From Rubrivirga marina (GTDB taxonomy: Bacteria > Bacteroidota > Rhodothermia > Rhodothermales > Rubricoccaceae): a stretch of 64,000 nucleotides of DNA. Shown here piece by piece: positions 1-64,000 of this stretch (positions are counted from its first letter, which is position 1; each line of letters begins with the position of its first letter). The DNA is taken from the NCBI RefSeq assembly GCF_002283365.1, contig NZ_MQWD01000001.1:3009749-3073748 (forward strand). The letters are read 5' to 3'. The position numbers and the translations under genes are program-made. Under the pieces are notes generated by a model. That model saw only the letters and a program-made list of their open reading frames with translations. It was not told the origin of the DNA and did not search any database.

Positions 1-92
1 CCCGCGAGCGCCTCGATCTCGGACCGCTCCGGTCCCGACGGCACGCATCCAGCGGCGCTCGCGGCGAGCAGTATCAGCGCGATAGAACGCAA
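1..92 (-). CDS. Cassette 13: lipoprotein, N-terminal part (runs off window)
   Basis: A TTG start at 92 opens a typical lipoprotein signal peptide: a basic start (LRS), a hydrophobic stretch (IALILLAASAA) and a lipobox ending AAGC, followed by a Ser/Pro/Glu-rich segment. The frame is open to the window edge. The start lies about 12 bp inside the cassette, right after the attC1 core at 104-110, so it has a very short leader. No ATG or GTG offers a better start. The function cannot be told from the 30 visible residues. Confidence 0.55.
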   Translation of the reverse strand, partial: MRSIALILLAASAAGCVPSGPERSEIEALA

Positions 93-103
93 GGGCGAGT
101 GCG

Positions 104-230
104 GTAGAACGAGTGGCCGCTTAGCCGCGACGGGTGGCGCTGGCGGCAGGAACGCTCGACAGGATACGCCGACGCTCTGACGAGCCAAGAACGCTCGCGC
201 CCGGCGTAGGCCTACAGCGGCGAGTTCTGC
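104..230 (-). repeat. attC1 (belongs to cassette 12)
   Basis: Outer core boxes are GTAGAAC (104-110) and GTTCTGC (224-230). Inner arms GCCGCT near 116 and AGCGGC near 216 pair with one extrahelical base, as in folded attC hairpins. The stop codon of the reductase gene lies inside this site. Confidence 0.9.
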
Positions 231-796
231 CGCCCCGCCCCCGACGGCCTGTAGGTCAGCGCCGTGACGCCCGTGTCGAACGACCGAGCCTCGACGAGGT
301 CGAGCGACGCCCGCTCGCTCTCGAACAGCCGCTTCCCCTGCCCCAGCACGACGGGGTACACGAGGAGCCGGTACTCGTCGACCAGGCCCGCCCGGACGAG
401 CGAGCGGACGAGCGTCGCGCTCCCGAACACGAGGAGGTCCCCGCCCGCCCCACCCTTCAGCGACCGGACGGCGGCCTTGGGGTCGTCCCCCAGGTGGCGG
501 CCGTTCCAGCCCCTCCGGTCCACCTCGCCCGGACCGAGCGTCGTCGTAGCGACGTGCTTCGGGAGCGCGTTGATCCGCTCCGCGTACCCGTCCTCGCTCG
601 TCCTCGACGCCCACGCCTCGGCGAAAGCCTCGAACGTGACTCGGCCGAGGACGAGGGCGTCGGCGGCGAACAGCTCGTCCCGCTTGTAGGCGGCGAGCTC
701 GTCCGACCAGTAGGGCATCGTCCACATCGGGTCCTCCATGACCCCGTCGAGCGAGAGGTACTCGGAGACGACGAGACGGCGGGGGCCGTTGTCCAT
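212..796 (-). CDS. Cassette 12: dihydrofolate reductase-family (RibD C-terminal-like) protein
   Basis: A 194-residue protein of the RibD C-terminal/dihydrofolate-reductase fold, probably an NADPH-dependent reductase of unknown substrate. Family hallmarks are visible: an early strand followed by SLDGVMED (about residues 14-21), LVLGRVTFEAF (about 48-58) as the nucleotide-contacting segment, LLVFGSATLVRSL (about 120-132), and a C-terminal LVYPVVLGQGKRLF. The last residues are encoded by the attC1 arm, and TAG at 214-212 lies inside attC. Members of this family are often found as single-gene accessory cassettes. A second, different member lies at 58904-59533. Nothing indicates trimethoprim resistance. 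Confidence 0.85.
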   Translation of the reverse strand: MDNGPRRLVVSEYLSLDGVMEDPMWTMPYWSDELAAYKRDELFAADALVLGRVTFEAFAEAWASRTSEDGYAERINALPKHVATTTLGPGEVDRRGWNGRHLGDDPKAAVRSLKGGAGGDLLVFGSATLVRSLVRAGLVDEYRLLVYPVVLGQGKRLFESERASLDLVEARSFDTGVTALTYRPSGAGRQNSPL

Positions 797-878
797 TGAC
801 GAGAAGGGGGGTGAGAAGGGGCCAGAGATTAGAGAGGCCCTACGACATCGGAACGTCGCAGGGCTACGTACTCAGGCG

Positions 879-1002
879 GCAGAACAGTTTGCGGCTCACC
901 CGCGAAACGCGGTAGGCCTCTCGAATGAGGCAAGTTCAGTGACAGCGCTGGGACGAGGCGAGACGGTCGAGCGTTTCGTCGGCGTGCAGCCTCGAGTCAT
1001 GC
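879..1002 (-). repeat. attC2 (belongs to cassette 11)
   Basis: Core boxes are GCAGAAC (879-885) and the degenerate GTCATGC (996-1002). The inner arm motif GTGCAGCC near 984 is conserved with the other sites. The second box is the most diverged of the set. Confidence 0.8.
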
Positions 1003-1016
1003 CGCACCTCCCGGGC

Positions 1017-2483
1017 TCACTCCTTCCGAGCAGCACGTTCGACGTCCGCCAGCAGCTCGTCCAGCGCCGCGCGGTCGAAGAGCCGCCCCCGCGTCACCAC
1101 CGCCTCGATCCGCTGCGCGTTCGCGATGTCCTCCAGGGGGTCCGCCGACAACAGCACGAGGTCGGCCACCTTGCCCACGTCCACCGTGCCCTGGGTGTCC
1201 ACGGCGTCGAGGTAGCGCGCCGGCTCGAGGGTCGCCGTGCGGAGCGCCTCGGCCTCCGTCAGCCCGATCGCCACGAGCACTACCAACTCGTCGTGGAGAC
1301 CGAAGCCCGCGAAGACGCCCGTGGACCCGGCGTCGGACCCGGCCAGCAGCGGGACCCCGGCCCGGTGCTGCGCCAGGGTGACCGCGCGCTCGAAGCGCGC
1401 GACCTCCGACGCGCGGGGGTCGTCCTGCAAGGAATCGAACTCGTCCTCGTCGTCGACCCAATACTCCCGCTCCTCCCGGGGCAGGTACCGCAGCCGGGGA
1501 TCGTTCCGCCAGTCGAACCCGATCTCACCCGGCAACCTCTCGCCGGCAAACAGGGTCGGGGTGATCCACGTCCCGTTCCTCACCAGCGTCTCGTAGACCC
1601 CGGCGCACTTGGCCGCGTCGTGGCTCTCGATCATCTCCAGCCAGACGGGCATGATCTCCGGCTCGTCCGACTCCAGCTCCGCGCGGAGGCGGCGGCGGAC
1701 CTCGTCCTCCCGCGCCGAGCACTCCTCGGCCACGTTCCCCCAGGCGGCGTGCTCGATGCTCCGCTGGCCGAGCTCGGAGGCCTCGGAGGCCCGGACCCCC
1801 TCCGGGACGTGCCCGGCGAACGGGAGCCCGATCCGGTTCGCCTCGTCGGCGAAGGCGAGGTAGGCGTCGCGGGGGATGAAGTTGTAGACCTTGGCGAGGT
1901 CCACGCCCCGCGCCTTGAGGAGGCGGGCGTGCTCGCGGGCGTGCTCGGGGGTGCCCGGCTGGAACGGGGTGGACCCCTCGTCACCCGGGCCGTCGAGTTG
2001 GGCGCTTCCCGCGACGACACGCGGGCCGACGAGCGTCCCGGCTTCGATCTCCTCCCGCCAGGCCTTGAACTCGTAGACCGACGGGAGCGGGTCGGCGAAC
2101 ACTTCCCAAATGCAGTCCGGCTGCTCCGACCCGAAGCAGTCCGACGACATGTTCCGGATCCCCGTGACCCCGTTGGCGACGAAGAGCGGGAAGAAGACGT
2201 CGCGGGTGATGGGGATCGACGAGGTGTGGGCGTGCATGTCCCAGAGGCCGGGGATGAGGAACCGCCCCCGCCCGTCGACGACCGTGGCACCCGGGGGGAC
2301 CTCCACCTCGCCCGACGGGCCGACGCTCGTGATGCGGTCGCCCGAGACGACGACGGTCCTGCCCGGTTTGGCCACGCCCTCCTCCACGTCGATGACTGTG
2401 ACGTCGGTGAAGGCGATCGGCTGGGCCGTGGCAGCGCCCGCCGCAAGCAGGAGGGCGGCGAGGAGTGGCGCGGTCTGTCTCAT
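1017..2483 (-). CDS. Cassette 11: secreted amidohydrolase-family protein
   Basis: A 488-residue metal-dependent hydrolase of the amidohydrolase superfamily (imidazolonepropionase/prolidase-like branch), exported by an N-terminal signal peptide (LLAALLLAAGAATAQ). Metal-ligand motifs are present in order: MHAHTS (HxH), LAKVYNF carrying the usual carboxylated lysine, FAGHVPEG and RSIEHAAWG (histidines), and AGSDAG with the final aspartate. A C-terminal composite-domain strand, VADLVLLSADPLEDI, is typical. ATG at 2483 was preferred because it starts exactly at the signal peptide; an ATG at 2495 is also in frame. This is unusually long for a cassette gene. The substrate is not predictable. Confidence 0.87.
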   Translation of the reverse strand: MRQTAPLLAALLLAAGAATAQPIAFTDVTVIDVEEGVAKPGRTVVVSGDRITSVGPSGEVEVPPGATVVDGRGRFLIPGLWDMHAHTSSIPITRDVFFPLFVANGVTGIRNMSSDCFGSEQPDCIWEVFADPLPSVYEFKAWREEIEAGTLVGPRVVAGSAQLDGPGDEGSTPFQPGTPEHAREHARLLKARGVDLAKVYNFIPRDAYLAFADEANRIGLPFAGHVPEGVRASEASELGQRSIEHAAWGNVAEECSAREDEVRRRLRAELESDEPEIMPVWLEMIESHDAAKCAGVYETLVRNGTWITPTLFAGERLPGEIGFDWRNDPRLRYLPREEREYWVDDEDEFDSLQDDPRASEVARFERAVTLAQHRAGVPLLAGSDAGSTGVFAGFGLHDELVVLVAIGLTEAEALRTATLEPARYLDAVDTQGTVDVGKVADLVLLSADPLEDIANAQRIEAVVTRGRLFDRAALDELLADVERAARKE

Positions 2484-2530
2484 GGTGGGCCTCAATCAGG
2501 CGGGACCAAGAGACAGAATAGGGATGTGCG

Positions 2531-2661
2531 GCAGAACAGATGGCGGCTCACCCGCGAAGGGGCAACGGCCGCTGGCGGTAGTTCGGAGCGGAGGATACGC
2601 CGGGGGCCAGACAACGCGAGGACGCTAGATCCCTTCGTCGGCGTGCAGCCGCGGGTTAGAG
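2531..2661 (-). repeat. attC3 (belongs to cassette 10)
   Basis: Core boxes are GCAGAAC (2531-2537) and GTTAGAG (2655-2661). The spacer is nearly the same as in attC4, including an ACGCTAGA..CCCTTCGTCGGCGTGCAG segment, so these two sites share recent ancestry. Confidence 0.88.
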
Positions 2662-2777
2662 GGTCTGAGCACAACGGAGGCCATAGGCCTGCCTTGCATC
2701 GGTGAGTCATGGCCCGGCGCTAAGTCGGAGGGGCCGAGTCGCAAGAGAGGCGACGAGCGTCGGTGCATGTAGCAAGG

Positions 2778-4430
2778 TCAGGGGAGGCGGCGGAACGCGA
2801 GACCCGTGACGCGGGTGGTGGTGAGCCGGAAGCCAACGGCCCTTCCCCCCGCGTCCCGCTCAAAGGCCAAGCGGCTCGTCAGCGTCATGTCATCGAACGG
2901 ATCTGCCAGCACGAGCACGTCCCGGTCGTCCGGCGCGAGTGGGCGGGCCGGGAAGGAGCGGCGGTAGAGCGAGAGCGTTTCGCCCTCGGCCCGGATCGTC
3001 CAGTCGGCGTCGAGCTCGTCGGATCGGTAGGTGCCGACGAACGCGGTGAGGTCGGCGGCAGTCGGCGTCCACGGCGCCTCCGTCCACCGGCGGAACGTGC
3101 CGCGCCAGCCGGGCCGGGAGACGACGAGTGAGTCCCCGCCGAACGCGAACGTGAGCGGGCCCTCGAGGAAGGTGCCCCCGCCCACCGGGACGGTCTCGTA
3201 GACGTCGCCGCCGTAGCGGTAGGCCAGCGTCCCGCCCTCCACGAAGAACGTCAGTCGCTCGTCGCCCCCTTCGCGCCACTCGCCCGCCCACCGGGCCAGC
3301 TCCGCGTCGGGGACCTCGACCCGGACCGCCTCCGGCGCAGGGGCCTCGGGCGGGAAGGCGCCAGCGAGGTAGAGGTCGGCGAGGCGGTACGCGAGCGCCG
3401 AGGCACCGGGGCCATCCTCGTGGTTGCAGAGCACGGCGGTCGCCCAGCGCTGCGCGGGGAAGCGGAGGAAGAAGTAGTCGCCGCCCCCGCCGCCGGTGTG
3501 AGACACGCCGCGGAGCCCCCGGTAGTCGCCGTGCTCCAGCCCGAAAGCGTAGGCCGTCGAGTCGCCCCCGCTCAGGCGGAAGCGGCGGTGCATGAGTGCG
3601 TCCATGCGCGCCCCGCCGCTCCGGCCGTCGGCGAGGTGGCCGTCCCACCGGGCGAGGTCCCCGACCGTCGTCACGACGTTGCTGGCGCCCGTCGCGTAGG
3701 CGAACGCCCACACGAAGTTCCGCCGGAAGCCCTCGTCCGTCCGCGTGTAGTGCTCGGCGCGGCCGGGTACGACGGCCAGCGGGTCCCGGCGCACGAGGGT
3801 GTGTGCCATGCCGAGCGGCGCGAACACCTCGTCGCGCATGAAGTCCGCGAAGGGGCGGCCGTCCACGCGCTCGACGAGGAGGGCGAGGAGGGCGTAGTTC
3901 GTGTTGCCGTACTGGTGCTGCTGGCCGGGCGCGAAGCCGAGCGATCGCTGCCGACCGACTATGTCCCAGAACTGGTCGCGACTGAGCGGGTGGTCGCGGT
4001 TCCACCCGGAGAGCATGAGCAGCACTTCGTAGGCGCGGAGCCCGCTCGTATGGTGGACGAGGTGGCGGACGGTGACCCTCCCGCCCAGGTCGGGCACCTC
4101 GGGGATGTAGTGACGGATATCGTCGTCGAGCGAGATCTGCCCGCGTCGTTCGAGGAGCGCGATGGCGTAGGCGGTGAACTGCTTCGAGAGCGAGGCGACG
4201 TTGAACCGCGTGGCAGGCGTGATAGGGACGCCGTGCTCGAGGTCCGCCAGCCCGTAACCGCGCGCCAGCACGACCTCGCCCGCGCGCTAGACGCCCACGG
4301 CGCAGCCCGGCCCGTCGGGGCGGTCGACCGGACCGAAGACCGAGTCCACCGCCGCCGCATGCGGGTCCGGCTGTCCGGCCGCCGTGCGGCCGCCCAAAAG
4401 CGCGAGCAGCAGGAGCGCGGTGCGGTACAT
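2778..4430 (-). pseudogene. Cassette 10: beta-lactamase-family serine hydrolase with an internal amber codon
   Basis: A secreted class C beta-lactamase/D-aminopeptidase-like protein. A signal peptide starts at ATG 4430 (MYRTALLLLALLGG). The SxxK motif reads SLSK in ASLSKQFTAYA, the YxN motif is YGNTNY, and an HTGGGGG motif appears later, followed by a C-terminal domain ending RRLP. TAG at 4289-4287 interrupts the frame between signal peptide and catalytic domain (CAVGV*RAGEVVLARGYG). Both sides are in the same frame and read as one protein. As it stands only a 47-residue peptide or an internally initiated, non-exported protein would be made. The neighbouring cassettes are intact, so this looks like a single recent substitution or a sequencing error. 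Confidence 0.8.
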
Positions 4431-4497
4431 CAAGGCGGAGGGGTCGTGAGGGGCGCCCTCCGGCCAGGCGATACTTCTCACTCAGGTTCGGTTAGCC

Positions 4498-4631
4498 ATC
4501 TAACAGATGGCGGCTCACAAGGGTAGCGACCGCTGGCGGTGGTTCGGAGCAGAGGATACGCCTCTGGCACCATAGGCCAGACAACGCGAAAACGCTAGAG
4601 CCCTTCGTCGGCGTGCAGACGCGGGTTATAC
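4498..4631 (-). repeat. attC4 (belongs to cassette 9)
   Basis: Core boxes are ATCTAAC (4498-4504) and GTTATAC (4625-4631). The stop codon of the cassette 9 gene overlaps the second box. Confidence 0.88.
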
Positions 4632-5480
4632 GGCGCTGGCACTCGGGACCATGACGGAACGTGCCCCGAAAAACGGAGCCGCTAATTCCTCGTTGCCTCC
4701 GAGTCGCGCACGCGAGCGGGCCTCGGCCGGGTCGAGCGCATGGTAGAGCGACTTCCAGGCCGTGTCGGGGTCGAGGATGATCGTGGCGTCTGGGTCAGCG
4801 GAGCCGCCTTCGAGTACGTCCCAGGTGCTGTCGCCCCGCACGAGACACCACGCCCCGCCGCCCAGTCCCTCGACCTCGACGACGAGGCACGTCCCCGGTT
4901 CGGCCTCGACTGCGGCGTAGGTGCGGGGGAGCACGCGGACCGAAAGGTCCAGGAGCGGGAGGAGCCACCGCCGCTCGAAAAGTCCCGGCGCGCCCACGGC
5001 GTCGCGGATCTGCATTTGGTGGTGCCACCACTCGGTGTACTCCCGCCCGACGTGCATCCAGTTCTCAGATTCGTCCCCACCGGCCCACGCGACAGAGAAA
5101 AGGGACGGCTCATGCGGGGGCAGCGCGGCATACGTCGCCGCCGCCTCGGGGCCGACGAGGGAGAGCAGGTCAGTCAGCACCCGGGGGCTGAGCCGTTGCG
5201 AAGCTGTGGTCCACTCTGCGTTGAGCCGGTCGAGGAAGCGGACGAGGTCGTCGTAGCCGCCGATGGGTTGATCGGGTGGGGCGAGGTGGTCGTCGCGGAA
5301 TACGGAGAGCGCGCGGAGTTGCCCGTCGAGCAGGTGCGCCGCGACATCACGGACGCGCCAGGACCCAGCGACCGTGGGACGCTCCCAATCGTCATCCGCG
5401 AGACCACGGAGCAGCCGGATTAGCTCCACATGAAGCGGAGCTAGCAGATCCGAGGCGTAGGTGGGGGCGATCGGCTGCAT
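4626..5480 (-). CDS. Cassette 9: DinB/maleylpyruvate-isomerase-like (MDMPI) protein
   Basis: A 284-residue protein resembling the DinB-like four-helix family with an MDMPI (mycothiol-dependent maleylpyruvate isomerase) N-terminal domain. Family features: LLRGLADDDWERPTVAGSWRVRD followed by VAAHLLDGQ supplies the first metal-binding histidine, and the helix HVGREYTEWWHHQMQIRDA supplies the later ones. The C-terminal half (CLVVEVEGL..AWCLVRGD..DATIILDPDTAW) resembles the SCP2-like C-terminal domain of these proteins. It may be a thiol-dependent transferase or isomerase in the cytoplasm; the thiol and substrate are unknown. TAA lies in the attC4 core. No signal peptide is present. Confidence 0.78.
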   Translation of the reverse strand: MQPIAPTYASDLLAPLHVELIRLLRGLADDDWERPTVAGSWRVRDVAAHLLDGQLRALSVFRDDHLAPPDQPIGGYDDLVRFLDRLNAEWTTASQRLSPRVLTDLLSLVGPEAAATYAALPPHEPSLFSVAWAGGDESENWMHVGREYTEWWHHQMQIRDAVGAPGLFERRWLLPLLDLSVRVLPRTYAAVEAEPGTCLVVEVEGLGGGAWCLVRGDSTWDVLEGGSADPDATIILDPDTAWKSLYHALDPAEARSRARLGGNEELAAPFFGARSVMVPSASAV

Positions 5481-5513
5481 CAGAGGGGCGTAGTTCCCTA
5501 GAAATGGTGCGCC

Positions 5514-5643
5514 GTATAACGGATGGCCGTTCAGCGGCCTAGGGCAGAGAGCACGAAGGTAGATCGGAGCGCTGGAAGCGGCAGTGCTACGGACGGCTGA
5601 GAACGCTGGCGCCCTCGGTCCGCCTGCGGCGGGCGGGTTCTAC
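5514..5643 (-). repeat. attC5 (belongs to cassette 8)
   Basis: Core boxes are GTATAAC (5514-5520) and GTTCTAC (5637-5643). Arms GCCGTT and CGGC are present with the usual spacing. Confidence 0.87.
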
Positions 5644-5707
5644 GGTACCCCTCCCACGAGCGGTGTCACGCCCCGCCCCCGAAAACTCCCTCGTGTCCGC
5701 CGGCCAC

Positions 5708-6874
5708 TCAGCCCGTGCACGCGAACGCGTGGACCCCGCTCGACGCGCTGAGGTAGAGGACCCCGTCGGCCGACGCCGCCTGACCGGGGATCGCCTCGTC
5801 ATCGGCGAGGAGCGGCCCGAGATGCCGGCCCGTCCCGAGGTCGAACAGCGCGCCCCGCTGATCGTCGGCGTAGAGGAGCCCCCCGCACGCGAGCTGAGTG
5901 AAGAACCCGCCCGGACGCTCCACGGCCCAAGCGCGACGGCCCGTCGCCGCGTCGACGGCGAACACGCCGCCCAGCGTGTCCGTGTAGTAAACCCGCCCGC
6001 CTGCGACGACCGGCGCGGCGTTGATCGAGAACGAGCCCGGCGTGTACGGGGCTCGCCACGCGACGGCCCGCGCTCTCCGGCTCACGGCGACGACCTCCTG
6101 GCCGCCGGAGTCCGTATAGAGGACGAGGTCGCCGGAGAACGCCAGCGCGCTCCCCTCCCGGTCCGTCTCCGGCCCTCCGTCGACGACCCGCCACCGCTCG
6201 GTCCCAGTGGCCGGGTCGAGTGCGGCGACGGCGGCGGCCGAGTAGATCGCGGGGGGGGCGTACTCGCCCGAGAACGAGACGAAGAGGTCGTCGCCGTCGG
6301 GGGCGAGCGTGGCCGCCGCCATGCGGATTCCCTTCCAACCTGGCCCCTCGAACGTGCGCTCCCAGACCAACTCGCCCGTCCGAGCGTCGACGGCCACGAC
6401 CCGGCCGGTTCCGTCGGCGGCGCCGGCGACGCCGCCGTAGACGCGGGCCGCATCGGCGTCGGCGTCAACGAGTTGGAACGAGTCCTCGGCCCGGCCGGTC
6501 CCGTGGCGCCAGAGGACGCGGCCAGTCCGGGCATCGAGGGCGTAGAGGTAGTCGCCGGGGCAGTAGACCACGTCGCCGGCAGGGACGACCGTGCACGGCC
6601 CGACGACGGTCTGGCGCCAGGCCTCGGCCCCGTCCCGACGGTCGTAGGCGACGAGGGCTCGGCCGTCGCCGACCCGCTCGCGGATGGCGTAGAACCGGTC
6701 GGCGTCGACGGCCCCCTTCCGGATGGTCGAGAACGCGATGCCGACGGGCTGCCCGGCCGTCCAGAGCGTCTCGAGCGTCGGGCTAACCTGGTCGATGTCT
6801 GCCGTCTCTGCCGTCGAGCAGGCCGCGAGAGCGAGGCCAGCGAGGGTGAGGGCGAGGGCGACGTGGACGTTCAA
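5708..6874 (-). CDS. Cassette 8: PQQ/WD-like beta-propeller lipoprotein
   Basis: About 388 residues. A lipoprotein signal peptide ends in LALAAC and is followed by beta-propeller blades of the PQQ-enzyme/BamB-like repeat type. Each blade carries an LDARTGRVLWR-like motif (YALDARTGRVLW, VAVDARTGELVWER, AALDPATGTERWR, FAVDAATGRRAWAV). It is probably anchored in a membrane facing the periplasm; no catalytic PQQ residues are evident. The start is uncertain: TTG at 6874 places the signal peptide best, and GTG at 6907 adds 11 residues. The frame remains open further upstream to 7456, but that part crosses attC6 and the 7079-7472 insertion and is not coding. Confidence 0.8.
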   Translation of the reverse strand: MNVHVALALTLAGLALAACSTAETADIDQVSPTLETLWTAGQPVGIAFSTIRKGAVDADRFYAIRERVGDGRALVAYDRRDGAEAWRQTVVGPCTVVPAGDVVYCPGDYLYALDARTGRVLWRHGTGRAEDSFQLVDADADAARVYGGVAGAADGTGRVVAVDARTGELVWERTFEGPGWKGIRMAAATLAPDGDDLFVSFSGEYAPPAIYSAAAVAALDPATGTERWRVVDGGPETDREGSALAFSGDLVLYTDSGGQEVVAVSRRARAVAWRAPYTPGSFSINAAPVVAGGRVYYTDTLGGVFAVDAATGRRAWAVERPGGFFTQLACGGLLYADDQRGALFDLGTGRHLGPLLADDEAIPGQAASADGVLYLSASSGVHAFACTG

Positions 6875-6957
6875 CGGGTAGGGGGCTGAGACCACGACGT
6901 AGTTCACATGGCTGAGACTGGAAGTCAAGCCGGCTTGTGGTTCCAATCTGGTGTGCC

Positions 6958-7479
6958 GTAGAACAGTTGACCGCTCAGCCGCTCCAAACTGAGGGCTGGC
7001 GGGTAGACGAGCGACAGAATACACGATGCTTGGACGAGCCGAGTACGCTGACGTCTGGGGTCGGCCTGCAGCGGTGAGATACTTCCAAGAAGCAGGGCGG
7101 TGCCCTATACTTCTCCCAACCCCAGTGGCCGGACCGTCAAGCCCGCACGCTGAACGGGCGCCGTCTTCGGCGTCGTCCATGTGGGAATGGGAAGGCGGTC
7201 CTGGCGCCCGCGACGTGTATCTGAGACGCCCCGCCTCGGTGGGGCAGCGGACGGACCGGCGACGGTCCCCGTCCACTCGATGAGGGGTCTGGCCGCCGCC
7301 GGGGCCTTCGGGGCCGACGAGCGGACGGCACCCACCGATACGAGTCGGCCGCCACAGCGAGGGGAGCAGGACGCCGCCCGGCGAGTGCCGGTGCCGGGGG
7401 CAGGGCCTCACCCGGAGCCCCCGTCTCGTCGTGCACTGGCGCCATGCTCGACTCACTCAACTTCTTTGAGGGGTTATGC
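6958..7479 (-). repeat. attC6 (belongs to cassette 7), split by an insertion
   Basis: The left part runs from GTAGAAC (6958-6964) through the conserved CCTGCAGCGGTGAG to 7078. The other core box, GTTATGC, is found at 7473-7479 after a 0.4-kb insertion. Rejoining the two parts restores a site of normal length and structure. Confidence 0.8.
7079..7472. mobile_element. Transposase-less insertion in attC6 with IS1111-like ends
   Basis: About 394 bp sit exactly where the IS110-family element sits in attC12. The left end ATACTTCCAAGAAGCAGG resembles the left end of that IS (ATCCTTCCAATCAGGAG), and both right ends finish in GGGG before the TT of the core box. Short subterminal inverted repeats (AAGAAG, matched by CTTCTT near the right end) mirror the AATCAGG repeat of the complete element. 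No transposase-like reading frame is present. It may be a deletion derivative or a non-autonomous element moved in trans. Confidence 0.55.
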
Positions 7480-8244
7480 GGCCATTGGATACACTATCAT
7501 GCCGATGCTGAGGTGCGCAGTGCTTTCTGACGGAATGACTTTCTTAAAATCCACAGCGCTGCTGACGCCGTTTATAAATAGCTGCGTCATTTCGCTGTCA
7601 GGGTTGATGGACGCCGTGTGGTCGGGCCAGTAGGTGGCTCTCAGTAGCAGGTGCTTAAGCGCGAGTCCTATAACGTATGATCGCTTTTGATGCCGATCAT
7701 TCTTCTGCACCACAGTCTCCTCAGGACCAAGGACCATCAGGTTCTGACTCTGGGCAAGCTCTCTCCCGGCTACGATTGATTTGGACAACCCTACCTCCAC
7801 CAGGACGCCGCGGGGAGGATTGCTACTATTGTACAAATTGCGATAGTGAACCTTGGTAACTATTTTGCGATAGTTAGTTCCGGCATTTATCATAAGGATT
7901 GTTTTGAATGCCCATCCAGCCACAATGCGAGACTGCTCGTTGCTCCACGGCGCTGCATTCACCCCCTCATCGGCAGCGTTCTTCAGCAGTGGCATCGCTC
8001 GAGATTCGAGCCTGCTCATCCACCCGTTGTTGCACGACTGGCACACTTGCCCAAATACAAACGAATTATCAGATTGGGTCCGCTCGTCGAGTAGCTTTAG
8101 CCCCGTCATAGGGGATCCAAAGTGGCGGCCTACGATGACCTTGCTGTCGCTCGTGTCATCAAACTCATGAATCCACTTCGGCCAGATGTGCTCCTTCGCC
8201 CTGTCGCCTGTCTCAAAGCAAAATATGCATTTGACGCGGGCCAT
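7474..8244 (-). CDS. Cassette 7: HNH endonuclease-like protein
   Basis: 256 residues with an N-terminal zinc-knuckle arrangement: CIFC at residues 6-9, KEHIWPKW at about 17-24 and CQSCNNGWM at about 68-76. This Cys-His-Cys-Asn order is typical of HNH-type nucleases or their relatives. The C-terminal two thirds contain KTILMINAG and LALKHLLL, with no other motif I recognise. The gene is clearly more AT-rich than its neighbours and uses A/T-ending codons (AAT, AAA, ATA), so it was probably acquired recently from a different background. TAA overlaps the attC6 core box. A defence or mobile-DNA role is possible but not shown. Confidence 0.65.
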   Translation of the reverse strand: MARVKCIFCFETGDRAKEHIWPKWIHEFDDTSDSKVIVGRHFGSPMTGLKLLDERTQSDNSFVFGQVCQSCNNGWMSRLESRAMPLLKNAADEGVNAAPWSNEQSRIVAGWAFKTILMINAGTNYRKIVTKVHYRNLYNSSNPPRGVLVEVGLSKSIVAGRELAQSQNLMVLGPEETVVQKNDRHQKRSYVIGLALKHLLLRATYWPDHTASINPDSEMTQLFINGVSSAVDFKKVIPSESTAHLSIGMIVYPMAA

Positions 8245-8269
8245 AAAGCGATTGGCTGGCTCGGAGGCC

Positions 8270-8394
8270 GCATAACAGTTGGCGATTCAGCCGCCGCACA
8301 CAGCACGATGACCAGACGGAGCGGAGGATACGCCGACGTGCGGGTGAGGCAAGAACGCTGACGTGTGCGGTCGGCCTGCAAGCGCTGGTTAGCT
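8270..8394 (-). repeat. attC7 (belongs to cassette 6)
   Basis: Core boxes are GCATAAC (8270-8276) and GTTAGCT (8388-8394). The inner arm segments are CGATTCAGCCGCCG and GGCCTGCAAGCG. Confidence 0.9.
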
Positions 8395-8766
8395 GCCCGT
8401 GCTCGGGTCCGAGTCCTCGAACCACACGTTCCGCAGGCGCCGGGTGTACACCTCTGGCTCGTCATCGAACAGATACTCGCGGCCCTCGTCCACCAGCACC
8501 CCCGTCTCGAGGAGCGAATCGACGACATCGTCGGTCATGTCCGTGTATGTCGCCAACTCGTCCCGCGACCCCGAGGGGAACGGCCAGTCGTCGTACGTGT
8601 CGCTGACGAACGCGACGGCGTCGCCTGCGTGGTCTTGGAGGTAGCGCGTCGTGATCGCTGCGGCGACCGGGTTGCCGGCTAACTCGTTCCGGGTCCCGGC
8701 GCCGATATGGGCGAACGAGACGACCTCGCGTTTCGAGTGGTTGACAAGTCGGTAGAAGGCGCCCAT
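8389..8766 (-). CDS. Cassette 6: uncharacterised acidic protein (125 aa)
   Basis: A cytoplasmic-looking 125-residue protein with no signal peptide, starting MGAFYRLVNHSKREVVSF. It has an acidic C-terminal half with VVDSLLETGVLVDEGREYLFD, suggesting a small alpha/beta or winged-helix-like fold. I recognise no family. ATG at 8766 was chosen because the longer frame (to 8877) runs through attC8. TAA is inside the attC7 core box. Small unknown proteins like this are usual integron cargo. Confidence 0.7.
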   Translation of the reverse strand: MGAFYRLVNHSKREVVSFAHIGAGTRNELAGNPVAAAITTRYLQDHAGDAVAFVSDTYDDWPFPSGSRDELATYTDMTDDVVDSLLETGVLVDEGREYLFDDEPEVYTRRLRNVWFEDSDPSTGS

Positions 8767-8784
8767 CGGGTTGGCACGGAGGGC

Positions 8785-8913
8785 AGCTAACAGGGGGCCA
8801 CTCAGCCGCGTGGGGCAAGCAGCACGATGTGTGGGCGAAGCTAGGGAAGCGCGGGCGGTCGGACGAGCCGGCAACACTCACGCCCCACGTCGGCCTGCAG
8901 GGGCGGGTTCTGC
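8785..8913 (-). repeat. attC8 (belongs to cassette 5)
   Basis: Core boxes are AGCTAAC (8785-8791) and GTTCTGC (8907-8913). The CCACTCAGCCGC and CGGCCTGCAGGGGC arms are conserved. Confidence 0.9.
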
Positions 8914-9432
8914 TGCCAGCCGCTTCGTGAAGTGGAGCACCAAGTCGTCGTCCACGACTACGCGCTCGCCCGGCACCACGATCCGGTCTGAGTACGCCAC
9001 GCCACACCCGTCGGGGACGTACCCGAGTCGGACGTAGAGCCGCTGCGCCGACCCGTAGTCCGAACCGAGGCCGACGCCGATCCCGACGACGGCGCTCCGC
9101 TCGCGGGCCGCGTCCTCCGCCGCTCGGACGAGCGCTGCCCCGAGTCCACGTTCGCGGAACGGCGGGAGCACGTTGAGGTCCTGGATCTCCGGCACCTCCG
9201 CTTCCCGGAAGGGCGGGTAGTCGGGGTGCCAGTTGAGCGTGACGTAGCCGGCGAACTCGCGCTCGACCTCGGCAACGAAGACGCGGCGGCGGTCCGCTCG
9301 CTGCTCGTCGAGGTAGCGTTCGTACTGCTCCGCCGGCTTCGACCAACCGATCCCTGCGAAGGCGGCCTCGATCACGGGCGGGTCCGAGTCCTGGAGCGGT
9401 CGGATGGCGGTCTGGGACGGGTTCGTCTCCAT
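8878..9432 (-). CDS. Cassette 5: GNAT-family N-acetyltransferase
   Basis: A 184-residue acetyl-CoA-dependent acyltransferase. The N-terminal strand-helix (IRPLQDSDPPVIEAAFAGIGW) leads to the conserved strand VFVAEVEREFAGYVTLNWH. The acetyl-CoA-binding motif A follows: LNVLPPFRERGLGAALVRAAEDAA (about residues 88-111), with the R/Q-x-x-G-x-A signature as RERGLGAAL. The region continuing SAQRLYVRLGYVPDG matches the motif B end of the fold. The C-terminus enters attC8. GNAT genes are among the commonest integron cassettes; the substrate (antibiotic, small amine or protein) cannot be inferred. Confidence 0.9.
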   Translation of the reverse strand: METNPSQTAIRPLQDSDPPVIEAAFAGIGWSKPAEQYERYLDEQRADRRRVFVAEVEREFAGYVTLNWHPDYPPFREAEVPEIQDLNVLPPFRERGLGAALVRAAEDAARERSAVVGIGVGLGSDYGSAQRLYVRLGYVPDGCGVAYSDRIVVPGERVVVDDDLVLHFTKRLAAEPAPAGRRGA

Positions 9433-9457
9433 GACGAGCGCCAGCGTTCACCTGGCA

Positions 9458-9580
9458 GCAGAACGATTGGGCGTTCAGCGGCCGGCGGCCGCTGGTGGTG
9501 TGACGAAGCTACGCGGCTGGCGGCGCCGCGACGGTCGATGGAACTGACGCCGCCGGTCCGCCTGCAACGCCGGGTTCTGC
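9458..9580 (-). repeat. attC9 (belongs to cassette 4)
   Basis: Core boxes are GCAGAAC (9458-9464) and GTTCTGC (9574-9580). It is the shortest complete attC of the array at 123 bp. Confidence 0.9.
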
Positions 9581-9590
9581 GGCGCGGCCC

Positions 9591-10016
9591 TCACCCGAAC
9601 GAGAACACGAGGACGGCCTCCCCGCCTCCGTTCTTAGCGCACCACCGGTCCACGGCCTCCATTGCCCCGACCGTCGCCGCGAACCCCGGCGGCACGCGGG
9701 GCCGTCCGTCCTCGGCCCGGCCCGCCAGCGCGGGGTGCGACTCGTACGTCTCGGCCACCTCCCGGACCTCGGCCGTCGTCAGCCACGAGTGGGCGAGGTC
9801 GTCCTCGGCCCCCGGCCCGTCGCGGAGGTCCCATCGGGTCCCGAAGGGGACGTCGTCGGGGAGGCCCCGGGGCTCGAAGAGCGTGACGGGCCCCCGGACG
9901 CCGGCCATGAGCCCGTAGAGCCCGTAGTTCCGGGGGACGTCCGGCCCCGGCCCGAGGTCCTCCATCTCGCGTCCGGGCCGACGGATGCAGATGTGGGAGC
10001 TGAAGTCGTAACCCAT
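9591..10016 (-). CDS. Cassette 4: uncharacterised protein (141 aa)
   Basis: 141 residues starting MGYDFSSHICIRRPG, with no signal peptide or membrane segment. It has a Gly/Pro-rich middle (NYGLYGLMAGVRGP) and a C-terminal strand AVLVFSFG. I recognise no family. ATG at 10016 gives a start between the attC10 core and the coding sequence; a longer frame to 10073 would run back into attC10. It lies alone in its cassette. Confidence 0.7.
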   Translation of the reverse strand: MGYDFSSHICIRRPGREMEDLGPGPDVPRNYGLYGLMAGVRGPVTLFEPRGLPDDVPFGTRWDLRDGPGAEDDLAHSWLTTAEVREVAETYESHPALAGRAEDGRPRVPPGFAATVGAMEAVDRWCAKNGGGEAVLVFSFG

Positions 10017-10036
10017 GAGGATCGAGCACGAGCGCC

Positions 10037-10160
10037 GTAGAACGATTTGCGATTCAGCCGCCGCGAGCGGCACGGCGACGAGACGAAGCTATGGCGGCGC
10101 CACCGCCCGGACGAAGCAGGACGCTGGAGCGAGCGGTCGGCCTGCAAGCGCGGGTTCTGC
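10037..10160 (-). repeat. attC10 (belongs to cassette 3)
   Basis: Core boxes are GTAGAAC (10037-10043) and GTTCTGC (10154-10160), with the usual arms GATTCAGCCGCCG and GGCCTGCAAGCG. Confidence 0.9.
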
Positions 10161-10172
10161 GGCTCTCGCGAT

Positions 10173-10568
10173 TCAGCCGCCGATCAGGGTCGAGGTCCCG
10201 ACCACACCCAATGCCACCGGCGCGGCCACGAAGGTCAGCGGGATCATGGAGTCAGTGGAGTTGAGGTCCACCAAGGCCGCGGCCCCTACCAGCGCAACGC
10301 CGACGACGGTACCGACTACCGCCCCGATCTTCGCGCCCCTCCTGGAACTCGCCCACCGCGACCGGCTCTCGGAGGTGTCCGCGACGACTTCGGTCGCCAG
10401 AGGCATCGAGGCGTGGGGCTGGCCGACGACTCGGAACGCGCCGCCCTCGCCACGAGCGAGGTACACGCCGACGGGCTCAGACTCGTGTAGCGTGACCTGC
10501 GCCGGAGCGGGCGTCGTGACGAGTGCCGCCACCAAGAGGAGTAGGAGTCGCGCGTAATCCACGGTCAT
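10173..10568 (-). CDS. Cassette 3: small exported membrane protein
   Basis: 131 residues. The N-terminal signal peptide (LLLLLVAALVTTPAPAQ) is followed by a short exported segment (HESEPVGVYLARGEGG), a basic stretch SRRGAKIG, and two hydrophobic segments (AVVGTVVGVALVGAAALV and IPLTFVAAPVALGVVG). The layout resembles small surface or inner-membrane proteins, with no recognised domain. It starts at ATG 10568. About 140 bp between this start and attC11 contains no other convincing gene and may hold a cassette promoter, though I see no clear boxes. Confidence 0.7.
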   Translation of the reverse strand: MTVDYARLLLLLVAALVTTPAPAQVTLHESEPVGVYLARGEGGAFRVVGQPHASMPLATEVVADTSESRSRWASSRRGAKIGAVVGTVVGVALVGAAALVDLNSTDSMIPLTFVAAPVALGVVGTSTLIGG

Positions 10569-10711
10569 TGATGCTTTGTTCGATGAGGTGCCGTTCGGTA
10601 GCTAGGTCCGCCCGATAGAGAGCCCGGATAGCACGGGCTCTGGACCAGGTCTACGGATCTTAACGGTCAGACCGTGGCCTCGCATAGTCCGTGTGCACTA
10701 CAGTCATAGCC

Positions 10712-10839
10712 GTAGAACAGATGGCCGCTTAGCCGCCGGGGCTGGCGGCACTGCGGGTGGACGAGGCAAAGTAGACGCTGATGTTCGGACGAGTCGGGAA
10801 CGCTGGCGCCCCCGGTCGGCCTACAGCGGCGTGTTCTAC
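10712..10839 (-). repeat. attC11 (belongs to cassette 2)
   Basis: Core boxes are GTAGAAC (10712-10718) and GTTCTAC (10833-10839), perfect complements of each other. Arms GGCCGCTTAGCCG and GGCCTACAGCGGC pair with one extrahelical base. Confidence 0.92.
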
Positions 10840-10850
10840 GGCGGCGGTGG

Positions 10851-11219
10851 TCAGAGCGACTCGTACTCTCTACGTTCGAGCGCGTCGCCGCCGGCCTCCG
10901 TCGCAGTGAACCAGTAGATCGGGACAGGGAGTCCAGACCGTTCCAGTGGCGGCTTCCAGATTGCGGGGTCATCGAGCAAGCGGAGTGCAACTTCGAGCGA
11001 TAGCGTCTCTTCGGTCGGTCCTTCCTGCCGACTCCCGTGAAGCTGGACGTGCCCGGCATCAAGGAGGAAACGCATGGCTCTTTCCGCCGCCCGGACTTTC
11101 GCCTCGTGGTCTGCCTCCGGGTACTGAGTGTTGAGTCCCCAGATGACTTCGTAGAGGCCGGTGTAATCCTCGACCCCGTAGCTGACCGCGAGCGACTTGG
11201 CGATGTAAATGTCGATCAT
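10851..11219 (-). CDS. Cassette 2: uncharacterised protein (122 aa)
   Basis: 122 residues, starting MIDIYIAKSLAVSYGVEDYTGLYEVIWGLN, cytoplasmic and mostly helical. A helix EAKVRAAERAMRFLLDAG is followed by SLEVALRLLDDPAIW and a short strand PIYWFTATEAG. Helix-turn-helix-like spacing is possible but not convincing, and I recognise no family. The gene begins about 20 bp inside the cassette, next to the GTAGAAC core of the interrupted attC12. Confidence 0.7.
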   Translation of the reverse strand: MIDIYIAKSLAVSYGVEDYTGLYEVIWGLNTQYPEADHEAKVRAAERAMRFLLDAGHVQLHGSRQEGPTEETLSLEVALRLLDDPAIWKPPLERSGLPVPIYWFTATEAGGDALERREYESL

Positions 11220-11411
11220 CGACTACAGTGCAGCCGCCGTAGAACAGGGGGCCGCTCAGCCGCACAGAGCTGAGGGCACGGGGGCGGGCGGGACCGCAGA
11301 ATACGCCGACGGATGTACAGCGCGAGAACGCTGGCGCTTTGTGTCGGCCTGCAGCGGCGGGATCCTTCCAATCAGGAGACCATCCTTCGGATCCCACTCG
11401 CCGCCGCCGCC

Positions 11412-12503
11412 ATGACCTCCTTCACCGGCCTCGACCTCCACAAGCGCTCCGTCACCGCGACCACGCTCGACGCCGAAGGCGTCGTCGTCGCGACGGCCAA
11501 GATGCCGTGCCGGCCCGACGCCCTCCGGGCCTACTTCGCCCAGCAGCCCGGGCACCACGCGGCGACCGTCGAGTGCACGACGGGCTGGTACTGGGTCCGC
11601 GACGCGCTCGCCGACCGGGCCGACGGCGGCCCCGAGGTCGACCTCACGCTCGCCCACGCCAAGGGCGTCAAGGCCATCGCCGCCGCGAAGGTCAAGACGG
11701 ACGCCGCAGATGCGAGGACGCTGGCCCATCTTCTCCGGACCGACCTCCTGCCCGAGGCCCACATGATCTCCGACGAGATGCGCCCGCTCCGCGACGTGCT
11801 CCGGACCCGGCTTCGCCTGGTCGAGCGCCGGGTGGCCGCCCAGAACTCGGTCGCCCGGCTCCTCGAGAAGCACAACGTCCGCGACGTGGCCGACCTCGAC
11901 GCCTTCGGGAGGCTCCAGGCCGAGACCCACATCGAACAAGCGGAGCTCCTGCACCAGCAGATCAAGCGGCTCGAGAAGCACCTCCGCATCCACCTCGTCC
12001 CCGATGCCGATGTCCAACGCCTGTTCCGCATCCCGGGCATCGGCCAGGCCGTCGCCTTCTCGATCCGCCTCGAGGTCGACGACGTCTCGCGCTTCGAGAC
12101 CGACCGCCAGTTCTTCAGCTACTGCCGCCTCGTCCCGGGCGCCGACAACTCGGGCGACCGGGTCCGCCACAAGCGGTCCCGCGACGGGAACAGGTACCTC
12201 AAGCTCGCCTTCAGCCACGCCGCCGTCCGGGCGATCCAGTACTACCCGGAGGTCCGCGACTGGTACAAGACGAAGCGGCGGCGGAAGCCGGAGGCGGTCG
12301 CCCGGGCGCTCGTGGCCAAGGAGATCGCCCGGGTCGTCTACCATGTCCTCCGCAAGCAGGAAGACTTCAACGGCCGGTTCAAGGGACGCCCCCTGAGCCG
12401 GCTGAAGAAGGAGCAATGGCCGCTCCTCGCAAGCCCGGCCGGTATAACTGGCGACGGCGAGCCCCAAGCTCGACCGCCCTCGGCGGGAATGGGAAGCGAG
12501 TAG
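11412..12503 (+). CDS. IS110/IS1111-family DEDD transposase
   Basis: A 363-residue site-specific recombinase of the IS110 family. The N-terminal RuvC-like DEDD domain shows the first Asp in FTGLDLHKRSV, the Glu in VECTTGWYW, and paired Asp residues in KTDAADART. The C-terminal Transposase_20 domain has LFRIPGIGQAVAFSI, FFSYCRLVPGADNSG and the serine-containing segment RYLKLAFSHAA. Family knowledge: these enzymes are directed to their target by an RNA made from the non-coding end of the element. ATG 11412 gives a start at the conserved first strand. The gene points opposite to the cassettes. Confidence 0.92.
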   Translation: MTSFTGLDLHKRSVTATTLDAEGVVVATAKMPCRPDALRAYFAQQPGHHAATVECTTGWYWVRDALADRADGGPEVDLTLAHAKGVKAIAAAKVKTDAADARTLAHLLRTDLLPEAHMISDEMRPLRDVLRTRLRLVERRVAAQNSVARLLEKHNVRDVADLDAFGRLQAETHIEQAELLHQQIKRLEKHLRIHLVPDADVQRLFRIPGIGQAVAFSIRLEVDDVSRFETDRQFFSYCRLVPGADNSGDRVRHKRSRDGNRYLKLAFSHAAVRAIQYYPEVRDWYKTKRRRKPEAVARALVAKEIARVVYHVLRKQEDFNGRFKGRPLSRLKKEQWPLLASPAGITGDGEPQARPPSAGMGSE

Positions 12504-12782
12504 CGGGCCGCCTCGGGGGCTCTCGCCCCGACGGCCCAAGCCGCCGACAGAGATCTGGGACGCCGAGCCCCGACGCTCGGCCGTCGTCGTGACCGACGGC
12601 GAGAGCCCGAATGGGGGTGTGGCCCGCCAGCGCTTCGAGAAGCGACTGACGAGGACCCTCTCGATCTGACGACGCGGTGCCAAGGCTCCGAGAACCGAGC
12701 GCTCCTCAGACCGAGGGGCGCCGGGCGAGACTGGCCCTACCGCGCCGGAACCGCCCTACTTGACAAAGACCTGATTATGGGG
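12504..12782 (+). ncRNA. Candidate guide (bridge/seek) RNA region of the IS1111-type element
   Basis: The non-coding right end of the IS is long and full of self-complementary stretches (for example GGCTCTCGCC at 12519-12528 with GGCGAGAGCC at 12598-12607). In the IS1111 group this end encodes the guide RNA. A 10-base segment CTACCGCGCC at 12737-12746 is identical to the target flank at 12786-12795, as expected of a guide loop. No RNA ends can be set from sequence alone. Confidence 0.45.
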
Positions 12783-12799
12783 GTTCTACCGCGCCCCGC

Positions 12800-13045
12800 C
12801 TACGACTCGTCTTGACACTGTTTACCTAGCCGCTGCTCAATGCGGATCTGCTCCTTGAACAGGAGAAGCATCGCAATGCCAGTCAGGAGGGCGCCCAAAA
12901 GTCCAGAAAAAACCGACCATGGTGGGGGAGAATAAATCAGTATGCCTTCAGAGAAGTGACATGATGGCCCACCGAGACCAATGGCCATCATAAGCGGTCC
13001 GGATGTCGCCAGCGCTGGGATAAAGGATCGGACCGTGAATGACAT
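12800..13045 (-). CDS. Cassette 1: small membrane protein (81 aa)
   Basis: This is the cassette nearest attI, so the most recently inserted if insertion occurs at attI. 81 residues with two hydrophobic segments (SFIPALATSGPLMMAIGLGG and FSGLLGALLTGIAMLLLF), followed by a charged tail KEQIRIEQRLGKQ, so probably an inner-membrane protein with a cytoplasmic tail. I recognise no family. It is more AT-rich than the intI side. ATG at 13045 lies about 20 bp from the attI core. Its stop TAG (12802-12800) lies just outside the re-joined attC12. Confidence 0.68.
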   Translation of the reverse strand: MSFTVRSFIPALATSGPLMMAIGLGGPSCHFSEGILIYSPPPWSVFSGLLGALLTGIAMLLLFKEQIRIEQRLGKQCQDES

Positions 13046-13061
13046 GTGGGCGAGTAGCGCG

Positions 13062-13068
13062 GTAGAAC
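13062..13068 (-). other. attI core site
   Basis: GTAGAAC on the + strand (GTTCTAC read towards the cassettes) stands between intI and the first cassette, exactly where the attI crossover site is expected. It is complementary to the R box GTTCTAC (12783-12789) of cassette 1, as a circle inserted here would be. Confidence 0.75.
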
Positions 13069-13172
13069 TAATACTTCACTGGAGGGGTCGCCACGATATG
13101 GGACGGATCCGCCCGTATCCCGGCGTCGACACATGATAGCGTCCTCCGAGTGTCGTATCCACGCGCCGACGC

Positions 13173-13201
13173 CGCATAAAGGGCGGGACCGGGGGTTATG
13201 C
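13173..13201. promoter_or_regulatory. Inverted repeat in the intI-attI intergenic region
   Basis: GCATAA (13173-13178) and TTATGC (13196-13201) form an interrupted palindrome about 55 bp upstream of the intI start. It is a candidate operator or accessory integrase-binding site in the attI region. I see no clear promoter boxes around it. Confidence 0.35.
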
Positions 13202-13253
13202 GTGGGGGGCCCCGCGGGTCTAGCGCGGCGGTTGCTCCCCTCGCCCGCGCCCC

Positions 13254-14249
13254 GTGTCCGCCCTCCTCGACGCCGTCCGCGCCGCCGCCCGGACCCGCCA
13301 CCTCAGTTACCGGACCGAGCAGGCCTACGTCCGGTGGGCCGAGCGGTTCGTCCGGTTCCACGCCCGCCGGGCCGGCCGGTTCGTCCACCCCCGAGACCTC
13401 CGCGAGCCGGCCGTCGAGGCGTTCCTCAACCACCTCGCGAACGACCGCGACGTCGCCGCCTCGACCCAGACCCAGGCCCTCTCCGCCCTCCTCTTCCTCT
13501 ACGACGCCGCCCTCGGAGACCCGCTCGACACGATGGCCGGGCTCACCCGGGTCCGGAAGCCGGCCCGGATCCCGACCGTCCTCACGCGTGCCGAGGTGGC
13601 CGCCCTCCTCTGCGGGTTCCGCGGGGTCCACCGGATCGTCGGCGGGCTCCTCTACGGGGCCGGCCTCCGCGTCTCGGGCGCCCTCCGGCTCCGGGTCAAG
13701 GACGTCGACCTCGACCGGCGCCAGCTCACGGTCCACAGGGGGAAGGGGGAGCGCGCGGGTCCGCGCGCGAAGGACCGCGTGGCCCTCCTGCCGGAGAGGC
13801 TCGTCGGGCCGCTCCGGGCCCACCTCGACGAGGTCGCCGACCTCCACCGGCGCGACCTCGCCGACGGCCACGGCGACGTCCCGCTTCCCCACGCGTACGT
13901 CCGGAAGCACCCCGGGGCGGCCCGCGCGCTCGGGTGGCAGTTCGCGTTCCCGTCGGCCCGGGTCTCGGCCGACCCCCGGACCGGGCTCCTCCACCGCCAC
14001 CACCTCTCGCCGTCGGCAGTCCAGACGGCCGTCCGGAAGGCGGCCCGGGCGGCCGGGATCGCGAAGCGGGCGACGCCCCACACGCTCCGGCACTCGTTCG
14101 CGACGCACCTCTTGGAGGACGGGGTCGACGTCCGGACGGTCCAGCACCTCCTCGGCCACGCGAAGCTGGCGACGACGCAGGTGTACCTCCACGTGGCCCA
14201 GCACACGGGGATCCGGGTCCGGAGCCCGCTCGACCGGCTCGATGTCTGA
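13254..14249 (+). CDS. intI: Integron integrase (tyrosine recombinase, IntI type)
   Basis: 331 residues. The core-binding domain starts ALLDAVRAAARTRHLSYRTEQ. Catalytic residues: Arg in YGAGLRVSGAL (about 139), Lys in GKGERAG, His and Arg in HTLRHSF (about 276-279), His in LLGHAKL (about 302) and Tyr in TQVYLHV (about 310). The IntI-specific insertion is present (LPHAYVRKHPGAARALGWQF followed by AFPS..SADPRTG and RHHL), which separates it from XerC/D. It catalyses cassette insertion at attI and exchange between attC sites. GTG 13254 was chosen because it precedes the first helix directly. It diverges from the cassettes, the classical arrangement. Confidence 0.95.
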   Translation: MSALLDAVRAAARTRHLSYRTEQAYVRWAERFVRFHARRAGRFVHPRDLREPAVEAFLNHLANDRDVAASTQTQALSALLFLYDAALGDPLDTMAGLTRVRKPARIPTVLTRAEVAALLCGFRGVHRIVGGLLYGAGLRVSGALRLRVKDVDLDRRQLTVHRGKGERAGPRAKDRVALLPERLVGPLRAHLDEVADLHRRDLADGHGDVPLPHAYVRKHPGAARALGWQFAFPSARVSADPRTGLLHRHHLSPSAVQTAVRKAARAAGIAKRATPHTLRHSFATHLLEDGVDVRTVQHLLGHAKLATTQVYLHVAQHTGIRVRSPLDRLDV

Positions 14250-14829
14250 GCCGGCGGCCGGGCCGCACGGCATGTGCCGTGTCAGCCGTGGCCTCATGGC
14301 CCCCTGGGCGGTCACACCCGGTAGGATCGTTCTGCCTGGGGTGCGAAACCCGATGGGGCTCGGGGCTCCGGACCCACGGCGGGGCTCTCCCCGGCGAACC
14401 CGCCCTCGGTGTAGCCGTCGGCCGGGCTACGGAACTTGGAAGCGACGCCCGAGGCGGAGACGGCGAGCGAGTGGCCCTGTGGGGGCGGCGGCCGTCCCCA
14501 CGCCGGCGACGCCAGGCCCAGCGAATCACCCAGCTCCGGGCCAGCGGTCGAGACCCCCTTTCCAGTCATGAGGGCGAAAGTCGCCGGAGAGGCCCGTAGG
14601 GAGGCCAGTACCCCCGCACCACCGTGCCGAGGGGAGGGAGGCGCCACACAGGGGGCGCTCATCCTGGATGAGCCGTGGATGACCAGGCATCCCGGAACGA
14701 AGACGTTCCATACTCGGGGCGCAAGTGGGTCCGACGATGACCCAGAGGCACGGGAGGTACTCGGGCGTTACGCTCGGGTCGCCCTCCCCGTAGTGCGCCA
14801 GTACTACTCGGCCCCAGCCCCTACCGGAC
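14250..14829. other. No convincing gene (580 bp)
   Basis: Frames are open on both strands only because of base composition; none has a domain, a signal peptide or a plausible start context. It marks the outer boundary of the integron on the intI side. Confidence 0.4.
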
Positions 14830-15060
14830 ATGGTGACTGACGTCCTTCCCCCTCGCGTCGCCCCTCCGCCTCGGGACGTTGTCGACCCGTGGGCCGAGGC
14901 GGCAGGTAAGCCGTCGCCCCTGTCGGCGGACCCCGGCCGGATCGGGGCCCTCGCCGACGCCTTCGACGGCGAGGGCCAAGCGGCACTCGCTGACGCCGCC
15001 CGTCGCGCGGCCGTCGGCCTTCGCGGCGGGCATGGGGCCCCACCTCGGGGCGGACGCTAG
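14830..15060 (+). CDS. Small uncharacterised protein (76 aa)
   Basis: 76 residues: a Pro-rich N-terminus (DVLPPRVAPPPRDVVDPW), then a helical acidic segment GRIGALADAFDGEGQAALAD followed by AARRAAVGL. The middle resembles the 83-residue product of 17600-17851 (PLSA, then R-(I/L), a helix ending AD, D..GQ, and an alanine/arginine-rich helix), which supports both being real genes. The function is unknown. Confidence 0.4.
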   Translation: MVTDVLPPRVAPPPRDVVDPWAEAAGKPSPLSADPGRIGALADAFDGEGQAALADAARRAAVGLRGGHGAPPRGGR

Positions 15061-15154
15061 GCCGCTCGCCCCTTCCGCCCGTCCCCGATCGAACCAGCGT
15101 ACCAGCCGGGCCATGACGTGAGCGGCAGCGCGCCCGCACCGGACCCCCCTCCCC

Positions 15155-15676
15155 ATGGGACAACAGCAGCTCCTCCTCCTCGTCCTCGGCGTCGTCCTCG
15201 TCGGGCTCGCCGTCGTCCTCGGCCTCCAGGCCTTCGGGGAGAACCAACGGAAGTCCGAGGTCGACACCTACACGACGATGGGCGTCCAGATGGCCGGCGA
15301 GATCATCGCCTACCATATGAAGCCGGCGGCCACGGGCGGGGCCGGCCAGGACCCGGCCCGCCTGGGCGAGCTGACCATCGCCGACCTCGGGTACCGGGGG
15401 GACGTCGAGGACACGTGGGCCGGGTACGACCGGTCGGGGACCGTGGCCAACGGGGTCGTCCGCTACGTGGCCGCCAGCGAGACCCACCCGTTTCTCCACA
15501 TCCACCCGTACCCGATCGCGGGCGGGCAGACGCGGGTCGAAGTCCACGTGTTTGGGCCGTCCGAGGACTGCGTCGTCGCGCGGAACGACGTACGCGGGGT
15601 CTCTCCGACGTGGTCCGACGGGAAGGGGAACGGGGAGGCGCCAGACAACCCGGACCCGGCCGTCTGCTCCTGGTAG
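15155..15676 (+). CDS. Pilin-like exported protein
   Basis: 173 residues. A strongly hydrophobic N-terminal helix (LLLLVLGVVLVGLAVVLGLQAF) is followed by a charged GENQRKSEVDTY segment, like the exposed N-terminal helix of type IV pilin-like proteins. A globular domain follows, with two C-terminal cysteines (SEDCVV and AVCSW) that could close a disulfide loop. A classical prepilin glycine-phenylalanine cleavage site is not obvious, so a membrane-anchored periplasmic protein remains possible. It is isolated, with no pilus assembly genes in view. Confidence 0.6.
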   Translation: MGQQQLLLLVLGVVLVGLAVVLGLQAFGENQRKSEVDTYTTMGVQMAGEIIAYHMKPAATGGAGQDPARLGELTIADLGYRGDVEDTWAGYDRSGTVANGVVRYVAASETHPFLHIHPYPIAGGQTRVEVHVFGPSEDCVVARNDVRGVSPTWSDGKGNGEAPDNPDPAVCSW

Positions 15677-16204
15677 GTGGTCGGGCCCCAGGTGCGCGTC
15701 GAGGAGACGGATACGCGTCGGCGGAGCAGAGGAGACAGCGGCGCCCAGGGAGGTCCGGCCTTCTCTTTGGAGACGGGCGCGCCCACCTCTTCTCCGACCG
15801 TGTCATCCCCGACAAACCCGAGCCGGGCATGAGGTTCAGCCGGATGACCTTCGTCGTCGTGCTCTTCGTGACGGCCCTCGTCCTCGGGCCCCTCGCTCGA
15901 CGCCTCGTCCTGGCTCCTCGCCCCGTCCCGTCGCGCCCCCGCTCCCAGCGGAGCCCGGCGCGCCCGCCCGGTTGTCCGCCTCGCCCCACCGGGCGGCTAG
16001 CGCGGCGGCGAGTACGGAGACGAGGCCGAGGGCGAGGTGGAGCACGGGGCGTGGTGGGATTCGTGCACGGCCGCGGCAGTCCCGCCCCGTAGGCCCCTAA
16101 GATAGCGGTACGTGTTGGGCAGAGAGATGACCGGTTCGTGCGGTTACGACGTTGGCCCACCCACTTCGTCCGACGGTCCTCCGGCTTCTGTCGTACGCGG
16201 ACCC
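15677..16204. other. No confident gene (about 530 bp)
   Basis: Two overlapping candidates with a hydrophobic start exist, one per strand (+ from ATG 15829, TFVVVLFVTALVLG; - from 16045, LALGLVSVLAAALAA). Both turn into Arg/Pro-rich low-complexity tails. They cannot both be real and neither is convincing. Confidence 0.3.
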
Positions 16205-16456
16205 CTAAACGCGCCCGCCCAGATCGCCTCCCAGGACCTCAGACGGCCGCACCGGGCTTGTCGTCACCGCGATGCACTCCGCGCACGTCACGGCGCCGAA
16301 CCCCTCCGCTCGCTCGACCGCGTCGCCGGCCTCCATGACTACGACCTCGCAGAGCGTCACCGTGAGGGAGGCCATCGCGTGCCACGGCGACCACCCAGGA
16401 GCGCCGCCGTCGGCGCCCACGGACCGCCAGCGGAGCGAGTGGGGGAGGTACGTCAT
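16205..16456 (-). CDS. Small CxxC-containing protein (83 aa)
   Basis: 83 residues, from ATG 16456. Aromatic-rich start TYLPHSLRWRSV, strand SLTVTLCEVVVMEAG, then VTCAECIAVT with a CxxC pair that could bind zinc or form a disulfide. The order (strand, acidic linker, TC-x2-C) resembles short uncharacterised accessory proteins. No neighbour shares its direction. The function is unknown. Confidence 0.42.
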   Translation of the reverse strand: MTYLPHSLRWRSVGADGGAPGWSPWHAMASLTVTLCEVVVMEAGDAVERAEGFGAVTCAECIAVTTSPVRPSEVLGGDLGGRV

Positions 16457-17025
16457 GGGCTCGGGGGCGGGCACGGCTTCCCGAACCTCTCAGGCCCCCT
16501 TGGGCTCCGCCCGGAAGCCAATCTTGGAGGACCCCGCAGGCCGGGGAACGCTCTCGTTCCGTCGGCCGACGCCGAACGGTGGGCGCACGCAGCGGCGGAC
16601 GTCCCGGTGTGTGAAATGCGAGGGCCTCCCTTGACGTCGCCGTTGGAGGCGGTAGCGTAGCGCACGGACGGCACGGAACCGCGGGCTCGTGGTGGGGTCC
16701 GCGGACGGCCCGGCGGCGCCTCGGACTGGGGGCGCCGCCAGCCACATTCACCGCCACGTCCACCTTGGTGCCGCGGTGGGGCCGCGAACGCGAGCGGCCG
16801 GCCAGAGCCGGCGGCGGGGCAGGCAGCCGGCGCGTTCTCGACGAGCACGAGCACGCCCCTCTCGCCACCCGGGCGATACCCACGGTTTTCGGAATGAGAC
16901 TGTGACGGGTCCTCAGGGTGTCGGGCCCGGACAGACGACGGGGCCCCGCGCCTCGCCGGGCTGGCAACCTCGCCGGGGCCGACCCGTTCGGAGACGACCG
17001 GCCCGTTCCCACCACCGTCCCCCCG
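16457..17025. other. No confident gene; contains a repeated 28-bp motif
   Basis: No supported gene. A segment at 16664-16691 (containing ACGGACGGCACGGA and CGCGGGCTCGTG) recurs with few changes at 17900-17926, and its CGCGGGCTCGTG core recurs at 41194-41205. Confidence 0.4.
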
Positions 17026-17388
17026 ATGAGCCCGGCCCCCCTCGCAGACGACCGCTCGCCTGGTCCGGCGGCGTCCCGCCCCGAGCGCGCTCCCCGAGAG
17101 GAGCGACTCCTCCCCCCGCCGTTCGTCCGCGCCCCCCGTCCCCGCTCTGGCGACGGGGGCGGAGGGGCGGACGACGGCGGCCCGCTGTGGCTCCGGCTTG
17201 TCGTCGGGGCCGACCTCGCCGGCCGGCCCGAACTCCGCTCGCTCGGCGCGGGGGCCCGGCTGAGCCTCGGGTGGTGGCGGCTCGGCCTCACGCCGACGGC
17301 GCGCAGGCGGCGCCAACGGTTCCGAGAGGCCGTCGTCGACGGGCGCGGGTCGAGGTTTGCCGTCGAGTACGCCCGGAGGGTCGGCTGA
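17026..17388 (+). CDS. Uncharacterised basic protein (120 aa)
   Basis: About 120 residues from ATG 17026: a disordered Pro/Arg-rich N-terminal half, then a folded-looking C-terminal part (PLWLRLVVGADLAG, LSLGWWRLGLTPTA, RRRRQRFREAVV, FAVEYARRVG). The C-terminal half reads like real protein, so the gene is probably genuine, though its start is uncertain (GTG/ATG alternatives exist back to 16918). The function is unknown. Confidence 0.4.
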   Translation: MSPAPLADDRSPGPAASRPERAPREERLLPPPFVRAPRPRSGDGGGGADDGGPLWLRLVVGADLAGRPELRSLGAGARLSLGWWRLGLTPTARRRRQRFREAVVDGRGSRFAVEYARRVG

Positions 17389-17599
17389 GCCCCGGGCGCT
17401 CCGGTCGGCCCCGTGAGGCCCGTAGGAGAGGGAGGGGATCGGGTAGGGGCGGGCCCTGCCGCTCGACCACCCCGCGTTGCCGTCGATCGCCGGGCGGGGC
17501 GGTCGCTGAACCCGTGGGGTGACGTCCCCGGGGAGGACGCTAAGTGGCCGTAGGGATTCCGCTGATGTAAATCGTTGTTCGTAATAGCGTTATTTGGCG

Positions 17600-17851
17600 A
17601 TGCCCTCATTCGGCCTCGATGCCCACATTCCGCTCTCGGCCCGGCTCCGCCGGTTCGCCGACGACCTCGACGCCGACGGGCAGACGACCGAGGCGGCCCG
17701 GGTCCGCGAGGCCCTCGCGGAGTACCGGGCACGGTTGGACGGGGCTGATCCGATGGGGGCCCTCCTCGCGGTGACGGCCCTCGGGCCCGGAGCCGTCGGG
17801 CGCCCCGGCGTTGGGCCGGTGGGCGTCGGGGTTCAGCCGGTCGGGGTGTGA
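17600..17851 (+). CDS. Small uncharacterised helical protein (83 aa)
   Basis: 83 residues from ATG 17600. The helical segment LSARLRRFADDLDADGQTTE continues AARVREALAEYRARL, followed by a Gly/Val-rich tail. It is preceded by an AT-rich stretch (17562-17596) that is unusual in this region and could carry its promoter. It resembles the product of 14830-15060, which suggests a small duplicated accessory family. The function is unknown. Confidence 0.5.
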   Translation: MPSFGLDAHIPLSARLRRFADDLDADGQTTEAARVREALAEYRARLDGADPMGALLAVTALGPGAVGRPGVGPVGVGVQPVGV

Positions 17852-18324
17852 AAGCTTCGGCGGCCCCTGACGGCGCGGTGGGCGGCCGGACCCAACGCCC
17901 GGACGGCATGGAGCCGCGGGCTCGTGCCGTCATCGAGCCTGCCCGGCCGTGTCGTCACTCGGGTCGCCCGCCGCCGGCCCTCCGGTCCACTCTTCCGACC
18001 CCGTAGAGGGGGCGGGTCAGGACCCCGATCGGGTCGCCGGACCCAAGGGGCGCCTGGCACTCGCGGACGCCTCGAACGACATGTACGAGCGTATCGATCG
18101 AAAACACGTGGACCCTTGCGTCCCGGAAACGGAAAGCCCCCGTCCCGTTGTGGGACAGGGGCTTTCGCAGATCCGGTGGTACACCCTGCAGGACGGCCCC
18201 CGAACCCGGACGTCTCCTACGGTGGCGGTTGCCGACTTAGCCAGCGACCGGGTTGCGGCGCGGCTCGTCGAGGTACGACCGACTCTCGAGCGGTACCTCG
18301 GCACAGCATGACAGTCGTGCCTGG
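17852..18324. other. No confident gene (about 470 bp)
   Basis: Contains the second copy of the GC-rich motif (17900-17926) and the hairpin at 18132-18166. Open frames here lack any recognisable protein signature. Confidence 0.35.
18132..18166. terminator. Strong hairpin, terminator-like
   Basis: GAAAGCCCC and GTCCC pair with GGGAC and GGGGCTTTC around a GTTGT loop (14 bp of stem with one bulge on each side). There is no following T run, so termination is a guess. Confidence 0.45.
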
Positions 18325-18864
18325 TTAGAACTCCTTTAAGACAGCAGACTGTGAGCGATGCGATGTCCGGTCATCCAGCGGCGGATTACGTGTCGAGGAA
18401 GGGGGTGGAGGCCCGGTCCTCCAGCCGCTCGGGGTCCAGCTTCGGGTATGTGGCGTCCGGAGTCCCGTGTCGTAGTCCTCGCGGAGCCGGCGGCTCACGT
18501 GGGACTCGTAGTCGCCGGTGACGGTGACGCAGCCGCGGTCGAGGAGGGGGTGGACGTCGGCGCGGAAGAGGCCGTTCTCAAGGGTGTAGCCAAACGGAAC
18601 GTGCCCTGGCCGACGGGGGCGGACCGCTGCGGCGTCCCGTAGCGTTCGCCAGTGTCCGTCGGGAAGAGCGGGGCTAGGGTGCCCGGTTGGCGGACGGTGC
18701 CGACCGCGTCGCCGACAGAGCATCCTCCCTATAACCTCGAGCACGGCGCCGGCCCCGTCCGTCTCCATCGCGAGCACCAGGTAGGGCTCGTTCTGACAGA
18801 GCGCGGCGGGGGCCTCGAACCGGAACCGTGGATCCGACACCGGGGCGATTCGGGCCGGCACCAT
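18325..18864 (-). pseudogene. Frameshifted uncharacterised gene
   Basis: The frame from 18864 contains a protein-like C-terminal portion (TLENGLFRADVHPLLDRG, then SHVSRRLREDYDTG). Right after DYDTG the sense moves to another frame, which reads TPDATYPKLDPERLEDRAST and ends PFLDT* near 18389. The nominal frame instead continues as low-complexity sequence to 18325. A one-base indel near 18470 would join the two halves. The N-terminal part (FEAPAALCQNEPYLVLAMETD) also looks protein-like, while the middle is doubtful. The product is unknown, with no recognisable domain. Confidence 0.4.
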
Positions 18865-19012
18865 CGGCCCGACCGTGAGCGTGGGGCCGCCGTCATGGGC
18901 TACTCAGAGTCGGCGGACACCCATTCCGACGCGGCCCCGCCGACGCCCCGGCCCAGGGTCGCGTCGGGCGCGCCGTTACGTTCGCGGCGTCCTCCTCCGC
19001 CCATCCCGCGAG

Positions 19013-19816
19013 TCAGAACTCGACGGTTGGCTCCGGCTGATAGACCACGCCCAGGAACTCCCCAAGCCTCCCGAGCCCCTCGTTGACCCACGCCACCCCA
19101 TCGGGGTTGACCTGGGGCAGCATCGACCCCTCGACGACAAGCAGCGCGGCCAAGCCGATCCAGTACGCCGAGTGGACATGTCGCCGCGTGAGCGCGTCGT
19201 AGACGATGCCGAGGCCGATGAACAGGCTGCAGCCCAGCGTCCCCATGGGGAGCCAGAGCGGGTGGAAGCCGCTGAGGTACAGGATCAGCCGGGCGAACCC
19301 CGCGCCGAGGCCGATGGCGCTCGCGACCACCATCAGCCGCATGTGGGCCGCGAACCGCGCCGTCAGCGCCATCCGGAGGGCCGCGGCGTAGAACGCCACG
19401 AACAGGACCAGATTCGACAGGATGTGGGGGCCGTACTGGAGCCAGACCTCGGGCCCACCGGTCCGCAGCGCCTCCTCCACGCGGACGCTCAGCACGAGCA
19501 GGCCCGTCAGCGCCATCACGGCGACGAGGACGACGCTGCTCCGCCCGAGGGCACGGTGCAGCGCGCCCCGCCCGGTCCCGATCAGGACCGCCTGGAGCGG
19601 GAACAGCAGGTACCACAGGAAGAACGACCAGCCGTGGAGGTGCAGCGGCGCCCCGGCGGGGGGGTAGGTGCCGCCGAGGATCGGGCCGAAGTAGGTGAAC
19701 GAGAACCCGGCGAAGCCGGTGCCGCTGATGAGCACGGCGAGGGCCGGGAAGAACCACCGGTCTCCGGCGGTGCGGGCGCCGGGCGCGTCGAGGGCGAGCG
19801 CCGAGGGGTCGGTCAT
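19013..19816 (-). CDS. Seven-helix integral membrane protein
   Basis: 267 residues with about seven hydrophobic segments (FFPALAVLISGTGFAGFSF, WSFFLWYLLFPLQAVLIG, VVLVAVMALTGLLVLSV, ILSNLVLFVAFYAAAL, LMVVASAIGLGAGFARL, MGTLGCSLFIGLGIVYDAL, YWIGLAALLVVEG). A histidine-bearing first loop (LHLHGWSFF) and a histidine near helix 4 (YGPHILSN) could be metal or heme ligands, but no family was recognised with confidence. It is preceded by, and probably co-transcribed with, the lipoprotein gene at 19841-20356 (24-bp gap). Confidence 0.75.
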   Translation of the reverse strand: MTDPSALALDAPGARTAGDRWFFPALAVLISGTGFAGFSFTYFGPILGGTYPPAGAPLHLHGWSFFLWYLLFPLQAVLIGTGRGALHRALGRSSVVLVAVMALTGLLVLSVRVEEALRTGGPEVWLQYGPHILSNLVLFVAFYAAALRMALTARFAAHMRLMVVASAIGLGAGFARLILYLSGFHPLWLPMGTLGCSLFIGLGIVYDALTRRHVHSAYWIGLAALLVVEGSMLPQVNPDGVAWVNEGLGRLGEFLGVVYQPEPTVEF

Positions 19817-19840
19817 CGGATCGTCCGGGAGGTGGGGAGG

Positions 19841-20356
19841 TCACTCCGACGCCGGCGCAGCGCCGGGGGGCAGGACGCTCACGGGCGCGTCCCACACGAT
19901 GCGCCAGGCGCCGTCGGCCTCGAGGCGCCAGAGGACCACGTAGTTGCCCTCGTCGGCGAAGGCCGGGAACGGGGCCCCCGGGCCGGCCTCGAAGTGCATC
20001 GTGTAGGCCCCGCGCTCGACGGCGATGGAGTCCGCCACGACGACGTCCTGAGCGTCGAGATCGAACTGCCACGTCCCCCACTGGACGGCCTGCGACCAGA
20101 ACGCGTGGTACGCCTCGCGGCCGACGAGGGGCGCGGCGTTGGGAGGCATCTGCCAGGTGTCGGCGGCGAAGACGGCTGCGGCCGAGTCGATCTGCCCGGC
20201 GGCGTACCAGCGCTCGAGGCGGTCGTTGGTCTGGTGGATGACGGTGCGGACGTCCGCGGGGGTCGCTGGGGCGGGGCCGGGGGAGGCCGTGTCACAGGAG
20301 GCGAGGCCGAGGCCCAGGGCGGCGGCCAGGAACCAGTGGAGAGTCGGAGCACGCAT
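19841..20356 (-). CDS. Lipoprotein with SnoaL/DUF4440-like domain
   Basis: 171 residues. The signal peptide ends in lipobox GLASC. A mature domain of NTF2-like fold follows: ADVRTVIHQTNDRLERWYAAG, AAAVFAADTWQMPPNAAPLVG, then GREAYHAFWSQAV and a terminal strand pair (GNYVVLWRLEADGAWRIVWD). This matches the DUF4440/SnoaL-like pattern of small ligand-binding or enzymatic domains. It sits upstream of the membrane protein gene in one - strand unit, divergent from the sigma/kinase operon at 20523. The function is unknown. Confidence 0.8.
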   Translation of the reverse strand: MRAPTLHWFLAAALGLGLASCDTASPGPAPATPADVRTVIHQTNDRLERWYAAGQIDSAAAVFAADTWQMPPNAAPLVGREAYHAFWSQAVQWGTWQFDLDAQDVVVADSIAVERGAYTMHFEAGPGAPFPAFADEGNYVVLWRLEADGAWRIVWDAPVSVLPPGAAPASE

Positions 20357-20522
20357 GGCGGGAAGGGGAATGGACGAGGCCCGCGAGAGAGGCGGGTATC
20401 CATCCCTGCGCAGGACCGAGCCGGTAGGGGCAATGGGGCTGGGGACGGGAGGCAGACCGTCGGGCGACGCCCCGTTTTGCCGTAGCCTTCCCGAGCCCCG
20501 CCCGCCGGTGCGCCGCACGTCG

Positions 20523-21110
20523 ATGACGGACGCCCCCCTCCTGCCCACCCGGATTGCCGCGGTGCTCGACGGCGCCGCCGACGACACGCCTGCGGACGCA
20601 CTAGACCGGCTGGTGCCCCTCGTCTACGACCAGCTCCGCGCGATGGCGCACCGCCAGCTCCTCCGCGAGCACGGCGACCGCAGCCTCCAGACGACGGCGC
20701 TCGTCCACGAGGCCTACCTCCGCGTCGCGGGCCACTCGGCCGTGACGCAGCGGGGGCGGGGCTACTTCTTCGCCGCTGCCGCCCGCGCCATGCGCCAGGT
20801 GCTCGTGGACCACGCCCGCCGACGTGCTACGGCCAAGCGCGGCGGCGACGCCGTCCGCGTCACCCTCGGCGACGAGCCCGCGGGCGTCGACGCCTTCGCG
20901 GCCGACGTGCTCGACCTCGACGACGCGCTCGACCGGCTCGCCGCGCGGGCGCCCCGCCACGCCCGCGTCGTTGAGTGTCGCTTTTTCGGCGGCCTCAGCG
21001 TCGAGGAGACCGCCGCCGCCCTCGACATCTCACCCCGCACCGTGAAGGCCGACTGGGGGCTCGCGCGGGCGTGGCTCTTCGACGCGCTCCACGGCCCGAG
21101 CGGCCCCTAG
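20523..21110 (+). CDS. ECF-type RNA polymerase sigma factor (kinase-linked)
   Basis: 195 residues. Region 2 has LVPLVYDQLRAMAHRQL and QTTALVHEAYLRVAG, then YFFAAAARAMRQVLVDHARR. Region 4 has RVVECRFFGGLSVEETAAAL followed by DISPRTVKADWGLARAWLF, the HTH that contacts the -35 element. This is the sigma-70 ECF subfamily usually encoded next to serine/threonine kinases. It is followed 3 bp later by the kinase gene, so the two are certainly co-transcribed. No anti-sigma gene is present; family knowledge suggests that activity is tied to the partner kinase. ATG 20523 is the first start after the divergent promoter region. Confidence 0.9.
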   Translation: MTDAPLLPTRIAAVLDGAADDTPADALDRLVPLVYDQLRAMAHRQLLREHGDRSLQTTALVHEAYLRVAGHSAVTQRGRGYFFAAAARAMRQVLVDHARRRATAKRGGDAVRVTLGDEPAGVDAFAADVLDLDDALDRLAARAPRHARVVECRFFGGLSVEETAAALDISPRTVKADWGLARAWLFDALHGPSGP

Positions 21111-21113
21111 GCC

Positions 21114-23609
21114 ATGGCCCCCGCCCCTCCCGACCGGTGGGCGCAGGTCGAGGCCCTCTTCGCCGCCGCCGCCGCCCTCCCCCCGGACGAGCGGCCGGCG
21201 TTCCTCGACGCGCAGGCCCCCGACCCGTCCGTCCGCGCCGACCTCGAGCGTCTGCTGGCCGCCCACGACGGCGCCGGGGACTTTCTCGACACCCTCGACG
21301 CCCCCCGCGCCGCCGCCTTGCTGGCGCCCGAGGAGGCGCCGGGCGCGGCCATCGGCCCGTACCGGATCGTCCGCCCCCTCGGGCGCGGCGGGATGGGGGT
21401 CGTGTACCTCGCCCACGACCCGCGTCTCGACCGCCGCGTGGCTCTCAAGCTCCTCCCGCCCCACGCGCGCGCCGAGGCCGCCGCCCGGCGCCGCCTGGTC
21501 GACGAGGCCCGGGCGGCGTCGGCGCTGGACCACCCCCACATCGCGACCATCTTCGAGATCGGGGAGGCCGCGGAGCCGGGGGCGCCGCCGGGCGAGGCGG
21601 GCCGACTGTTCATCGCGATGGCCTTCTACGACGGCGAGACGCTCCAGCGCCGCATCGCGCGGGGCCCGCTGCCCCTCGCCGAGGCCGTGGCCCTCGCCGG
21701 CCAGATCGCGGACGGGCTGGGTGCCGCGCACCGCCGCGGCATCGTCCACCGCGACGTCAAGCCCGCGAACGTGATCGTCACCGCGGAGGGGATGGCGAAG
21801 ATCCTGGACTTCGGCGTGGCCCTGGGGCGCAGCGCCGACCCCGAGCGGCCCGGCCTCCGCGTCGGGACGGTTGCCTACATGAGCCCCGAGCAGGCGCGCG
21901 GAGAGCCCGTCGATGCTCGCTCCGACCTCTGGAGCCTCGGGGTGGTGCTGTTCGAGATGCTCACGGGCACGCGCCCCTTCGGGGGGGAGGACGAGGCGGC
22001 GGTCCTCGGCGTCCTCCACGACGCCGCGCCGCCCGACGTCGTATCGCTCCGGCCCGAGGTGCCCCCGGCGCTGGCGGGCGTGGTGGCCCGTTGCCTGGCC
22101 CGCGATCCCCGGGACCGGTACCCCCGCGCCGAGGACCTCCTCGCCGACCTCCGCGCCGTCGCCCGTGCCCTCGAGGCCGCCGCGCGCGACGAGGGGCGCG
22201 AGGGGCTCCTCGTGCTCCCCTTCCTCGACCTCAGCCCCGACCCCGACGACGCGTACGTCAGCGACGGGCTGACGGAGGGGGTCATCGCCGACCTCTCGCA
22301 CCTCGGCGCCCTCCGCGTACTCCCGCGGACCTCGGCGATGCGGCTGAAGGGGACCGACCGGGACGTCCGCACGATCGCCGCCGACCTCGGCGTCCGCTAC
22401 GTGCTGGAGGGGAGCGTCCGCAAGGTCGGGGCGTCGCTCCGCATCGCCGCGCGGCTGCTCGACGCGCCCGCCGAGGCGACCGTCTGGGCCCGCACGCTCG
22501 ACGGCGCCCTCGACGACGTCCTGTCGCTGCAGGAGGAGGTGGCCCGGTCGGTCGCCGAGGCGCTCCGGATCCGCCTCACCCCGGGCGAGGCCCGCGCCCT
22601 CGCCGACCGCCCCATCCCCGACGCCCGCGCCTACGAGTCGTACCTGCGGGCGCGCTACGAGGTGTGGCGGTTCTCGCGCGAGGGCCTCGAGCGCGCGACG
22701 CGCTACATCGAGGCGGCCCTCGCCCTCGTCGGCGACAACGAGCTCCTCTACAGCACGCTCGGCCACATCAAGTTCATGGGGGTCGACGCCGGCGTCGACC
22801 TGGACCCGGGCGCCCTCGCCCGCCTCGACGCCCTCGCCGACCGGGTGTTCGCGCTGGACCCCGAGTCCGCGCGCGGCGACCTGCTGCGGGCGTTCTCGGC
22901 GTTCCACCGCGGGGACCTGGGCGCCGCCATCGAGGCCGGCGAGCGGGGCCTGGCGTCCGCCCCCGACGACCCGGACCTGCTCCTGCTCCTGGGCTACGTC
23001 TACGCCCACGCCGGCCGCAACGCCGACGCGCGGGCGCTCTTCGAGCGGGCCCGCGCGGTGGACCCGCTGACGCCGCTCGCGCAGGCGGTCCCCGGCTTCG
23101 TCGCCGTGCTCGAGGGCCGCTTCGCCGACGCCGTCGCGTGCTACCGCCGCGCCCACGAGATGGAGCCCGAGAGCCCGTTCATGCAGGTGTTCCACGGCTG
23201 GGCCCTCGCCTACGACCGGCGCCCCGGCGAGGCCATCCCGGTCCTCCACGCGGCGGCCGACCGCTTCCCCGAGACGGCCTTCGCCTCTTTCGCGCGCGCC
23301 CTCGCCCACGCGGTCGCCGGCGACGCCGCCGCGGCCCTCGACGCCATCACGCCCGCGTTCGAGGCCGCTGCCCGGGGGAGCGAGATGTTCACCCGCGAGC
23401 TCGCCCACTGCTACGCGCTCGCCGGCCAGCCCGTGAAGGCCCTCGACGCTCTCGAGCGGACGGTCGCGCTGGGCATGTGGAACGTCCCCTTCCTCGCCCG
23501 CCACGACTGGTTCCTCGACGGCCTCCGCGACACGCCCCGGTTCGCGGCCCTGCTGGACCGGGCCCGCGCCGCCAGCGCCCCCCTCGGCGGACGTGCGGAG
23601 GGGGGCTGA
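21114..23609 (+). CDS. Serine/threonine protein kinase with TolB-like and TPR regions
   Basis: 831 residues. The kinase domain has the glycine loop [13 protein letters not shown] (about 88), the ATP lysine in VALKLLPP, the catalytic loop HRDVKPANV (about 212) and DFGVA (about 232). From about 362 a TolB/FlgO-like domain follows ([39 protein letters not shown]), then tetratricopeptide-like repeats to the C-terminus ([40 protein letters not shown]). There is no transmembrane helix, so it is cytosolic. It is coupled to the sigma factor 3 bp upstream, suggesting that kinase and sigma factor form one regulatory unit whose targets are unknown. Confidence 0.92.
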
Positions 23610-23687
23610 GCCGTCGCTGGCGGCCGGGGCGGCGGGCGCTCGTCGCCCCCGTGGACGTCGCCCGACTCGGGCGGGGGAGGCGGAGCC

Positions 23688-23822
23688 TCAGGAACGCGAG
23701 GCCGTCGTCGGCGAGCTCGGCCCTGACCGCCGCGCGGGGCCGGCCGCGACGTCGGTCAGGGCAACAGGTTGGGCGGCCGCGCTGGCGGCGAGCGCTGTGA
23801 GCAGGACGAGGGGCGCTCTCAT
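23688..23822 (-). pseudogene. Orphan signal-peptide ORF (44 aa)
   Basis: ATG 23822 overlaps the stop of the peptidase gene (ATGA). It encodes a clean signal peptide (MRAPLVLLTALAASAAAQ) followed by VALTDVAAG and about 17 low-complexity residues before a stop. The start resembles secreted amidohydrolases such as the one at 1017-2483 (AFTDVTVID after the signal). It is probably the truncated head of a lost third gene of the operon. Confidence 0.4.
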
Positions 23823-25738
23823 GGGCGGAGGTGCTGGCCGAGGAAGCCCATCACGCGGCCCCAGAACTCGGGCGAGCGCTGCAGGATGTGGTTCCACCCC
23901 GGCATCGGGACGAAGGTGACGTCGGCGCCCGCGGCCTCGAGGGCGGCCGCGAGCCCGGCGCCCTCGGCGAACGGGACGTCGTCGTCGGCCGTCCCGTGGG
24001 CGACGAACACGGCGCCCTTGACCCGGTCGGCGAGGGCCCGGTTCGAGCCGGCGGCGTAGACCTCGGGGCAGTCGGCGGGGAGGCAGCCTTGGTACGGCTC
24101 GGCCCAGACCCGCATCCCCGTCGCGTCGAGGACCGGGGCTACCAGGACGGCCGCGCGGTACACGTCGGGCGCCTCGGCGAGCGCGCGGAATCCCACGAAC
24201 CCGCCCATGCTGTGGCCCATGAGGGCCACGCGCTCGGGGTCGAGGACCGGGAACCGGGCGAGGACCTGCTCGACGGCCGCCCGGTGGTCGGCCACTTCGA
24301 CCTGCCCCAGCCGCCCGTACGACACGTCGACGAACGCGCGGTCGCGCCCGGCCGAGCCGCGCCCGTCGACGAACAGGACGGCGATCCCGGCCTGGGCGAC
24401 CCGGTACGCCTCCCACAGCCACGGCGTCTGGGGCGTCCGCGGGACGTACTGCGTGTTCGGCCCACCGTAGACGAATTCGACGAGCGGGACGCTCCGCTCG
24501 CCCTCGGCGTCGGGGGGGAGGACGAGGAGGCCGTCGAGCGGGGTCTCGCCGTCGGCGGCGGTCAGGACGAGCCGCTCCTGGCGGCGCGGGACGTCACTGG
24601 CGAAGCTCCAGTCGGCGGCCCACTCGGTCGCGAGGACGTCGCCGTCGGGCGTCACGCGGTCGACCTGGAGGAGGTCGGGGAGGCCGGCGCGGACGACGAG
24701 GAGGGCGCCGCCGTCGGCCGGGCGCACCTCCTCGATCACGGGCCCGTCGACGACCCGGCGCACGTCGCCGTCGAGGCCGACGCGGTAGAGCGCGTGGTCC
24801 CACGGCCGCTCGGCCGACGCCGAGGCGACGGCGTAGAGCGCCCCGGCCTCGCGGTCGACGTGGGCGACGCGCTGGACCGGGCCCGGCAGCGCGCCGTCGG
24901 TCAGCGGCCGGATGAGCGTGCCGTCGGCGTCGTACAGGGAGAGGTGGCGGGCGCCGGTCCGCTCGCTCGCCCACACGAACTGGGCGCGCCCGTCGAAGAA
25001 GACGGCCGGCCGGAGGTGGTCGAGGCGGTCGCCGTAGCCGTGGATCATCTCGATCCCCATCACACGCCGGTCACCGTCCTCGCGGAGCAGCGTCCGCGCC
25101 TCGCCGGTCCGGACGTCGACCTCGCGGAGGGCGACCCACTGCAGGAACCGGCCCGCCTCGATCCAGCGGAGCCGCGCCCCGTCGTCGCTCCACCCGACGG
25201 GGTGGACGAACACGGCGTCGCGCCCGTGGGGCACGGCGGCCGGTTCGCCCGTCGCCCGCTCGACGACCCAGAGCCGGTGCTCCGGTTGGGGCTCGCCGAC
25301 CCGAGCGTACGGCACCCACCGGGCCGTGTCGCCCTCGGCGTCGAGGAGCGGGAGGCGCGGGACGGCCGCGTCGTCGACCCGGCGGACGGCGATCCGGGCG
25401 GCGTCGGGGCTCCACTCGGCGTCGGCCACGCTCCACCGCGGCCCGTCGCCGGCCGGGACCGTGAGGGCAGACGTGTCCGAGCCGGCCTCGCGGACGTAAA
25501 AATCGCCGTCGGCGGTCCCCGCCAGCCAGGCGCCGTCGGGCGAGGCGGCCTCGAAAACCGGCCGGTCGTGCGCGAACAGGCCGGGCTCGACGGGCCGCGG
25601 CTCCGGGCCAACAGGGCGGAACTCGGGGAGGTCGGGCCACAGCATCATCACGCGGGGGATGAGCGGCGGCCCGTCGGCCGGCTGGGCGGACGCGGCGACG
25701 GCGAGGAGAGCGGTGAGGGCGGCGAGGATCGGCTTCAT
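23819..25738 (-). CDS. Secreted S9-family (DPP IV-like) prolyl oligopeptidase
   Basis: 639 residues. A signal peptide (MKPILAALTALLAVAASAQ) precedes an N-terminal beta-propeller (FEAASPDGAWLAGTADG, WSPDAARIAVRR, WSDDGARLRWIE) and a C-terminal alpha/beta-hydrolase domain. The catalytic serine is in GHSMGGFVG, the aspartate in TADDDVPFAE and the histidine in GWNHILQ. The EFVYGGPNTQYV segment contains the glycine-rich oxyanion area. It would cleave dipeptides or short peptides in the periplasm or outside. It follows the amidohydrolase gene by 10 bp in one operon. ATG 25738 starts at the signal peptide. Confidence 0.9.
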   Translation of the reverse strand: MKPILAALTALLAVAASAQPADGPPLIPRVMMLWPDLPEFRPVGPEPRPVEPGLFAHDRPVFEAASPDGAWLAGTADGDFYVREAGSDTSALTVPAGDGPRWSVADAEWSPDAARIAVRRVDDAAVPRLPLLDAEGDTARWVPYARVGEPQPEHRLWVVERATGEPAAVPHGRDAVFVHPVGWSDDGARLRWIEAGRFLQWVALREVDVRTGEARTLLREDGDRRVMGIEMIHGYGDRLDHLRPAVFFDGRAQFVWASERTGARHLSLYDADGTLIRPLTDGALPGPVQRVAHVDREAGALYAVASASAERPWDHALYRVGLDGDVRRVVDGPVIEEVRPADGGALLVVRAGLPDLLQVDRVTPDGDVLATEWAADWSFASDVPRRQERLVLTAADGETPLDGLLVLPPDAEGERSVPLVEFVYGGPNTQYVPRTPQTPWLWEAYRVAQAGIAVLFVDGRGSAGRDRAFVDVSYGRLGQVEVADHRAAVEQVLARFPVLDPERVALMGHSMGGFVGFRALAEAPDVYRAAVLVAPVLDATGMRVWAEPYQGCLPADCPEVYAAGSNRALADRVKGAVFVAHGTADDDVPFAEGAGLAAALEAAGADVTFVPMPGWNHILQRSPEFWGRVMGFLGQHLRP

Positions 25739-25748
25739 GAGGCAGGGT

Positions 25749-26759
25749 CTACATCGCATGGTGGCGGGCGATCGTCTCGTCGCTGAGGCGGAGGAAGCGG
25801 GCGGCGTTGTGGTAGAGGATGTCGCGTTTCTGCTCGTCACTCAAGAAGGGCGCGTCCTCGACGATGTCGATGGACTCCTCCAGCAGCCCGGGCCAGATGA
25901 CGTGGTCGGACCCGAACATCACGCGCCGCGCGAGCCCGGCGTCGACGAACTGCCGGAGCTGCTCGTAGAAGTAGGCCCGCGCGTAGAACCACTGGATCCC
26001 CCCGAGGTCAACGTAGAGCTGGGGGTAGGCCCCCATCATCGCGATCATCTCGTCGACGAGCGGCGACCCGTAGTGCATCACCGAGATGCGCAGCGTCGGG
26101 TGGCGGTGGAGCACGTCCTCCAGCAGGTACGGGCTCGAGAGGCTCGGCCGGTAGCCCGGGTAGAGGACGGTCGCCAGGAACGGCCCCTCGCCGAGGTGGA
26201 TCGCCACGGGGAGGTCGTGCTCGGCCATGAACGCCCAGTAGGGGTCCATCTGCGGGTCGTTGGGCGCGACGCCGACGTACTGGTTCGAGACCTCGCCGAG
26301 CACCTCAAACGGCCCGTCGACGAACAGGGCGCGGAGCGAGTCGGGCGCGTAGGCGTCCCGCCCGAACTGGAGCTGGGCGCTCGGGATGAACCGGTCGGGC
26401 GCTGCCTCGTGCCACCAGAGGACGTCGCGCGGCGGTCCGCTCAGGACCCCGATGATGTTGCGGCGCTCCATGACCTCGAGCGTCCCCTCCAGCACCTCCC
26501 GGTCTGTTCTCGCGTTCGACCAGAAGGGGGCGGGGCAGGGCGGGTCGGTCACGAAGGCGCCGAACGCGTCGAGCCACGACTGGTCCGGCGCGCGCTCCGG
26601 GGCCCACGCCAGCATCGGGACGCACATCGCGACGGGCGGCGGGCCGACCTCGTCCGCGGGCAGGGCGTGGAGGTGCATGTCGAGGACCGGCCGCCGGTCC
26701 GGCGCGGGCTGGGCCGCGGCCGCGGCGCTCACGATGAGCGCGTAGAGGTGGAGGCGCAT
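25749..26759 (-). CDS. Secreted amidohydrolase (amidohydrolase-2 type TIM barrel)
   Basis: 336 residues with signal peptide LYALIVSAAAAAQ. Metal-binding motifs: DMHLHALP (HxH), VAIHLGEGP, ISVMHYGSP and FGSDHVIWPG with the terminal aspartate. This order fits the amidohydrolase-2 (decarboxylase/lactonase-like) branch. Its substrate is unknown; the partner downstream is the S9 peptidase, so a peptide- or amide-related catabolic role is possible but unproven. It is the first gene of the - strand operon. About 70 bp upstream is G-rich and carries no clear promoter. Confidence 0.85.
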   Translation of the reverse strand: MRLHLYALIVSAAAAAQPAPDRRPVLDMHLHALPADEVGPPPVAMCVPMLAWAPERAPDQSWLDAFGAFVTDPPCPAPFWSNARTDREVLEGTLEVMERRNIIGVLSGPPRDVLWWHEAAPDRFIPSAQLQFGRDAYAPDSLRALFVDGPFEVLGEVSNQYVGVAPNDPQMDPYWAFMAEHDLPVAIHLGEGPFLATVLYPGYRPSLSSPYLLEDVLHRHPTLRISVMHYGSPLVDEMIAMMGAYPQLYVDLGGIQWFYARAYFYEQLRQFVDAGLARRVMFGSDHVIWPGLLEESIDIVEDAPFLSDEQKRDILYHNAARFLRLSDETIARHHAM

Positions 26760-26829
26760 CGGGGAGCAGGCTGAGCTCTCAGAACCTAGGAGGGGGGGGC
26801 CGGACGCCGGCCCGGTTCGCCCACGTGTC

Positions 26830-27345
26830 GGCGGAGTCCTACAGCGCCCATCGACCCGCGCGGTCCGGGTCCTCGGGCGAAGTCGGGCGGGCTGAGGACG
26901 AAGCTCCACGTGGACCGCGACGGGAAAGGCCTCTCGCTGGCGGTCCACCTCACGGCCGGGCAGCGCAGCGAGTCGGCCCAGCTCGAGGCCGTCTGCGATC
27001 TCGTGGAGGTCCCGGGTCGTCCGCAGCGTCTGCTTGCCGACCGGGGCTACGGCGCGAAGCGGACCCGCGCCTGGCTCCGCAAGCTGCGGATCCCCGCCGT
27101 GATCCCAGAGCGGGCGCTCGCCGCGGGCAAGAAGCGGCGGCACCGGGGGCGCCCCGGTGCTCAACAAGGCCCTGTACGCGCGTCGGAACGCGGTCGAGCG
27201 CTTGATCGGGTGGCTCAAGGAGCACCGGGGCCTGGCGACGCGGTTTGACGAAACAGCCGCGTCGTTCTTGGCGATGGTCAAGCTCTCCTGCATCCGGCTG
27301 CTTCTGCGGGCCGCGTTTCCGTACCCGCCTAGGTCACTTGGGGCG
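26830..27345 (+). mobile_element. Decayed IS5-like transposase remnant
   Basis: Fragments of one DDE transposase in three frames. A VLGRSRAG segment precedes a one-base loss near 26885. LRTKLHVDRDGKGLSLAVHL continues with TAGQRSESAQL and LLADRGYG (catalytic Asp region). After a second shift near 27155 comes LNKALYARRNAVERLIGWLK with the catalytic Glu, then ATRFDETAASFLAMVKL. The 5' part is missing and no inverted repeats were identified, so it is inactive. Confidence 0.75.
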
Positions 27346-27364
27346 GGGCGCACGGGCGGTGGGG

Positions 27365-27907
27365 TCAGCGGGAGCGGGCGTAGGTCCGGGCGCCGGCCCA
27401 CGCGAAGGCCCCACCGGCCAGCGGCCCCAGCGCGCCGACGCCGGGCATCCACGGCGTCGACTGGCGGCCCCTCTCGAGGACTGAACAGGACGGCCTCGAT
27501 GGGTCGTAGTAGACCTCGACGGCCGCGCCGGCGGGGTACCGGCCGGCCGCCTCACGGGCTCGATCCCAGCCCCGGTCGCCCCGCTTGGCCGACCGCTCGC
27601 CGAACCGGACCCGGTCCGACGTGAACGGCACGCCGCTGTCCTCGTAGGCGTAGCGGACGGCCGGGACGTGCTCGTATTGGCGCGGCCCGAACACCCGCCC
27701 GCGCGAGACGTCACTGCCGTCGACGGCGACGCGCGTTTGGACCCGTGACTCCACGACGTGGCCTTTGATCGAGGGCCAGCCGTCCGATGCGCCGCCGGAC
27801 CTGGCGAGGCCGGCCGCGGCCAACAGGCCGGCGGCCCCGACCGCGAGCACGAACGCGCCGACACCGACGAGCGTGAGGGCCGACTGGGCGGGGGGCGCGG
27901 ACGCCAC
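27365..27907 (-). CDS. DUF3592-type membrane protein
   Basis: 180 residues. An N-terminal helix (LTLVGVGAFVLAVGAAGLLA) is followed by a beta-rich domain with WPSIKGHVVESRV, YEHVPAVRYAYEDSGVPF, an arginine-rich loop and GAAVEVYYDPSRPSCSVLE, then a second helix (VGALGPLAGGAFAWAG). This order is the DUF3592 pattern of small bacterial membrane proteins. GTG 27907 was chosen because the upstream gene ends at 27910; the frame extends further only through that gene. The function is unknown. Confidence 0.72.
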   Translation of the reverse strand: MASAPPAQSALTLVGVGAFVLAVGAAGLLAAAGLARSGGASDGWPSIKGHVVESRVQTRVAVDGSDVSRGRVFGPRQYEHVPAVRYAYEDSGVPFTSDRVRFGERSAKRGDRGWDRAREAAGRYPAGAAVEVYYDPSRPSCSVLERGRQSTPWMPGVGALGPLAGGAFAWAGARTYARSR

Positions 27908-27909
27908 GG

Positions 27910-28446
27910 TTACGGCCGGCCGCCGCCGGAGGGTGAGACGAGCGTGTTGTGGGCCGAGGCGATCTGCCACCGGCGGCATGCACGCGTGAGCACGAGGGTC
28001 ATCGTCGAGGCGAGGCGGCCCCCAAGCGCGCCCGACGGCGCCTCCAGCGTCGACGTGACGCGGGCCACCACGGCGTTGCGGCCGATGGCGCGGGCGTCGG
28101 CGACGGCCATCGACACCAGGTTCCCTCGGTAGATCGAGTCGAAGATGCCCTGGTGGCCCCGGGCGATTTCGGCGCGCCCCCGGTAATGGCCCCCGCGGAT
28201 GTCGACGAAGTCGGCGGTGGCCGCGAACGGGGCGGCGAAGGCCTGGCAATCGGGCGCGTTCCAGCCCGCCTCCATGGAACGGACGGCGCGCTTGGTGACG
28301 GTGGTGGGATCGGGGGCCGTCATGGGGACGAAGCTGGGCCGGGTAGGCGACTGCGCGAGCGCCAGCCCGGGCAGCACGGAGCAGAGGAGGAGCGGGGACA
28401 GGAGGTGGGGCAATCGTTCAGCAGGGGGCCACGGGCTAGGCCCCAT
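27910..28446 (-). CDS. Exported SnoaL-like (SgcJ/EcaC-type) protein
   Basis: 178 residues. Signal-like N-terminus (LLSPLLLCSVLPGLALAQS), then an NTF2-like domain: AVRSMEAGWNAPDCQAFAAP, ADFVDIRGGHYRGRAEIARG, HQGIFDSIYRGN, VVARVTSTLEAP, and the final strand MTLVLTRACRRWQIASAHNT. These match the SgcJ/EcaC family of small exported proteins with a cone-shaped pocket. Two bp separate its stop from the DUF3592 start, so they form an operon. ATG 28446 is the farthest start; ATG 28323 (MTAPDPTT) would give a cytoplasmic form. Confidence 0.78.
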   Translation of the reverse strand: MGPSPWPPAERLPHLLSPLLLCSVLPGLALAQSPTRPSFVPMTAPDPTTVTKRAVRSMEAGWNAPDCQAFAAPFAATADFVDIRGGHYRGRAEIARGHQGIFDSIYRGNLVSMAVADARAIGRNAVVARVTSTLEAPSGALGGRLASTMTLVLTRACRRWQIASAHNTLVSPSGGGRP

Positions 28447-28506
28447 CGGCGCGCGGGGCAGCTCACACCTGGGGGCGCCGGGCCCGGGGGCGACCGGCGA
28501 GCGCCG

Positions 28507-28989
28507 TCACCCGCCCGCCACGACGGCGGCGCCTGTCCCGAGGACGAGCCCCTCGAGGGTCTCCCGGCAGCACGTCTCGCCGCCGCACCGCCCGATCACG
28601 GGCTCCCCCCGCGCGTCCCGCTCGAACCGGCACGCGTCGCCGTCCTTGCTCAGGCACCCACACGAGATAGTGACGAGGATCGCGTTTCCGAGTGCGTCCG
28701 TGACCACGCGCGGAATCGTCTCGGAAGCGACGGCTACAGTCTCGCCTACGTCCTCGGAGACGAGGACGCCGGCCCGCCGTGGCAGCACGTAGAACGCGAA
28801 GCCGGCCCGGGGCCGGGCCCGGCGTCCCTCGACCACGACGGCCGCACGGAGGGTGGGGAGATCGGCGAGGGCCGCCACGGCGTCGGCCGACAGCCGGACA
28901 ACCTGCCTCTCCCAGCGGGGCAGTTCGGCGGACGGCTGGGCGGCGGCGAGCGCGGGGAGGAGGGCGGCGAGGAGTGCGAGGCGGTTCAT
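28507..28989 (-). CDS. Small secreted protein, paralogue of the next gene
   Basis: 160 residues with signal peptide LALLAALLPALAAAQ. The core VVVEGRRARPRAGFAFYVLP followed by GVLVSEDVG closely matches IRVDVRRARPRPGFALYARP with GVLLAPGDG in the neighbouring product. The extended C-terminus has a cysteine cluster (SCGCLSKDGDACRF, GRCGGETCCRETL). The pair overlaps by 4 bp (ATGA), showing translational coupling. The fold and function are unknown. Confidence 0.7.
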   Translation of the reverse strand: MNRLALLAALLPALAAAQPSAELPRWERQVVRLSADAVAALADLPTLRAAVVVEGRRARPRAGFAFYVLPRRAGVLVSEDVGETVAVASETIPRVVTDALGNAILVTISCGCLSKDGDACRFERDARGEPVIGRCGGETCCRETLEGLVLGTGAAVVAGG

Positions 28990-29366
28990 GAATCGAGGAG
29001 GCCGGTGACGAGGTCGAGGCGGACCGGCCGAGTCCCCGCCCACACGAGCGTGGGGCGGTCGGCCTCGCCGAGGGAGCGGCACGCCCGGAGCGGCTCGCGG
29101 CCGTCGCCGGGGGCCAGGAGCACGCCGTGGGTACCAGGGCGCGCGTACAAGGCAAACCCTGGCCGGGGCCGCGCGCGCCGCACATCGACGCGGATCGCAC
29201 CGCGGAGCCCAGGGTGCTGGCGGATGGCACGGGCACTGGCCGGCGTCACGGCGACGGCCTGGCCGGTCCGGACAGAGTACACCACCACCGAGTCGGGGGC
29301 GGGGCAGGGGTCGGCAGGACCGACCGCGGCCAGTACGATGGCGAGGGCGAAGGCGGACACAGGCAA
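28986..29366 (-). CDS. Small secreted protein, paralogue of the downstream gene
   Basis: 126 residues with signal peptide VSAFALAIVLAAVGPADP. It contains the same VRRARPRPGFALY core as the downstream gene but no cysteine cluster. It is the first gene of the two-gene unit and divergent from the gene at 29513. The function is unknown. Confidence 0.65.
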   Translation of the reverse strand: MPVSAFALAIVLAAVGPADPCPAPDSVVVYSVRTGQAVAVTPASARAIRQHPGLRGAIRVDVRRARPRPGFALYARPGTHGVLLAPGDGREPLRACRSLGEADRPTLVWAGTRPVRLDLVTGLLDS

Positions 29367-29512
29367 GGGCGGGTCACCTCCACACGCCCCCTCCTGCGGC
29401 CGGCGGGATCACGGGGACCCGGAGGGGGGCTCCCGCGCGTCGTGGCGATAGGATGATCCCCACCCCTGGGTCCGAGGCGTATCGAGTTGTCCCGCCTCGA
29501 CCGCTCTCGACC

Positions 29513-31221
29513 ATGCGCCATCTCCTCGCGATCCTAGTCCCCCTGATGTGGGCCGCCCCCTCGACCCTCGCCCAACCCACACCGAGGCCCGACCTCCCCC
29601 CCGAGGTCCGCGCCAGGGTGACGGCTACGTGCGGAGCGGACCGGGCTTGTGCCGACTCGCTCGTCTCGGCGATCCGAGACCGGGCCCGACGGGCGCCGAG
29701 CGCGAGCGAGACGCCCCCGCCGGTGCCCCAACGAGTCCGAGACCGGATCCGCCGTCGGTGCGGCCGTGACCGAGCGTGCGCCGACTCCCTGATGGCCATC
29801 GCGCGCGAGCGGGCCGCTGCGCAGCGGGCGCCCCGCCGCGAGCGCGTGGCGAACCTGCCGCCCCGGGACGGGGGCATCACCACGGGCGGCCGCAGGGGCA
29901 TAGGCGGTCAGATCGGCGACCGCGCGGCGCGTCGGGCCGACCGTGAGGGGGAGGCCCACCCGGCGCCGGACCTAGCCGTCCCCCGCCACCCGCCCCAGGA
30001 CATGGCCGACAGGTGCATAGACCGGGGGACCGTCCTGTTCGACGGGGCGTGCCGGGACCTCGCGTTCTTCGACGGCCTCATGCCGGGGGGTACGAGGCGG
30101 TGGCGTTCTCCGCTGCCGAGACCTACGCCGAACCGGCGTTGACGGTCGTATAGGCCAAGAGCCCCTCGTCTTTCGCCGAGTTCATCGTCGTAGACGACGG
30201 CGCGGAGCCGGTCGCCCTCGAGTCCGAGCCCCGCCGCCCCGGGCGCGACGGCGGCGTCGTGCGGGGCGGGCAGGAGGCGCCGGCCCAGTGGGGGCGCGCG
30301 TGGACGGTGAGGGGCCTCGCCCCCGAGCCGAGCCCGTTCGGCGACCGGCTGGGGCCGTACCCGATCGTCGCTGCTCTCCTGGCCGAGCAGGGGATGGACG
30401 AGGGGGTCCCCGTGTTGCGGGAGCAACTCCACCAACAGGACGACGAGGGGCGGCTCGTCGTCGCGTACGGGAAGACGACGCACCGGCCGCTGTCGACGAC
30501 CGGGATCGTGACGGAGTGCCACGCCAGGGGCTTCCGGCCTGCGGACTGGCCCCACGACGGCCCATGCTTCACGTCCTCGTGGATCGCGTCCTCCGAGGTG
30601 CCGGACCACCTCCCCCTTGAGGACGAGGAGGGACAAGCGATGGGGGTGGCGGAGGCCATCCTAGGGGCGGAGGCCGCCTCTCCGATCGGGGGGCTTCTCG
30701 GACCCACCAACTACGCGGGTGAGTGCACGTCCATCCAAGACAGCAGCGTGCTCGAGGGCTCCCTCGGCAACACGATCTGCACCGGAGCCTGGGTCGCGGG
30801 AGGGTTGGCCGGGATGTCAGCCAACGTGATGTCTAGCATAGCGACGGGGGCACTAGGGTTGGAGGTCTTCCCCGGGCTCGGGGGGTCCACGGTCGGAGAC
30901 TTCCTGCCCGGCCACACCTGGATGATCGGGACCGGCGCCGAGATGAGGTACGAGGCGTGCAACGCGGCCCTGAACGAGACCTCGATCACGTTGAGCAAGT
31001 GCGCGCTGAGCGTGGCGGACCCCTTCAGCGGCGTCGGAGACACCATGTGCCAGACGGGCGACATTGCCATCCGCTTCATCGCAGACAACGTCGACCAGTG
31101 CGACGGCGGCTCCGCTAGATGCGAGGCGACGGGCAAGCAGACGTGCGCGATGGAGGGGAACTGCAGCACGTGCGAGGTCGACGTGAACAGCAGCCAGCCC
31201 GCCTCGTGCCAGTGCCTCTAG
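29513..31221 (+). pseudogene. Cysteine-rich secreted protein gene, broken by a frameshift and an amber codon
   Basis: The first part (29513-30142) starts with a signal peptide (LLAILVPLMWAAPSTLAQP) and two copies of a C-G-x-D-R-A-C-A-D-S-L motif. After LAFFDGLMPGG at a G6 run (near 30085), sense moves to another frame (GYEAVAFSAAETYAEPALTVV), meets TAG at 30151-30153, and continues AKSPSSFAEFIVVDDGAEP through a long cysteine-rich domain to 31221 (NTICTGAWVAG, EGNCSTCEVD, SCQCL). Read through both lesions it is one exported protein of about 570 residues. If the second half is separate, it would start near GTG 30259. The function is unknown. Confidence 0.55.
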
Positions 31222-31236
31222 CCGGGCAGCGCGGGC

Positions 31237-31794
31237 CTACCCGTCCTCCAATGCCCGGTGGAGCCAGGCCTTCGCCAGTCGCCAGTCCCGCTTGACCGTC
31301 GCCGTCCCGACCCCGAGGGCCCCAGCCGTCTCCTCCACCGTGAGCCCCCCGAAGAACCGGCACTCGACCACTCGAGCGGCCCGGTCGTCCACCCGGGCCA
31401 GCTTCGCCAGCGCGTCGTCGAGGGCGAGCACGTCGACCCCCTCCGCCGCCCCGACCGGCCCGATCTGGCTAAGCCGGAGCGGGGGGACGCCGCCGCCCCG
31501 CTTGTCGCGGCTCCGGTCCCGGGCGTAGTTCACGAGCACCCGCCGCATCGCGATCGACGCGAGCGCCAGCATGTGCCCCCGGTTCCGGAACCCCCGGTCG
31601 CCCTGGGGCGCGAGCCGGAGGTACGCCTCGTGGACGAGCGCCGTCGTGCACAGCGTGTGGTCGTGGCGCTCGCGGCCGAGGTACCCGTGGGCGATCCGGC
31701 GGAGCTCGTCGTACACCCGGGGGAGCAGGGCGTCGAGGTCGCGGCCGAGCCCGTCGGAGAGCTCGACCGAGGGGAGGGGGTCAGAGGCGGGCAC
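31237..31794 (-). CDS. ECF-type RNA polymerase sigma factor (kinase-linked)
   Basis: 185 residues of the same ECF subfamily as the product of 20523-21110. Region 2: LLPRVYDELRRIAHGYL, CTTALVHEAYLRLAPQG, MLALASIAMRRVLVNYARD. Region 4: RVVECRFFGGLTVEETAGAL and GTATVKRDWRLAKAWL. It overlaps the end of the upstream kinase gene by 14 bp. Gene order is kinase then sigma, opposite to the 20.5-kb pair. It presumably directs a specific regulon in response to the kinase; targets are unknown. Confidence 0.9.
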   Translation of the reverse strand: MPASDPLPSVELSDGLGRDLDALLPRVYDELRRIAHGYLGRERHDHTLCTTALVHEAYLRLAPQGDRGFRNRGHMLALASIAMRRVLVNYARDRSRDKRGGGVPPLRLSQIGPVGAAEGVDVLALDDALAKLARVDDRAARVVECRFFGGLTVEETAGALGVGTATVKRDWRLAKAWLHRALEDG

Positions 31795-34462
31795 GGGCGC
31801 GGCGGGCGTGGTCGAGGAGGACGGGGTCGGCGAGGCCCCACCGGGCGTACGGGCCGAGCGAGGCGGCGAGGTGGGCGCCCGCCTCGTCCGGCCGGCCGAG
31901 CCCCGCCAGCGCCGCGCCGAGGGCGACGCGGGCCTGCGCCACGCGCGGGTGGCCCTCGGCGAGGTCGGCCTCGAACGCTTCGAGCGCCCCGAGCGCGAGG
32001 TCGTGGGCCTCGGCCGGCCGCCCGGCCGCGAGGAGCGCCGTCGCCAGCCGGAGCTCGGCGTCGGCCAGCCGGACCGGGCTCCACTGCCCGGCCGCCACGG
32101 CTGCCCGCTCGACGGCGACGGCCCGCCGGAGCCGGCGGACCCCCTCGGCGGTCCGGCCGACCTCGACGAGGACGAGCCCGATCTGGTCGTCGATCCCGGC
32201 CGCGAACACGCGGCTCGTGTCGACCCCGGCCATCAGCGCCCGGGCCTCCTCGAGGAGCGGGAGCGCCTCGCGGGGGCGGCCCTGGAGCTGGAGCGCCCGG
32301 CCCACGTTGCGGAGCGCGCTCGCGGCGTCGTGGTGGCGGCCCGCCCCGGCCGCCCGCCACCGCGCGAGCGCCGCGCGGAACGCCCGCTCGGCCGAGCCGT
32401 GGTCGCCACCGAGCGCGAGCGCGATCCCGAGCTGGTCGTAGGCCCGCGCCACGGGGACCGTCGAGTCGCCGTAGACGGCCCGGGCGTCGGCCACGAGCGC
32501 CCGGAACCGGCCGGCCGCCTCGGCGTGGCGGTCGAGCTGGAGGAGCGCGCCGGCCTCCCGGGCCCGGAGCCCGTGGACGAGCGCGTGGCCAGGCGGCGTC
32601 TCGCCGAGCGCGGCCCGGGCCGCCCGCCACGCCGCGAGCGCCCCGCCCCGGTCGCCCACGAACATCCGGCGGTCGCCGAGCGCCCGGAGCACGTACGCCC
32701 GGGCCCCGGCCGACGGCCCGGCCACAGCGAGGGCCCGCCGGAAGTGCCTGAACGCCTCGGCCGTGTCGGCCACGACGCCGCCGAGGTCGGCGAGGGCCCG
32801 GGCGCGGTCGCCGGGCCGGCCGCCGGCCCCACCATAGAGCGCGGCCGCCGCGCGGAGCCGGCGCTCGGCGGCCCCGTTGTCGCCGAGGTCGCGCTCGAGC
32901 CGGCCGAGGTCGGCGAGGACCGCCGCGGCGTCGGGCCCCCCGAGCGGCCCGAGCGTCTCGAGCGCGTCGCGGAAGAGGGGCCGGGCCCGGTCGTACCGGC
33001 TCCGCGCGGCGTGGACCCGCCCGAGCGCGTGGGCCAGCCGCGCGTGGACGACGGGCTGGTCGCGGAGGCCCGGCAGGATCTGGGCCTCGCCCTGGGCCAG
33101 GAGGTCCGCCACGCGGAGCGTGTCGCCGCCCGGCGTGTCCCGGACGTCGCCGGCCTCGAACAGCCGGACAAGCAGGCCCGTCACCTCCTCGGCCGCGTCG
33201 CGCTCGCGGGCCGCCCGCGCGGCCTCTTCGCCGAGCCGGGCCGCCAGCGCCGCCATCGCCACCCCGAACGCGAGCACGACCACGGCCAGCCCCGCCGCCC
33301 CCGCCACGGCCCACCGGTGCCGCCGCACGAACGTCCGGGCCCGGTACCCGACCGAGTCGGGCCGGGCCGCCACGGGGAGCCGGCCCCGCCACCGCGCGAG
33401 GTCGTCGGCGAGGGCGGCCGCGCTCGCGTAGCGCCGGGCGGGGTCCCGGTGGGACGCCCGCCCCACGATGAGGTCGAGGTCCCCCTCGACCCGCCGCGCG
33501 AGCGCCGCGTCGCCCCTGGCCCGGAGCGCCGCCGACGGCGGCGGCGGCGCCCCCTCGGCCACGGTCCGGACGAGGGCCGCGGGGTCGGCCCCCTCGAACG
33601 GCCGCCGGCCCGCGACGAGCTCGTAGAGCAGGACGCCGAGGGCGTACACGTCGGTCGCCGTCGTGACCGGCCGGCCGGCCACCTGCTCGGGGCTCGCGTA
33701 CGCCAGCGTCATCGGGGCCGGCCCCCCCGTCGTCAGCCCGCCCCCGCCGCCGAGCCGCTTGGCCACGCCGAAGTCGAGGAGCTTCACGGCGCCCCGGGCC
33801 GAGACGAGGACGTTGGCCGGGGTCAGGTCCCGGTGGATCACGAGGGCCTGGTGCGCGTGCTGGACCGCCGCGCAGACGTCGGCGAACAGGGCCAGCCGCG
33901 CGTCGAGCCCGAGCCCGTGGGCGCCGCAGTACTCGGTGATCGGGAGCCCGCCCTCGACGTACTCCATCGCGAAGTACAGCCGCCCGTCGGCCGTCGCGCC
34001 CCCGTCGACGAGCCGGGCGATGTGGGGGTGGTCGAGCCGGGCCAGGATCTCGCGCTCGCCCTCGAACCGGCGGAGCCGCCGCTCGACGTCGCCGCGGCGG
34101 CGGGCAACCTTCAGCGCCACCGCCTGGCGGAACGCGCCGTCGGCCCGCTCGGCGAGGTACACCCGCCCCATCCCCCCGACGCCGACCTCACGGACCACGC
34201 GGTACGGCCCGACCCGGTCGCCCCGGGCGAGGGCGTGGCCGTCCGGCCCGCCCGGCCCGCCGTCGCCGAGCGTCACGCGCGCGGCCGGGGCCTCCAAGAA
34301 GTCGGGCTCGGCGTCGTACGACGCCAGGAGCGCCTCGACCTCGGCCCGGACCGCCGGCTCGTGCGGGCACGCCGCCGCCAGGAGCGCCGCCCGGTCCTCG
34401 GGCGTGAGGTCGACGGCGGCGTCGAACAGGTGGTGGAGCCGGTCCCAGTCGGTCGGTGGCAC
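31781..34462 (-). CDS. Membrane-anchored serine/threonine kinase with TPR domain
   Basis: 893 residues. The N-terminal kinase domain has GVGGMGRVYLAER (about 99), VALKVARRR with the ATP lysine, the catalytic loop IHRDLTPANVLV (about 209) and LLDFGVAKR (about 229). The usual lysine of HRDxKPxN is Thr here, so activity may be altered. A single transmembrane helix (WAVAGAAGLAVVVLAFGVAM, about 380-405) leads to a long C-terminal tetratricopeptide region (RLAHALGRVHAARSRYDRAR and many similar helices) that would be outside the cytoplasm. It is co-transcribed with the downstream sigma gene. Its start lies 140 bp from the divergent gene at 34603. Confidence 0.9.
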   Translation of the reverse strand: MPPTDWDRLHHLFDAAVDLTPEDRAALLAAACPHEPAVRAEVEALLASYDAEPDFLEAPAARVTLGDGGPGGPDGHALARGDRVGPYRVVREVGVGGMGRVYLAERADGAFRQAVALKVARRRGDVERRLRRFEGEREILARLDHPHIARLVDGGATADGRLYFAMEYVEGGLPITEYCGAHGLGLDARLALFADVCAAVQHAHQALVIHRDLTPANVLVSARGAVKLLDFGVAKRLGGGGGLTTGGPAPMTLAYASPEQVAGRPVTTATDVYALGVLLYELVAGRRPFEGADPAALVRTVAEGAPPPPSAALRARGDAALARRVEGDLDLIVGRASHRDPARRYASAAALADDLARWRGRLPVAARPDSVGYRARTFVRRHRWAVAGAAGLAVVVLAFGVAMAALAARLGEEAARAARERDAAEEVTGLLVRLFEAGDVRDTPGGDTLRVADLLAQGEAQILPGLRDQPVVHARLAHALGRVHAARSRYDRARPLFRDALETLGPLGGPDAAAVLADLGRLERDLGDNGAAERRLRAAAALYGGAGGRPGDRARALADLGGVVADTAEAFRHFRRALAVAGPSAGARAYVLRALGDRRMFVGDRGGALAAWRAARAALGETPPGHALVHGLRAREAGALLQLDRHAEAAGRFRALVADARAVYGDSTVPVARAYDQLGIALALGGDHGSAERAFRAALARWRAAGAGRHHDAASALRNVGRALQLQGRPREALPLLEEARALMAGVDTSRVFAAGIDDQIGLVLVEVGRTAEGVRRLRRAVAVERAAVAAGQWSPVRLADAELRLATALLAAGRPAEAHDLALGALEAFEADLAEGHPRVAQARVALGAALAGLGRPDEAGAHLAASLGPYARWGLADPVLLDHARRARARL

Positions 34463-34602
34463 GGCGGTGCGCCGGTGTCGGTGAGCCCATCATAGCGTTG
34501 GCCCCGTCTCCGTGCACGCGGGATCATGCGCCCGGCCCTGACGGCCCGTGATCCCGCGCCCAGCCCGACGGGGCGGGAGGGGAGGACCCACCCCTCGACG
34601 CC

Positions 34603-35706
34603 ATGCGCCGCCTCGCCCTCGCCCTCCTCCTCTGCGCCCTCGCCGCGCCCCCCGCCCACGCCCAGCTCGGCCGCCTCATCGAGCGGGCCCGCGAGGCCGT
34701 CGAACGCCCTGCCGAGCGGGCGCCCGAGCCCCCGGATCCGCCGGCGACCCCGGCCCTGCCCGACGGGCCCAGCGAGGCCGCGCCCGAGCCCCCGCGCGAC
34801 TGCCCCCCGGGCCAGCCGCTCCCGGGCGCCGACATGGCGCGGCTCCTGGGGGAGGTCTGGCTGTACCCGCTCGTGGGCCAGATCGCCGTCCAACGCGCGC
34901 AGTTCGTGCTCTTCCCGTGCGCCTCGGGCGACGTCCAGGGCCGGATCGCGCTCCGCGACGCGAGCGGGGCCCTCCGCGAGGAGTGGCCCATCACGGACTC
35001 CCACCCGATGGCCAAGATGCAGGTCTTGGAGTACCTCGAGGTCACGGGCCGGGCCCAGATGGACCCGCTCGAGCCCGGCGAGTACGCGCTCGTGGTGGAG
35101 GTCGACGGCCACCTGGCCGGGCGCCTCCCCCTCACCGTCCGCGCGGTGGAGAGCGGCGACCCCTTCAACCCCGCCACGATCTCCGCCTTCGACGGGCCGT
35201 GGCGCACGCTCGGCTATTTCTCGGTGCGAGCGGACGAGACGGGCGGGGTGTCGGACCGGCCCGCCGAGTTCACGTTCTGGATCGACCCGCACGACGCGGG
35301 CGGGGGCGACGCGCAGGTCCGAGTCGAGCTCGTCCAGCGGGGCGACGTCGTCGGGTGCGTGGGGATGGGCGCCGGGGACGGGCCCCAGGCCTACCCGGGC
35401 CGGTTCGTAAAGCGCACCGCGCAGTTCCGAAAGCGCGCGGGCTGCGACGACGACACGCCCAACCTCCCCTCCTGGGGGGCGGACGGGTGGGAGCCCGGAA
35501 CGGTCGTCCGCGTGGTCGCCGAGGCCGACGGCCGCGTGATCCAGACGTACCCCGTGCGTGTCGACGAGGCCGGCCGGCTCGCCGCCCACCCCCGCAGCGC
35601 CCTGGACTACGAGCCGCGCGCCGACTTCCTCACGCCCCGGACCATGACCGGGAGTGGCGGCACCCTCAGCTTCGTCGACCACGTCTTCTGGGTCGAGGCG
35701 GAGTAG
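34603..35706 (+). CDS. Secreted protein of unknown function (367 aa)
   Basis: Signal peptide (LALALLLCALAAPPAHAQ), a Pro-rich disordered linker (PAERAPEPPDPPATPALPDG), then a beta-rich region: VAVQ-like strands VGQIAVQRAQFVLFPCASG, ALVVEVDGHLAGRLPLTVR, FTFWIDPHD, VVRVVAEADGRVIQTYPVRV, ending FVDHVFWVEAE. Repeated strand-turn-strand units suggest stacked Ig- or jelly-roll-like domains. Two cysteines (VVGCVG and RAGCDDD) may pair. It heads a run of three + strand secreted-protein genes. I recognise no family. Confidence 0.7.
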   Translation: MRRLALALLLCALAAPPAHAQLGRLIERAREAVERPAERAPEPPDPPATPALPDGPSEAAPEPPRDCPPGQPLPGADMARLLGEVWLYPLVGQIAVQRAQFVLFPCASGDVQGRIALRDASGALREEWPITDSHPMAKMQVLEYLEVTGRAQMDPLEPGEYALVVEVDGHLAGRLPLTVRAVESGDPFNPATISAFDGPWRTLGYFSVRADETGGVSDRPAEFTFWIDPHDAGGGDAQVRVELVQRGDVVGCVGMGAGDGPQAYPGRFVKRTAQFRKRAGCDDDTPNLPSWGADGWEPGTVVRVVAEADGRVIQTYPVRVDEAGRLAAHPRSALDYEPRADFLTPRTMTGSGGTLSFVDHVFWVEAE

Positions 35707-35742
35707 CCCGTTCATCCTCCCTCCAAAAAAATCCTTCCTCCC

Positions 35743-37164
35743 ATGCGCACGTCCCTTCTCGCCGCCGCCCTCGCCCTCGGCGCGGCGGCCCTCGCCCCGT
35801 CTGCCGACGCCCAGCGCAGGCCGCCGCCCCGCGATTCGACCGACCGTGTCGAGCGCCGCGCCGACGAGCCTCTCCGCTCGCGCCAGGTCCGCCGCCCCCG
35901 GTTCCGGAGCGAGCAGGGCGCCCGGGACCACGCCCGTCGGACACGCGAGGCCCGCCGCGACACGACCGACCGTGCCCGCCGAGACCGGGCCCCCCACCCC
36001 CGTGGCCAGCGCGCGCGCGCCGGGCGCCCCAACCGCACCGGAGCCCTCCTCGACACGCTCGCGCTCGGGCACTCGGAGGCGGCGCCCGGGGACGCCAATG
36101 CTCGGCGGGGGCGCCAGCAGGCCCGACGCCAGCGGCGCGGGGGCCCGCCTGACCGGGACATCTCGACCATGCAGGACATCGTGCCGCGGACGGGCCAGGA
36201 CACCCCGCCCGACGAGGGCGGCTACATCATCGACGACTGGATCTGGGGCGCGCAGGACGCCGACCGCGAGCCCCGCCCGGAGGCCGACGGCCAGGCCGCC
36301 CGGACCCAGTCCCCCCCCCCGCGTGCGGGCACGACGACCGTCAGCGGCCGACGGATCGGGCAGAACCCCGCCGGCCCCGGCGGCGCCCCGCCCTCGGCCG
36401 ACGACTACGACCGCGCCGACCCCCCCAACGACAACCGCCCCGACGGCTACGAGTACGGGGTCGGCTACGTCGTCTCCGGGCCCACGACGCCGACCCTGAT
36501 CTCGGGGGCCGGCGGCCCCGACCAGATCGACAAGGAGCCCGGCAACGGGGCCATGCTCTACCTCGTCGGCGGGGCCGAAGAGGCCGACGCCCCGTGCGCC
36601 TTCCTCTTCGGCTGGGCCCGCTGGAACGACCCCCGCAATGGCCGCCAGCAGTACTTCGAGACTACGACCGACCGCTGCGACGACAAGGGCCCCTGGTGGA
36701 GCTCGGGCTGGACTGGTGACATCTATGAGTCGAAGTACTTCTCACGAGAAGAGGGCCATCCCGATCCTTTCGAGCCGTCCGGCGACGACGCCCGGCACGT
36801 CGCGGGTGTCCCAGCCCGGGAGTTCGACGTCGCCCCGACCGACCCCCAGCCTATTCGGGCCGCCCACGCCGTCCAGGCGTGCCTCAACCGGGCCGGCGAC
36901 CGTCTCAAGGGGCTCCGCATCTGGGGCGCCCACGTCGGCCGGGCCGAGCCGGGGTCGGTCGAGCCGGACGGCGCGCTGTTCGGCGAGTTCGAGCGGCCGA
37001 ACTGCCACGAGTGGGCGGCCAAGCGGTCTTGCCCCGAGGGGGAGGTGGCCATCGGGGTCACGGTCCACGGCGACGAGGGCCGCGAGTTCGAGGCCAGCGG
37101 CGTGAGCCTGACCTGCGCCGCCCCGCGCCCGATCGACCTCGCGTTCCCGATCTACGAAGACTGA
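35743..37164 (+). CDS. Secreted Arg-rich protein with C-terminal Cys-containing domain (473 aa)
   Basis: Signal peptide (LLAAALALGAAALAPSADAQ). Residues about 25-170 are a highly basic, disordered segment (many RRxR runs), followed by an acidic linker. The folded C-terminal half contains PCAFLFGWARWNDPRN, QACLNRAGDRLKGLRIWGAH, KRSCPEGEVAIGVTVHG and a final GVSLTCAAPRP, a pattern of strands and paired cysteines that suggests a beta-sandwich surface domain. I cannot assign a family. The stop overlaps the next start (ATGA), so it is coupled to the hydrolase gene. Confidence 0.7.
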   Translation: MRTSLLAAALALGAAALAPSADAQRRPPPRDSTDRVERRADEPLRSRQVRRPRFRSEQGARDHARRTREARRDTTDRARRDRAPHPRGQRARAGRPNRTGALLDTLALGHSEAAPGDANARRGRQQARRQRRGGPPDRDISTMQDIVPRTGQDTPPDEGGYIIDDWIWGAQDADREPRPEADGQAARTQSPPPRAGTTTVSGRRIGQNPAGPGGAPPSADDYDRADPPNDNRPDGYEYGVGYVVSGPTTPTLISGAGGPDQIDKEPGNGAMLYLVGGAEEADAPCAFLFGWARWNDPRNGRQQYFETTTDRCDDKGPWWSSGWTGDIYESKYFSREEGHPDPFEPSGDDARHVAGVPAREFDVAPTDPQPIRAAHAVQACLNRAGDRLKGLRIWGAHVGRAEPGSVEPDGALFGEFERPNCHEWAAKRSCPEGEVAIGVTVHGDEGREFEASGVSLTCAAPRPIDLAFPIYED

Positions 37165-38177
37165 TGCGCGCGCTCCTCCTCGCCCTTGCGCTCGCGGCGG
37201 GGTCGGCGTGCGCCCAGCCCGTTGGCCCCGCCCGCCTCGGGCCCGATGCGGCGTACGCCCCGGCCACGCCTCACGCCGTCGCCCACGTCGACGGGCTGGC
37301 GGTCGACTCGGGCCGGGTCTACGGCGCCCGGCCGATCCCGTACCGCGTCTACTACCCCGAGGGCGTCGACGGCCAACTCCCCGTCGTGGTCTGGTCCCAC
37401 GGCGGGGCGCCCGGCAAGCGCGACCCCGCCACGAGCGGGCCCGTGTGGGGCCGCGTCCTCGCCGGCGCCGGCTACGCGTCGGTCCACCCCGCCCACGGGC
37501 CGCTCACGCGCGCCGAGCGCGAGGCCCAGTGCGCGGCCATCGGGGTCACGGCCTGCGAGACGTTCAAGTTCAACGACTGGCAGCGGCCGCGCGACCTCAC
37601 GTTCCTCCTCGACCACCTCGCCGCGCTCGACCCGGCCGCCGCGCCGTGGGCCGCCCGCCTCGACCTCTCGCGGCTCGGCGTCGTGGGCCACTCGGCCGGC
37701 TCGGGCGCGACGGCCACGCTCGCCGGGGCCGTCCGCCGGTGGGAGGGCGCCACGCTCCGCCACGCCGACGACCGGCCCCTCGCCTTCGGCCTCCTCTCGC
37801 CGCAAGGCCGGGGCGACGGCGGCTTCTCGGAGGGCTCGTGGGCCGGCATCAGGCGGCCGGTCTTCTTCGCGAGCGGGAGCGAGGACGGCCCCACGCCCGA
37901 GGCCCGGCTCGACCCGTTCCGTGGCGTCTCGTCGGACGTCGCGGTCCACTACTGGGTCGAGCACCCCGGCGCCCAGCACACGCTCTTCGAGCTCAAGGAG
38001 CGGGCGTGCCTCCGTGCCACGCGCGACCAGCGCGTCTGCCGAGCCCTCGCCGAGCCGCTGGCCCAAGCCGTCGTCGGCTTCCTCGACGCCTACGTCCGCG
38101 GCGACGCCGGGGCGCGGGTCTGGCTCGACGCGCTCGAGCCGTCCCCCACCAGCGCGGCGACCGTCCTCCGGCGGTAA
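37164..38177 (+). CDS. Secreted alpha/beta hydrolase
   Basis: 337 residues with signal peptide LLLALALAAGSACAQ. The alpha/beta-hydrolase core shows VYYPEGVDGQLPVVVWSHGG (oxyanion strand HGG), the nucleophile elbow GVVGHSAGSGAT, an acid-bearing FASGSEDGPTPE and a histidine in HPGAQHTLFE. It resembles the platelet-activating-factor acetylhydrolase/dienelactone-hydrolase branch, so an esterase or lipase acting outside the cytoplasm is likely. It is translationally coupled to the preceding gene, suggesting that the two products act together. Confidence 0.85.
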   Translation: MRALLLALALAAGSACAQPVGPARLGPDAAYAPATPHAVAHVDGLAVDSGRVYGARPIPYRVYYPEGVDGQLPVVVWSHGGAPGKRDPATSGPVWGRVLAGAGYASVHPAHGPLTRAEREAQCAAIGVTACETFKFNDWQRPRDLTFLLDHLAALDPAAAPWAARLDLSRLGVVGHSAGSGATATLAGAVRRWEGATLRHADDRPLAFGLLSPQGRGDGGFSEGSWAGIRRPVFFASGSEDGPTPEARLDPFRGVSSDVAVHYWVEHPGAQHTLFELKERACLRATRDQRVCRALAEPLAQAVVGFLDAYVRGDAGARVWLDALEPSPTSAATVLRR

Positions 38178-38237
38178 GCCCCCGTCGCCGGCAGCTCTTC
38201 GCCCAGCACACACAGGCCCACCCCACCGAGGTCCTCC

Positions 38238-38699
38238 ATGTCACGCATACCCATCGCTTCTCTGACCGCCGCCCTCCTCGCTCTCATCCTCGTCCCCCTC
38301 CTCACTGCATGCGGTGGAGGGGACACCGCCGACGTGGCCCCCGCGGCGGCGGCCGACCCCGGATCCTGCGCCTACGTCGACACCGAGGCGCTCGCCTCCC
38401 GCCTCGGCGGCACGCCGACGACGGCGCCCGGCCTTGACGGCGCCTGCACCCTCACCCTCGACGGCACTGACCTCGCCACCGTCACGGTCGCCGGCTTCGA
38501 CCCGGCAGCCTACGACGCCTACGTCGCCGAACTGGCCGACGCCAACAACATCGGCAACACTGGCGTCGAGGGGAAGCTGTCCGACGACCGCTCCGTCGCT
38601 CGGGTCGGCGACCACCTGATCACCGCCGAGCTCCTTGGCGGCGACCGCACGTTGCCCTTCTGGATCGACGTCGTCTGGGCCGAGGTCGCGGAGGGCTGA
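38238..38699 (+). CDS. Small lipoprotein (153 aa)
   Basis: Signal peptide with lipobox LLTAC and a short GGGDTAD linker, then a globular domain with strand pairs (CAYVDTEALASRLGG, CTLTLDGTDLATVTVAGFD) and the helix DPAAYDAYVAELADANN. Two cysteines probably form a disulfide. The pattern resembles DUF3558-type lipoproteins, but weakly. It lies 60 bp downstream of the hydrolase in the same direction. Confidence 0.72.
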   Translation: MSRIPIASLTAALLALILVPLLTACGGGDTADVAPAAAADPGSCAYVDTEALASRLGGTPTTAPGLDGACTLTLDGTDLATVTVAGFDPAAYDAYVAELADANNIGNTGVEGKLSDDRSVARVGDHLITAELLGGDRTLPFWIDVVWAEVAEG

Positions 38700-38794
38700 C
38701 GCACGAGGGGACGGCGGCCGACGCGACCGTCGGCCCGGGCGTCGTGGGGCAGTCCCGGGAAGCCACGTCGGCGCGGCCCCCCGGATCCGTGGGC

Positions 38795-39553
38795 TTAGCC
38801 GACGACCTCGCAGGACTCGAGGTCGACTCGGTCATGCTTGACGTGGCTTGACCACCCGACGCTGGGCGCGACGCGCCCACGGACGGTCACGGCCGGCGCC
38901 GGGTCGCCGCCCGCGACCGCGTCGTGGTCGATGTCGGGGCCGGAGCAGATGACGAGGGCGTCGCCGTCGGCCACGTCGAGCCGCGCCGGGCGGTCGCCGA
39001 TCCCCTCGGACGCCCGCTCGAGCGAGCCCGTGACCGTCGCGACGCGGCCCCGCCACCGGCGGACCCGGTCGATCACGTCGCCAACGGGCTCGCCGTCGTC
39101 GGCGCCGACCGCGACCTCGCAGTCGTCGAGGCGGTGCTGGTCGCGGTCCAGTCCCTGGAGGCGGCCTCGGAGCACGACCGGTGTGGTCGCCCCGGCCGTG
39201 TCGGACGGCGCCTCGGGAGGCATGCAGCTGACCTCCGGGAGGTCGGAGGCCGTCTGGTTCGGCTCCGCTGTAACGGCGGTGGGCCACCTCAGGGCCCCGC
39301 CCGGGATCGGGTTGTGGACGTACCCCCTCACAGCGATCTCGCCGAACACGGCCCGGAGAGAGTCGACGAGGGCCGCCGCTGGGATCGCCTCCCCGCCCGC
39401 AACCGGCGGGGCGTCGGAGAGGGGGAGGGCGTCGGGGTCCGAGCGGTCTCGGGGAGCGCGTTCGGTGGCCGGGGCCTCGGCGGAGGGGGCGGGGCCGGCG
39501 TCGCTGCCGCACGCGGCGACGAGGAGGGCAAGCGGGACGAGGAGGAATCGCAT
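38795..39553 (-). CDS. Lipoprotein, paralogue of the upstream gene (252 aa)
   Basis: Lipobox LLVAC after a short signal peptide. The mature part alternates short beta modules each ending in a cysteine (VVLRGRLQGL..DDCEVAV, VVTGSLERA-like, LVICSGPD, VTVRGRVAP..LESCEVVG), reminiscent of repeated OB-fold (tRNA_anti-like) domains. Its neighbour 39643-40416 has the same plan (LTLRGDLQAI..TDCEIQ, LVRCYGP, VTLRARVDP..VDCELAV), so the two arose by tandem duplication. The ligand is unknown. Confidence 0.72.
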   Translation of the reverse strand: MRFLLVPLALLVAACGSDAGPAPSAEAPATERAPRDRSDPDALPLSDAPPVAGGEAIPAAALVDSLRAVFGEIAVRGYVHNPIPGGALRWPTAVTAEPNQTASDLPEVSCMPPEAPSDTAGATTPVVLRGRLQGLDRDQHRLDDCEVAVGADDGEPVGDVIDRVRRWRGRVATVTGSLERASEGIGDRPARLDVADGDALVICSGPDIDHDAVAGGDPAPAVTVRGRVAPSVGWSSHVKHDRVDLESCEVVG

Positions 39554-39642
39554 AGCGGGGGTGAGCGGTGGACCCCTTCCTGCCCCGTCCAGGGCCGGGT
39601 CGGATCACGCCCCACCGACGCCCCCCAACTGGGCGGCCGGCG

Positions 39643-40416
39643 TCACACGGCGAGCTCGCAGTCGACCGCCTTGAGTGCTCCCGTCTTTACGCCGCCCAGG
39701 CCGCCCGCCCGGGGATCGACCCGAGCCCGGAGCGTGACGGTCGGCCGCTCGCTCATGAGCGCGAGGTCGCGGGGCCCGACGCCCTCGGGGAGGTAGTCGG
39801 CCGCAGGGTGCGGGCCGTAGCACCGCACGAGCGCGTCCCCTTGGCCCACGTCGACCTGGGTAGGCCACCCCTGGCCGGTCACCTCGAACGCGCCGCGGAG
39901 CTCACCCCGCAGAGTCACGTCCCGCCCCCCGGCCCACTCCCGGACGCGTCCGACATAGGCGCCGACGGGCTCCCCGCCGTCCCCAGGCTGGATCTCGCAG
40001 TCCGTGAACCGGAGGGTTCCCTCCTCGATGGCCTGGAGGTCCCCCCGAAGCGTGAGCGGATAGCCGGTCCGGTTCGCGATCGGCTCCCTGTTGACGGGGC
40101 ACCGGACGCCCCCCTCGTTCTCGCCGCCGGGGTAGACCGTCACGAAGACGTCGAGGGTGTCGCCCGCCCTTTCCGACGGGTACCCCGTAACGGCGACGTC
40201 GGAGAACAGGGCACGGACCGTGTCCACAAGCGCCGCGACGCCGACCACGTCGCCCCCGGCGATCGCCGGCCCGAGCGACGTGAGCTGTGCGGGCGCCGCG
40301 TCAGGCGGGGGCGGGTCGGCGGGAGCGCCCCCGTCTGGGGCACAGGCAGTGAGGGTAAAGACGAGGGCGAGGGACAGGGCGAGTCGCACGGGTGCGGCGG
40401 GAGCATGGGTATCCAT
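39643..40416 (-). CDS. Lipoprotein, paralogue of the downstream gene (257 aa)
   Basis: Signal peptide LALSLALVFTLTAC and a Pro-rich linker, then the same cysteine-punctuated beta modules as the product of 38795-39553, including PVGAYVGRVREWAG matching PVGDVIDRVRRWRG. ATG 40416 is preferred over 40446 because it starts the signal peptide region directly. It is the first gene of the pair. Confidence 0.72.
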   Translation of the reverse strand: MDTHAPAAPVRLALSLALVFTLTACAPDGGAPADPPPPDAAPAQLTSLGPAIAGGDVVGVAALVDTVRALFSDVAVTGYPSERAGDTLDVFVTVYPGGENEGGVRCPVNREPIANRTGYPLTLRGDLQAIEEGTLRFTDCEIQPGDGGEPVGAYVGRVREWAGGRDVTLRGELRGAFEVTGQGWPTQVDVGQGDALVRCYGPHPAADYLPEGVGPRDLALMSERPTVTLRARVDPRAGGLGGVKTGALKAVDCELAV

Positions 40417-41504
40417 CCCGCCCCGTCGGCCCGGGGCGCGGATCACGTATCTGCCACCCGCTGCCTCGTGCCGGGCGCCGAGGGGTCTGGCCGCGCCCTG
40501 TGCCGAGGGGATGCTCTCGCATGCGACCCCGAACGGGACGCCGTCCCGGTCTCAGCAGGACGCCCTCCACTTCCGTCTGCCCGACCGGGCGCCTCTCGGG
40601 CGTCCGCTCAGGCGCTTACTCGGCGGCCCCGCTGTCGGCGAGTCCCGCCCCCGCCCGGCGCACCTGCCAGCCCCGCGCCGTCCGCGTCGCCGGCAGCGGC
40701 CCCAACCCAACAAGCCCCCGCCGGTTCACCGCTGGACCGTCCCGAACCGACGCCCCGCTGCTGGTCCCCGCCATCCTGCCGAGCGCCGAGCCCGGTCCCC
40801 CGCCCACGGCGGCATACATGGAGGTCGCCGGGGTGTGCGTTAAGGAGTCGGTGGGCCGGGCAGACCCGGGCGGCCGGCCCACCGAGATGTCGCGTTGCGT
40901 GGGGGCGTAGGGGGGAGGTGAACTCGCGGTTGGCGGCCATGAACGAGACCGTGGACCTGTACCGTGACGTCTCCGCACGTACACAGTCAACCCCCGACGG
41001 GACCTCGGCGCATTCGTCTCCAAGAGGGGATCCGAGTTGAGCTGTCAAAAGGGGGGCCCGTCCCGAACGCGTGACGGCCGTTCTCCAGAATCGTCGATTC
41101 TGAGCCGCATCGGAGGTCAAAGGTCGGCCGCCGGTGCCCGCGCCCCCCACTTCCGTCCATAGGGGGACACCCCGTTAGGACTCCGGCCCGTAGCGCGGGC
41201 TCGTGCCAGTGGTGGCATTGGCCGGTTCGACACCTTTCAGGTTACGGCAATCCGACGAGACGGGCCACGTCCCGACCCCCACACCCCTTACCGCCGACTC
41301 GGACGCCTCGGTTCCGAGCCCCGGGAGGGGTCTCCTCAGCCCTCCTTCCGAGGGCGACGAGGGTCGGGCACTCCGCCCGACCGCCCGCGCTGTGGAGCGC
41401 GGGCCGCCGCCGACCCCGGCGGCTTCCCCACCCGCACGTGCCCGCCCCGGACTCCCCCGGCCGAGGTGCGCGCGGTCACTACACCGGCCGAAGGGCCGAA
41501 CGTC
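40417..41504. other. No confident gene (about 1.09 kb)
   Basis: Open frames here are low-complexity and lack domains or signal peptides. The segment 41194-41205 repeats CGCGGGCTCGTG seen at 16680-16691 and 17915-17926. It marks the left side of the plasmid-like cluster and may hold decayed genes. Confidence 0.35.
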
Positions 41505-41714
41505 ATGACTCATTCACCACCCCGGGACGAGGTCCGCCCCGCCGACCCGGTCGCCGACCCGTTCTCGGGGCCGGCCGTCCCGCTCCTCCGCCTCCGACGG
41601 CCCGGCCGTGAGGCCATCCCGCCCGAGGCCTGCCTCCTCGGCCCCCGCTGCCTCGTCTGCCGCTGGCGCCGCGAGGGGCTCCTCGACGTGGAGCCGGAGC
41701 GTCGGGCCGCCTGA
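41505..41714 (+). CDS. Small Cys-containing accessory protein (69 aa)
   Basis: 69 residues from ATG 41505: Asp/Pro-rich start, then LLRLRRPGREAIPPEACLLG, followed by PRCLVCRWRREG with a C-x7-C-x2-C arrangement that could bind a metal ion. It lies at the head of the accessory cluster. The start of the longer frame (41466) is less likely. The function is unknown. Confidence 0.45.
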   Translation: MTHSPPRDEVRPADPVADPFSGPAVPLLRLRRPGREAIPPEACLLGPRCLVCRWRREGLLDVEPERRAA

Positions 41715-41891
41715 GGCCCCGGCGCGTCTCGCGCCACCCACCCGCTGGCAGGGCCAGCGCCGTCGGACCCCTCCGGCCCCCTCCGCCAGGGCTCGCCTGG
41801 CACCCGCCCGCACGTCCGCGGGCGGCCCCACGAACGGCGACCGGCCATCCGGACCGAGTCGCCCCAGCTACGTCCACGAAGGACGACAACC

Positions 41892-42416
41892 ATGAGCTAC
41901 CACACCACCCTTCCAGGCTACGGCGACGCGTGCCTCTGCGGGAGCTACGGCCCCTGCCGCTGCGCTCCGGGGCCCGACGTCGACGCCTACTACGAGGCGT
42001 CGTACGAGGCCGGCTACGACCACTGCCTCGCCGACGGATACTCCGAGCGGCCCCTCACCGAGTGGGTCTACCGAACCGGGTACCGCGTCCGCTACGAGCG
42101 CGACGCTGACGGTCAGCAGCGCGTCTCGCACGTCATGACGGCCCTCCGGTTCGCCGAGTTCACGTGGCGGCATTACCACCGGACCGAGGCCGCCTACGGC
42201 GTCTGGTTCGAGCGGCAGTACGGGTTCGACCTCGCGAGCTAGCTCGCCGGCTTCGACGACGCCGGGGCCGGCCTGCCGAGCGTGGTCGACGACCCCGAGC
42301 GGCACGCGCTCTGCGCCGAGGCGCTCGACAGCTACGAGCCCGCGCCCGACCTCTACGACGAGCGGCTCGGCCCGTGGCCGGCCCCGGCCGAAGTCGACGA
42401 CTGGCTCCTGTTCTAG
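41892..42416 (+). pseudogene. Accessory gene interrupted by an in-frame amber codon
   Basis: The frame encodes a Cys- and Tyr-rich protein (GDACLCGSYGPCRCAPG, YYEASYEAGYDHCLADGY, RHYHRTEAAYGVWFERQYG) and stops at TAG 42240-42242. In the same frame the sequence continues as protein-like text (LAGFDDAGAGLPSVVDDPER, then HALCAEALDSYEPAPDLYDE and WLLF) to TAG at 42414. The intact protein would have 174 residues. A single-base change of TAC or a similar codon explains the lesion. No known family. Confidence 0.55.
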
Positions 42417-42502
42417 CGCAGCGCTAACCACGCGGTGTAGCCACCCACTGCGGCGCTCGCCGCGACGGGCCATGGCCCAGGACCACACGGTCCGAACACA
42501 CT

Positions 42503-42535
42503 GACGCCCGCCCCGGAGCTCCCGAGGCGGGCGTC
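42503..42535. terminator. Intergenic hairpin upstream of the DUF6166-like gene
   Basis: GACGCCCGCC pairs perfectly with GGCGGGCGTC around a 13-base loop. It is one of three similar strong hairpins between genes in this cluster. Confidence 0.5.
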
Positions 42536-42654
42536 GCCATGTCTGGCCGGTCGGCCAGATCGCCGAGCCGGGAGGGTCCCGGCCGGCTGCCGGCGACCGC
42601 GCTGTCTCTAGCAGCACGGCGCCATCACCACGACCGGGGGAGGCCCCGATCACG

Positions 42655-43684
42655 ATGACCAACCACACCAACGTACACACCACCCCCACGACCGTCCACG
42701 ACGACGGGGCCCGCAACACCGAGTCCGGCATGCGGATCGCGCCCGACGAGGCCCGCGCGGCCGAGGTCGCCGCCCAGGCCGGCCGCTGGCTCTCCCTCGC
42801 GACGGAGAGGACCCGGATGCGCCCCGAGACGCTCCTCGCGAAGGCCCTCACCTCGGCCACGTTCAGCGCGGTCCACCGGACCTCGTCGCTCGCCGTCCCA
42901 TCGAAGCTCTCGGGCAAGTCGCGGCACCAGCGCGCGCTGTGGGCCCTCGTCCGGGACCCGGCCGAGCCGTGGGCCCCGCTCACCGTTGACGTCACGTCCG
43001 AGACGATCACCGCGAGCCTCGGCGACGAGGCCCTCGGGACGCTCCTGTCGAAGCACCTCGGGTGGGTCCGCCCGCTCGTCCCGTTCGGGCTCACGGTCCA
43101 CCTCGCCCGCGTGACGGGGAGCGAGACCGGGGGGTACACGCTCGGGGCCAACGTCGTCCTCGGCCACGTCGGGCGCGCGCTCGACCGGCTCCTCGACGCG
43201 CTCGGTGAGGCGGGCGGCCCGTCCGTCGGTGGCGACGGCGCGACCGCCGAGCCTCCGCCTGCCTCGCTCGGCCTCGTCGTCCGTCCCGAGGCCGACGTCC
43301 TCCGCCCGGGCTACGACGCCCAAGACGTCGTGCTCTACCGGCGCGTCGACGGGACCGCCTGCGCCTCCGTCGACCACGTCCCCCGTCACAGGCCAACGGG
43401 GATCGAGTGGGGCTACGCGGGCTCCGGCCCGGCCGACCTCGCCCGGTCGGTCCTCCTCGCGCTGACGGACGAGGCCACGGCGGAGGCGCTGTACCAGGCC
43501 TTCAAGGCCGACGTCGTCGCTCGGGTCCCGCAGGCCGGTGGCGTCCTCCGCGCGACCGACGTCCGGGCCTGGGTCGCCGCCCAGACCGACCGCCCGACGG
43601 CCGCCAAGCTCCCCCATCCACCGACCGAGAGGCCGGCGCCCCACCGTGGGGCGCCGGCCTCTCTCCATTCCAGACCGACTCATG
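42655..43684 (+). CDS. DUF6166-like plasmid/ICE accessory protein (C-terminus unclear)
   Basis: The N-terminal 200 residues are of unknown type (WLSLATERTRMRPETLLAKA, YTLGANVVLGHVGRALDRLL). Residues about 220-305 fit DUF6166: VVLYRRVDGTACASVDHVP, then IEWGYAGSGPADLARSVLLA and ALYQAFKADVVARVPQAG. The recognisable protein ends near 43600, but this frame has no stop until 45111 and would run across the ArdC-like gene. The native stop was probably lost through a frameshift close to 43600; another frame ends at TGA 43683-43685, overlapping the next start. Such proteins are found on plasmids and conjugative elements. Confidence 0.65.
43627..43663. terminator. Perfect 16-bp hairpin before the ArdC-like gene
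   Basis: GAGAGGCCGGCGCCCC pairs with GGGGCGCCGGCCTCTC around ACCGT, ending 19 bp before the ATG at 43682. It could terminate upstream transcription or regulate the downstream start. Confidence 0.6.
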
Positions 43685-44596
43685 AACAAGATCACGACCG
43701 CCCCGAACCAGCTCGCTCTCGGGCTCACCACTCCCATCATGTCCATGGCCCAGCGCGACGCGCGGCCCAACCGCCAGGCCCGGCTCGACGCCGCGAAGGC
43801 CGTCCTCGCCCGCGGCCTCGCCGGCGTCCGCGACGACCCGAAGGCGCTCGCGGCCTACCTCGCCTTCCGCGCCCGCTTCCACGACTACAGCCCCCGGAAC
43901 ACCATGCTCATCTTCCTCCAGCGCCCGACGGCGAAGTACTGCATGGGCTTCCGCTCGTGGACCAAGCACGGGCGCCGGGTGCTGAAGGGCGAGCGGGGCC
44001 TGACGGTCCTCGCGCCGATCCTCCGTCGGCCTACGGAAGGCGATGTCGCGGCCGGGCACGACCCCGACGACCGGGTCCCCGTCGGCTTCCGGACGACGAC
44101 GACGTTCGACTACGAGCAGACGGAGGCCGTGTCCGACGACGCCCTCGTCTAAACGCCGCCGATCCCGAGGCTCGACGCCGCCGGGCCCGAGGGGCTCCTC
44201 GCGAGGCTCGAAGCGGTGGCAGAGAGCATCGGGTGCGCGGTCCACTACACCTCGCTGGGCTACGCCGACGGGTGGTACCGGGAGGCCGACCGGACCGTCT
44301 GCGTCCGGGCCTCGCTCTCGCGGGCCGACCGGTGCTCGGTCCTGTGCCACGAGCTGGCCCACGCGGTCGCCCACACCGGCGACCGGGGGACGAGCCGTGC
44401 CGCGAGGGAGCTCCAGGCCGAGGGAGCCGCGTACGTCGCGCTGGCCGCGCTCGGCCTCAACACGGCCCGGGCGAGCCTGCCCTACCTCAAGAGATGGGGC
44501 GACGACGACCGGATGGCCGCGGAGCTCGACGCCGTCGACCGGATCGCCAGCCGGCTCCTCGCGCTCGTCGACGACGCGGCCGAGACCGCCCGCTAG
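43682..44596 (+). pseudogene. ArdC-like antirestriction/ssDNA-binding gene with internal stop
   Basis: The N-terminal ArdC domain has AYLAFRARFHDYSPRNTMLI, CMGFRSWTKHGRRVLKGERG and an FDYEQTEAV strand. TAA at 44150-44152 stops the frame; the same frame then continues TPPIPRLDAAGPEGLLARLE into a zinc-metallopeptidase-like domain with the metal-binding motif CHELAHAVAH (44348 on) and GEAVAYV-like QAEGAAYVALAALG, ending at 44596. Families with this two-domain plan (ArdC N-terminal plus M78-like peptidase) protect incoming plasmid DNA. The single nonsense codon separates the two domains, so they could still be made as two pieces only if re-initiation occurs near 44216. Confidence 0.78.
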
Positions 44597-44650
44597 GCCA
44601 CCCGACACCGGGCACAGCGCCCGGCCATTCATACTTCTTGACCACCGACC

Positions 44651-44685
44651 GACAGGCCGGGCTCCCACCGCGGGGCCCGGCCTGT
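44651..44685. terminator. Intergenic hairpin before the RadC-like gene
   Basis: GACAGGCCGGGC pairs with GCCCGGCCTGTC (12 bp, partly extended inside), ending 19 bp before the start at 44705, the same spacing as in the hairpin before the ArdC-like gene. Confidence 0.55.
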
Positions 44686-44704
44686 CATCGTTTCCGACAG
44701 ACCC

Positions 44705-45253
44705 ATGACCCCGAGCCACACCTCCCTCTACGCGAACACTTGTTCGCCCTCCAGGCGCCCCGAGCCGACCGGCCTCGGCCACACGCTCGACCTGTTCACC
44801 CAGCCCGCCGACCGTCCGCGGCTCGACGTCCCCGTGTTCTCTGTCCGCCTCGTCCGAGAGCGGAGCCACGAGACGGCCGTCGTCCGGACGCCGGCCAACG
44901 CGGCCCGCCTGTGCTGCGAGCTCCTCGACGGGTACGACCGGGAGGTCTTCCTCGCCGTCGCGCTGTCCACGGCGTCCCGAGTGATTGGCGCCCACGTCTG
45001 CCACGTCGGGACGGTCGACGCGAGCGTGGCCAGCCCCCGGGAGGTCTTCCGCTTCGCGATCCTCTGCAACGCCCGGAGTGTCCTCGTCGCCCACAACCAC
45101 CCGAGCGGTAGCCTCGAGCCGTCGCGGGCCGACGTGGCCGTGTCGAAGCAGCTCAACGCGGCCGGCGAGGCCGTCGGGGTCGGGCTCGTCGACTCGCTCG
45201 TCGTCGGGTACGCCGGGGCGTACACGTCGCTCACAGAGCGTGGGCTCCTCTAG
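44705..45253 (+). CDS. RadC-like JAB-domain protein
   Basis: 182 residues. The JAB/MPN metalloprotease-like fold of RadC proteins: EVFLAVALSTASRVIGAHVC, GTVDASVASPREVFRFAILC, and the metal motif VAHNHPSGSLEPSRADV with the conserved HNHPSG and downstream Asp. It lacks the N-terminal helix-hairpin-helix part of chromosomal RadC, like the short versions carried by plasmids and ICEs. The role is uncertain (possibly nucleic-acid or protein processing). It is the last gene of the accessory cluster. Confidence 0.87.
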   Translation: MTPSHTSLYANTCSPSRRPEPTGLGHTLDLFTQPADRPRLDVPVFSVRLVRERSHETAVVRTPANAARLCCELLDGYDREVFLAVALSTASRVIGAHVCHVGTVDASVASPREVFRFAILCNARSVLVAHNHPSGSLEPSRADVAVSKQLNAAGEAVGVGLVDSLVVGYAGAYTSLTERGLL

Positions 45254-45608
45254 CGAGCCACGGTAGATCCAGCGCGCGCCGGACAGGCGGCCTCCCGCTC
45301 ACCTCCCTCGACGGCGTACGGGAAGACGCGGGGCAGGGAGTTAGCGGACGCTGTTTCCCGGACGGGTTGCTGAACGGAATCGGCCGCACCAGGGCCGGTG
45401 AGGGTGGACTGGCGCAGCGCCGGCGAAAGGGGCCGTTAACCGGGCGGCCACCCCAGGTCTCGGACGTAGGCCTCCGCGAGCCCGGCCGCATCGCCTCGTC
45501 GACTACCACAGCGGTGCCAGCCGCGTAGCTTTGATCGTACCGCCACCGGCCGCAGGCCGCTGAACGCCAGCCCGTCGTCCCGCTTGCGAACGAGTTGACA
45601 GCCCCCAC
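45254..45608. other. Non-coding stretch (355 bp)
   Basis: No supported gene. Contains the TAGCTTTG box at 45526-45533 and marks the right end of the accessory cluster. Confidence 0.4.
45526..45533 (+). promoter_or_regulatory. Possible Bacteroidota-type -7 box
   Basis: TAGCTTTG fits the TAnnTTTG consensus known for Bacteroidota primary promoters and lies 76 bp upstream of ATG 45609. No matching TTG -33 box is seen at the proper spacing, so this is weak. Confidence 0.25.
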
Positions 45609-46088
45609 ATGACGTCCATCGCGAACGTGTTTACTCGAGCCCGGGCTGGAGCGTTGCTGATGCTCGTCAGCGCCGGGCTCGCCCTCGTCGGCGCGGTCCT
45701 GGCCGCTCGGGCGGGGACGCGTTTCGATGCGTGGTACTGGATGCCCGTCGTGTACGGAGCGGTGATGGTGGGGGGCCTGGTGTGGGGGGGCATCCGGCAA
45801 GGCTACTCGGGCGAGGCCGTCCCGCCCCCACCTCCCTCCGGCGACCCGACTCGGGACGTGACCGCCTGGGTCGACCGGTGGAGCAGCGGGTACGGCCTGC
45901 CGCCCTGGCAACGCGTCACCGGAGCGCTCGCCACGATCCTGACGGCCGTCGCCGGGTTGATCATCGCGGCGGCGACGGGGGAGGTCTTCCTCGAGATGCC
46001 GTTCAGCTGGTGGGCGATCGGGATGGGCATCCTGATCGTCGTCGGTGCGGTCGGGCTCACGAAGGCGCTGCCGAAGCGAGACGGTTGA
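45609..46088 (+). CDS. Four-helix membrane protein (159 aa)
   Basis: Four hydrophobic segments arranged as two pairs: ALLMLVSAGLALVGAVLAA, WMPVVYGAVMVGGLVWGG, a Pro-rich cytoplasmic loop (AVPPPPPSGDPTRD), then GALATILTAVAGLIIAA and WAIGMGILIVVGAVGL. The charged C-terminus is short. I recognise no family. It stands alone between the accessory cluster and the amidohydrolase operon. Confidence 0.7.
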   Translation: MTSIANVFTRARAGALLMLVSAGLALVGAVLAARAGTRFDAWYWMPVVYGAVMVGGLVWGGIRQGYSGEAVPPPPPSGDPTRDVTAWVDRWSSGYGLPPWQRVTGALATILTAVAGLIIAAATGEVFLEMPFSWWAIGMGILIVVGAVGLTKALPKRDG

Positions 46089-46236
46089 TCGGAGGGAATA
46101 GAGGGACGACAAGCACGCGCTGAGCCCTTGGGCGGCAAAATTGCGACCGGTCGGCGCGTTCGTCTGAGGCGGGCCGTCGGCACGTGTGACGATTCCGGGC
46201 CTCGTGCGAACCACGGGAACACCCGCCCACGCTCCC

Positions 46237-48083
46237 GTGCCCCGACTCCAGACCGCGCTCGCCCTCCTGCTCTTCGCCGGCCCCGTCGCCGCGCAGCCCC
46301 CGCCCCCCTCCGGCGAGCTGCTCCTCTTCAACGCGCGCCTCGTCGACCCCCGCACCGACGCGGTCCGGACGGGGGCGCTACTGCTCCGAGGGGACACGAT
46401 CGCCGCCGTCCTTGACGCTCCGCCGGCGGAGTACGACGGCCCCGACTCGACGTCGCAGGGCGCGCCGTGCTCCCCGGCCTCCTCGACCTCCACGTCCACA
46501 GCTACGGCAACCTCTCGCCGTCGGGCGTCGAGACGCTCGGCACCGAGGGGGCCGCCCGGCGGATGCTCTACGCTGGCGTGACCGGGTTCCTCGACCTGTT
46601 CGCCGACGAGGACGCCATTTTCGCCCTCCGCGACCGCCAGCGCGCCGCGACCGGGCCTGAGAGACGAGACGCCGCGGACGTCCACGCCGCTGGACCGCTG
46701 CTCACCGCGCCCGGCGGCTACGGCACGCAGATGGGCCTGCCCACGCGGACCGTCGCGACGCCGGACGAGGCGCGGCGCGTCGTCGCGGCGCTCTCCGAGC
46801 GCCGCCCGGACGTGGTCAAGCTGGCCTACACGACAGAGACCGGCTCGTTCGCGTCGATGGACCGGCTGACGATGGAGGCCGTCGTCGAGACCGCACGCGC
46901 GCTCGATCTGCGGACGGTCGTCCACGTCGACTCGTGGGCGAGCGTGGTCGATGTCGCCCGGGCGGGCGCGTCGGCCGTGACGCACCTCCCTCCGGCCCCC
47001 GTGCCCGACGCCGCCGTGGAGGCGATGCGGGCGCACGGCACCGTCGCCATCCCGGCCCTGGCGGGCGAACTCGGGCTCTCCGACCTCACGACCCGCTCGT
47101 GGCGCGACGCGCCGTTGCTCGCCGCCGTCGCCTCGCCCTCGGTCGTCGCGGGGTACTCGGCCCCGCCCGGGCCCGGCCTCGAGTCCACGGTCCTGGGGCA
47201 GCGTGAGGAGCGGGCCGCCCGCCTCGCCGCCGTCCGGGCGCTGCACCGGGCGGGCGTCCCCGTCCTCGCCGGGACCGACGCGGGCGCTCTCGGGACGGTC
47301 CAGGGGTTCTCGCTCCACCACGAGCTGGCGCTCCTCGTCGAGGCGGGGCTGACGCCCCGCGAGGCGGTGGCCGCGGCCACGACCGAGGCGGGCGCGTTCC
47401 TCGGTCGGCGGGTCGGGCTCCGGGTCGGCGACCGCGCCGACCTCGTCGTCCTCGCCGCCTCGCCGCTGGACGACGTGCGCCGGACGCAGGACGTCGAGCT
47501 CGTCGTGTCGCACGGGCGCGTGGTCGACCGCGAGGCCCTGCTCGGCCCGCTCCCGGCGGAGCCGCTGACCGGCCCCCTCGTGGACGACTTCGCCTCGGAC
47601 ACCCTCACGAGCGCGCTCGGGACCGCGTGGCGCGTCGTGACCGACGAGGCTCTCGGCGGCACCTCCGCCGCCGAGGTCTCCGTCTCGGGCGGCGTGCTCC
47701 GCGTCGAGGCGTCCCTCCGGCCGGGCTCGGCGGGCATCGGGTTCGTCGAGCTCGTCCTCCCGCTCGACGCCGCGGGCGCCATGCGCGACGTGTCCGGCTG
47801 GGACGGCGTCCGCCTCCGTCTCCGCGCGCTGAGCGGGCCGCTCGCGCTCAAGCTCCAAACCGCCGACGTCGGCAACGTCGACTACCACGCCGTCGTCCTG
47901 GAGCCGAGCGCGACGGCGCAGGAGCTGACCCTCCCGTTCTCCGGATTCCGTCAGCTCTGGTCGGAGCAGGTCCCGTGGACGGGTCGCCGCGTGCTCGCCG
48001 TCGCGCTGTCGTCGGGGGGGATGGAGGCGGCCGAGGTCGCCTACGAGGTCGAGGCGGTCGAGTGGTACCGTGACGACCAATGA
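46237..48083 (+). pseudogene. Secreted amidohydrolase with CIA30 domain, frameshifted
   Basis: The first frame has a signal peptide (LQTALALLLFAGPVAAQP) and the first amidohydrolase strands (LLLFNARLVDPRTDAVRTGA, LLLRGDTIAAV). After EYDGP, at the CCCC run around 46441-46444, sense continues in another frame: RLDVAGRAVLPGLLDLHVHS with the HxH metal motif, then VVHVDSWASV, SAVTHLPPA and AGTDAGALG. From about 47570 a CIA30-like domain follows (LVDDFASDTLTSALGTAWRV, GFVELVLPLDA, WDGVRLRLRALSG). A one-base deletion explains the shift. Joined, it would be a periplasmic amidohydrolase fused to a CIA30 domain. The stop overlaps the sigma gene start (ATGA). Confidence 0.75.
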
Positions 48084-48643
48084 TCCTCTCCGTGCTCTTC
48101 TCCCGCTCTCCGGGCGACTCCCCGCAGGCCCGGTTCGAGGCCCTCCTCGACCGGCACTCCGGGATCGTCCGCAAGGTGGCGGCGACGTACTGCCGCTACC
48201 CCGAGGACCAGCGCGACCTCGCCCAGCAGATCACGGAGCACCTGTGGCGCGCCTTCGGGCGCTACGACCCCGACCGGCCGTTCTCGACGTGGGCCTATCG
48301 GGTCGCCCTCAACGTCGCCATCTCCCACGTCCGGCGGGCCGCCCTCCGCGACCGGACCGTCGAGTCCTACGACGCCCTCGACCACGAGCCCGTCGACGCC
48401 GCGACGCTCTCGGCCGACGACGACGACCGCGTCCGCGCCCTCTACCGCGTCGTGGACCGGCTGGGCGCGTTCGACCGCGCGCTCCTCCTGCTCCACCTGG
48501 AGGGCTACCGCAACGGCGAGGTCGCCGACGTCCTCGGCCTCTCGGTCACGAACGTGGGCACGCGCCTGAGCCGCCTCCGCAAGCAGATCCGGGCCGACCT
48601 CGCCCCCCGGCCGCCCCTCACCGACCGCACCCCCCTCCCATGA
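48080..48643 (+). CDS. ECF RNA polymerase sigma factor
   Basis: 187 residues. Region 2 is QARFEALLDRHSGIVRKVAA, YPEDQRDLAQQITEHLWRAF, PFSTWAYRVALNVAISHVRR; region 4 is AFDRALLLLHLEGYRNGEVA followed by DVLGLSVTNVGTRLSRLRKQ. It is a different subfamily from the kinase-linked pair. It is coupled by ATGA overlaps both to the amidohydrolase upstream and to the membrane protein downstream, a typical sigma/anti-sigma layout. Confidence 0.9.
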   Translation: MILSVLFSRSPGDSPQARFEALLDRHSGIVRKVAATYCRYPEDQRDLAQQITEHLWRAFGRYDPDRPFSTWAYRVALNVAISHVRRAALRDRTVESYDALDHEPVDAATLSADDDDRVRALYRVVDRLGAFDRALLLLHLEGYRNGEVADVLGLSVTNVGTRLSRLRKQIRADLAPRPPLTDRTPLP

Positions 48644-49314
48644 CGCTCGACGACCTCAAACTCGCCCTCGACGAGATCGACCGGCGCCTCGGCGCGAGCG
48701 AGGCGGCGGACCGCGCGCAGCGCGCCCAGGCCTCGCTCCGGCGCTCGCGCTCCGCGCTCGGCCCGCTCCGGTGGTCGCTCTGGCTGGAGGCGGCCTTAAG
48801 CGGCGCCGCGACGGGATTTCTCGCCTGGTTTCTCGCCGTCCACGCGGCGTCCCCGTGGCCCGCGGTCGCGTCGGCCGTGCTCCTGCTGGCGCTGAGCGCC
48901 GCGTACCTGATCGCGACGGTCCGCCAGCTCGAACGACTGGGCCGGCTCGACCCCGCCGCGCCGGTCGTCGAGGTGCAGGGCCATCTCGCGGCGCTGAACG
49001 CGCTCCGGAGCCGGGTCGTCCGGAACGTCCTGCTGGCGGCCCCGCTCGTCTGGCTCCCCGTCGTCGTCGCGGCCGAGTGGGCGGCCGGGGTCGACCTCGT
49101 CGCCGGGACGAGCCCCGCCTGGGTCGTCGCCAACCTCGCGCTCGGCGTGGCCGTGCTCGGCGGCGGCCTCTGGGTCGCTCACCGCCGGCCCGAGTGGGTG
49201 GCGGCGTCGCCGTGGCTCCGCCGAACGGCCGACCACCTCGCCGGGCGGAGCCTCCGCCGGGCACGCGAGCACGCAGACGAGGCGGCCGCCTTCGAACGGG
49301 ACCTCGGCAGTTGA
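48640..49314 (+). CDS. Membrane protein, putative anti-sigma partner
   Basis: 224 residues. A cytoplasmic N-terminal helix (TLDDLKLALDEIDRRLGASE) precedes four hydrophobic segments in two pairs (LEAALSGAATGFLAWFLAV, VASAVLLLALSAAYLIATV, NVLLAAPLVWLPVVVAAEW, VVANLALGVAVLGGGLWVA) and a charged C-terminal helix. It overlaps the sigma gene (ATGA), so a role in sensing and holding the sigma factor is likely, although it lacks a recognisable anti-sigma zinc motif. Confidence 0.7.
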   Translation: MTLDDLKLALDEIDRRLGASEAADRAQRAQASLRRSRSALGPLRWSLWLEAALSGAATGFLAWFLAVHAASPWPAVASAVLLLALSAAYLIATVRQLERLGRLDPAAPVVEVQGHLAALNALRSRVVRNVLLAAPLVWLPVVVAAEWAAGVDLVAGTSPAWVVANLALGVAVLGGGLWVAHRRPEWVAASPWLRRTADHLAGRSLRRAREHADEAAAFERDLGS

Positions 49315-49341
49315 CGGAGGAGACGCTTCCGCAATGATGAC

Positions 49342-49515
49342 ATGTCGCACGGATCCCGAAGGTCCCCCGAGTGGATCGGCCACTCGGGCGCGAACGGCGC
49401 GATGGCCCTTTACAGCTCCGAACGCGACCTGTACGTCGTGGGGGCGCTCAATCAGCTCGACGAGCCCGCACGGACGTCCTCCCTGATGCCGAAGGTCGTC
49501 GCCGCCGCGGCGTGA
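49342..49515 (+). pseudogene. C-terminal remnant of a beta-lactamase-family hydrolase
   Basis: 57 codons reading EWIGHSGANGAMALYSSERD, then LYVVGALNQLDEP and a helical end. The GHSGANGA segment corresponds to the HSGxNG motif of serine beta-lactamase-like esterases. The rest of the gene is missing, and the fragment overlaps the 3' end of the convergent cyclase gene (49452-49515). Confidence 0.55.
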
Positions 49516-50684
49516 GGGGGCGGCGCGCCGCCCCAGGTCACGGGCTCCGCGGAGTGGGGTGCGGGGCCGCCGTCGCCCTCCGCCTCCGGCACGTCCACCG
49601 CGAACAGCGCCACCGGCCGCTCCTTCCCCCGGAGCACCTGGTCGCCGACCGGCCGGAGAGTCCACCCGTCCGTCTCCTCGAGCCGCGCCGCTAGCGCGTC
49701 GCCCACGAGGACGTCCTCGCCGAGCGGTTTGCAGAGGGCCTGGATACGGGCCGTCTGGTTGAGCACGTCGCCGGTGAACACGATCTCCTTCTTCAGGGCG
49801 CCGATCTCGCCCGTCGTCACGTCCCCTGTCTGGACCCCCGCCCGGAGGTCCGGCGCGACGCCGAACTCTCTCTCGAACCAGCCCGCCCGCGCCCGGAGCG
49901 CCGCCCGCATCGCGAGCGCGCACCGGACGCCGTTGGCGTCGCGGAGCCCGGCCTCCTCCGGCCACGACACGACGATCTCGTCGCCGATGTACTGGTACAC
50001 CTCGCCCTCGTGCCGGACGACCGCGTCGGCGAGGGCGTCGTAGTACGCCCGGAGGAACTCGAAGTACCGGGCGTGGCCCAGCCGCTCCGTGATGGCCGTC
50101 GAGGACTTCATGTCGGAGAAGAGGAACACGCGCCGCTCCCGCTTCGGCGTGTGGTACCGCCCCGTGAGGAAGTTGGTGAGGACGCGGGCGCCCAGGTGCT
50201 CGCTGATCTCGGCGTAGAACAGCGAGACGACGAGGGACGCCGTGATCTGGACGCCCGTGCTCAGGCTCTCCATGCTGACCGCGAACGCCCCGAGGCGGTC
50301 CCAGACGCGGGCGTCGGCCAGCCCGGTCCCCATCTCCATCGCCGCTGCGATGGGGTAAAGGACGACCACGACGACGGTCAGGAACGCGACGTAGAACAGG
50401 GTCTTGCCGACCAGCTTGGCCCCGAGGCTCCTCGCGGCGAAGGCCCGGTTCAGGAACAGCAGTTCGACGACCCCGACGAGGCACCCGACAGCGAACGACG
50501 CCAGGCTGGCGAAGACGTAGATCCCGGCGTCGAGTTGGATGCCCTCGTGGGAGTCGGCCGAGAGGCTCCCGACCGCCGCGTAGTTCGAGACCGAGAACAC
50601 GTGGTCCACCAGGAGCCAGATCACCCCGAAGGGGGCGACGCGGCGGACCGTGCGCCGGGCGTTGGGGGAGAGTCGGGTGCTCAT
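49452..50684 (-). CDS. Class III adenylate/guanylate cyclase, membrane-bound
   Basis: 410 residues. About five to six N-terminal helices (FGVIWLLVDHVFSVSNYAAV, VFASLASFAVGCLVGVVELL, FYVAFLTVVVVVLYPIAA, VQITASLVVSLFYAEI) are followed by the catalytic domain. Metal-binding Asp residues lie in FLFSDMKSSTAITERLG and YQYIGDEIVVSW. The transition-state region IVFTGDVLNQTARI is conserved. It would make cyclic nucleotide in the cytoplasm from a membrane sensor. The Lys/Asp substrate-choice residues were not assigned with certainty. The C-terminal 40 residues are a flexible tail overlapping a remnant on the other strand. ATG 50684 starts at MSTRLSPNARRTV. Confidence 0.9.
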   Translation of the reverse strand: MSTRLSPNARRTVRRVAPFGVIWLLVDHVFSVSNYAAVGSLSADSHEGIQLDAGIYVFASLASFAVGCLVGVVELLFLNRAFAARSLGAKLVGKTLFYVAFLTVVVVVLYPIAAAMEMGTGLADARVWDRLGAFAVSMESLSTGVQITASLVVSLFYAEISEHLGARVLTNFLTGRYHTPKRERRVFLFSDMKSSTAITERLGHARYFEFLRAYYDALADAVVRHEGEVYQYIGDEIVVSWPEEAGLRDANGVRCALAMRAALRARAGWFEREFGVAPDLRAGVQTGDVTTGEIGALKKEIVFTGDVLNQTARIQALCKPLGEDVLVGDALAARLEETDGWTLRPVGDQVLRGKERPVALFAVDVPEAEGDGGPAPHSAEPVTWGGAPPPHAAAATTFGIREDVRAGSSS

Positions 50685-50945
50685 GTCACGTCGCCCGCCG
50701 AGGGCTGGCGTAGACGTCGGGGGCATCGCGCGGCGACGAGCACAGCGACGACCGCTCCGAGAGCCTCGGGGACCGGGAGAGCGGGGGGACGACGAGGCGG
50801 GACATGCGACCGGAGGGCGTGCGGATGCGTCCGGCCCACGCGGTCTCTGTGCTGTGGCGGAGAGCGTCCTGCGGTGGAATAAACGGAGACCGTGCGGAAG
50901 AGCGCGCGAGAGACCGCCCCGGCGTGGGATGTCGCCCCGGACCCC

Positions 50946-53069
50946 CTACGGGAGCTGAAGGATGAACGTCGAGCCGTCCGCCTCGACGCTCTCGACCGTG
51001 AGCGCGCCACCGTGGCCCTGGACCACGATGTCGTGGGCGAGCGAGAGCCCGAGGCCGATGCCCTCGCCCGGCGGCTTCGTCGTGAAGAACGGCTCGAACA
51101 CCCGTGCCCGGACGGCCTCCGGCATCCCGGTCCCGTTGTCGGCGACGCGGATCTCGACGCCCCCGGCGTCCCGCCGCGTCGAGACCGTCACCGCCGGGAC
51201 GTACCCGTCGCCCTCGGCCTCGGCCCGCTGGCGGACGGCGCCGAGCGCGTTGTCGACGAGGCTGACCACGACGCGGTCGAGATCCTCCGGGACGGCCTCG
51301 ACCGCCCCGGCGTCGGGGGCGAGGTCGAACACGAGGGCCGGCCCGGGCAGGGGGCGGCGGGCCGTCGCGGCGTGGAGGGCGCGGGACGCCGACTCCTCGA
51401 CGAGCCCGTTGAGGTCGACCCGCCGCCGCCGGCTGGAGCCACTCCGGGCGTGCGCCATCATCGCCTGCACGATGGCGTCCGCCCGGCGGCCGTGCGCCTC
51501 GATCTTGGCCACGTTCTCGCGGAGGTCGCCGAGGAGGGCCGCCCGCGCGCCGGGGTCGCCCTCGGCATCGACCTCATCGAGGAGGTCTCGGGACACGCTG
51601 GCGAAGCCGGTGACGAAGGTGAGCGGGTTCTTGATCTCGTGGGCGATCCCGGCTGTCAGCGCCCCGAGCGAGGCCATCTTCTCCTGCTGGACGAGCCGGT
51701 CCTGCGCCCGCCGGAGGTCGGCGAGGGACGCCTCGAGGCCGGCCGCGTACTGGTCGGCGCGCCCGCGGGCCGCCTCCGCCTCGCGCCGGGCCGCGTCGAG
51801 GTCGGCGGTGTGGCGGCGCTCGGCCGTCACGTCGCGGACGACGGCGACGACCTGACCGCCGCCGGCGCCCTCGTCGAGCGGGAGGAGCCGGGCCTCGAAG
51901 TCCCGACGCTCGTCGCCGAGCGGGAGCGTGTACTCGATCCCGACCGGCTCGCCCGTCCGGGCCACCTCCGCGAGCGCGTCGGCCGTCAGCGCGCCGACGT
52001 CCGGGGGCAGGACGTCCGGCATGGGGCGGCCGAGGAACTCGTCCGGGGGCGCGTAGAGCCCGAACTGGCGGCCGGCCCGGTAGTCGCGGATCGTCCCGTC
52101 GGCGTCCATCCGGAAGTAGAGGTCGGGGAGCGCTCGGAAGACGGCCTCGAGCTCGCCCGTCCGCTCGCGGAGCGCCCGCTCGGTCGCCTTCCGCTCGGTC
52201 ACGTCGAGGAGCGCCGTCGCGAGCGCGGGCTCGGCGTCGAACGCCAGCGGTTGGACCGTGAGGGCGACCCACCGCGTGGCCCCGTCGGCGCGCCGGATCC
52301 GGAGCTCGTGGTCGCGGACCTCGCCCCGCTCGCGGACCGCGTCGAGGACGCGGGACCGGTCGGCCGGGTCGGCGTAGAAGTCCGGCGTTGTCCGCCCCGC
52401 GAGCCCCCCGGTCTCGACGCCGACCAAGGCCTCGAGGCGGGCGTTCGCGTAGAGGACCGCACCGTCGGCGACCCGACTGATGAGGAGCGGCGTCGGGCAG
52501 GCCTCGACGATCGCGCGGAACCGGACCTCGGCCCGCGCCAGCTCGGCCGTCCGCTGGGCGACGCGCTCCTCCATCTCGTCGTAGGCCCGCCGGAGCGCGT
52601 CCTCGGCCTCGACCCTCTCGGTCACGTCGTGGCACACGCCGAGCAGCCGGACGGACCCGTCCGGGTCGCGGAGCACCTCGCCGGCGCTGTGGAGGACGCG
52701 GACGGCCCCGTCGGGCCGGACGACGCGCTCCTTGAACGCGAACGTGTCGCCCGTCGCGACGGCCCGCTCGACCTCTGCTCGGACGCGGGCCCGGTCGTCG
52801 GGGTGGACGCGCTCGAGGTAGGCCGCGAAGCTGGCCCCGAACGCGCCGGGCTCGAGCCCGTAGATCCGGTACAACTCGTCCGACCACGTCACGCGGTCGG
52901 CTGCGGCCTCCCACGTCCACCACCCGAGCCCGGCGAGGCGCTGGGCCTCGGCGATCAGTCGGTCCCGGAGGGCGGGCGGCATCGCGCGGACGTAGCTCGC
53001 GTCACGTGGGGCGGTGCCCCGGACGGCGGCGCCACGAGGAGGCACGGAGGGGGACAGGGCTCGGGGCAT
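50946..53069 (-). CDS. Multi-PAS sensor histidine kinase
   Basis: 707 residues with no transmembrane segment. Three PAS domains: LGWWTWEAAADRVTWSDELY, AIVEACPTPLLISRVADGAV and VFRALPDLYFRMDADGTIRD. They are followed by a coiled coil and the HisKA domain with the phospho-acceptor in GIAHEIKNPLTF. The ATPase domain shows LVDNALGAV (N box), VADNGTGMPEA (G1), FEPFFTTKPPGEGIGLGLSL (F/G2) and a final FILQLP. It is cytosolic and could sense redox or a ligand; no response regulator with a receiver domain is adjacent. ATG 53069 was chosen; ATG 52982 (MPPALRDRLIAEAQ) is the alternative and starts directly at the first PAS. Confidence 0.9.
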   Translation of the reverse strand: MPRALSPSVPPRGAAVRGTAPRDASYVRAMPPALRDRLIAEAQRLAGLGWWTWEAAADRVTWSDELYRIYGLEPGAFGASFAAYLERVHPDDRARVRAEVERAVATGDTFAFKERVVRPDGAVRVLHSAGEVLRDPDGSVRLLGVCHDVTERVEAEDALRRAYDEMEERVAQRTAELARAEVRFRAIVEACPTPLLISRVADGAVLYANARLEALVGVETGGLAGRTTPDFYADPADRSRVLDAVRERGEVRDHELRIRRADGATRWVALTVQPLAFDAEPALATALLDVTERKATERALRERTGELEAVFRALPDLYFRMDADGTIRDYRAGRQFGLYAPPDEFLGRPMPDVLPPDVGALTADALAEVARTGEPVGIEYTLPLGDERRDFEARLLPLDEGAGGGQVVAVVRDVTAERRHTADLDAARREAEAARGRADQYAAGLEASLADLRRAQDRLVQQEKMASLGALTAGIAHEIKNPLTFVTGFASVSRDLLDEVDAEGDPGARAALLGDLRENVAKIEAHGRRADAIVQAMMAHARSGSSRRRRVDLNGLVEESASRALHAATARRPLPGPALVFDLAPDAGAVEAVPEDLDRVVVSLVDNALGAVRQRAEAEGDGYVPAVTVSTRRDAGGVEIRVADNGTGMPEAVRARVFEPFFTTKPPGEGIGLGLSLAHDIVVQGHGGALTVESVEADGSTFILQLP

Positions 53070-53352
53070 GGAAGTGGCCGTCAGCGGGCGAAGGTCACGC
53101 GCCGCGTGAGCACGTGGGGTCGGCGGCGGGTGGCCCGAGGGCGAGGGCGGGAGACGAAGCGAGGAGAACGGCGGCCGCCGCGAGGAGCGCGCGGATCGCC
53201 GGAGGCGTACGGAAGCATATGGGGGTGAGGGCACCGCGCGGAGCGCGGGCCGTCGGGCCGACGGCAGGCGTGCGGCGGCGTGCCGGACACGGTCCCACGC
53301 TAGGCCGGCGCCGGGCACGCTGGCATGGGCGCCGCCGCCCATTTCCGCCGCG
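53070..53352. other. Intergenic region with palindrome and a possible signal-peptide remnant
   Basis: No confirmed gene. One - strand frame (53095-53298) contains a signal-like segment (AIRALLAAAAVLLASSPALA) with only about 15 residues after it, so at best a remnant. The palindrome at 53325-53342 lies at its upstream edge. Confidence 0.35.
53325..53342. promoter_or_regulatory. Palindrome copy A (ATGGGC-N6-GCCCAT)
   Basis: A perfect 18-bp palindrome, ATGGGCGCCGCCGCCCAT in outline, one of four similar copies in this part of the window. Flanks are conserved: GC before and TTCCGC after on the + strand. It lies between the LuxR-type gene's stop and the histidine kinase unit. Confidence 0.55.
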
Positions 53353-54474
53353 CTACCCGGCCAGCAGGCGCGCCGCGATCGCCTCGCGGCCTCGCCCCGT
53401 GAGGTCGAGCTTGGCCATCGCGCTCTCGACGTGGTGCCGGACCGTGTGGGTCGAGACAAACAGCCGCTCGGCGATGGCCTCGTTCGAGAGGCCCTCGGCT
53501 ACAAGGAGCGCGACCTCGGCCTCCCGCCGCGTGAGCCCCAGCGACTGGCGGACGGCGTCGGCGGACGGGAGCGCGGCGGCGAGGCCGCGCGGCTCGACGG
53601 TGACGAGGAACGCCTCGCCGTGCCCCAGCGCCCCGGCCGGGAGGAGCGCCGCGCGGAGGGCGTACGCGGCCCGGGCGGTCCGGGCCTCGGCCGTCGGCGG
53701 CGTCACGGCCGGGGCGTCGGCGCGGCGGGCGAACGCGAGGGGCCGGAGGCGCGCCGCCAGCGCGGCGAGGGCGACCTCGACGTGGGGCGCCTCCGGGTCG
53801 GCCGCCAGCAGGGCCTCGAGCGCGCCGTTCCGGTGGAGCGGGGCGCCGTCGGCGCTGAACGCCGCGAGCGGTTCCGAGACGGCGTCGAGGGCAGCGCGGC
53901 TCGCGCGCAGCCGCGTGTGGGCGTCGAGCCCGGCCTTGAACGCCGGGAGCAGCACGCGGAGGGCCGGGAGGTGGTCCGTCGGGTCCGGCTCGCGGTGGAA
54001 GGTATGCGTGCCCAGCATGTAGCTCCCCTCGGGCCGCGCGACGAAGAGGGCGTGGGTGTCGCCGGCCCTCAGCGGGCGGAGCACCTCATCGTGGAACATC
54101 GACCGCCACGCGACGCCGCCCCCGCCGAGGAGGTGGTCGGCCGTGTGCATGTTCCAGACCTCGACCCCGCGTCGGACGAGCGCGCGGTGGAAGAGGGGGA
54201 GGATGGGGTCCGGCGACGTGCCCCCGCCCAGCCAGGCGGCCCCCGTGAACGGCTCGATCAGGTCGCCGAACTGGGGGTCCAGCCCCGTGTATGCGACGAG
54301 CCGCTCCTGCCCTGGGAGGTAGAACGTCGCGCTCTCCGCGCCGACGACCTCGCAGACGGCCCGCATCGACGCCTCGCGCCAGTCGTCGGCGTGGTCGAAG
54401 GCGAGCGGGGCGAGGAGGGCCCGGTTGGCGGCCTCGAGCCGAGCGAGGTCGGCCGCGGAGAGGGGGAGCGCCAT
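53353..54474 (-). CDS. LuxR-type transcriptional regulator
   Basis: 373 residues. The C-terminal LuxR HTH (SLGLTRREAEVALLVAEGLS then NEAIAERLFVSTHTVRHHVE) is complete. The N-terminal 300 residues are a sensor region with GAF-like features (AVCEVVGAESATFYLPGQER, LFVARPEGSYMLGTHTFH) and a PAS-like middle (EPLAAFSADGAPLHRNGALE). There is no receiver domain, so it probably senses a ligand itself. ATG 54474 was chosen because the upstream extension is low-complexity. It lies among the genes preceded by the repeated palindrome and is a candidate, unproven, to bind it. Confidence 0.87.
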   Translation of the reverse strand: MALPLSAADLARLEAANRALLAPLAFDHADDWREASMRAVCEVVGAESATFYLPGQERLVAYTGLDPQFGDLIEPFTGAAWLGGGTSPDPILPLFHRALVRRGVEVWNMHTADHLLGGGGVAWRSMFHDEVLRPLRAGDTHALFVARPEGSYMLGTHTFHREPDPTDHLPALRVLLPAFKAGLDAHTRLRASRAALDAVSEPLAAFSADGAPLHRNGALEALLAADPEAPHVEVALAALAARLRPLAFARRADAPAVTPPTAEARTARAAYALRAALLPAGALGHGEAFLVTVEPRGLAAALPSADAVRQSLGLTRREAEVALLVAEGLSNEAIAERLFVSTHTVRHHVESAMAKLDLTGRGREAIAARLLAG

Positions 54475-54625
54475 GGCGGACGTGCCCAGGACTGCGGCGA
54501 GCACGACGCGGGAGCTTACAGCGTGGGCCCTTATGCTGCAATACGTGGGCGGCGCGGACGGGCGGTTTCCTCGGCGCCCGCCCGGCGGCCGGTCAGGGGC
54601 CGCCGGGCAAGGCTCCACGGGCCCG

Positions 54626-56088
54626 CTAGCGCGCGCGGTCGAGCCGCCGGGTCACCGGGCCGCCGTCTCCCGTGAGCCGGGCGAGGTACGCCCCTGCCGG
54701 GAGCGACCCGACGGCCACGGGGACCGCCACGCGCTGGCCCGCCGAGACCGGCCCCTCGTAGAGCGTGGCGACGCGCCGGCCGAGCACGTCAAACAGCTCC
54801 AGGCGGACGGTCTGCGCCCGGTCCGACGAGAACCGGAGCGTGGTCGTGGCGATGGAGGGGTTGGGGAAGGCCGGACCGAGGACGAGGGCGCCGGCCTGCG
54901 GCACAGGCTCGGCCGGCGTCGCCACGCCGCCCTCGTACCGCGCGAAGTAGTTGAGCCCGGAGACGCCGCCGATGCTGCTGTACCCGCCGCCGGCGTAGAA
55001 AGCCGCGCCGTCGACGGCGATCGCCAGGACCGTCCCGTTGCCGACGCCGCCCGCCAGCGGCTCCCAGGTCGCACCCGCGAGGCGGGCCACGCCCATCACC
55101 GCGACGCCGCCGGCCGTCGCGAAGCTGCCGCCGATGTAGAGCTGGCCGCCCCCATCGAACGCGACGTCGCGGACGGCCGTGCCCGCCCCGGACTCGCCCG
55201 CGACGCCGCCGGCCACGCCGGCCCACGCCGAGCCGTCCCACCGGGCGAGGTGTTCCACGGTGCCGCCGTCCATCTCGGTGAAGTAGCCGCCGGCGTAGAG
55301 CTCGCCCGTCGGGCCCACCTCCAGCGTGTAGACCACCGCGCCGACGGTCTGCGTGCCGCCGCCGAGCGCGCTCCAACTCGTGCCGTCCCACTTCGCGACG
55401 TTGTTCGCCGCCACGCCGCTGACCGTCCGGAAGGAGCCGCCGACGTAGAGGTTGTCCTCGGCGTCGAGGGCGAGCGAGTAGCCCGTGTTGTTGAGGCCCT
55501 GGCCCCCACCGGGCACGGTCCACGCCTGGCCGTCCCATTGGAAGATGGCCCGTGGCGAGCCGCCGCCGACGAGGTTCATCCCGCCCGTCACGTAGACCGT
55601 CCCCTCGCTGTCGACGACGAGGTCCTCGGGCGGGTTGTTGAAGCCGGGGCCCATCGCGGCCCAGCTCGTCCCGTCGTAGCGCGCCACGCGCGTGGCGGCG
55701 ACGCCGCCGATCTGTGTAAACCGGCCGGCGGCGTAGAGCGTGCCGTCGGGGCCGATGCCGAGGGCGAAGATCCAGTCGTTGGCCCCGCCGAGGGAGGTCC
55801 ACGTGCTCCCGTCCCACCGGGCCACCATGTAGTTCGGACCCGTCGAGACGGAGCCGATCGAGGAGAAGCCGCCCGCGATGTAGACGTCGCCGTTAGGAGC
55901 GATTTCGATGTCGTGGACGGTCTGAGGGACGGGGGCGCCGACGACGGACCAACTGCCGCTAGCGTGCGGGGGGGGGGGCGCTCGACGGAGAGCGCGGGCG
56001 GACCGGCGGACGGGGCCGCGAGGGCGGACGTGGTCAGGAGGCCGGCCCAAAAGAGTGCCGCGAGAGTGGGCAGAACAAGGCGTTGCAT
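54626..56088 (-). pseudogene. T9SS-exported beta-propeller protein, interrupted at an 11-G tract
   Basis: The signal peptide (VLPTLAALFWAGLLTTSALA) is read in one frame from ATG 56088. The mature protein is read in another: repeated blades (IAPNGDVYIAGGFSSIG, MVARWDGSTWTSLGG, VDSEGTVYVTGGMNLVG, LDAEDNLYVGGSFRTVSG) of the delta-60/Kelch-like kind, then a type IX sorting domain (LGPAFPNPS, LFDVLGRRVATLYEG, LPAGAYLARLTG). The frames meet at a run of 11 G (11 C on the coding strand, 55968-55978). Twelve or nine bases would restore one frame, so the gene is OFF as written. Phase variation or a sequencing slip are both possible. Confidence 0.7.
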
Positions 56089-56167
56089 GACGAGGGGGGA
56101 GTTGGGGCGGATTGGGCGCGCGACAGGCGCCAGTGGAGGCAAGCTGGGAGCGGGGCGCCCGGGCCGC

Positions 56168-56185
56168 ATAGGCGGGGCCGCCCAT
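56168..56185. promoter_or_regulatory. Palindrome copy B (ATAGGC-N6-GCCCAT)
   Basis: The outer half-sites form a palindrome with one A/C mismatch. It lies 80 bp upstream of the ATG at 56088 of the propeller gene, with the same TTCCGC flank as copy A. Confidence 0.55.
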
Positions 56186-56210
56186 TTCCGCGCTCCCGCC
56201 CGTCGCGGCC

Positions 56211-56747
56211 TCAGCCGGCGGCCGAGTCGGCGGGCGCAGCCAGCCGGTCGAGGTGCTGCGGGACGAAGTCGAAGTAGGGCGTCGCCGGCTCGGCGTCGGG
56301 CCCGACGGGGCGCGGCGCGAGCTCGCCGGCCGGTCCCAGGGACCGGACGAACCGGTAGACCGCCCGGGCGTCGGCGTCGCTGAGGGCGCGGACGGCCGGC
56401 CACGGCATCGGCGGGAGGCCGCCGGCCTGGAGCCGTGCGACCCACTGGTCCTCGGTCAGCTGGTGCGTCGTGAGACGGAGGTTCTTGGCGTAGCTCGTGC
56501 CCCACGGCCCGCGGAACCCGACGGGCGAGCCCATCAGCCACAGCGAGTCGGGGAGGGCCCCGTTCGACTCGACGTAGCCGACGGCGTGGCAGTCGTTGCA
56601 CCCGCCGACCTCGACGAGGTAGCGGCCGGCCTCGAGGTCGCTGGCGGCGGCGACGGCCGGGGCGTCGGACGTGGGGGCCGCCTCGGATCGGCACCCGGCG
56701 AGGAGGATCGTGCAGGAGAGGGCGACGAGGTGGAGTCGGGAGGTCAT
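56211..56747 (-). CDS. Cytochrome c-type lipoprotein
   Basis: 178 residues. Lipobox LLAGC after a short signal peptide, then a single class-I cytochrome c domain: heme-binding CNDCH in EVGGCNDCHAVGYVESN, a distal methionine candidate in GLPPMPWPAVRALSD, and AVYRFVRSLGP as the final helix. The segment SPVGFRGPWGTSYAKNLR, typical of cytochromes from this group, is present. It acts as a membrane-attached electron carrier in the periplasm. Its partner is unknown; it follows the repeat protein gene by 25 bp, so it may be co-transcribed. Confidence 0.87.
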   Translation of the reverse strand: MTSRLHLVALSCTILLAGCRSEAAPTSDAPAVAAASDLEAGRYLVEVGGCNDCHAVGYVESNGALPDSLWLMGSPVGFRGPWGTSYAKNLRLTTHQLTEDQWVARLQAGGLPPMPWPAVRALSDADARAVYRFVRSLGPAGELAPRPVGPDAEPATPYFDFVPQHLDRLAAPADSAAG

Positions 56748-56772
56748 GGGAGGGCGGGGAGGGGCCCGGCGG

Positions 56773-57921
56773 CTAGCCGAGCAGGACGAAGGGGACGGCG
56801 CGGGAGAGCGACCCGGCCTGGAGGCGGAGGCGGTAGAGCCCGGGTGCGAGGGCGCCGCCGGGGAGCCGGGCCAGGTGCGGCCCGGCCGCGAAGGCGCGGT
56901 CGGCGAGGCAGGCCACTTCCTGGTCGAGCGCGTCGCAGACCACGAGGCGAACCGGCGCGGCGGCGCCGAGGGCGAACCGGGCGACGAGACCGACGTCGGC
57001 CGACGCGGCCTCGACGTCGAGCGCCAGGTCGGCCGGCGGGCGCTGCGCCGGGGCCGAGCGCCGGGCGCGCCACAGAACGCCCTCGGCCCCGAGCGCGAGC
57101 AGCCACCGCCGCGTCCGCGCGAGGCCGACGGGGACCATCGGGAGCCGGCCGCCGACGTCGGCCCAGGTGGCCCCGCCGTCGGCCGAGACGACGAGGGCGG
57201 GCGGCCCGTCGGCGGCCCCGTAGAGCGCGCCGGCGGCCCCACCGAGGAGGTGGAGCGGGCGGGCGGCTGCGACGCCGTCGTACACCTCGGCCCAGACGAG
57301 GACGGGGCCACCGCCGGGGACGGCCCGGTACAAACGACCGCCGACGGCGGCGTAGAGCGCGTCCCCAGCGGCCGCCAGCGTCACGCCCGGCACCTGGAGC
57401 GGGAGCCCCACGCCGGCCGTCGACCACGACCGTCCGCCGTCGGTGCTCCGGCTCACCCCGAGCGCGTGGGCCACGACGAGGCCGCCGCGCCCGGCCGAGG
57501 CCGCGAAGATGCGGAGACGCTCGCCGTCGAGCGGGAGGCCGCGCCCGGCAGCCTCCCACGCGATCCCGCCGTCGGCCGAGCGGAACACGCCGGACCGGGC
57601 GGTCCCGGCAATCGTCACGGCGCCGCGCCCGGCGAGCGCCGTCACGACCACGCCGAGGGGGGCCGGCGGTACAGGCGCCCACGCCCGCGCGGCCGCGACC
57701 CGGACGACGCCGCGGGCCGTCCCGGCGAGGACGGCGTTGTCGAGGTGGAGGAGGCCGGCCGACAGCGATGCGAGCGCGCTCGGTCCCGCACTCCACGTGG
57801 CGCCGCCGTCGTCGGAGCGCGCGAGGCGGCCGTCGTCGAGGGCCGCCACGGCCAGCGCGTCCCGCGCGGCCACGGCGCGGACGGCGTCGGGCAGGTCGAC
57901 CGGGGTCCAGGGGGCGGTCAT
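56773..57921 (-). CDS. BNR/sialidase-like beta-propeller protein
   Basis: 382 residues of BNR-type repeats with Asp-box motifs (SDDGGATWSAG, SADGGIAWEAA, STDGGRSWSTA, SADGGATWADV), forming a propeller. The C-terminal strand set (ADVGLVARFALGAAAPVRLV, LYRLRLQAGSLSRAVPF) resembles a type IX sorting or Ig-like end. No N-terminal signal peptide is obvious from ATG 57921 (TAPWTPVDLPDAVRAVAARD), so export is uncertain and the true start might lie elsewhere. It precedes the cytochrome gene by 25 bp. No enzymatic residues of sialidases were identified. Confidence 0.8.
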   Translation of the reverse strand: MTAPWTPVDLPDAVRAVAARDALAVAALDDGRLARSDDGGATWSAGPSALASLSAGLLHLDNAVLAGTARGVVRVAAARAWAPVPPAPLGVVVTALAGRGAVTIAGTARSGVFRSADGGIAWEAAGRGLPLDGERLRIFAASAGRGGLVVAHALGVSRSTDGGRSWSTAGVGLPLQVPGVTLAAAGDALYAAVGGRLYRAVPGGGPVLVWAEVYDGVAAARPLHLLGGAAGALYGAADGPPALVVSADGGATWADVGGRLPMVPVGLARTRRWLLALGAEGVLWRARRSAPAQRPPADLALDVEAASADVGLVARFALGAAAPVRLVVCDALDQEVACLADRAFAAGPHLARLPGGALAPGLYRLRLQAGSLSRAVPFVLLG

Positions 57922-57944
57922 CGGAGCATCGAGGGGGACGACGT

Positions 57945-57969
57945 CCCGCTGGCGGTCGTCGCCAGCGGG
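57945..57969. terminator. Hairpin after the DUF5602-type gene
   Basis: CCCGCTGGCG and CGCCAGCGGG pair perfectly around GTCGT, about 16 bp after the gene ends at 57986. The same CCCGCTGGCG stem recurs in the hairpin at 62249-62298. Confidence 0.55.
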
Positions 57970-57985
57970 GCGCGAGGCCGATCTG

Positions 57986-58804
57986 CTAGGAGGCCTGCCG
58001 GTAGACCATCCCACCCACCTCGACCCGGAAGGCGTCGGCCTCGACGTCGTAGCGGACCGAGTAGGTCGTGGGATAGTAGCCGGCCGCGGCCCACGCCGCG
58101 GGCTGCGCGAGCGCCTCTTCGTGGACGACCCCGCTCGCTCGGAGCGACTCGAAGAAGGCCCTTGTGATCATGGGCTCGACGAAGATCATCCGGCCGCCGT
58201 AGCTCCCGTAGAGGACGACCTCGGAAAAGCCGGGGCCGCCGGGCGCGTAGGTCGGGTCGGCGCCGTCGAGCCAGTGGAGGCCCATGGCCGGGACGACGGT
58301 GCCGGTCGGGTCGGCGAGGTAGCCGGCCGGGACGTAGCGGGTGTCGGGCGTGCGGGCGCCGTCGGCGAAGCCGGGGCTCCCGGGCATCCACGTCGTCCGC
58401 TCGTCGGCGGGTACGGTGTAGAAGTGGACGTCGAAGTGGGGCCGCGTGAAGAGGCCCTCGGGCTCGTGCCCGTTCGCGTTCCAGTCCAGCGAGACGTGGT
58501 CGGTCACGAGGCCGGCCTCGCGCGCGGCGGCCGGGACCGGGAGCACGTGCATGTGGTCCATCTCGTGACCGGGTCCGCCGGGGTGGGCCGGGAGGCCCGA
58601 GAGGGCGTCGCCGGTGAGGAGCACGCCGATGGCCGTGGGCGCGCCGTCGGCGTCGAGCGTCACGTAGGTCCGGGCCGAGCCGTCGCCGATCGAGACGGGG
58701 TCGCCGTAGAGGGTGTGGTCCTGGGGCGCGAGGCCGGCGACGGCGGCGAGGGCCGCGAGGAGGCCGCCGGCGAGGGCGGCGAAGAGGAGCGTGCGGAGCG
58801 TCAT
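57986..58804 (-). CDS. DUF5602-type exported protein (272 aa)
   Basis: A hydrophobic N-terminus (TLLFAALAGGLLAALAAVAG) precedes a domain with histidine-rich motifs (GGPGHEMDHMHVLPVP, RPHFDVHFYTVPADER, MGLHWLDGADPTYAPG). The sequence matches the TTHB210-like DUF5602 pattern, ending SVRYDVEADAFRVEVGG. It is a clear paralogue of the product of 62303-63112 (same FEPMITRAF and AGYYPTTYSVRYD segments). Metal binding is likely from the histidines; no function is known. It is preceded 86 bp upstream by palindrome copy C. Confidence 0.82.
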   Translation of the reverse strand: MTLRTLLFAALAGGLLAALAAVAGLAPQDHTLYGDPVSIGDGSARTYVTLDADGAPTAIGVLLTGDALSGLPAHPGGPGHEMDHMHVLPVPAAAREAGLVTDHVSLDWNANGHEPEGLFTRPHFDVHFYTVPADERTTWMPGSPGFADGARTPDTRYVPAGYLADPTGTVVPAMGLHWLDGADPTYAPGGPGFSEVVLYGSYGGRMIFVEPMITRAFFESLRASGVVHEEALAQPAAWAAAGYYPTTYSVRYDVEADAFRVEVGGMVYRQAS

Positions 58805-58889
58805 GGGAGGGCCCGGTAGTGGGCAGACGGTGGGCGAGCGGACCGACGCCGCTCAGGGCACACGCTAGCCGACCGGGCCGGCCCACCGC

Positions 58890-58907
58890 ATGGGCGCCGC
58901 CGCCTAT
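58890..58907. promoter_or_regulatory. Palindrome copy C (ATGGGC-N6-GCCTAT)
   Basis: Half-sites ATGGGC and GCCTAT, 86 bp upstream of ATG 58804. The C-to-T difference keeps the R/Y complementarity pattern of the set. Confidence 0.55.
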
Positions 58908-59533
58908 TCTCGGGGGGCGCCGACCGCGCCGACGGGGTCTCCTGCACCTCCACGGCGCGTGGGCGGTCGGCCCGACTGCCCGCGGCTCGGCCCGGGCGCG
59001 ACGCGGTAGCGACTCTGGACGAGGCCGCCCGGGGACGCCTCCGTCTCGACGTGCTGGAGCCGGACGTCGCCGCCGGGCGGCCCGAACGTGGGGATGCCCG
59101 ACCCCGGGAGGGCGGGCACACGGGTGAGGACCATCTCGGTCACGAGCCCCCCGCGCAGGAAGCCCTGGGTGGTCCGCCCGCCGTCGAGGTAGACGCGGCG
59201 GACGCCCTCGGGGCCGAGTCCGTGGAGGACGTCGGCGGGCTCGTCCGCCCGGACCGCGACCGTCCTCCGCAGCGCCTCGGGCACGTCAACGCCGCAGTGG
59301 CTGAGGACCACGACGCGCGTCTCGCCGTTCGGCCACGCGTCGAAGCTTCGGACGGTCTCGTAGGGGTGGCGGCTCATGACGAGCGCGTCTACCGTCGCCA
59401 TGGAGGCGGCGTAGCCGTAGTCCTCGCCCGCGGCGAAACCGGGGAGCCCGTCGAGGCCGCCGTCCTCGCGCGCGACGTAGCCGTCGAGGCTCGTGACGAT
59501 GTAGACGGCGGCCTCGGGGAGCGCGTCGGGCAT
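58904..59533 (-). CDS. Dihydrofolate reductase-family (RibD C-terminal-like) protein
   Basis: 209 residues. AAVYIVTSLDGYVAREDGGL at the start, ALVMSRHPYETVRSF (nucleotide-contacting helix), VLSHCGVDVPEALRRTVAVR, and GVRRVYLDGGRTTQGFLRGG followed by EMVLTRVPALPGSGIPTFG, the typical RibD C-terminal signature. It is probably a NADPH-dependent reductase. It is the last gene of a four-gene unit (acetyltransferase, NAD(P)-binding protein, MBL enzyme, reductase). A relative is carried in integron cassette 12. Confidence 0.87.
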   Translation of the reverse strand: MPDALPEAAVYIVTSLDGYVAREDGGLDGLPGFAAGEDYGYAASMATVDALVMSRHPYETVRSFDAWPNGETRVVVLSHCGVDVPEALRRTVAVRADEPADVLHGLGPEGVRRVYLDGGRTTQGFLRGGLVTEMVLTRVPALPGSGIPTFGPPGGDVRLQHVETEASPGGLVQSRYRVAPGPSRGQSGRPPTRRGGAGDPVGAVGAPRE

Positions 59534-59536
59534 GCG

Positions 59537-60298
59537 TCAGGCGGGGGCGGGCGGGGCAGCCTCCAGCTCGCCCCCGTACACCTCCCGCATTACCTCGGCG
59601 AGGTCGCGGAGGGCGCCGGCCCCGTCGCCGTCGAAGCTCGACCCGTGCATGACGGCGAGCGTTTGCGGCTGAAGCTCGGCGAGGCCGTGGAGGAGCCGCT
59701 TCGTGTTCGGCGTGTACGGGACGTAGTCCATGAGGATGCCCTCCGGGTCGGCCTGGTAGGCCAGGAGCGCCTCGCGCGAGCGGCCCACGACGTCGGCCGT
59801 CGTGATCGGCTCGACGGGGCCCGTCTGGTGGAAGAGGTCCGAGCAGAACAGGGTCCGCCCGGTCTCCTCGAAGAGCACGCCGGCGTCCCAGCCGTGCGGG
59901 AGGTGCGGCGTCGGGAGGAAGCGGAACCGGTGGCGCCCGGTCTCGAGCGGCTCGTCGGCCGGGAGCGCGCGGGGCGCCCGGGCGGCGAAGTCGGTCAGGT
60001 TGAGGAGCGTCCCGCGCACGCCGCAGACGGCCTGGGCGTTGGGCGCGATGCCGAGCCAGTCGTTGAGCGCGCCCCACTCGTCGGCCTCGAAGTGGCTCCC
60101 CGAGATCCAGCGGAGGCCGGCGGGGTCGAGGACGCTCCCCACCGCCTCACGGACGGCCGGAAACATGGCCCGGAGGCCCGTGTGGTACAGAAGCGGCTCG
60201 TCGTCGCGGACGAGGAAGTGGTTGAACTGGAGGTCGATCTCGGGGGCGAACACCGAGATCCGGAAAACGTCGGGGGCGATCTCGTCGACGGTCCACAT
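59537..60298 (-). CDS. MBL-fold metallo-hydrolase (ODP-like)
   Basis: 253 residues. The metallo-beta-lactamase fold has an HxExD-type metal motif as [15 protein letters not shown], a later histidine in [14 protein letters not shown], an aspartate in [11 protein letters not shown] and a final histidine in [13 protein letters not shown]. The HxE.D arrangement fits ODP-like (oxygen-binding di-iron) MBL enzymes rather than classical HxHxDH. It is cytoplasmic, and 3 bp separate it from the following reductase gene. The substrate is unknown. Confidence 0.87.
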
Positions 60299-60377
60299 GG
60301 CAGCGGGGGCGCCGGGCGTCGCCGGCGACGTGTGTGGGGGGGCGGGACGGACCCTCTCGGCCCGCCCCGGGGCGGGG

Positions 60378-61343
60378 TCAGGCCGTCGCCAGCGGCGGCT
60401 CGACGGGGATGCGCGCGGCGTTCGCCGCCAGCCACTGGCGGAACGTCTGGAGGTCCGGATTCAGCAACCGGCTCCCCTCGACGCTCCGGGCCGAGCAGAA
60501 GTCGTCGTTCGCGTCGTGCTTGACTTGGAACATGTTGCCCAGCTCGTCGGCGCCGGGGAAGCCCAGGACGCGGTACGCGTCGGGCGGGACGGCGTGGTAG
60601 CGGACCTCTTCGCCGAGCGCCTCCGCCAGCGCGGCGGCCATCTCGGCGCCCGTCGGGTGCTCGCCCGCCACGCCGACCGTCGCGCCGACGTACCGCTCGG
60701 GTTGGCGAAGGACGCCGTAGGCGCACCGGCCGATGTCCTCGGCCGCGATGCCGGGCAAGGGCCTGTCGCCCATCGGGAGGGTGAGCGTGAGCACGCCGTC
60801 CGCGCCGCGGCGCGGCTCGACCCCGAAGCCGATGAGGTTCTCCCAGTAGAACGACGTCCGGAAGAGGGTGACCGGGAGGCCGCGGCCGGTGAAGAGGGCG
60901 TCAGCCTCGCCCTTGGCGTCGAAGTGGGGCACCTTGAAGCGGCCCTGGAGCGTCGGCATCCGGCCGTCGTCGAGGGGGACCCACCGGCGGGTGTCCTCGA
61001 GCGTCGACCAGACCACGTGGCCCACGCCGGCGGCCTCGGCCGCGGCGGCCATCGGCTCAGCCTGGACGATCTCGCGCTCGCCCGAAAAGTGCTCCCAGAA
61101 GTTGGTCACGCAGAAGGCGGCGTCGGCGCCCTCGAAGGCGCGGCGGACGCTGGCGGGGTCGTCGAGGTCGGCCGCGGCGACCTCGGCGCCGAGGCGGGCC
61201 AGCTCGCGGGCCGGCGCGGACTCGGGACGGCGGGTGACGGCGCGGACGCGGAACCGCCGCGCGGGGTCGGCCAGGGCGGCGCGGGCGAGGCCGCCGCCCT
61301 GGGCGCCCGTGGCGCCGACGACGGCAAGGATGGGGGGTGCCAT
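60378..61343 (-). CDS. NmrA-like NAD(P)-binding protein
   Basis: 321 residues. A Rossmann start with [17 protein letters not shown] (GxxGxxG), then [20 protein letters not shown] and [20 protein letters not shown]. This is the NmrA/HSCARG branch of atypical short-chain dehydrogenases, which bind NAD(P) and often act as redox sensors or quinone/azo reductases. The catalytic YxxxK is not obvious, favouring a sensor-type NmrA. It is separated by one base from the acetyltransferase upstream in the same operon. Confidence 0.88.
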
Positions 61344-61344
61344 G

Positions 61345-62226
61345 CTAGTAGAGGATGGAGGGGAGGAAGGGCCCGGCCGGCTCCCCGTAGAGCCCAACGC
61401 TCATGAGCGTCGCCGGGAAGACGACGCGGAGCCTGTGCGCGAGGCACCACCGGAAGAGGGTGGCCTGACGCGTCGGAAGCAGGAAGCCGGGCCCGGGGAA
61501 GGCGTCGGCCGCGCCGACGAGCGCCATCAGCGCCTCGTCGTGCGTTCCGACCGAGTGGCCCATGAACCCGACGCCGGTCGTGTAGCCCACGAGGCGGCCG
61601 GCGCGGTGGACCACGCGCGCCGTGCCCTGACCGATCGCCTCGGCCAACTCGCCGGTCCGGTCGTGGCCGTGGACGCGCCGGCAGAGGTCGTCGCACGCCG
61701 CTCGGTCGTCGGGCGTCGCTGCGCGGACGGCGTAGCCCTTGGGCACGCGCCCGACCGCCGGCCCCTGCATCACCGCCAGCGGCTCGCGGACGCGGAACCC
61801 GAGCGATGTGTACAGCGCGAGCGACCGGCCGTGGTAGGCGGCCTGACAGAGCCGGACCCCTGCGACCCGGCGTTCGGCGGCCCGGTCGAGGACGGCCTCC
61901 ATGAGCCGCCGCCCGACCCGCCCGTCCTGCGCGTCGGGCGCGATCGTAATGGGTCCGACGCCGGCGATCGCGTCGGCCTCGGTGAGCACGTTGCTCCCGA
62001 CCGTCCGGCCGTCGACCTCGGCGACCACGCCGTAGCAGCAGGGGTGGCCGAACATGTGCGTGAGCAGGCCGGTCGCGGCCTCGGGCGAGGGGAAGTCGCG
62101 CGCGAACCCGTGGCGGTCGGCGATGGCGGCGAACGCCTCGAAGCAGATCGCGCCGCACGCCGCGGCGTCGTCGGGCCGGGCGCGGCGGAGCGTGAGGGCG
62201 GCGGCGGGGGCCGTGACGAGTTCCAT
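61345..62226 (-). CDS. GNAT acetyltransferase, two-domain type
   Basis: 293 residues. The N-terminal GNAT domain contains CYGVVAEVDGRTVGSNVLTE, GPITIAPDAQDGRVGRRLME (acetyl-CoA motif A) and GRSLALYTSLGFRVREPL. A second, weaker GNAT-like half follows (YAVRAATPDDRAACDDLCRR, RVVHRAGRLVGYTTGVGFMG, FRWCLAHRLRVVFPATLM). It is the first gene of the four-gene operon. The acyl acceptor is unknown. Confidence 0.85.
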   Translation of the reverse strand: MELVTAPAAALTLRRARPDDAAACGAICFEAFAAIADRHGFARDFPSPEAATGLLTHMFGHPCCYGVVAEVDGRTVGSNVLTEADAIAGVGPITIAPDAQDGRVGRRLMEAVLDRAAERRVAGVRLCQAAYHGRSLALYTSLGFRVREPLAVMQGPAVGRVPKGYAVRAATPDDRAACDDLCRRVHGHDRTGELAEAIGQGTARVVHRAGRLVGYTTGVGFMGHSVGTHDEALMALVGAADAFPGPGFLLPTRQATLFRWCLAHRLRVVFPATLMSVGLYGEPAGPFLPSILY

Positions 62227-62248
62227 CGGAGGAGGGGTCAGGGGAGGA

Positions 62249-62298
62249 CCGCCCCGCTGGCGGCAGCGCCCGTCGCGAGCACGCCGCCAGCGGGGCGG
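62249..62298. terminator. Strong hairpin after the second DUF5602-type gene
   Basis: CCGCCCCGCTGGCGGC and GCCGCCAGCGGGGCGG form a perfect 16-bp stem with an 18-base loop, between the gene ending at 62303 and the start at 62226. It probably separates the two transcription units. Confidence 0.6.
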
Positions 62299-62302
62299 CG
62301 GG

Positions 62303-63112
62303 TCAGCCGGCGGCGTGGCGGACGAGCCCGTCGAGCGTGACGAGGTACTGCCCGGCGTCGGCGTCGTAGCGGACGGAGTAGCGGGTCGGGTAGTAGCCCG
62401 CCGTTTGGAAGGCCTGGGGCTGCGCGAGCGTCTCCACGTGCGCCCGCCCGCTCGCCTTGAGCGACTCGAGGAACGCCCTCGTGATCATCGGCTCGAGGAA
62501 CGGGACGCGGCCGTCGTAGCTGCCCCAGATGAGCACCTCGGTGAAGGTGGGGCCTCCCGGCGCGTACGTCGGGTCCGCCGTGTCGACGAGGTGGTTCCCC
62601 ATCTCGGGAACGGCTGGGCCGGGCGGAAGGACGTAGCCCTGGGGGACGTACCTCGCCTCCGGCGCCCGGCCGCCCTTCTCCCCGAACTCGGGGTCGACCG
62701 GCGTCCAGGACTCCCGCTCGGCCACCGGGACCCAGTAGAAATGGAGGTCGAAGTGGGGGTACGTGAAGAGGCCCTCGGGCTCGTGGCCTTCAGGGTTCCA
62801 CCCGAACCAGACGTGGTCGTACTGGAGGCCCGCAGTGCGGGCCTCGTCGGGGAGGCGGAGCGTCCACAGGCTCTCGTGGTCGTGTCCGTCGCCGCCGGCG
62901 TGCGTGGGGAGCCCGCTCAGGGCGCTCTCAGAGATGGCAACGCCGAGTGTCTCGGGGACGCCCGAAGCACCTATGCGGACGAACGTGCGGACGGTGCCGT
63001 CGCCGACGTCCGCGGCGGTTCCGAAGTGGGTGCCAGCGTCGGACGTGCCGTCGCAGCCGGCCAATAGGAGGAGCGCCAGGGCGCCGAGGGGGAGGACGGA
63101 TCGGGGGTGCAT
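62303..63112 (-). CDS. DUF5602-type lipoprotein (269 aa)
   Basis: Lipobox LLLLAGC after a short signal peptide, unlike the non-lipoprotein N-terminus of its paralogue at 57986-58804. It shares the DUF5602/TTHB210-like layout: LSGLPTHAGGDGHDHESLWT, GHEPEGLFTYPHFDLHFYWV, FLEPMITRAFLESLKASG and AGYYPTRYSVRYDADAGQYL. Conserved histidines suggest metal binding. It is preceded by palindrome copy D, 89 bp upstream, and followed by the same kind of hairpin as the paralogue. Confidence 0.83.
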   Translation of the reverse strand: MHPRSVLPLGALALLLLAGCDGTSDAGTHFGTAADVGDGTVRTFVRIGASGVPETLGVAISESALSGLPTHAGGDGHDHESLWTLRLPDEARTAGLQYDHVWFGWNPEGHEPEGLFTYPHFDLHFYWVPVAERESWTPVDPEFGEKGGRAPEARYVPQGYVLPPGPAVPEMGNHLVDTADPTYAPGGPTFTEVLIWGSYDGRVPFLEPMITRAFLESLKASGRAHVETLAQPQAFQTAGYYPTRYSVRYDADAGQYLVTLDGLVRHAAG

Positions 63113-63200
63113 GAGGCGGCGGCGTCGAGCCGCGGAGGGTCGGGATGGGCGCCGCGATGACGCGACAGTGCGAGCGTACCCGCCTCACAACGAGCGTCGC

Positions 63201-63218
63201 ATGGGCGGCGCGGCCTAT
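63201..63218. promoter_or_regulatory. Palindrome copy D (ATGGGC-N6-GCCTAT)
   Basis: Half-sites ATGGGC and GCCTAT, 89 bp upstream of ATG 63112, with the conserved GC and TCCCGC flanks. Confidence 0.55.
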
Positions 63219-63223
63219 TCCCG

Positions 63224-63775
63224 CTACCCGGCATGGCCGCTTCCTCGAAAGGCTCCCCCAGAGCTTGTTTGGCGAGCTAACCCTGGGCGAGCGAGGCGGC
63301 GGAGCATGAGCCGGACCATCGCCGGTTTGATCAGCGCCTCGGCCAACTCAACCCGCCACTCGTAGTCCTTGGCGAGTCGGCGGTACCGGCCCAGCCACGC
63401 GAACGTCCGCTCCACGACCCGCCGTCGGGGCCGGACAACGAACCCTCGCTGCCCCGGCTCAGGCCGGACGATCTCGACCCAGACGCTCCGCTCGGCCGCC
63501 CACGCCGCGAGCGGGCGGCCGCCGTAGGCCCGGTCGGCCCACAGGAGCGCGAGCCTCGGCTGGAGCGGGCGGAGCCCGCCGAGGAGCCGCCTCGCCCCGG
63601 CCTGGTCTGAGACGTCGGCGCCGGTCACGTGGCACGCGACGACGAGCCCCTCCGTGTCGACGAGAACATGCCGCTTCCGCCCCGCCACGCGCCTCCCGCC
63701 GTAGAAGCCACGGACGAGCACCCGCCTGAGGCGGCCGTGCCCCCCGACAGCGTAGTGGCTCCCGAACAGGTCCAT
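63224..63775 (-). pseudogene. IS5-family transposase, N-terminally truncated
   Basis: 183 residues corresponding to the C-terminal DDE half: VRGFYGGRRVAGRKRHVLVD (strand before the first Asp region), LALLWADRAYGGRPLAAWAA with the second Asp, and RRRVVERTFAWLGRYRRLAK with the catalytic Glu, then the final helices. The N-terminal domain and first Asp region expected upstream are missing. AGAGCTTGTTTGG near 63260 resembles an IS5-group terminal repeat, so the 3' end of the IS seems intact while the 5' end is lost. Confidence 0.7.
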
Positions 63776-63847
63776 GACGTGGACGGCGTCCGAGCACGTT
63801 CTCGAGTGGAGCGGGGCCGCCCTTGCCGTTCTCTCGGTGTCAAGAGT

Positions 63848-64000
63848 TCTTGACAGCCGGCGAGAGACGCCAGCGGAGGACGTCGACGCCGGGGACCGGG
63901 TCTAGGCCGGCCGCCTCGCCCGACCGCCGCACGACGCGGCCGATCGACATCGGCGAGAGCGGCCGGTCCGACACGTTCCCGTGCCGGTCCACGCCGCGGA
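63848..64000 (-). pseudogene. Tyrosine recombinase fragment (runs off window)
   Basis: The frame entering from the right edge reads RGVDRHGNVSDRPLSPMSIG, then RVVRRSGEAAGLDP, typical of the segment of phage-type integrases just before the HxLR box. The HSLR region expected next is absent; the frame ends instead in an unrelated 18-residue tail. The gene has lost its catalytic C-terminus next to the truncated IS. Confidence 0.5.

What the first reader, a model, noticed from the sequence alone, without database searches (positions are those of the whole stretch)
6958..7479. Second attC split at the same position by a transposase-less 0.4-kb element
attC6 is interrupted at the position equivalent to the IS insertion in attC12. 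Both insertions begin AT(A/C)CTTCCAA and end GGGG, with short subterminal inverted repeats, but the 394-bp insert has no transposase. It may be a non-autonomous element composed mainly of the non-coding (guide-RNA) end and mobilised in trans by an IS1111-type recombinase.
Basis: partly seen in the sequence, partly recalled or inferred. Interest (0 to 1): 0.75.

Follow-up and report, generated by a model that had tools for sequence, protein, structure and literature searches.

The report
Transposase-less, guide-RNA-carrying mobile element in attC
A 395-base piece of mobile DNA sits inside an integron recombination site; it has lost the gene for the enzyme that moves it but has kept the guide-RNA gene, and relatives in other bacteria occupy the same kind of site, so it looks like a parasite that borrows an enzyme but brings its own guide.

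Summary
attC6 is split by a 395-bp insert (7079-7473) at the position used by the intact IS1111-type IS in attC12. The insert is a non-autonomous IS1111-attC element. Three more full-length copies (400-404 bp) lie in two other genomes, one of another family, each in an attC at the same position and in an unrelated cassette. Each has about 60 bp of left end and transposase remnant, the guide-RNA (seekRNA) gene and the right end. A covariance model built only from guide-RNA regions of transposase-bearing IS finds these copies (E = 5e-11 to 8e-10). The element's guide carries an 8-nt match to its own right end (TGAGGGGT), not to that of the resident IS (ATGGGGGT). A stem of the RNA is kept by compensatory changes, also within the element family. 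Other transposase-deleted elements that keep ends and guide RNA occur in the class (two 604-bp copies, 99.3% identical, at unrelated sites; 932- and 696-bp derivatives). Mobilisation in trans by a resident IS1111 transposase is inferred, not shown. No full-length parent with the same subterminal repeat (AAGAAGC) was found. New variant of a known kind.

The parts
6952..7484 (.). attC6, split near its R'' end by the insert
   Evidence: Sequence; family of attC repeats; uninterrupted attC with the same target core elsewhere in the genome
7079..7473 (+). 395-bp non-autonomous IS1111-attC element (boundary ambiguous by one G: 7078-7472 is equivalent)
   Evidence: Three further full-length copies with the same ends at attC sites
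7079..7093 (+). left end: ATACTTCC plus subterminal repeat AAGAAGC
   Evidence: same layout as resident IS (ATCCTTCC plus AATCAGG)
7106..7111 (+). TATACT, -10-like hexamer at element nt 28-33 (TATATT in the G039 copy, TATCAC in one G003 copy); role as promoter unproven
   Evidence: Alignment; the consensus scan finds no sigma-70-type promoter
7123..7131 (+). CAGTGGCCG, remnant of the 3' end of the transposase gene (Q-W-P codons), running into the 5' arm of stem P1
   Evidence: Arms listed; transposase alignment
7131..7155 (+). 5' arm of stem P1 (GGACCGTC, 7131-7138) and guide-RNA motif AAGCCCGCACGCTGAAC
   Evidence: P1: 96.6% of cells paired, 35 double-change cells against 10.4 in shuffles
7137..7297 (+). 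conserved part of the seekRNA (guide RNA) region
   Evidence: Model R1, built from 15 IS guide-RNA regions without this element: 41.0 bits, E = 8.2e-10
7179..7201 (+). segment 1 (ATGTGGGA, weak match to the attC left flank), motif GGGAATGGGAAG and 3' arm of stem P1 (GGCGGTCC, 7194-7201)
7276..7292 (+). segment 2 of the guide, CTCGATGAGGGGTCTGG, containing TGAGGGGT (7281-7288) = own right end plus first target T
   Evidence: Anchored own-versus-swapped test, 0 of 100000 permutations
7460..7473 (+). right end: subterminal repeat ACTTCTT plus TGAGGGG
11362..12783 (+). resident intact IS1111-attC element (IS-A) in attC12, candidate source of transposase in trans; identical copy in a second array at G000:C1 near 214-216 kb
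11412..12503 (+). IS-A transposase (DEDD_Tnp_IS110, Transposase_20)
   Evidence: Pfam PF01548 E = 2.7e-14 and PF02371 E = 3.9e-18

Best explanation
The insert is a miniature, non-autonomous IS1111-attC element. An ancestral IS1111-attC element lost almost all of its transposase gene by an internal deletion, keeping about 45 bp of left end, the last transposase codons, the seekRNA gene and the right end. The element is therefore a guide-RNA gene between two IS ends. It is proposed to move as follows (inferred): its seekRNA is transcribed and bound by an IS1111 transposase made by a resident intact copy; segment 2 of the RNA pairs with the element's own right end and the core, and segment 1 with the left half of the attC target; the complex excises the element as a circle and inserts it precisely next to the R'' core of another attC. 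Shown here: ends, position, copies, loss of transposase, retained and co-evolving guide RNA, and presence of intact transposases in the host genomes. Not shown: transcription, binding and movement.
For: Four full-length copies in three genomes (two families), all at the same attC position; outside the element their flanks share essentially the attC, not the cassette. Model R1, built without these copies, finds all four: E = 5e-11, 7.7e-10 and 8.2e-10 and 2e-9 for the G039 copy; in 60 genomes its only hits at E <= 0.01 are IS1111-attC guide-RNA regions and these elements. Own guide equals own right end, 8 of 8 nt in the three copies tested, against 5-6 of 8 for the resident IS ends; across 16 elements own mean 7.9, swapped 5.4, 0 of 100000 permutations; the G039 copy also has TTGAGGGGTTTGG in its RNA and TTTGAGGGG|TT at its end. 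P1 stem: 96.6% paired, covariation score 1.12 against 0.29 in shuffles, slid controls at most 49% paired, including a G-C to A-U change between two copies of the element. In the genus, G000 and G003 have both element and IS, G001 and G002 neither. Parallel cases in the class: two 604-bp copies, 99.3% identical, at unrelated sites, and 932/696-bp derivatives. Experimental precedent: a mini-IS with ISEc11 ends moves when transposase and seekRNA are supplied in trans (PMC11187229).
Against: No full-length parent with the AAGAAGC repeat was found; the resident transposases belong to elements with AATCAGG. The copies are 16-19% diverged or more, so recent movement of this particular lineage is not shown. 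Segment 1 matches the attC flank over only about 4-6 nt, weaker than in the resident IS (8 nt). No consensus promoter was found inside the element and the junction-promoter TTGACA of autonomous right ends is missing.
Confidence: 0.86

Rival explanations
1. It is an immobile relic: a decayed IS1111-attC copy that lost its transposase in place and was spread only by cassette movement or vertical descent.
For: Copies are 16-19% diverged or more; one solo 64-bp right end shows that decay happens; several class relatives are clearly degraded.
Against: Four copies of nearly equal length with the same internal layout sit in four unrelated cassettes. Guide, stem and ends are the conserved parts while spacers vary, and the stem changes by compensation, which a relic would not do.
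Confidence: 0.1
2. It is a deletion derivative of the resident IS-A/IS-B lineage.
For: Same attC position, same LE/RE layout, both present in the genome.
Against: Subterminal repeats (AAGAAGC versus AATCAGG), right ends (TGAGGGG versus ATGGGGG) and guides all differ together; the guide-RNA regions have diverged beyond BLAST detection.
Confidence: 0.03
3. It is a cassette-borne structured RNA or regulatory element unrelated to transposition that happens to lie in attC.
For: It is non-coding; apart from that nothing: its folding energy is not better than that of shuffles (z = -1.2).
Against: IS1111 ends, exact insertion position, own-end guide match and model hits only to IS1111-attC guide RNAs.
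Confidence: 0.01

Closest known systems
IS1111-attC group (e.g. ISKpn4, ISPst6, ISPa25)
   Same: Insertion at a fixed position at one end of attC, subterminal inverted repeats, downstream non-coding region giving a target-matching seekRNA (PMC11187229)
   Different: No transposase gene; 395-404 bp instead of about 1.4 kb; no TTGACA in the right end
Artificial mini-IS of ISEc11 (PMC11187229)
   Same: IS1111 ends around non-transposase DNA, moved with transposase in trans
   Different: Natural; carries its own seekRNA gene, whereas in the experiment the seekRNA was also given in trans
MITEs in general; QMITE2 of Coxiella burnetii (PMC5896051)
   Same: Short, non-coding, non-autonomous, several copies
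   Different: QMITE2 is a target of IS1111, not derived from it; ordinary MITEs carry only ends, this one also carries the guide-RNA gene
ORF-less group II introns helped by a maturase in trans (from my own knowledge)
   Same: RNA part kept, protein borrowed
   Different: Different enzyme; DNA recombination rather than retrohoming

Membership tests
IS1111 family | Subterminal inverted repeats with asymmetric terminal extensions | tested here: met
   AAGAAGC / (G/A)CTTCTT, left extension 8, right 6-7 nt; shorter than the 11-13 bp quoted in PMC11187229, within the 7-17 bp quoted in PMC11208160
IS1111 family | DEDD transposase gene of IS110/IS1111 type | tested here: not met
   No room for it in any of the four copies (395-404 bp); only a remnant of the 3' end. 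Hence a non-autonomous derivative, not an IS
IS1111 family | seekRNA encoded in the 3' non-coding region | tested here: met
   R1 hit E = 8.2e-10; expression not tested
IS1111-attC group | Fixed insertion point at one end of attC, no target duplication | tested here: met
IS1111-attC group | seekRNA segments matching target and element ends | tested here: inconclusive
   Right-end segment 8 of 8; left-target segment weak in this element, about 4-6 nt
MITE (non-autonomous transposable element) | No transposase, ends of a known IS family, several copies | tested here: met
MITE (non-autonomous transposable element) | Mobilised in trans by the related transposase | not testable with these tools
   Intact transposases present in each host genome, movement not observed

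The most novel reading that the evidence does not exclude
A protein-free, self-guided transposon lineage: the element supplies its own guide RNA, matched to its own ends, to a transposase of a different IS1111 subgroup with different subterminal repeats, so the guide rather than the repeat decides which DNA is moved. The lineage would have persisted across bacterial families as a guide-RNA parasite.
Probability: 0.35. Interest if true: 0.8.

Novelty: new variant of a known kind. Interest (0 to 1): 0.62.

Why it matters
It gives natural examples of RNA-guided recombination elements reduced to ends plus guide RNA, arising more than once, and makes a clear test possible of what an IS1111 transposase recognises: the guide RNA, the subterminal repeat, or both. 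The aligned set also yields a deeply conserved guide-RNA architecture (P1 stem, right-end segment) for the IS1111-attC group in this phylum; neither the insert nor the resident IS matched any Rfam family at gathering threshold. Such elements split attC sites and so may affect cassette shuffling.

Tried and rejected
Plasmid collection, blastn distant: no match. Class-wide blastn: copies only in the genus, because the G039 copy is too diverged for blastn; it appeared only with the covariance model. Genome-contig scan with the transposase alignment: only the G003 genome. The first transposase searches used a wrong reading frame (11411 instead of 11412) and were repeated. Single-sequence fold of the insert: not better than shuffles. 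RNAalifold on the three copies alone: net unfavourable covariation term; the stem evidence comes from the anchored P1 test instead. Rfam: no match at gathering threshold. One script failed because alignment rows overwrote loci of the same name; it was rerun on loci only. RNA hits without a left end (several in f18 genomes) were treated as remnants and not counted as non-autonomous elements. Paper searches found no report of transposase-less IS1111/IS110 elements that keep the guide RNA; of the subscription papers on IS1111-attC, Tetu and Holmes 2008 was looked up and is not held, Post and Hall 2009 was not read.

Full report
What is there. The window lies in a 5-Mb, high-GC genome (G000:C1:3009749-3073748) and contains a cassette array next to an integron integrase (13254-14249; Phage_integrase and SAM-like domains). 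attC6 is interrupted by 395 bp (7079-7473) and attC12 by an intact IS (11362-12783) at the same position. The IS transposase matches DEDD_Tnp_IS110 and Transposase_20. The IS has an identical second copy in another array of the same genome, and a relative (IS-B, 85% protein identity) lies near that copy, both inside attC sites. The insert resembles the IS in the layout of its ends (8 nt, 7-nt subterminal repeat ... 7-nt repeat, 6-7 nt) but not in the repeat itself: AAGAAGC against AATCAGG.

It is a repeated, mobile element. BLAST finds two further full copies (400 and 401 bp, 81-84% identity) in a same-genus genome, both in attC at the same point. A covariance-model search finds a fourth (404 bp) in a genome of another family, again in attC. 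Flanks of the four copies share essentially the attC and not the cassettes. A solo 64-bp right end lies elsewhere in the window's genome. No copy was found by BLAST in 245 genomes of the class outside the genus or in plasmids.

It carries an IS1111-attC guide RNA. The regions downstream of the transposase in 15 IS1111-attC elements from the phylum share AAGCCCGnnCGCnTAAC, GGAATGGGA or GATTGGGA, ATCTGGGA and a segment before TnTGG. A profile of these alone finds the three copies held at that time, as the only significant hits, and a covariance model gives E = 5e-11, 7.7e-10 and 8.2e-10. The segment before TnTGG is identical to the last bases of the same element plus the first target T in 15 of 16 elements; swapped pairs match far less (0 of 100000 permutations). 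The inserts have TGAGGGGT in the RNA and at their own right end; the resident IS have ATGGGGGT or TTGGGGGT. A second segment resembles the left target flank (own versus swapped, 4 of 20000 permutations; in that test one element, L047, was read at the wrong end and scored zero); in the inserts this match is short. A stem P1, joining the bases before AAGCC to those after TGGGA, is paired in 96.6% of cells with 35 double changes against 10.4 in shuffles, and not when slid. Its 5' arm overlaps the last transposase codons, which explains why those codons were kept (inference). Within the family the stem changes by compensation (GGACCG/CGGTCC, GAACCG/CGGTTC, CGCCGC/GCGGCG).

It is not alone. Among R1 hits in the class, one genome has two 604-bp elements, 99.3% identical, in unrelated flanks, in which transposase codons 1 to about 89 run straight into the 5' arm of P1; no full-length transposase was found in that draft. 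Another genome has 932- and 696-bp derivatives with internal transposase deletions but intact ends and RNA, beside longer relatives. One derivative in the first genome has also lost the first part of the RNA. So loss of the transposase with retention of the guide has happened more than once; near-identical copies at two sites suggest recent movement of at least one such element, though assembly artefacts cannot be excluded.

How it most likely works. Shown: ends, precise attC insertion, absence of the transposase, retained and co-evolving guide RNA, intact IS1111 transposases in each genome that has this element. Inferred: the RNA is transcribed, loaded into a resident transposase and directs excision and insertion. 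Precedent: ISEc11 ends move with transposase and seekRNA in trans (PMC11187229), and seekRNAs are not tied to one narrow transposase group (PMC11187229). Open: the promoter (a TATACT/TATATT hexamer at nt 28-33 is shared by three of four copies, but no consensus promoter is found; the TTGACA of autonomous right ends is absent), and the parent. An IS left end with GATAATCCCAAGAAGGCC and a right end GGCCTTCTTAAAGGTG in another genome of the order (L016, L064) show that IS with an AAGAAG repeat exist.

Known or new. The family (IS1111-attC), the seekRNA mechanism and MITEs are known. Natural transposase-less IS1111 elements that keep their own guide RNA were not found in the papers that could be searched; key older papers could not be read. 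I file it as a new variant of a known kind.

Noticed in passing
L111 and L112 (G197 contigs C13 and C17): Two 604-bp transposase-deleted IS1111-attC elements, 99.3% identical, in unrelated flanks, with intact ends and guide RNA and no full-length transposase found in the draft genome.
   Followed up: partly
L109 and L104 (G465): 932-bp and 696-bp internal-deletion derivatives with intact ends and guide RNA, beside longer copies in the same genome.
   Followed up: partly
G000:C1 about 212-221 kb (L006, L008): A second cassette array in the same genome with an identical copy of the window's IS and a second IS1111-attC element, both inside attC sites.
   Followed up: partly
G000:C1:3790630-3790695 (L002, L004): Solo 64-bp right end of the element, directly after the stop codon of an annotated-looking ORF.
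   Followed up: partly
L046-L057 and other loci: The guide RNA of IS1111-attC elements in this phylum has a strongly covarying stem and an 8-nt segment identical to the element's own right end; it could be described as an RNA family.
   Followed up: yes
window 7474-8244 (-): Cassette gene of 256 aa whose stop codon lies at the insert junction; no Pfam match.
   Followed up: no
window 5708-6850 (-): Cassette gene encoding a PQQ/BamB-type beta-propeller protein.
   Followed up: no
window 2523-2664 and 4521-4634: Two attC sites of the array whose matching parts are about 90% alike, unlike the rest.
   Followed up: no
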